This document shows, in pieces, positions 1 through 13,421 of a stretch of DNA of 13,421 nucleotides. The stretch is taken from the NCBI GenBank assembly GCA_030641945.1, contig DAOWLL010000012.1, forward strand, positions 1 to 13,421, in the 5' to 3' direction. A program made the translations under genes and the position numbers. The DNA is from Gammaproteobacteria bacterium. Lineage in GTDB: Bacteria > Pseudomonadota > Gammaproteobacteria > SZUA-229. The notes below the pieces were generated by a model that ran no database searches, was not told the DNA's origin, and was given only the letters and a program-made list of their open reading frames with translations. How positions within the stretch are numbered: position 1 is the first letter of the stretch; every line of letters starts with the position of its first letter.

Positions 1-93
1 GGACATATGTCCACAGATAAACACAGATGAACACAGATATTTAGAAACTTAAAAACGCATGCATCCGTGTTCATCTGTGTTTATCTGTGGACA
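1..93. repeat. Long inverted repeat made of CACAGAT units
   Basis: The left arm (8-38) and right arm (63-93) are reverse complements at 30 of 31 positions, separated by 24 bases. Each arm is a tandem of three CACAGAT-type heptamers at a 10-base period (12-18, 22-28, 32-38 on the left). The left end carries the 12-base palindrome GGACATATGTCC at 1-12. The right arm is followed by a T-rich stretch (about 95-110), so the RNA hairpin could end plus-strand transcription from outside the window. A partial copy of the left end, with one mismatch in 32 bases, closes the window at 13390. It looks like a dispersed intergenic repeat; I cannot name its family. Confidence 0.85.
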
Positions 94-235
94 ATTTGTT
101 TTTTATATTTTGCGTGGGGCCGTGTAGCGGCAGGCGGACAAATATTCCCTGTGTGGTCAGGGCGTGATCATGGGTCTACCCACTATATTTGGGGGAAACC
201 CTGATAATCATGGCTCGATAACCGGTCCCCGCAGG
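94..235. other. Intergenic stretch, no gene seen
   Basis: This stretch lies downstream of the minus-strand pilin accessory gene. It has an AT-rich start and a short possible hairpin (CCCTG at 147-151 against CAGGG at 158-162). No U-tract follows in either direction that would make a convincing terminator. I see no coding sequence or known RNA. Confidence 0.4.
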
Positions 236-1096
236 TTAATCATCCTTATTCTCAAGCCCCATGTTTTGTTTAAACTGCTTATGATATTCAAGCTCTTCCT
301 GTGTGAAACCCAGTTTTATATCTGACACTGCCCGGTTAGTGTATACAGGCAGGTAATCAGCAATCACGCTATTCTCGGGATCAAACACAGCCACAACATT
401 CTGGTATCTGCATGACATCGGATAATATAAGTATTGCTTCGTGGCATTCGGATTCTTCTCGAGATATTCAGACCAGATCTTCCTGTACTTATCAATTTCA
501 TCTTCACTACCAGAAAAACTATTGGGCACATCAAGTTTGTAATTCATCACCTGCACTGTCCCTACGACATCCATTGGCAGTAGTTTTTCACCAAAAATAT
601 ATATTTCGGCACTGCCTTGCTTAAAAGCTTCAAGCATCATATCCTGATATTCTTTATGTGTACTGGGTCGTGGCAAAACTGCCAACAGAGGTGGTCGTTC
701 ATCTTTTAGAACAAGCCTCTCAAGATTAAATTCAGATACCTCTGAATAATTCATGCATGAAAACTTGCCGTCATAAAATACTGTCAACGCAGGCCTTTCT
801 GAGTAAACACTCTTAACCCCCCAGGACAGGGCAACTATCTGCAGAATGATAATCACGGTCATATCGAATTTCAGACTGGGCTTCCCGGGCTTGAACACCA
901 GCAGCGTCAATCCGGGGCCAAGCACAACATCAACCAGAAAGATCGTGGCAATACCTCGATAACCGCCATCGATATGGAAATAATAAGAGGGATACCATTT
1001 GAATATAATCAAATATAACAGCGCGAAAAACACAGCCATGCTGATAAATAAATGCGTCATGAAAGCCTGTTTTCGTGTCACATCATCGAAAACCAT
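236..1096 (-). CDS. TfpX/TfpZ-type type IV pilin accessory membrane protein
   Basis: This 286-residue protein has three predicted N-terminal membrane helices (about 12-33, 47-67 and 77-95) followed by a soluble domain of about 190 residues. Features recalled from TfpX/TfpZ (FimB-like) pilin accessory proteins are present: the FKWYP stretch after helix 1, HIDGG at 41-45, VDVVLGPGLTLLVFKPGK across helix 2, and YSERPA at 98-103. Family members help assemble or stabilise type IV pilins and usually sit next to a pilin gene; none is visible here, so this one looks orphaned. The start is supported by AAGGAA a few bases upstream on the minus strand. A promoter candidate lies at 1124-1151. The family call rests on remembered sequence patterns and the exact role is uncertain. 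Confidence 0.75.
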   Translation of the reverse strand: MVFDDVTRKQAFMTHLFISMAVFFALLYLIIFKWYPSYYFHIDGGYRGIATIFLVDVVLGPGLTLLVFKPGKPSLKFDMTVIIILQIVALSWGVKSVYSERPALTVFYDGKFSCMNYSEVSEFNLERLVLKDERPPLLAVLPRPSTHKEYQDMMLEAFKQGSAEIYIFGEKLLPMDVVGTVQVMNYKLDVPNSFSGSEDEIDKYRKIWSEYLEKNPNATKQYLYYPMSCRYQNVVAVFDPENSVIADYLPVYTNRAVSDIKLGFTQEELEYHKQFKQNMGLENKDD

Positions 1097-1123
1097 TACT
1101 AATTCCTTATATTCGTTTCATAC

Positions 1124-1151
1124 GTTATAGTAGCAATCACTCGAACTTCAA
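1124..1151 (-). promoter_or_regulatory. Candidate sigma-70 promoter for the pilin accessory gene
   Basis: On the minus strand, TTGAAG (1151-1146) and TATAAC (1129-1124) are separated by 16 bases, 28 bases before the start codon. The -10 matches consensus at 5 of 6 positions and the -35 at 4 of 6. A plus-strand TATAGT (1126-1131) overlaps the same -10 but has no good -35. This is a motif match only. Confidence 0.4.
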
Positions 1152-1175
1152 GCAGCCAGCCTAATCATACCTTCA

Positions 1176-2051
1176 ATGGAAGCAGACCTGTTTACATTCT
1201 CAGAGGCACAAATACGGCTGGGATTTTTTCTAGGGATGCTGGCGTTGATCGCCGCATGGGAAGCCATATGGCCCAGGAGAAAACAACTGTTTTCAAGGGC
1301 TGAAAGATGGCCATCCAACATCGGTATTGTTGTATTGAATACCCTGATTCTACGAATTATATTCCCAACTGCAGCAGCAGGTGTTGCTGAATATGCCAGT
1401 GCAAACCAGCTTGGTGTACTCAACCAGTACAATTTTGGCGTAACACTCGAAATTATTATTGCTGTCCTGGTACTGGATGCAGCAATTTACTTTCAGCATG
1501 TCATGTTTCATGCTGCACCTCTGTTCTGGCGACTGCATCGCATGCACCATGCCGACCCGGACTTTGATGTCACCACAGGCGCCCGTTTCCATCCTGTAGA
1601 AATAATCTTATCCATGCTAATCAAGTTTGCAGTCATTATATTCCTTGGGCCTGCTGCAATCGCAGTCATATTATTTGAGATTTTGCTTAATGCGACCGCA
1701 ATGTTTAATCATGGAAACATCTCTATACCGATCAGCATCGACAAATATTTACGCCTGATTGTTGTAACACCAGACATGCATCGCGTACACCACTCGGTTG
1801 ATATAGCCGAAACCAATAGCAACTTCGGTTTCAACCTGCCCTGGTGGGACCGCCTGTTTGGTACTTACAAAGCACAACCGCAGGCCGGTCACGACAGCAT
1901 GACCATCGGACTTGTCACATTTATCGAGAAAAAACAAATCACAAAATTGCCAGGCATGCTGCTGATCCCTTTCAACAAAGAAGAACACATTTACCCGCTG
2001 AACCGCGGTTCACGCCAGCCCGGCAAGCACAGTGCTGGCAATGAAGAGTAA
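1176..2051 (+). CDS. Sterol desaturase / fatty acid hydroxylase superfamily membrane protein
   Basis: This 291-residue integral membrane protein has several hydrophobic segments (about 14-31, 50-70, 90-107 and 145-175). The eight-histidine di-iron pattern of the superfamily is visible: HxxxH at 108-112, HxxHH at 121-125, single histidines at 139 and 179, and HxxHH at 202-206. These ligands hold a di-iron centre that hydroxylates or desaturates a lipid chain with O2; the substrate cannot be told from sequence. The C-terminal part contains the NLPWWDRLFGTY stretch that commonly follows the last histidine box. No clear ribosome binding site precedes ATG 1176, but an alternative start at Met21 would cut into the first hydrophobic segment. 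The 3' end overlaps the next gene by 11 bases, implying co-transcription and perhaps a shared role in membrane lipids. Confidence 0.88.
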   Translation: MEADLFTFSEAQIRLGFFLGMLALIAAWEAIWPRRKQLFSRAERWPSNIGIVVLNTLILRIIFPTAAAGVAEYASANQLGVLNQYNFGVTLEIIIAVLVLDAAIYFQHVMFHAAPLFWRLHRMHHADPDFDVTTGARFHPVEIILSMLIKFAVIIFLGPAAIAVILFEILLNATAMFNHGNISIPISIDKYLRLIVVTPDMHRVHHSVDIAETNSNFGFNLPWWDRLFGTYKAQPQAGHDSMTIGLVTFIEKKQITKLPGMLLIPFNKEEHIYPLNRGSRQPGKHSAGNEE

Positions 2052-2712
2052 TCAATATCTTCGATTACTCTTATTCCTGCTGTTAATTGCAGGGGTAGTC
2101 GCAGTTCTGCTTAACCGCGACCTGTTTGACATCAATGCCATAAAGGCAAGCCTGGATAAGCTGGGGATATATGCACCCGTCATGTTTATCGGGCTGTATA
2201 TAATTGGCACCCTTTTTTTCCTGCCTGGTTCATTGCTCACGCTCGCGGGCGGCGCCCTGTTTGGGCCGTGGCTGGGCACCCTCTACAACCTTACCGGTGC
2301 AACTCTGGGTGCCACACTCGCATTTATGCTATCACGCTACATCGGCTCGGAATGGGTACAACAAAAAGCCAGCCGCATACTTCAGAAATTACTCGATGGC
2401 GTCGAGGCGGAAGGCTGGCGCTTTATTGCTTTTGTCAGGCTTGTGCCGCTGTTCCCGTTCAACCTGCTCAACTATGCACTGGGTCTAACACGCATCAAAC
2501 TGATACCGTACATGCTGACCACCTGGATCTGCATGCTTCCCGGTGGCTTTGCCTATACCTGGCTGGGTCATGCCGGCAGTGAGGCAGCCAGCGGCAGCAA
2601 GAATACGATGCAAAATATACTGATTGCCATCGCCTTGCTGGCTATCGTGGTTTACATACCACGCGTCCTGAAAAAATTTAAAAACACGCCCGATCAATCA
2701 CCATCTGACTAA
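2041..2712 (+). CDS. TVP38/TMEM64 (VTT domain) family membrane protein
   Basis: This 223-residue inner-membrane protein has an N-terminal helix (about 7-25), a VTT/DedA-like core and a C-terminal helix (about 191-209). Family marks are FLPGSLLTLAGGALFG (60-75), a Gly-rich helix ending in FMLSRYIG (95-102), and FVRLVPLFPFNLLNYALGL (131-149), the re-entrant Arg/Pro motif typical of YdjX/YdjZ-like proteins. DedA/VTT proteins are linked to lipid scrambling or flipping, but no substrate is established for this subgroup. I prefer ATG 2041, which overlaps the upstream stop by 11 bases; an in-frame GTG at 2032 would add three residues. Neither has a strong ribosome binding site, so translational coupling to the upstream hydroxylase is likely. 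Confidence 0.85.
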   Translation: MKSNQYLRLLLFLLLIAGVVAVLLNRDLFDINAIKASLDKLGIYAPVMFIGLYIIGTLFFLPGSLLTLAGGALFGPWLGTLYNLTGATLGATLAFMLSRYIGSEWVQQKASRILQKLLDGVEAEGWRFIAFVRLVPLFPFNLLNYALGLTRIKLIPYMLTTWICMLPGGFAYTWLGHAGSEAASGSKNTMQNILIAIALLAIVVYIPRVLKKFKNTPDQSPSD

Positions 2713-2770
2713 AATAGAAATATGATAATGCAGACCGTATTTAATCAAATCACTCAGGAGAGATTATTCA

Positions 2771-3046
2771 ATGCCCAAACCAACGGATGAAGAACTCGAA
2801 ATAGCCATTAAAAAGGCGGTAGCAATGCGCGAGGAGGACGAAGATCCTTTCAACCTGGCGAAATGCCTGTTGAGCCACAATTTTCGCATGAAGCACCTGG
2901 AAGATGTGCTGGCAATTGCAGACCGCTACTGCAATATGGGGATGGCGCAGAGGGAACTCACGCACCTGGTCAGGGCGATTGAAAAAGCAAAAAATGTCGA
3001 ATCATACACTTCACAAAGTGAACAACAGCGATTCGGCCTGGAGTAA
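2771..3046 (+). CDS. Small conserved-looking protein of unknown function
   Basis: This 91-residue soluble, charged protein has no signal peptide or membrane segment. It begins MPKPTDEELE, then shows predicted helices through an acidic stretch (about 8-26), a middle region with KCLLSHNF (31-38), and a helix ending at RAIEKAK (68-74). Two cysteines (32 and 54) are too few and too far apart for a metal site. The AGGAGA ribosome binding site (2757-2762) lies at good spacing before ATG 2771, so it is probably translated. It is 58 bases from the VTT gene and may share its transcript. I have a faint memory of similar short proteins in sulfur-oxidising gammaproteobacteria but cannot name a family or function. 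Confidence 0.75.
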   Translation: MPKPTDEELEIAIKKAVAMREEDEDPFNLAKCLLSHNFRMKHLEDVLAIADRYCNMGMAQRELTHLVRAIEKAKNVESYTSQSEQQRFGLE

Positions 3047-3350
3047 AAGAACAACCTTTTATGTGCGCACTATAAGTCTAGATATGATCTGACGGATAAC
3101 AAACCGGGTTCAGATTAGAACTGACACAGCCAAAACATATTCAAAAACTATTCACCACAGAGTCACAGAGGACACAGAGAAAAGCTTTGTATTGTTAACA
3201 GCGCCACAGGCGCAGTTAACAAAGTAAAACTCTGTGACCTCTGTGACTCTGTGGTGAAATACTTTTAAGTTTTTGACTGTCAGGCTATATAGAAATTAAT
3301 ATTTAATACCGTCAGGTTGGGTTTTAGCTACTACATTTTATGACTACGCA
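3047..3350. other. Intergenic region between convergent genes
   Basis: This 304-base gap lies between the 3' end of the 91-residue gene and the 3' end of ggt. Its main content is the inverted repeat at 3151-3258, listed separately. Outside it the DNA is AT-rich, with no ORF, RNA gene or canonical U-tract terminator that I can see. The repeat may serve as a two-way transcription barrier. Confidence 0.5.
3151..3258. repeat. Long inverted repeat made of CACAGAG units with a nested hairpin
   Basis: The arms 3151-3179 and 3230-3258 are reverse complements at 28 of 29 positions. Each arm contains three CACAGAG-type heptamers. The outer pair TCAAAAACT (3141-3149) and AGTTTTTGA (3268-3276) may extend the symmetry. 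Inside lies a second hairpin at 3192-3222: TTGTTAAC, then GCGCC-ACA-GGCGC, then GTTAACAA. The motif resembles the CACAGAT repeat at 1-93 in design but differs in sequence and unit spacing (8-9 instead of 10). It sits between convergent genes. Confidence 0.85.
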
Positions 3351-5021
3351 TTAGTGCTCGACCCTGGCGCTGCCAGAACCTCTAAAATCTGATGCCGCAT
3401 CAAGCCGCATGGTTTTCTTATCCAGCACGACCGCATGCATGTTGCCGTATGTAGAATCCAGCATCTCGGTATCATGACCCAGCTCAAACAGGGACTTCAA
3501 TATTGTCTCAGATAACACCTCCGGCTCGAAAAATATCTTGTCCGGCAGATACTGATGATGGAATCGACCACGATTGACCATATCGTCAGCACTGCCACCC
3601 TGGTGAAATTCGAGCGTTGCCAGCAGCACCATGGTAATTATCCTGCTGCCGCCAGGTGTACCCAGAACAGCTACGCGATCTTCTGTCTCAAGAAACGTTG
3701 GGGTCATGCTTGACAGCATACGCTTGCCTGGTTCAATTGCGTTTGCTTCGCCCCCGACCAGACCATACACATTGGGTGCACCGGGTTTTGAAGAAAAATC
3801 ATCCATCTCGTCGTTGAGTAGAACACCCGTCCCCTCTGCAACGAAACATGAACCAAATGGATAATTGATTGATAAGGTAGCGGCAACACGATTGCCTTCC
3901 CTGTCGACAACAGAAAAATGCGTTGTATCCCTCGCCTTGCCGGTATCAGCAACGACTGAGCTCAGCTCTGCACTGGCTGTGGCTTCATTCATTCGTATCG
4001 TACTAATAAGCTTATTCACATGCTGCTGCGAGATAAGCTTGTTTACAGGTACTTTTACGTAGTCAGAATCTCCAAGAAATTCAGCACGATCACGGTAAGC
4101 GCGCCTCATCACTTCTGCTAACAGATGGATTTGTCCGGATTCAGACATGGAATCAAAATCAAAACCTGCGAGCATTTTCAGCATCTGAATCAGTGCGACG
4201 CCACCAGATGAGGGTGGCGCTGCAGAAATGACCTTCATGCCTCTGTACTCAGCCGTAACCGGTGGACGCTCGATAACTTTGTATGCAGCCAGATCCTGCT
4301 TACTCCAGATTCCGCCGTGGCTAACAACCGAAGCTACCAGTTTATCGGCCAGCTCTCCCTGGTAAAAACCCTTCGCCCCTTTAGTTGCCAGTATGCCCAG
4401 CGTATCCGCAAGATCAGGCTGGATAATGAGCGCCCCAGGTGCCGGTGCTTTATTGTTCTTCAGAAAAATCTTCGCGGCATCGGCAGAGGCATTGAGCGCC
4501 TTCTCCCTGAACCTGGCCATTTGCTGATAATGGACATCTGTTTTAAAACCGTTTCTTGCATGCTTAATCGCCGCTTCAAGTGTTACAGATAACGGCAATT
4601 TTCCATAATTCAGTGCCAGGTGCTCAATCGCTGCTGGTACACCGGGAATACCTGCAGATAAAGCACCATCGATCGATGCGCCTGCTACAACATTATTGTT
4701 CTCATCCAGATACATATTGCGTGATGCAGCCAACGGCGCACGCTCACGCCCATCGACCATGACATCGCGGCCATCCTGCTTGATGTGCAGAAGCCAGAAT
4801 CCGCCACCGCCAATACCAGAACTATAGGGCTCTACCACTGCCAGTGTTGCTGTTACCGCAATAGCAGCATCAAAGGCATTACCACCTTTGTTGAGTATTT
4901 CTATACCCGCAGCTGTTGCCAGTGGATGCGCACTGGCTATTGCAGCCGGCCGGGAACAGACATGGAATGAGGTAAAAAGTGTGAGTGCTATAAAAACGAA
5001 GCGAAAAAAAACAGACGCCAT
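3351..5021 (-). CDS. ggt: Gamma-glutamyltranspeptidase precursor
   Basis: This 556-residue periplasmic enzyme transfers or hydrolyses the gamma-glutamyl group of glutathione and related compounds. It has an N-terminal signal peptide (hydrophobic about 5-20). The precursor cleaves itself before the catalytic Thr, predicted as Thr366 in DTTHFSVVD (365-373), giving large and small subunits. Other family marks are GGNAFDAAIA (46-55), SSGIGGGGF (67-75), substrate-binding Arg92 in GRERAP, LLNDEMDDFSSKPG (401-414), the MLSSMTP loop (435-441) and GTPGGSRI (454-461). Length fits the family (about 580 in E. coli). It is the last gene of the minus-strand run, 42 bases after the ferredoxin stop. No strong ribosome binding site is seen. 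Membership in the same transcript is likely but unproven. Confidence 0.95.
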   Translation of the reverse strand: MASVFFRFVFIALTLFTSFHVCSRPAAIASAHPLATAAGIEILNKGGNAFDAAIAVTATLAVVEPYSSGIGGGGFWLLHIKQDGRDVMVDGRERAPLAASRNMYLDENNNVVAGASIDGALSAGIPGVPAAIEHLALNYGKLPLSVTLEAAIKHARNGFKTDVHYQQMARFREKALNASADAAKIFLKNNKAPAPGALIIQPDLADTLGILATKGAKGFYQGELADKLVASVVSHGGIWSKQDLAAYKVIERPPVTAEYRGMKVISAAPPSSGGVALIQMLKMLAGFDFDSMSESGQIHLLAEVMRRAYRDRAEFLGDSDYVKVPVNKLISQQHVNKLISTIRMNEATASAELSSVVADTGKARDTTHFSVVDREGNRVAATLSINYPFGSCFVAEGTGVLLNDEMDDFSSKPGAPNVYGLVGGEANAIEPGKRMLSSMTPTFLETEDRVAVLGTPGGSRIITMVLLATLEFHQGGSADDMVNRGRFHHQYLPDKIFFEPEVLSETILKSLFELGHDTEMLDSTYGNMHAVVLDKKTMRLDAASDFRGSGSARVEH

Positions 5022-5063
5022 TTTTCGTCTGCTATTCTGTTTGACAGGATCAATATAAATACG

Positions 5064-5336
<273 letters not shown>

Positions 5337-5368
5337 TCAGATTGAACGACAAACTGATTTACTTACAT

Positions 5369-5387
5369 TTGAACCAGCCAGGTTCAA
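5369..5387 (-). terminator. Weak hairpin between coaD and the ferredoxin gene
   Basis: TTGAACC (5369-5375) and GGTTCAA (5381-5387) form a perfect 7-base stem with a 5-base loop, 16 bases after the coaD stop on the minus strand. No U-tract follows, so it is a poor intrinsic terminator. It could instead be an RNA-processing or stability element. Confidence 0.25.
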
Positions 5388-5403
5388 TTAATTCGGAGCT
5401 AGC

Positions 5404-5889
5404 TCAGAGTCTAACGTTAACCTGTGCGAGCTCTTCCACAACAGCTTTATGGACAAATTGGGACACGTCACCGCCATGTAAAGCGACTTCCTTGACCAGT
5501 GAGGCAGAAATAAAACTGGTTTCTTCTGCAGGTGTCATAAACACCGTCTCAATTGAGCTATCAAGCCTGCGATTCATACTGGCCAACTGCATTTCAAATT
5601 CGAAATCTGACACTGCGCGCAAGCCCCGCAGGATGACATTAGCATTGCTCTGTCGTGCAAAATCAACCAATAGATCCGAAAAGCCGCAAACTTCAACATT
5701 ATCAATTTCGCCAAGCACCTTTTTCGCCATACCCACCCTGCTATCCAGATTAAACAAGGGTGTTTTTGCCGGATTGGCCGCAATAGCGACAATCACGCTA
5801 TCAAACAGCCTTGATGCGCGCTGCACCAGATCGCTGTGGCCATTGGTGACAGGGTCAAAGGTACCGGGGTAGACTGCGATTACTGACAT
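5404..5889 (-). CDS. coaD: Phosphopantetheine adenylyltransferase
   Basis: This 161-residue cytoplasmic enzyme transfers AMP from ATP to 4'-phosphopantetheine, giving dephospho-CoA, the penultimate step of CoA synthesis. The nucleotidyltransferase signature TxGH is in [12 protein letters not shown] (7-18). Further CoaD marks are the conserved [12 protein letters not shown] stretch and [11 protein letters not shown] near the C-terminus. Length is normal (about 160). It follows rsmD with only four intervening bases, a common coupling in proteobacteria, so its ribosome binding site lies inside the rsmD tail and is weak. No odd residues were seen. Confidence 0.97.
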
Positions 5890-5893
5890 AAGC

Positions 5894-6460
5894 TTAACGT
5901 GCTCGGATGAATAATTTGTACGTCACCTGGCCTGCGGATTTGTCCTTCAAACATTCCCAGCTATCGGGAATGGCAATCGCATCATCACCACGTGCATGTT
6001 CGAGGTATATTTTCGCATTTTCTGCCAGACTTTGCCCGCTCTGCAGAATTTCACAACATTGACCCAGCAGACCCGATTTATAGGGCGGGTCCAGAAAAAC
6101 AATATCGAATGCGCGTTGATTATTCCTCAGCCATTCAACTGCATCAGCAATAACAATCTGTAAATTGTCAGCGTCGAGCAACTTGATGTTATCAGTCAAT
6201 GCCGATGCTGTATCGCGCCTTTGCTCAATCATGACCACTTCACCGGCACCGCGTGACGCTGCTTCAAAACCAAGCGCGCCGCTGCCTGCGAACATGTCCA
6301 GGCAACGACTGCCTGGTATGTCAGCCTGCAGCCAGTTAAAAAGTGTTTCCCTGACCCTGTCAGGTGTTGGCCTCAGCTCCTCCTGCTGTGGGAAAGCAAG
6401 CTTACGACTTCTCCATTTACCGGCTATGATGCGCAACTGACCTTGAGCTGTACCACTCAT
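5894..6460 (-). CDS. rsmD: 16S rRNA (guanine(966)-N(2))-methyltransferase
   Basis: This 188-residue enzyme uses S-adenosylmethionine to methylate N2 of G966 in 16S rRNA during small-subunit assembly. The N-terminus has the family pattern [12 protein letters not shown] (10-21) and [15 protein letters not shown] (30-44). The SAM-binding motif is [13 protein letters not shown] (55-67) and the catalytic N-methyltransferase motif is DPPY (124-127). Length is close to E. coli RsmD (198). The start codon overlaps the stop of the upstream M16 gene by one base (TGATG), indicating translational coupling. Confidence 0.96.
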
Positions 6461-7773
6461 CAGCCACCATTGCCAATTATCACGGTAACCATGTTATCGA
6501 CATCAATTCTGTTTTTCAGTACCTGTTTGATATCGCTTCTGTCAACGTTGCGAATATTGTCGATATAGGTTTCCAGATAATCTTCCGGTAAATCGTAGAA
6601 ACCTATCATCGCCAGCAAGCCTAAAAGCTTACTGTTGCTGTCCAGGCTTAATGGGAAGCTGCCTGTTATATTGCTGATGCTTGCTTCGAGTTCATCCTTG
6701 TCCGGCCCTTTTGCTACGTACTTATCCAGCTCTGATTGCAGCAAGGACAAAGCCTCATCAGTCTGGTCAGCGCGAGTCTGCAAACTCATCATAAACGGGC
6801 CATTTTCCCGCATAGGAGAAAAATAACTGCTGACACTATACGCCAGGCCATGATCTTCTCTGATCGTCTCAACCAGGCGAGATGCGAAGCCGCTTCCACC
6901 AAAAGGATGATTGGCCACATACAGCTTGAAGAAGTCTTTATCTTTGCGCTTCATTCCCGTCTGACCGACATATATGTGGCTCTGCTTCGATGGGAAGTTA
7001 ATCTTCACCGTTTCAGCCTGAGCCAGATCCGGCACAGGCGCCAGAGGATCCGGCTTATTGCCTGCGGGAAGGCCTGCAAATAGTGTTTCAACCATGCCCT
7101 CTGCCGTTTTTCGATCAACAGCACCCACGATGGCGATAATTGCATTGCTGGCCACGTAATACTCGTGATAAAACGCCTGTATATCCTGCAGCGTTATGAT
7201 TTCCAGGCTTTCATCTGTGCCGCCTGCCGGCAACGCATAGGGATGTTCGCCATAAACAGCTTTAAAAAAAGCCTCCTCCGCGATATCAGAGGGTGATTGC
7301 TTGCGTGCTTCCAGTGCGACTTTCATTCGCGCCAGTTCCCGCTCAAATGCATCTCGTGGAAAATCCGGTCGAACCAGCACGTCTGCCAGCGTGTTAATTG
7401 CCATGTTCATATATTGCTCATCTGTCAGCGTACGTACACCGACATAAGCCATGTCGCGCAGAGAGCCATTATCAAACTGGGCGCCAACCGATTCAAAATT
7501 CTCCGCCAGCTGTTGCGCATCCTTACCGGCTGCACCTTCAGCCAGCAGTCCGTTAGTCAACATTGCCAGGCCTGGCATTTCACCGTCGCGTGAACCTGCC
7601 GCATCAAACACGATGCGAACATCCACCATGGGCAGCATTTTATTTTCTACTAACAGCACCTTCGCGCCATGTTGAGTGTTCCAGCTGTGGATTTCCGGTG
7701 AGGCAACCACATTTGCGGCGACAGCCGGCATCAACACAAGGCATACACACAAAATACAATACTTAATGCGCAT
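6460..7773 (-). CDS. M16 family peptidase-like protein, non-catalytic partner
   Basis: This 437-residue exported protein has a signal peptide (hydrophobic about 5-24). It has an M16 fold, but at the zinc site the catalytic HxxEH is replaced: residues 71-75 read MLTNG in GLAMLTNGLLAEG, so it cannot bind zinc. It keeps the second-domain motif REDHGLAYSV, which in M16B enzymes supplies the Arg/Tyr pair contacting substrate in the partner's active site. The family precedent is a heterodimer of one zinc subunit and one Arg/Tyr subunit, and the catalytic gene is immediately upstream. I chose ATG 7773 because AGGAG stands at good spacing before it and a signal peptide follows at once; it overlaps the upstream gene by 11 bases. 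The longer start at 7800 would put nine residues before the signal. Confidence 0.92.
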   Translation of the reverse strand: MRIKYCILCVCLVLMPAVAANVVASPEIHSWNTQHGAKVLLVENKMLPMVDVRIVFDAAGSRDGEMPGLAMLTNGLLAEGAAGKDAQQLAENFESVGAQFDNGSLRDMAYVGVRTLTDEQYMNMAINTLADVLVRPDFPRDAFERELARMKVALEARKQSPSDIAEEAFFKAVYGEHPYALPAGGTDESLEIITLQDIQAFYHEYYVASNAIIAIVGAVDRKTAEGMVETLFAGLPAGNKPDPLAPVPDLAQAETVKINFPSKQSHIYVGQTGMKRKDKDFFKLYVANHPFGGSGFASRLVETIREDHGLAYSVSSYFSPMRENGPFMMSLQTRADQTDEALSLLQSELDKYVAKGPDKDELEASISNITGSFPLSLDSNSKLLGLLAMIGFYDLPEDYLETYIDNIRNVDRSDIKQVLKNRIDVDNMVTVIIGNGG

Positions 7774-9178
7774 GAGTTTCTCCTGGATCTGCACTGTCAC
7801 CTGCTGATAACTGAACGTCTATCGACTGCGGCACAAGTTCAGCCACTGTGAGATGATCCTCATTGAAATACTTTCGTGCGACATGCTGCACCTGTTCCGC
7901 TGTAACAGCATTAACGCGATCAACATATTCATCCTTTGTCTGCCAGCCCAGGCCAACGGTTTCCATGATGCCAATCTTCATTGCCTGGTAAAAACTCGAA
8001 TCCTGCTCAAAAACCGATGAAGCAACCACCTGGGCTTTCACCCTGGCAAGCTCATCTGCTGTTGGCAGTTCATCCTGTATGGCTTTTATCTGGTTAATAA
8101 TGGCCGTTTCCATGTCTTCCATGGAGATGCCATTGGAGGGTATTGCCGATATGGTAAAAAGACTGTCGTGCAAAGCATAAATACTGTAACCGGCACTCAC
8201 ACTGGTTGCAACCTGGCTACCGCGCACCAGGTTCTTTGAAAAACGCGAACTGTTGCCGCCATCCAGCAAGCCTGATAACAGCTCCAGCGCGTAAATATCA
8301 TCCTTGTTTTCCGAGGTGTTCAAAACCGGGACCTTGTAACCCATTACCAGAAATGGAACACGTGCAGGAACCTTGACCTGGACTCGCTTGATACCATACT
8401 GCTCCACTTCCCTTCGTGGTTTGAGTTGAGGGATTTCAGCCGGCTTCAGTGGTCCAAAATATTCTTTGGCCAGAGAGAATACCTGTTCTGCCCGAACGTC
8501 ACCGACAACCACCAGAGTTGCATTATTAGGCGCATACCAGGTTTGATACCATTCACGTAGATCATCTATTTTCATGGTATCAAGGTCTTCCATCCAGCCG
8601 ATGATTGGCTTTCGGTACGGGTTATTGACAAAAGCCACAGCGTTGAAACGTTCATAAGTCAGCGATGTCGGCTTGTCATCAGTACGCAGGCGGCGCTCCT
8701 CCTTGATCACTTCAATTTCCTTGAGAAATTCATCCTCACCCAGCAACAGATTTCTCATACGATCTGCTTCCAGGTTCAGGCACAGCGCCAGGTGGTCATT
8801 TGAAATTCGCTGGAAGTAGGCCGTGTAATCCTTGCTGGTAAATGCATTCTCACGACCGCCGTGAGCAGCAATGATTTCCGAGAACTCGCCTGCAGGCGTA
8901 TCAGGCGTACCCTTGAACATCATGTGTTCGAGTACGTGTGAGATTCCCGTGATGCCATCGTGCTCGTAGCTGCCGCCTACCTTGTACCAGACTTGTGTAA
9001 CAAGTACCGGTGCACGACGGTTCTCCTGCACAATCACTTTCATTCCATTTTTAAGCACCATAGACTGAATACCGGTCTCAGCATTGTTGTCATCGAGCTC
9101 ATCACCAGTCATAAAAACAAAAAGGGTCAGGCCGATAACCAGCGTTGCCAGCGCGACCAATGTTATATAAATCCGCAT
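7763..9178 (-). CDS. M16 family zinc metallopeptidase, catalytic subunit
   Basis: This 471-residue protein has an N-terminal hydrophobic segment (about 4-23), either an uncleaved anchor or a signal peptide, so it acts in the envelope. The inverted zinc motif HxxEH is intact at 81-85 (HVLEH), followed by HGGRENAFTSKDYTAYF (106-122) and the distal Glu region VIKEERR (157-163), which supplies the third zinc ligand. The second half is a degenerate M16 domain. Together with the downstream non-catalytic gene it should form a heterodimeric oligopeptidase; the substrate is unknown. AAGGAG lies 14 bases before ATG 9178, slightly far. The gene starts the minus-strand run and is divergent from ftsY; a TATCAT (-10-like, 9220-9215) lies in the shared 84-base gap without a good -35. 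Confidence 0.94.
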   Translation of the reverse strand: MRIYITLVALATLVIGLTLFVFMTGDELDDNNAETGIQSMVLKNGMKVIVQENRRAPVLVTQVWYKVGGSYEHDGITGISHVLEHMMFKGTPDTPAGEFSEIIAAHGGRENAFTSKDYTAYFQRISNDHLALCLNLEADRMRNLLLGEDEFLKEIEVIKEERRLRTDDKPTSLTYERFNAVAFVNNPYRKPIIGWMEDLDTMKIDDLREWYQTWYAPNNATLVVVGDVRAEQVFSLAKEYFGPLKPAEIPQLKPRREVEQYGIKRVQVKVPARVPFLVMGYKVPVLNTSENKDDIYALELLSGLLDGGNSSRFSKNLVRGSQVATSVSAGYSIYALHDSLFTISAIPSNGISMEDMETAIINQIKAIQDELPTADELARVKAQVVASSVFEQDSSFYQAMKIGIMETVGLGWQTKDEYVDRVNAVTAEQVQHVARKYFNEDHLTVAELVPQSIDVQLSAGDSADPGETHAH

Positions 9179-9262
9179 AATTCAGCCAAAGGCTCCTTTA
9201 CTTGAGTCAGTGCGATGATAGGATATCCGCCACATTTACTCTACTCATTATTGAATTCAGCC

Positions 9263-10243
9263 ATGTTTGGTTTTGGTAAGCGCAAAATAACCGTTGAAGA
9301 CGTTTCGACAACTGAAACTGCCGCAGATTCAACTGCTGGCAGTCTGGCCAGTCGCCTGGCAAAAACCCGGCGCGGCCTGGGTGACAGCATGGCCGACTTT
9401 ATCCTCGGCAAAAAAAATATCGATGCTAATACACTGGAAGACCTGGAAACCAGTCTACTCAGCGCTGACGTCGGCGTTGAGGTCACCACTGAAATAATCG
9501 ATGATATGCAGGCACGGTTGTCACGCAAGGCCCTGGCCAATGTCGATGCCCTGCAGCTGGCATTATCTGAGCATATGCTGGAAATCCTCCAGCCCTGTGA
9601 GCAGCCGCTGCAAGTCGACACACAAAAAAAACCCTTCGTCATACTTGTTGTCGGCATCAACGGTGCTGGCAAGACAACCAGCATCGGCAAGCTGGCACAT
9701 TATTACCAGCAGCAAGGCAAGTCTGTCATGCTGGCGGCAGGTGACACCTTCCGTGCAGCAGCCGTCGAGCAATTACAGGAATGGGGTTCGCGCAACAATG
9801 TAGCCGTGGTAGCACAGGCAACCGGTGCTGATCCTGCCTCGGTGATTTTTGATGCCGTACAATCAGCCCAGGCAAAAAATACCGATGTTATTATCGCGGA
9901 TACCGCGGGCCGGCTGCACACACAAAGCAACCTGATGGATGAACTGGCCAAGATAAAACGTGTTATGGCCAAACTTGATGCTGATGCGCCGCATGAAACA
10001 CTGTTGATCATGGATGCCGGTTTTGGACAAAATGCACTGCAGCAGGCAGTACAGTTTCACCAGGCGCTGGGCCTCACCGGACTGGCTGTTACCAAACTCG
10101 ACGGCACTGCCAGGGGTGGAATTTTATTTGCCATCGCCCGCAAGCTCGGCTTGCCAATACGTTTCATTGGCGTTGGTGAAGGCATTGAAGACCTGAGGCC
10201 GTTTCACGCCAGAGAATTCATTTCGGCACTGCTTGAAGATTAG
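9263..10243 (+). CDS. ftsY: Signal recognition particle receptor FtsY
   Basis: This 326-residue SRP receptor GTPase docks SRP-ribosome complexes at the membrane. It has a short N-terminal tail (MFGFGKRK), then the N domain (about 30-110, with LETSLLSADVGVE at 61-73) and the G domain: P-loop GINGAGKTT (131-139), DTFRAAAVEQL (161-171), DTAGR (213-217), TKLDGTARGG (277-286) and IGVGEGIEDLRPF (302-314). The long acidic A domain of E. coli FtsY (497 residues) is absent, as in many bacteria. ATG 9263 is chosen because it gives the typical MFGF start; ATG 9215 would add 16 unlikely residues. Oddity: residue 254 is Phe in DAGFGQNA, where this GTPase family normally has Thr (DAxTGQ). The TAG stop coincides with the left end of an inverted-repeat insertion. 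Confidence 0.97.
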   Translation: MFGFGKRKITVEDVSTTETAADSTAGSLASRLAKTRRGLGDSMADFILGKKNIDANTLEDLETSLLSADVGVEVTTEIIDDMQARLSRKALANVDALQLALSEHMLEILQPCEQPLQVDTQKKPFVILVVGINGAGKTTSIGKLAHYYQQQGKSVMLAAGDTFRAAAVEQLQEWGSRNNVAVVAQATGADPASVIFDAVQSAQAKNTDVIIADTAGRLHTQSNLMDELAKIKRVMAKLDADAPHETLLIMDAGFGQNALQQAVQFHQALGLTGLAVTKLDGTARGGILFAIARKLGLPIRFIGVGEGIEDLRPFHAREFISALLED

Positions 10244-10361
10244 CCCGCATATTGCATGAGAACGCTCACAAATCCACTTAAGTACAAGAACGGGATTGAA
10301 ATTTTTCGACTATTAGAAAAGTACACTATGTACCCAACAACGCTATGCAATATGCGGGCTA
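10241..10361. mobile_element. Putative 119-bp MITE-like insertion between ftsY and ftsE
   Basis: Perfect 17-base inverted ends, TAGCCCGCATATTGCAT (10241-10257) and its reverse complement (10345-10361), enclose 87 bases with no ORF. Both outer ends are TA. If TA is the target duplication, removing one copy and the element restores GAT-TAG followed by 17 bases to the ftsE start, a normal operon spacing. The ftsY stop codon is identical with or without the insert. TA targeting recalls IS630/Tc1-type transposases, but I do not recognise the ends. A large hairpin in the ftsYE mRNA is the alternative reading. Confidence 0.55.
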
Positions 10362-10379
10362 GGCAATAGATCAGCATCT

Positions 10380-11072
10380 ATGATTCGATTTGACAACATC
10401 AGTAAACGTTACCCCGGTGGTTTTGAAGCACTGAGCAGGGTCAGTTTTCATCTGCCGCGTGGCAAACTGGCCTATTTGACCGGTCATTCCGGCGCCGGCA
10501 AGAGTACCCTGCTGAAGCTGATCGCGTTAATAGAACGGCCCAGTCGTGGCCAGATCATTCTTGATGGCGTCAACCTGAACAACATTCGCAATAAACGCAT
10601 TCCACAAATACGCCGTAACATAGGCATTATTTTCCAGAACCATCATCTTCTCTATGACAGGCCTGTTTTCGATAATGTTGCCATGCCACTGGTGATACAG
10701 GGTTACCGGCATCGTGAAACCAGAAAACGTGTTCGCGCTGCACTCGACCAGGTCGGGCTGCTTAACAAGGAAAAGGTAGACCCCATTACACTGTCTGGCG
10801 GTGAGCAGCAGCGCGTGGGCATTGCACGCGCCATTGTTCACAAGCCCGCCTTGCTGCTGGCAGACGAGCCCACCGGCAATCTCGACCCTGAACTATCCCG
10901 CGAGATCATGGAACTGTTCGCACGCTTTAACCTGTTTGGCACCACTGTACTCATTGCCAGCCATGATCTTGACCTGATCAAACAAATGAAATTCCCAACC
11001 ATCAGCCTCAACAAGGGCATGATAGAAAGCAACGATCTGCTCGTACCAGGTTCGCTGGGACAGGCCGTCTGA
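10380..11072 (+). CDS. ftsE: Cell division ATP-binding protein FtsE
   Basis: This 230-residue cytoplasmic ABC ATPase works with FtsX at the division ring to regulate cell-wall hydrolysis. All ABC motifs are intact: Walker A GHSGAGKST (35-43), Q-loop Gln86 in IIFQNH, signature LSGGEQQ (138-144), Walker B LLLADE (158-163) with catalytic Glu163, D-loop GNLD (166-169) and the switch His195. The MIRFDNISKRYPGG start is typical. Length is near E. coli FtsE (222). It overlaps ftsX by one base (TGATG). No clear ribosome binding site is seen upstream, and the gap to ftsY has been widened to 136 bases by the inverted-repeat insertion, which could affect coupling to ftsY. Confidence 0.97.
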   Translation: MIRFDNISKRYPGGFEALSRVSFHLPRGKLAYLTGHSGAGKSTLLKLIALIERPSRGQIILDGVNLNNIRNKRIPQIRRNIGIIFQNHHLLYDRPVFDNVAMPLVIQGYRHRETRKRVRAALDQVGLLNKEKVDPITLSGGEQQRVGIARAIVHKPALLLADEPTGNLDPELSREIMELFARFNLFGTTVLIASHDLDLIKQMKFPTISLNKGMIESNDLLVPGSLGQAV

Positions 11073-12028
11073 TGCCAAAAAAACAGCGCAAGGGGCCGGA
11101 AAAGAACAGCAAGCTGGTTTCCTACCTGACGCACCACTTGCAAATGCTTATTGCCAGCCTGGGCTATTTATCGCGCCAGCCTGTCTCAACCTTTATGACC
11201 AGTGCCGTTATCGCTATTGCGCTGGCATTACCTGCGGGCCTGTATATAGCCCTGGATAATGCCTCTCAACTCAGTGCTGACTGGGACGGCACAACACTGA
11301 TTTCCCTGTTCCTCAAAGACGATGTCAACATCAAAACAGTGGAGAAACTGGCCGCCAGGCTTGGTCAGAGCAAAGAGATCGAGAAAGTCAGCATCATCAA
11401 CCGTGACCAGGGGCTGAAACAATTTCAGAAAATATCCGGCTTCGGTGATGCCATCGAGCTCCTCGATGAGAATCCCCTTCCTCACGTCATCACCGTTCAG
11501 CCTGTGGTTGATCAGCAAAGTCCAGACAAGGTGGTGCACCTGGTTAAGACGCTGCAGAACGAGAAACTTGTAGAGCTGGCACAACTCGATATGTTATGGG
11601 TGAAGCGTTTATATACTCTGCTTGACGTTGCCCAGCGCGGCGTCTGGATAATAGGCAGCCTGCTTGCGCTTGCGGTACTGCTCATCATCGGCAACACGAT
11701 TCGGCTGGACATACAGAACCGGCGCGAGGTTATTGAGGTGTCAAAATTGATCGGTGCCTCCGATGCCTTCATACGACGCCCCTTTCTCTATACCGGCATG
11801 TGGTACGGGATCAGTGGCGGCCTGATTGCCTGGCTGTTAATTGCAGTCTCACTGGGCATCATGGACGAGCCCGTACAGAAACTGGCCGCGCTTTATCACA
11901 GCAGCTATGAGCTCAGCGGCCTCAACAGCAATGATATAGCCACATTGATCGCGATTAGCTGCATCCTTGGCCTTGGTGGTTCCTGGCTGGCCGTGGGAAG
12001 GCATTTGAGTGAAATCGAGCCCAGTTAA
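11072..12028 (+). CDS. ftsX: Cell division protein FtsX, permease-like subunit
   Basis: This 318-residue inner-membrane partner of FtsE has a cytoplasmic basic N-terminus (MPKKQRKGPEKNSK), TM1 about 41-61, a periplasmic domain about 62-185, TM2 about 191-210, a cytoplasmic loop with REVIEVSKLIGAS (218-230), TM3 about 243-264, a short periplasmic loop and TM4 about 289-308. This is the FtsX fold: the large periplasmic loop recruits murein hydrolase activators (EnvC in E. coli) and the loop before TM3 contacts FtsE. Start overlap with ftsE (TGATG) implies coupled translation. No convincing terminator follows, so some transcription may run on into rpoH. Confidence 0.95.
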   Translation: MPKKQRKGPEKNSKLVSYLTHHLQMLIASLGYLSRQPVSTFMTSAVIAIALALPAGLYIALDNASQLSADWDGTTLISLFLKDDVNIKTVEKLAARLGQSKEIEKVSIINRDQGLKQFQKISGFGDAIELLDENPLPHVITVQPVVDQQSPDKVVHLVKTLQNEKLVELAQLDMLWVKRLYTLLDVAQRGVWIIGSLLALAVLLIIGNTIRLDIQNRREVIEVSKLIGASDAFIRRPFLYTGMWYGISGGLIAWLLIAVSLGIMDEPVQKLAALYHSSYELSGLNSNDIATLIAISCILGLGGSWLAVGRHLSEIEPS

Positions 12029-12168
12029 GGCATTATCAGCCGGCGCCTGAACTCGCCCCCCACGTATCAAATTAATATTAATTATTTCATATAGTTATAC
12101 GGCTCTTGCCGTCTCCTGCACGATCACAGAAATAGCCTCTGGTAGCAGAATATCCACTAGCATCCCCG

Positions 12169-12196
12169 GGAACTAATTGATCGTTTAGCACTCTCA
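12169..12196 (+). promoter_or_regulatory. Predicted sigma-E-type promoter of rpoH
   Basis: GGAACTA (12169-12175) and TCTCA (12192-12196) are separated by 16 bases. This matches the extracytoplasmic sigma-E pattern GGAACTT-N16-TCTRA at 6 of 7 positions in the -35 and 4 of 5 in the -10. The spacing is that of known E. coli sigma-E promoters, including rpoH P3 as I recall it. The predicted start is near 12202, giving a leader of about 39 bases. Sigma-E transcription of rpoH has precedent in E. coli; its use here is inferred from the motif. Confidence 0.6.
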
Positions 12197-12211
12197 TAAA
12201 AGGAGTGCTAA
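12185..12211 (+). promoter_or_regulatory. CIRCE operator (HrcA-binding site) upstream of rpoH
   Basis: TTAGCACTC (12185-12193), nine bases, then GAGTGCTAA (12203-12211): an exact match to the CIRCE consensus TTAGCACTC-N9-GAGTGCTAA, with all 18 arm positions conserved. CIRCE is bound by the repressor HrcA, normally at groESL or hrcA-dnaK promoters, and HrcA activity depends on GroEL. Here it ends 29 bases before the rpoH start codon and covers the -10 and start region of the predicted sigma-E promoter. No groES, groEL, hrcA or dnaK is in the window, so the target must be rpoH. hrcA itself should be elsewhere in the genome. Confidence 0.93.
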
Positions 12212-12240
12212 TATATGACCATAAAACAGAGGAGCAATTG

Positions 12241-13116
12241 ATGTCAGACACATTGGCAATGAATAAAGCACTGGCACCAGCCAGCGCTTATTTACCCGTC
12301 AGCGTTGATAACCTTGACGCCTATATTCGCCAGGTTAATAATTTTCCTATGTTAAACGCTGATCAGGAGCGCGAGCTCGCAGTGCAATTTCATAGCAACA
12401 ATGATCTCGAAGCCGCGCAACGGCTCATCATGTCGAACCTTCGTTTTGTTGTCAGCATAGCCCGTGGCTACATGGGCTACGGCCTGTCTTTCAATGACCT
12501 TGTTCAGGAAGGCAATATCGGCCTGATGAAAGCTGTAAAGCGTTTCTCGCCCGAGCATGAAGTTCGCCTGATCTCCTATGCCGTTCACTGGATCAAAGCT
12601 GAAATACATGAGTTCGTGCTGCGTAACTGGCGCATCGTTAAAGTTGCCACTACCAAGGCCCAACGCAAACTGTTCTTTAAACTGCGCAGTTCTAAAAAGC
12701 GCCTGGGCTGGTTCAGCCAGGAAGAAGTCAATGATGTAGCAGACAAGCTCGGCGTCAAACCCGAAACTGTTCTGGAAATGGAATCGCGTCTGAATGCGCA
12801 TGACCTTGCCTATGACAACCCGCTTGACGATGATGATGACAACCATTTTGCACCCGCCGCTTACCTGAGCGACATGCGAGCCGATCCAGCACAGCAGCTC
12901 GAAGCTGATGACTGGAGTTCGCAGAATCAGACCACCATGATGTCATCATTAAAGCATCTTGATGATCGCAGCCGCACAATCATCCAGCGCCGCTGGCTTG
13001 ATGAAGACAAGGCAACCCTGCATGAACTCGCGAAAGAGTACCAGGTTTCAGCAGAACGCATTCGTCAGCTTGAAAGTAACGCCCTGAAGAAACTAAGGGT
13101 CGCGTTTTCAGCCTGA
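12241..13116 (+). CDS. rpoH: RNA polymerase heat-shock sigma factor RpoH (sigma-32)
   Basis: This 291-residue sigma factor directs RNA polymerase to heat-shock genes. Visible parts are the sigma-70 region 2 ([19 protein letters not shown] at about 66-84, [18 protein letters not shown] at 85-102, [14 protein letters not shown] at 117-130), the RpoH box QRKLFFKLR (141-149) that separates RpoH from RpoD and RpoS, and the region 4.2 helix-turn-helix (about 259-285). An acidic run DDDDD is at 196-200. Length is close to E. coli (284). ATG 12241 is chosen for AGGAG at 12230-12234; an upstream in-frame GTG (12205) lies inside the operator and lacks a binding site. Control is predicted from a sigma-E-type promoter overlaid by CIRCE. 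Post-transcriptional heat control, known in E. coli, cannot be judged here. Confidence 0.98.
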
Positions 13117-13142
13117 AGACACGTTCTATCAGTTATCACTAG

Positions 13143-13175
13143 AAAGCCCCGCTCAAATAGAACGGGGCTTTTTTT
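13143..13175 (+). terminator. Intrinsic terminator of rpoH
   Basis: AAAGCCCCG (13143-13151) and CGGGGCTTT (13163-13171) form a perfect 9-base GC-rich stem with an 11-base loop, and the T-run continues to 13175. It starts 27 bases after the rpoH stop and is a textbook Rho-independent terminator. Confidence 0.93.
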
Positions 13176-13284
13176 ATGGGCCTTCACCCCATCAAGTGGG
13201 TAAAAAATTCAAATGATTGCCACAGAGAACACAGAGGTTTTAGCCGCAAATAACGCGAATATTTTTATTAAAGCTACCATTCTC
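13176..13284. repeat. Spacer with a degenerate CACAGAG repeat arm
   Basis: This is non-coding DNA after the rpoH terminator. It holds two CACAGAG heptamers nine bases apart (13221-13227 and 13230-13236), the same unit as in the repeat at 3151-3258, but no matching opposite arm follows. It looks like a single, decayed arm of that repeat type. The rest is AT-rich with nothing recognisable. Confidence 0.5.
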
Positions 13285-13365
13285 GTAGGGTGGGTTAGGC
13301 GAAAGCCGTAACCCACCAGATTGCATTAATCGCGTGGTGCAATACGCTTCGCTATTGCACCCTAC
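13285..13365. repeat. 81-bp double-hairpin interspersed repeat with GTAGGGTG ends
   Basis: Terminal inverted octamers GTAGGGTG (13285-13292) and CACCCTAC (13358-13365) enclose two hairpins. The first (13289-13317) pairs GGTGGGTTA with TAACCCACC around a GAAA loop. The second (13336-13361) pairs GGTGCAATA with TATTGCACC. Similar GTAGGGTGGGTTA motifs are common dispersed repeats in many bacterial genomes, as I recall. TCTC stands just outside the left end and, one base displaced, the right end. It resembles a small non-autonomous element. Confidence 0.7.
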
Positions 13366-13389
13366 GTCTCTGGATGCCAGCAAGGAACA

Positions 13390-13421
13390 GGACATATGTC
13401 CACAGATAAACGCAGATGAAC
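13390..13421. repeat. Partial second copy of the window-opening repeat
   Basis: These 32 bases match positions 1-32 with one difference (CGCAGAT for CACAGAT in the second unit), including the palindrome GGACATATGTCC. The window ends inside the left arm, so the rest of the repeat is not visible. It is in direct orientation with the first copy. Confidence 0.8.

Follow-up and report, generated by a model that had tools for sequence, protein, structure and literature searches.

A CIRCE operator overlapping a predicted sigma-E-type promoter upstream of rpoH in Gammaproteobacteria

An operator and promoter elements before rpoH

Which stress signals reach rpoH, the gene of the heat-shock sigma factor sigma-32, when the operator of the repressor HrcA lies immediately upstream of it? 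The question is raised by the window analysed here (the whole stretch of DNA, 13,421 nucleotides from the gammaproteobacterial assembly GCA_030641945.1), in which ftsY, ftsE and ftsX are followed by rpoH, ftsX being likewise located upstream of rpoH in E. coli K-12. The identity of the encoded RpoH is given by TIGR02392 (401.4 bits against a cut-off of 323.1), with an ATG at 12241, and the features needed for the argument are the following.

12169..12175, plus strand: sigma-E-type -35 element, GGAACTA
12192..12196, plus strand: sigma-E-type -10 element, TCTCA, 16 bases past GAACTA
12185..12211, plus strand: CIRCE (HrcA operator), with left arm 12185-12193, spacer 12194-12202 and right arm 12203-12211
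12185..12190, plus strand: possible sigma-70-type -35 element, TTAGCA, 18 bases from TAATAT
12206..12214, plus strand: possible extended sigma-70-type -10 element, TGC-TAATAT, partly within the right CIRCE arm
12228..12234, plus strand: likely ribosome binding site, AGAGGAG (by eye)
12241..13116, plus strand: rpoH, heat-shock sigma factor sigma-32 (TIGR02392 and NF005143, both over their cut-offs)
13144..13176, plus strand: likely intrinsic terminator of rpoH (by eye, a G+C-rich stem followed by a T run)

The terminator is absent from the listing of the generic scan; past it, positions 13220-13400 are non-coding and hold stretches, such as GTAGGGTGGGTTAGGCGAAAGCCGTAACCCACC, that by eye resemble dispersed repeats.

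The initial annotation had described a perfect CIRCE with a nine-base spacer on rpoH, and had proposed a hierarchy in which HrcA stands above this gene. The operator is indeed as described, TTAGCACTC-TCATAAAAG-GAGTGCTAA at 12185-12211 forming a 9-9-9 inverted repeat with 0 mismatches and with a gap of 29 bases between its end and the rpoH start. No other CIRCE match occurs in the window even at up to 3 mismatches, and a chance origin was rejected on the basis of 200 dinucleotide shuffles, which give a mean expectation of 0.01. The proposed hierarchy gains from the presence of hrcA and the conservation of the site described below, but it is incomplete, because CIRCE overlaps a sigma-E-type promoter that had been missed, GGAACTA-N16-TCTCA at 12169-12196, so that rpoH would be the meeting point of two stress inputs.

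The -10 element TCTCA straddles the junction of left arm and spacer, taking in the final two bases of the former and the initial three of the latter. In the available portions of the literature, the RpoE promoter motif is given as a -35 element GGAACTT with a -10 element TCAAA or GTCAAA (PMC4890791; PMC1804206), the same -35 element being also given in an excerpt of a further source (PMC8103513), and GAACTA in the window is one base off GGAACTT. The spacing of GAACTA-N16-TCTCA is identical to that of the rpoH P3 promoter of E. coli K-12, GAACTT-N16-TCTGA, which serves as a sigma-E reporter according to the part of the source available (PMC2731931).

A possible second promoter of the sigma-70 type is built from the operator itself. 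Its elements in the window, TTAGCA and TAATAT, are weak, and a generic sigma-70 promoter scan gave no match at the window's CIRCE site. Among the genomes of the class sample introduced below, a T is found at +3 past CIRCE in most rpoH sites, by which the right arm, ending in TGCTAA, is extended to TGC-TAANNT, a form resembling an extended sigma-70 -10 element. TANNNT occurs at that place in 61/69 sites that also carry the sigma-E-type GAAC (hereafter composites), 34/38 other rpoH sites and 7/28 groES sites. The left arm reads TTGGCA, nearer to TTGACA, in 29/107 rpoH CIRCEs, the mirrored right position being G in 2, and deviations in the three inner arm bases number 16 on the right and 2 on the left. 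Such asymmetry would arise from bases shared by promoter and operator; its value as a mark of rpoH alone is weakened, since hrcA control CIRCEs lean likewise, with G at left position 3 in 6 of 14 against 3 at the mirrored position. Basal rpoH transcription would probably come from this possible extended -10 element, to which the right arm contributes.

Conservation, co-occurrence and controls

The initial annotation had left room for a genome devoid of hrcA, and had looked to further CIRCE sites and to conservation among relatives for evidence on the proposed link. The window's genome, assembled to 2.7 Mb in 634 contigs and 86% complete, does encode HrcA (PF01628, E 6.9e-63, over the cut-off) as a whole domain with no internal stop. 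It carries three CIRCE matches at up to 3 mismatches, each upstream of a gene, namely groES (0 mismatches), rpoH (0) and hrcA (3). RpoE is encoded as well (TIGR02939, 313.5 bits against a cut-off of 236.15); by eye, the downstream neighbours of rpoE are apparent rseA and rseB genes, with a nadB-like gene adjoining, and GAACTA-N16-TCACA is present upstream.

The site is also conserved. In the best 30 RpoH loci from 58 genomes searched, the window's own included, CIRCE precedes rpoH in 30/30 (up to 2 mismatches), and GAAC, as GGAACT, TGAACT or close forms, starts exactly 15 bases upstream of CIRCE in 29/29 loci with upstream DNA. A wider view was obtained from a class sample of 158 genomes, almost every one of them representing a family of its own, in which RpoH was over its cut-off in 143, hrcA was found in 115 and rpoE was over its cut-off in 109. 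Usable rpoH upstream DNA came from 144 of the 158, the other 14 being left out; most of these upstreams (127 genomes) were 710-711 bases long, 15 were of 480 bases, and single ones of 661 and 318. One genome below the RpoH cut-off (G166) was kept, and in a genome with two rpoH genes (G068) the copy with CIRCE was counted and the copy without it was not. At up to 3 mismatches, CIRCE was present before rpoH in 107/144 genomes, 57 of these sites being exact, and its presence follows that of hrcA, the site being found in 98/106 genomes with hrcA against 9/38 without (Fisher 1.5e-15, families treated as independent of descent).

The sigma-E-type element often accompanies the operator. GAAC begins within one base of the distance seen in the window, at -14 to -16 from CIRCE, in 69/107 sites (58 at -15, 9 at -16 and 2 at -14), against 54 matches in 9951 positions over every other offset from -100 to -5. 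The sigma factor itself accompanies these composites, rpoE being over its cut-off in 68/69 of them and in 23/38 other CIRCE-rpoH genomes (Fisher 2.5e-7, families treated as independent). The last base of the -10 element, an A at spacer position 3, is found in 61/69 composites, 15/38 other rpoH sites and 4/28 groES sites.

GAAC at -14 to -16 is lacking in 38 of the 107 CIRCE-rpoH sites, a point against the reading proposed below. A sigma-E-like match lies elsewhere between -200 and +100 of CIRCE, in some cases downstream, in 16 of the 23 whose genomes have rpoE over its cut-off and in 1 of the other 15 (Fisher 1.6e-4), the background of this expression being matches in 3.3% of shuffled upstreams. 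In eight genomes a second geometry occurs, the match lying at -29 to -31 with its -10 element ending just before CIRCE, which suggests that the coupling itself has been kept, beyond the inheritance of one string. Tandem pairs of CIRCE-like repeats were also seen before rpoH at three loci, L045 (genome G046), L244 (G088) and L251 (G176).

The association with hrcA has exceptions in both directions. Eight class genomes have hrcA without CIRCE at rpoH, among them G149, where a sigma-E-like match is accompanied by a CIRCE-like repeat in altered spacing, and G157 and G183, which have a sigma-E-like match only. Conversely, five genomes at least 97% complete (G052, G111, G130, G164 and G171) have CIRCE at rpoH without an hrcA match, for which a missed hrcA, another binding protein or use of the repeat as promoter are possible reasons. 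In two hrcA-less genomes with rpoE, G038 and G113, the sigma-E-like elements are kept and CIRCE is gone or damaged, a state that fits the model of an HrcA operator laid over a sigma-E promoter; in two others, G174 and G139, no sigma-E-like match was found before rpoH, and G092 has a distant match only.

The same arrangement emerges when rpoH is left out of the query. An exact scan of contigs for GAACT-N10-CIRCE returned at least 117 stretches, from records labelled mostly as gamma- or betaproteobacteria, or plainly as Proteobacteria, and in 113 of these RpoH is encoded downstream (tblastn); three stretches (L099, L110 and L118) end, by eye, inside an apparent RpoH start, and one (L139) ends 200 bases on. 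Among the 117 stretches listed, 91 have A at spacer position 3 and 111 have the TGC-TAANNT form. Cultured carriers of the composite include Azoarcus sp. TTM-91 (L111) and Alcanivorax sp. S6407 (L058). In a phylum sample of 398 genomes, many from the same families, exact GAAC-N11-CIRCE, a single offset only, was found in 5/398, all in the window's class and four before rpoH (the window's included), against 30/144 in the one-per-family class sample, which indicates an arrangement spread across families and rare among those heavily sequenced in the phylum sample. The fifth match, in G108 (L341, around 1500), lies by eye before a ClpB-like gene, the rpoH of this genome being without CIRCE.

Controls were taken from CIRCEs away from rpoH, 40 having been fetched of 46 places picked among the matches listed, with two added from the window's genome. 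At groES, GAAC was present at -14 to -16 in 0/28 sites (that of the window's genome and 27 others). At hrcA it was present at -15 in 2/14, both in the window's genus (G003, locus L329, and G006, locus L323), and in these two genomes a switch like that of rpoH may control hrcA itself.

How rpoH might be switched

What the genomes show directly is where the sites lie, how they are spaced and conserved, and that they occur together with hrcA and rpoE. On this ground we consider it quite probable that HrcA would block sigma-E transcription of rpoH, and probably sigma-70 transcription as well, joining cytoplasmic and envelope stress at one gene. The same DNA stretch before rpoH would act as promoter and operator together. 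In other bacteria, GroEL controls the activity of HrcA and RseA that of RpoE. Envelope stress would thus free RpoE, and the sigma-E promoter (GGAACTA and TCTCA) would drive rpoH, while HrcA bound at 12185-12211 would cover the sigma-E -10 element and the start region and keep either holoenzyme off. Once unfolded protein ties up GroEL, HrcA activity would be lost and the rpoH promoters would open; sigma-32 would then drive the wider chaperone set, and newly made GroEL would restore HrcA, closing a negative feedback. We infer from the layout of the sites that HrcA would bind here, occlude the promoters and impose an AND-like gate, in which sigma-E is active and HrcA is off, rpoH output being highest with both.

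Other readings of the same DNA have to be set beside this one. HrcA might repress rpoH through a CIRCE placed over a sigma-70-type promoter only, GGAACTA not being a working sigma-E promoter here. Such a reading would account for the presence of CIRCE at rpoH in genomes lacking rpoE, and for the equal frequency of TANNNT with and without GAAC, but it leaves unexplained the fixed distance of GAAC in every close locus, its tie to rpoE and to the A at spacer position 3, and a spacing equal to that of E. coli P3; we regard it as unlikely. The retention of the site in 9/38 genomes without an hrcA match, five of them nearly complete, could also be taken to mean that CIRCE is kept mainly as promoter DNA, its arms doubling as promoter elements, with HrcA control of rpoH weak or lost. 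The strong association with hrcA speaks against this, as do the hrcA-less G038 and G113, in which it is CIRCE and not the sigma-E elements that has decayed, and the perfect palindrome in the window, and the idea appears distinctly improbable.

Transcribed inverted repeats can fold, and the repeat might act only after transcription, forming a hairpin or thermometer in the mRNA, and not serve as a DNA operator. This is disfavoured because both start sites, as placed from the promoter positions, would fall past the left arm; moreover, arm changes are unpaired, and an Rfam search of the window returned no RNA family at or above its gathering score, so that we give the mRNA reading hardly any credence.

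The predicted HrcA-gated sigma-E promoter can be extended to a wider evolutionary proposal. Across many gammaproteobacterial families, with the former Betaproteobacteria counted in, rpoH would be run by a composite in which one HrcA operator overlies both a sigma-E and a sigma-70-type promoter, cytoplasmic chaperone load gating the envelope-stress input to the heat-shock regulon. Where hrcA was lost, as in E. coli and other lineages, the sigma-E promoter would have been kept bare, the textbook wiring being a reduced form. We place this proposal at an even chance and no higher, because part of the arm asymmetry is also seen in the hrcA controls and because a bare sigma-E promoter is missing from some genomes that lack hrcA.

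Relation to known systems

The initial annotation had called the novelty of a CIRCE at rpoH unproven, and the answer differs for the two parts of the arrangement. The link between CIRCE and rpoH is not new, because a 2004 study had predicted a perfect CIRCE in Geobacter sulfurreducens at -51 relative to rpoH (PMC545781, Table 8). This was the only source on HrcA and rpoH, as far as the accessible text of such sources extends, seen to place CIRCE at rpoH; Permina and Gelfand, who dealt with beta-, gamma- and epsilon-proteobacteria, may already list such sites. As to the overlap with a sigma-E promoter, the portions of the open literature covered, with few subscription papers, yielded no report of HrcA control over an rpoH sigma-E promoter.

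If the proposed mechanism is true, sigma-32 activation and HrcA repression, the two best-known heat-shock strategies of bacteria, would be one circuit in many little-studied proteobacteria, and the envelope response would enter at the same rpoH promoter. A simple prediction would follow, namely that rpoH needs both sigma-E activity and HrcA release. Judged by its motifs, the putative HrcA operator over a sigma-E promoter is recurrent in many lesser-studied proteobacteria and not in E. coli, where P3 sits at -120 of the ATG, no CIRCE is visible by eye in the printed upstream sequence and, among the control genomes, PF01628 (HrcA) had no match. The proposed mechanism would also offer a way to ask how E. 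coli copes without HrcA.

The Geobacter site resembles that of the window in having a perfect CIRCE near rpoH in a genome where hrcA and groESL also carry CIRCE; the two differ in that the available part of the report concerns delta-proteobacteria and mentions no sigma-E promoter at the site (PMC545781). With the CIRCE/HrcA system of groESL, rpoH would share the same operator and presumably the same repressor. The difference is one of placement, the operator following a TTGACT...TAT-like promoter at the 28 groES sites, whereas the rpoH operator sits within the putative promoter itself.
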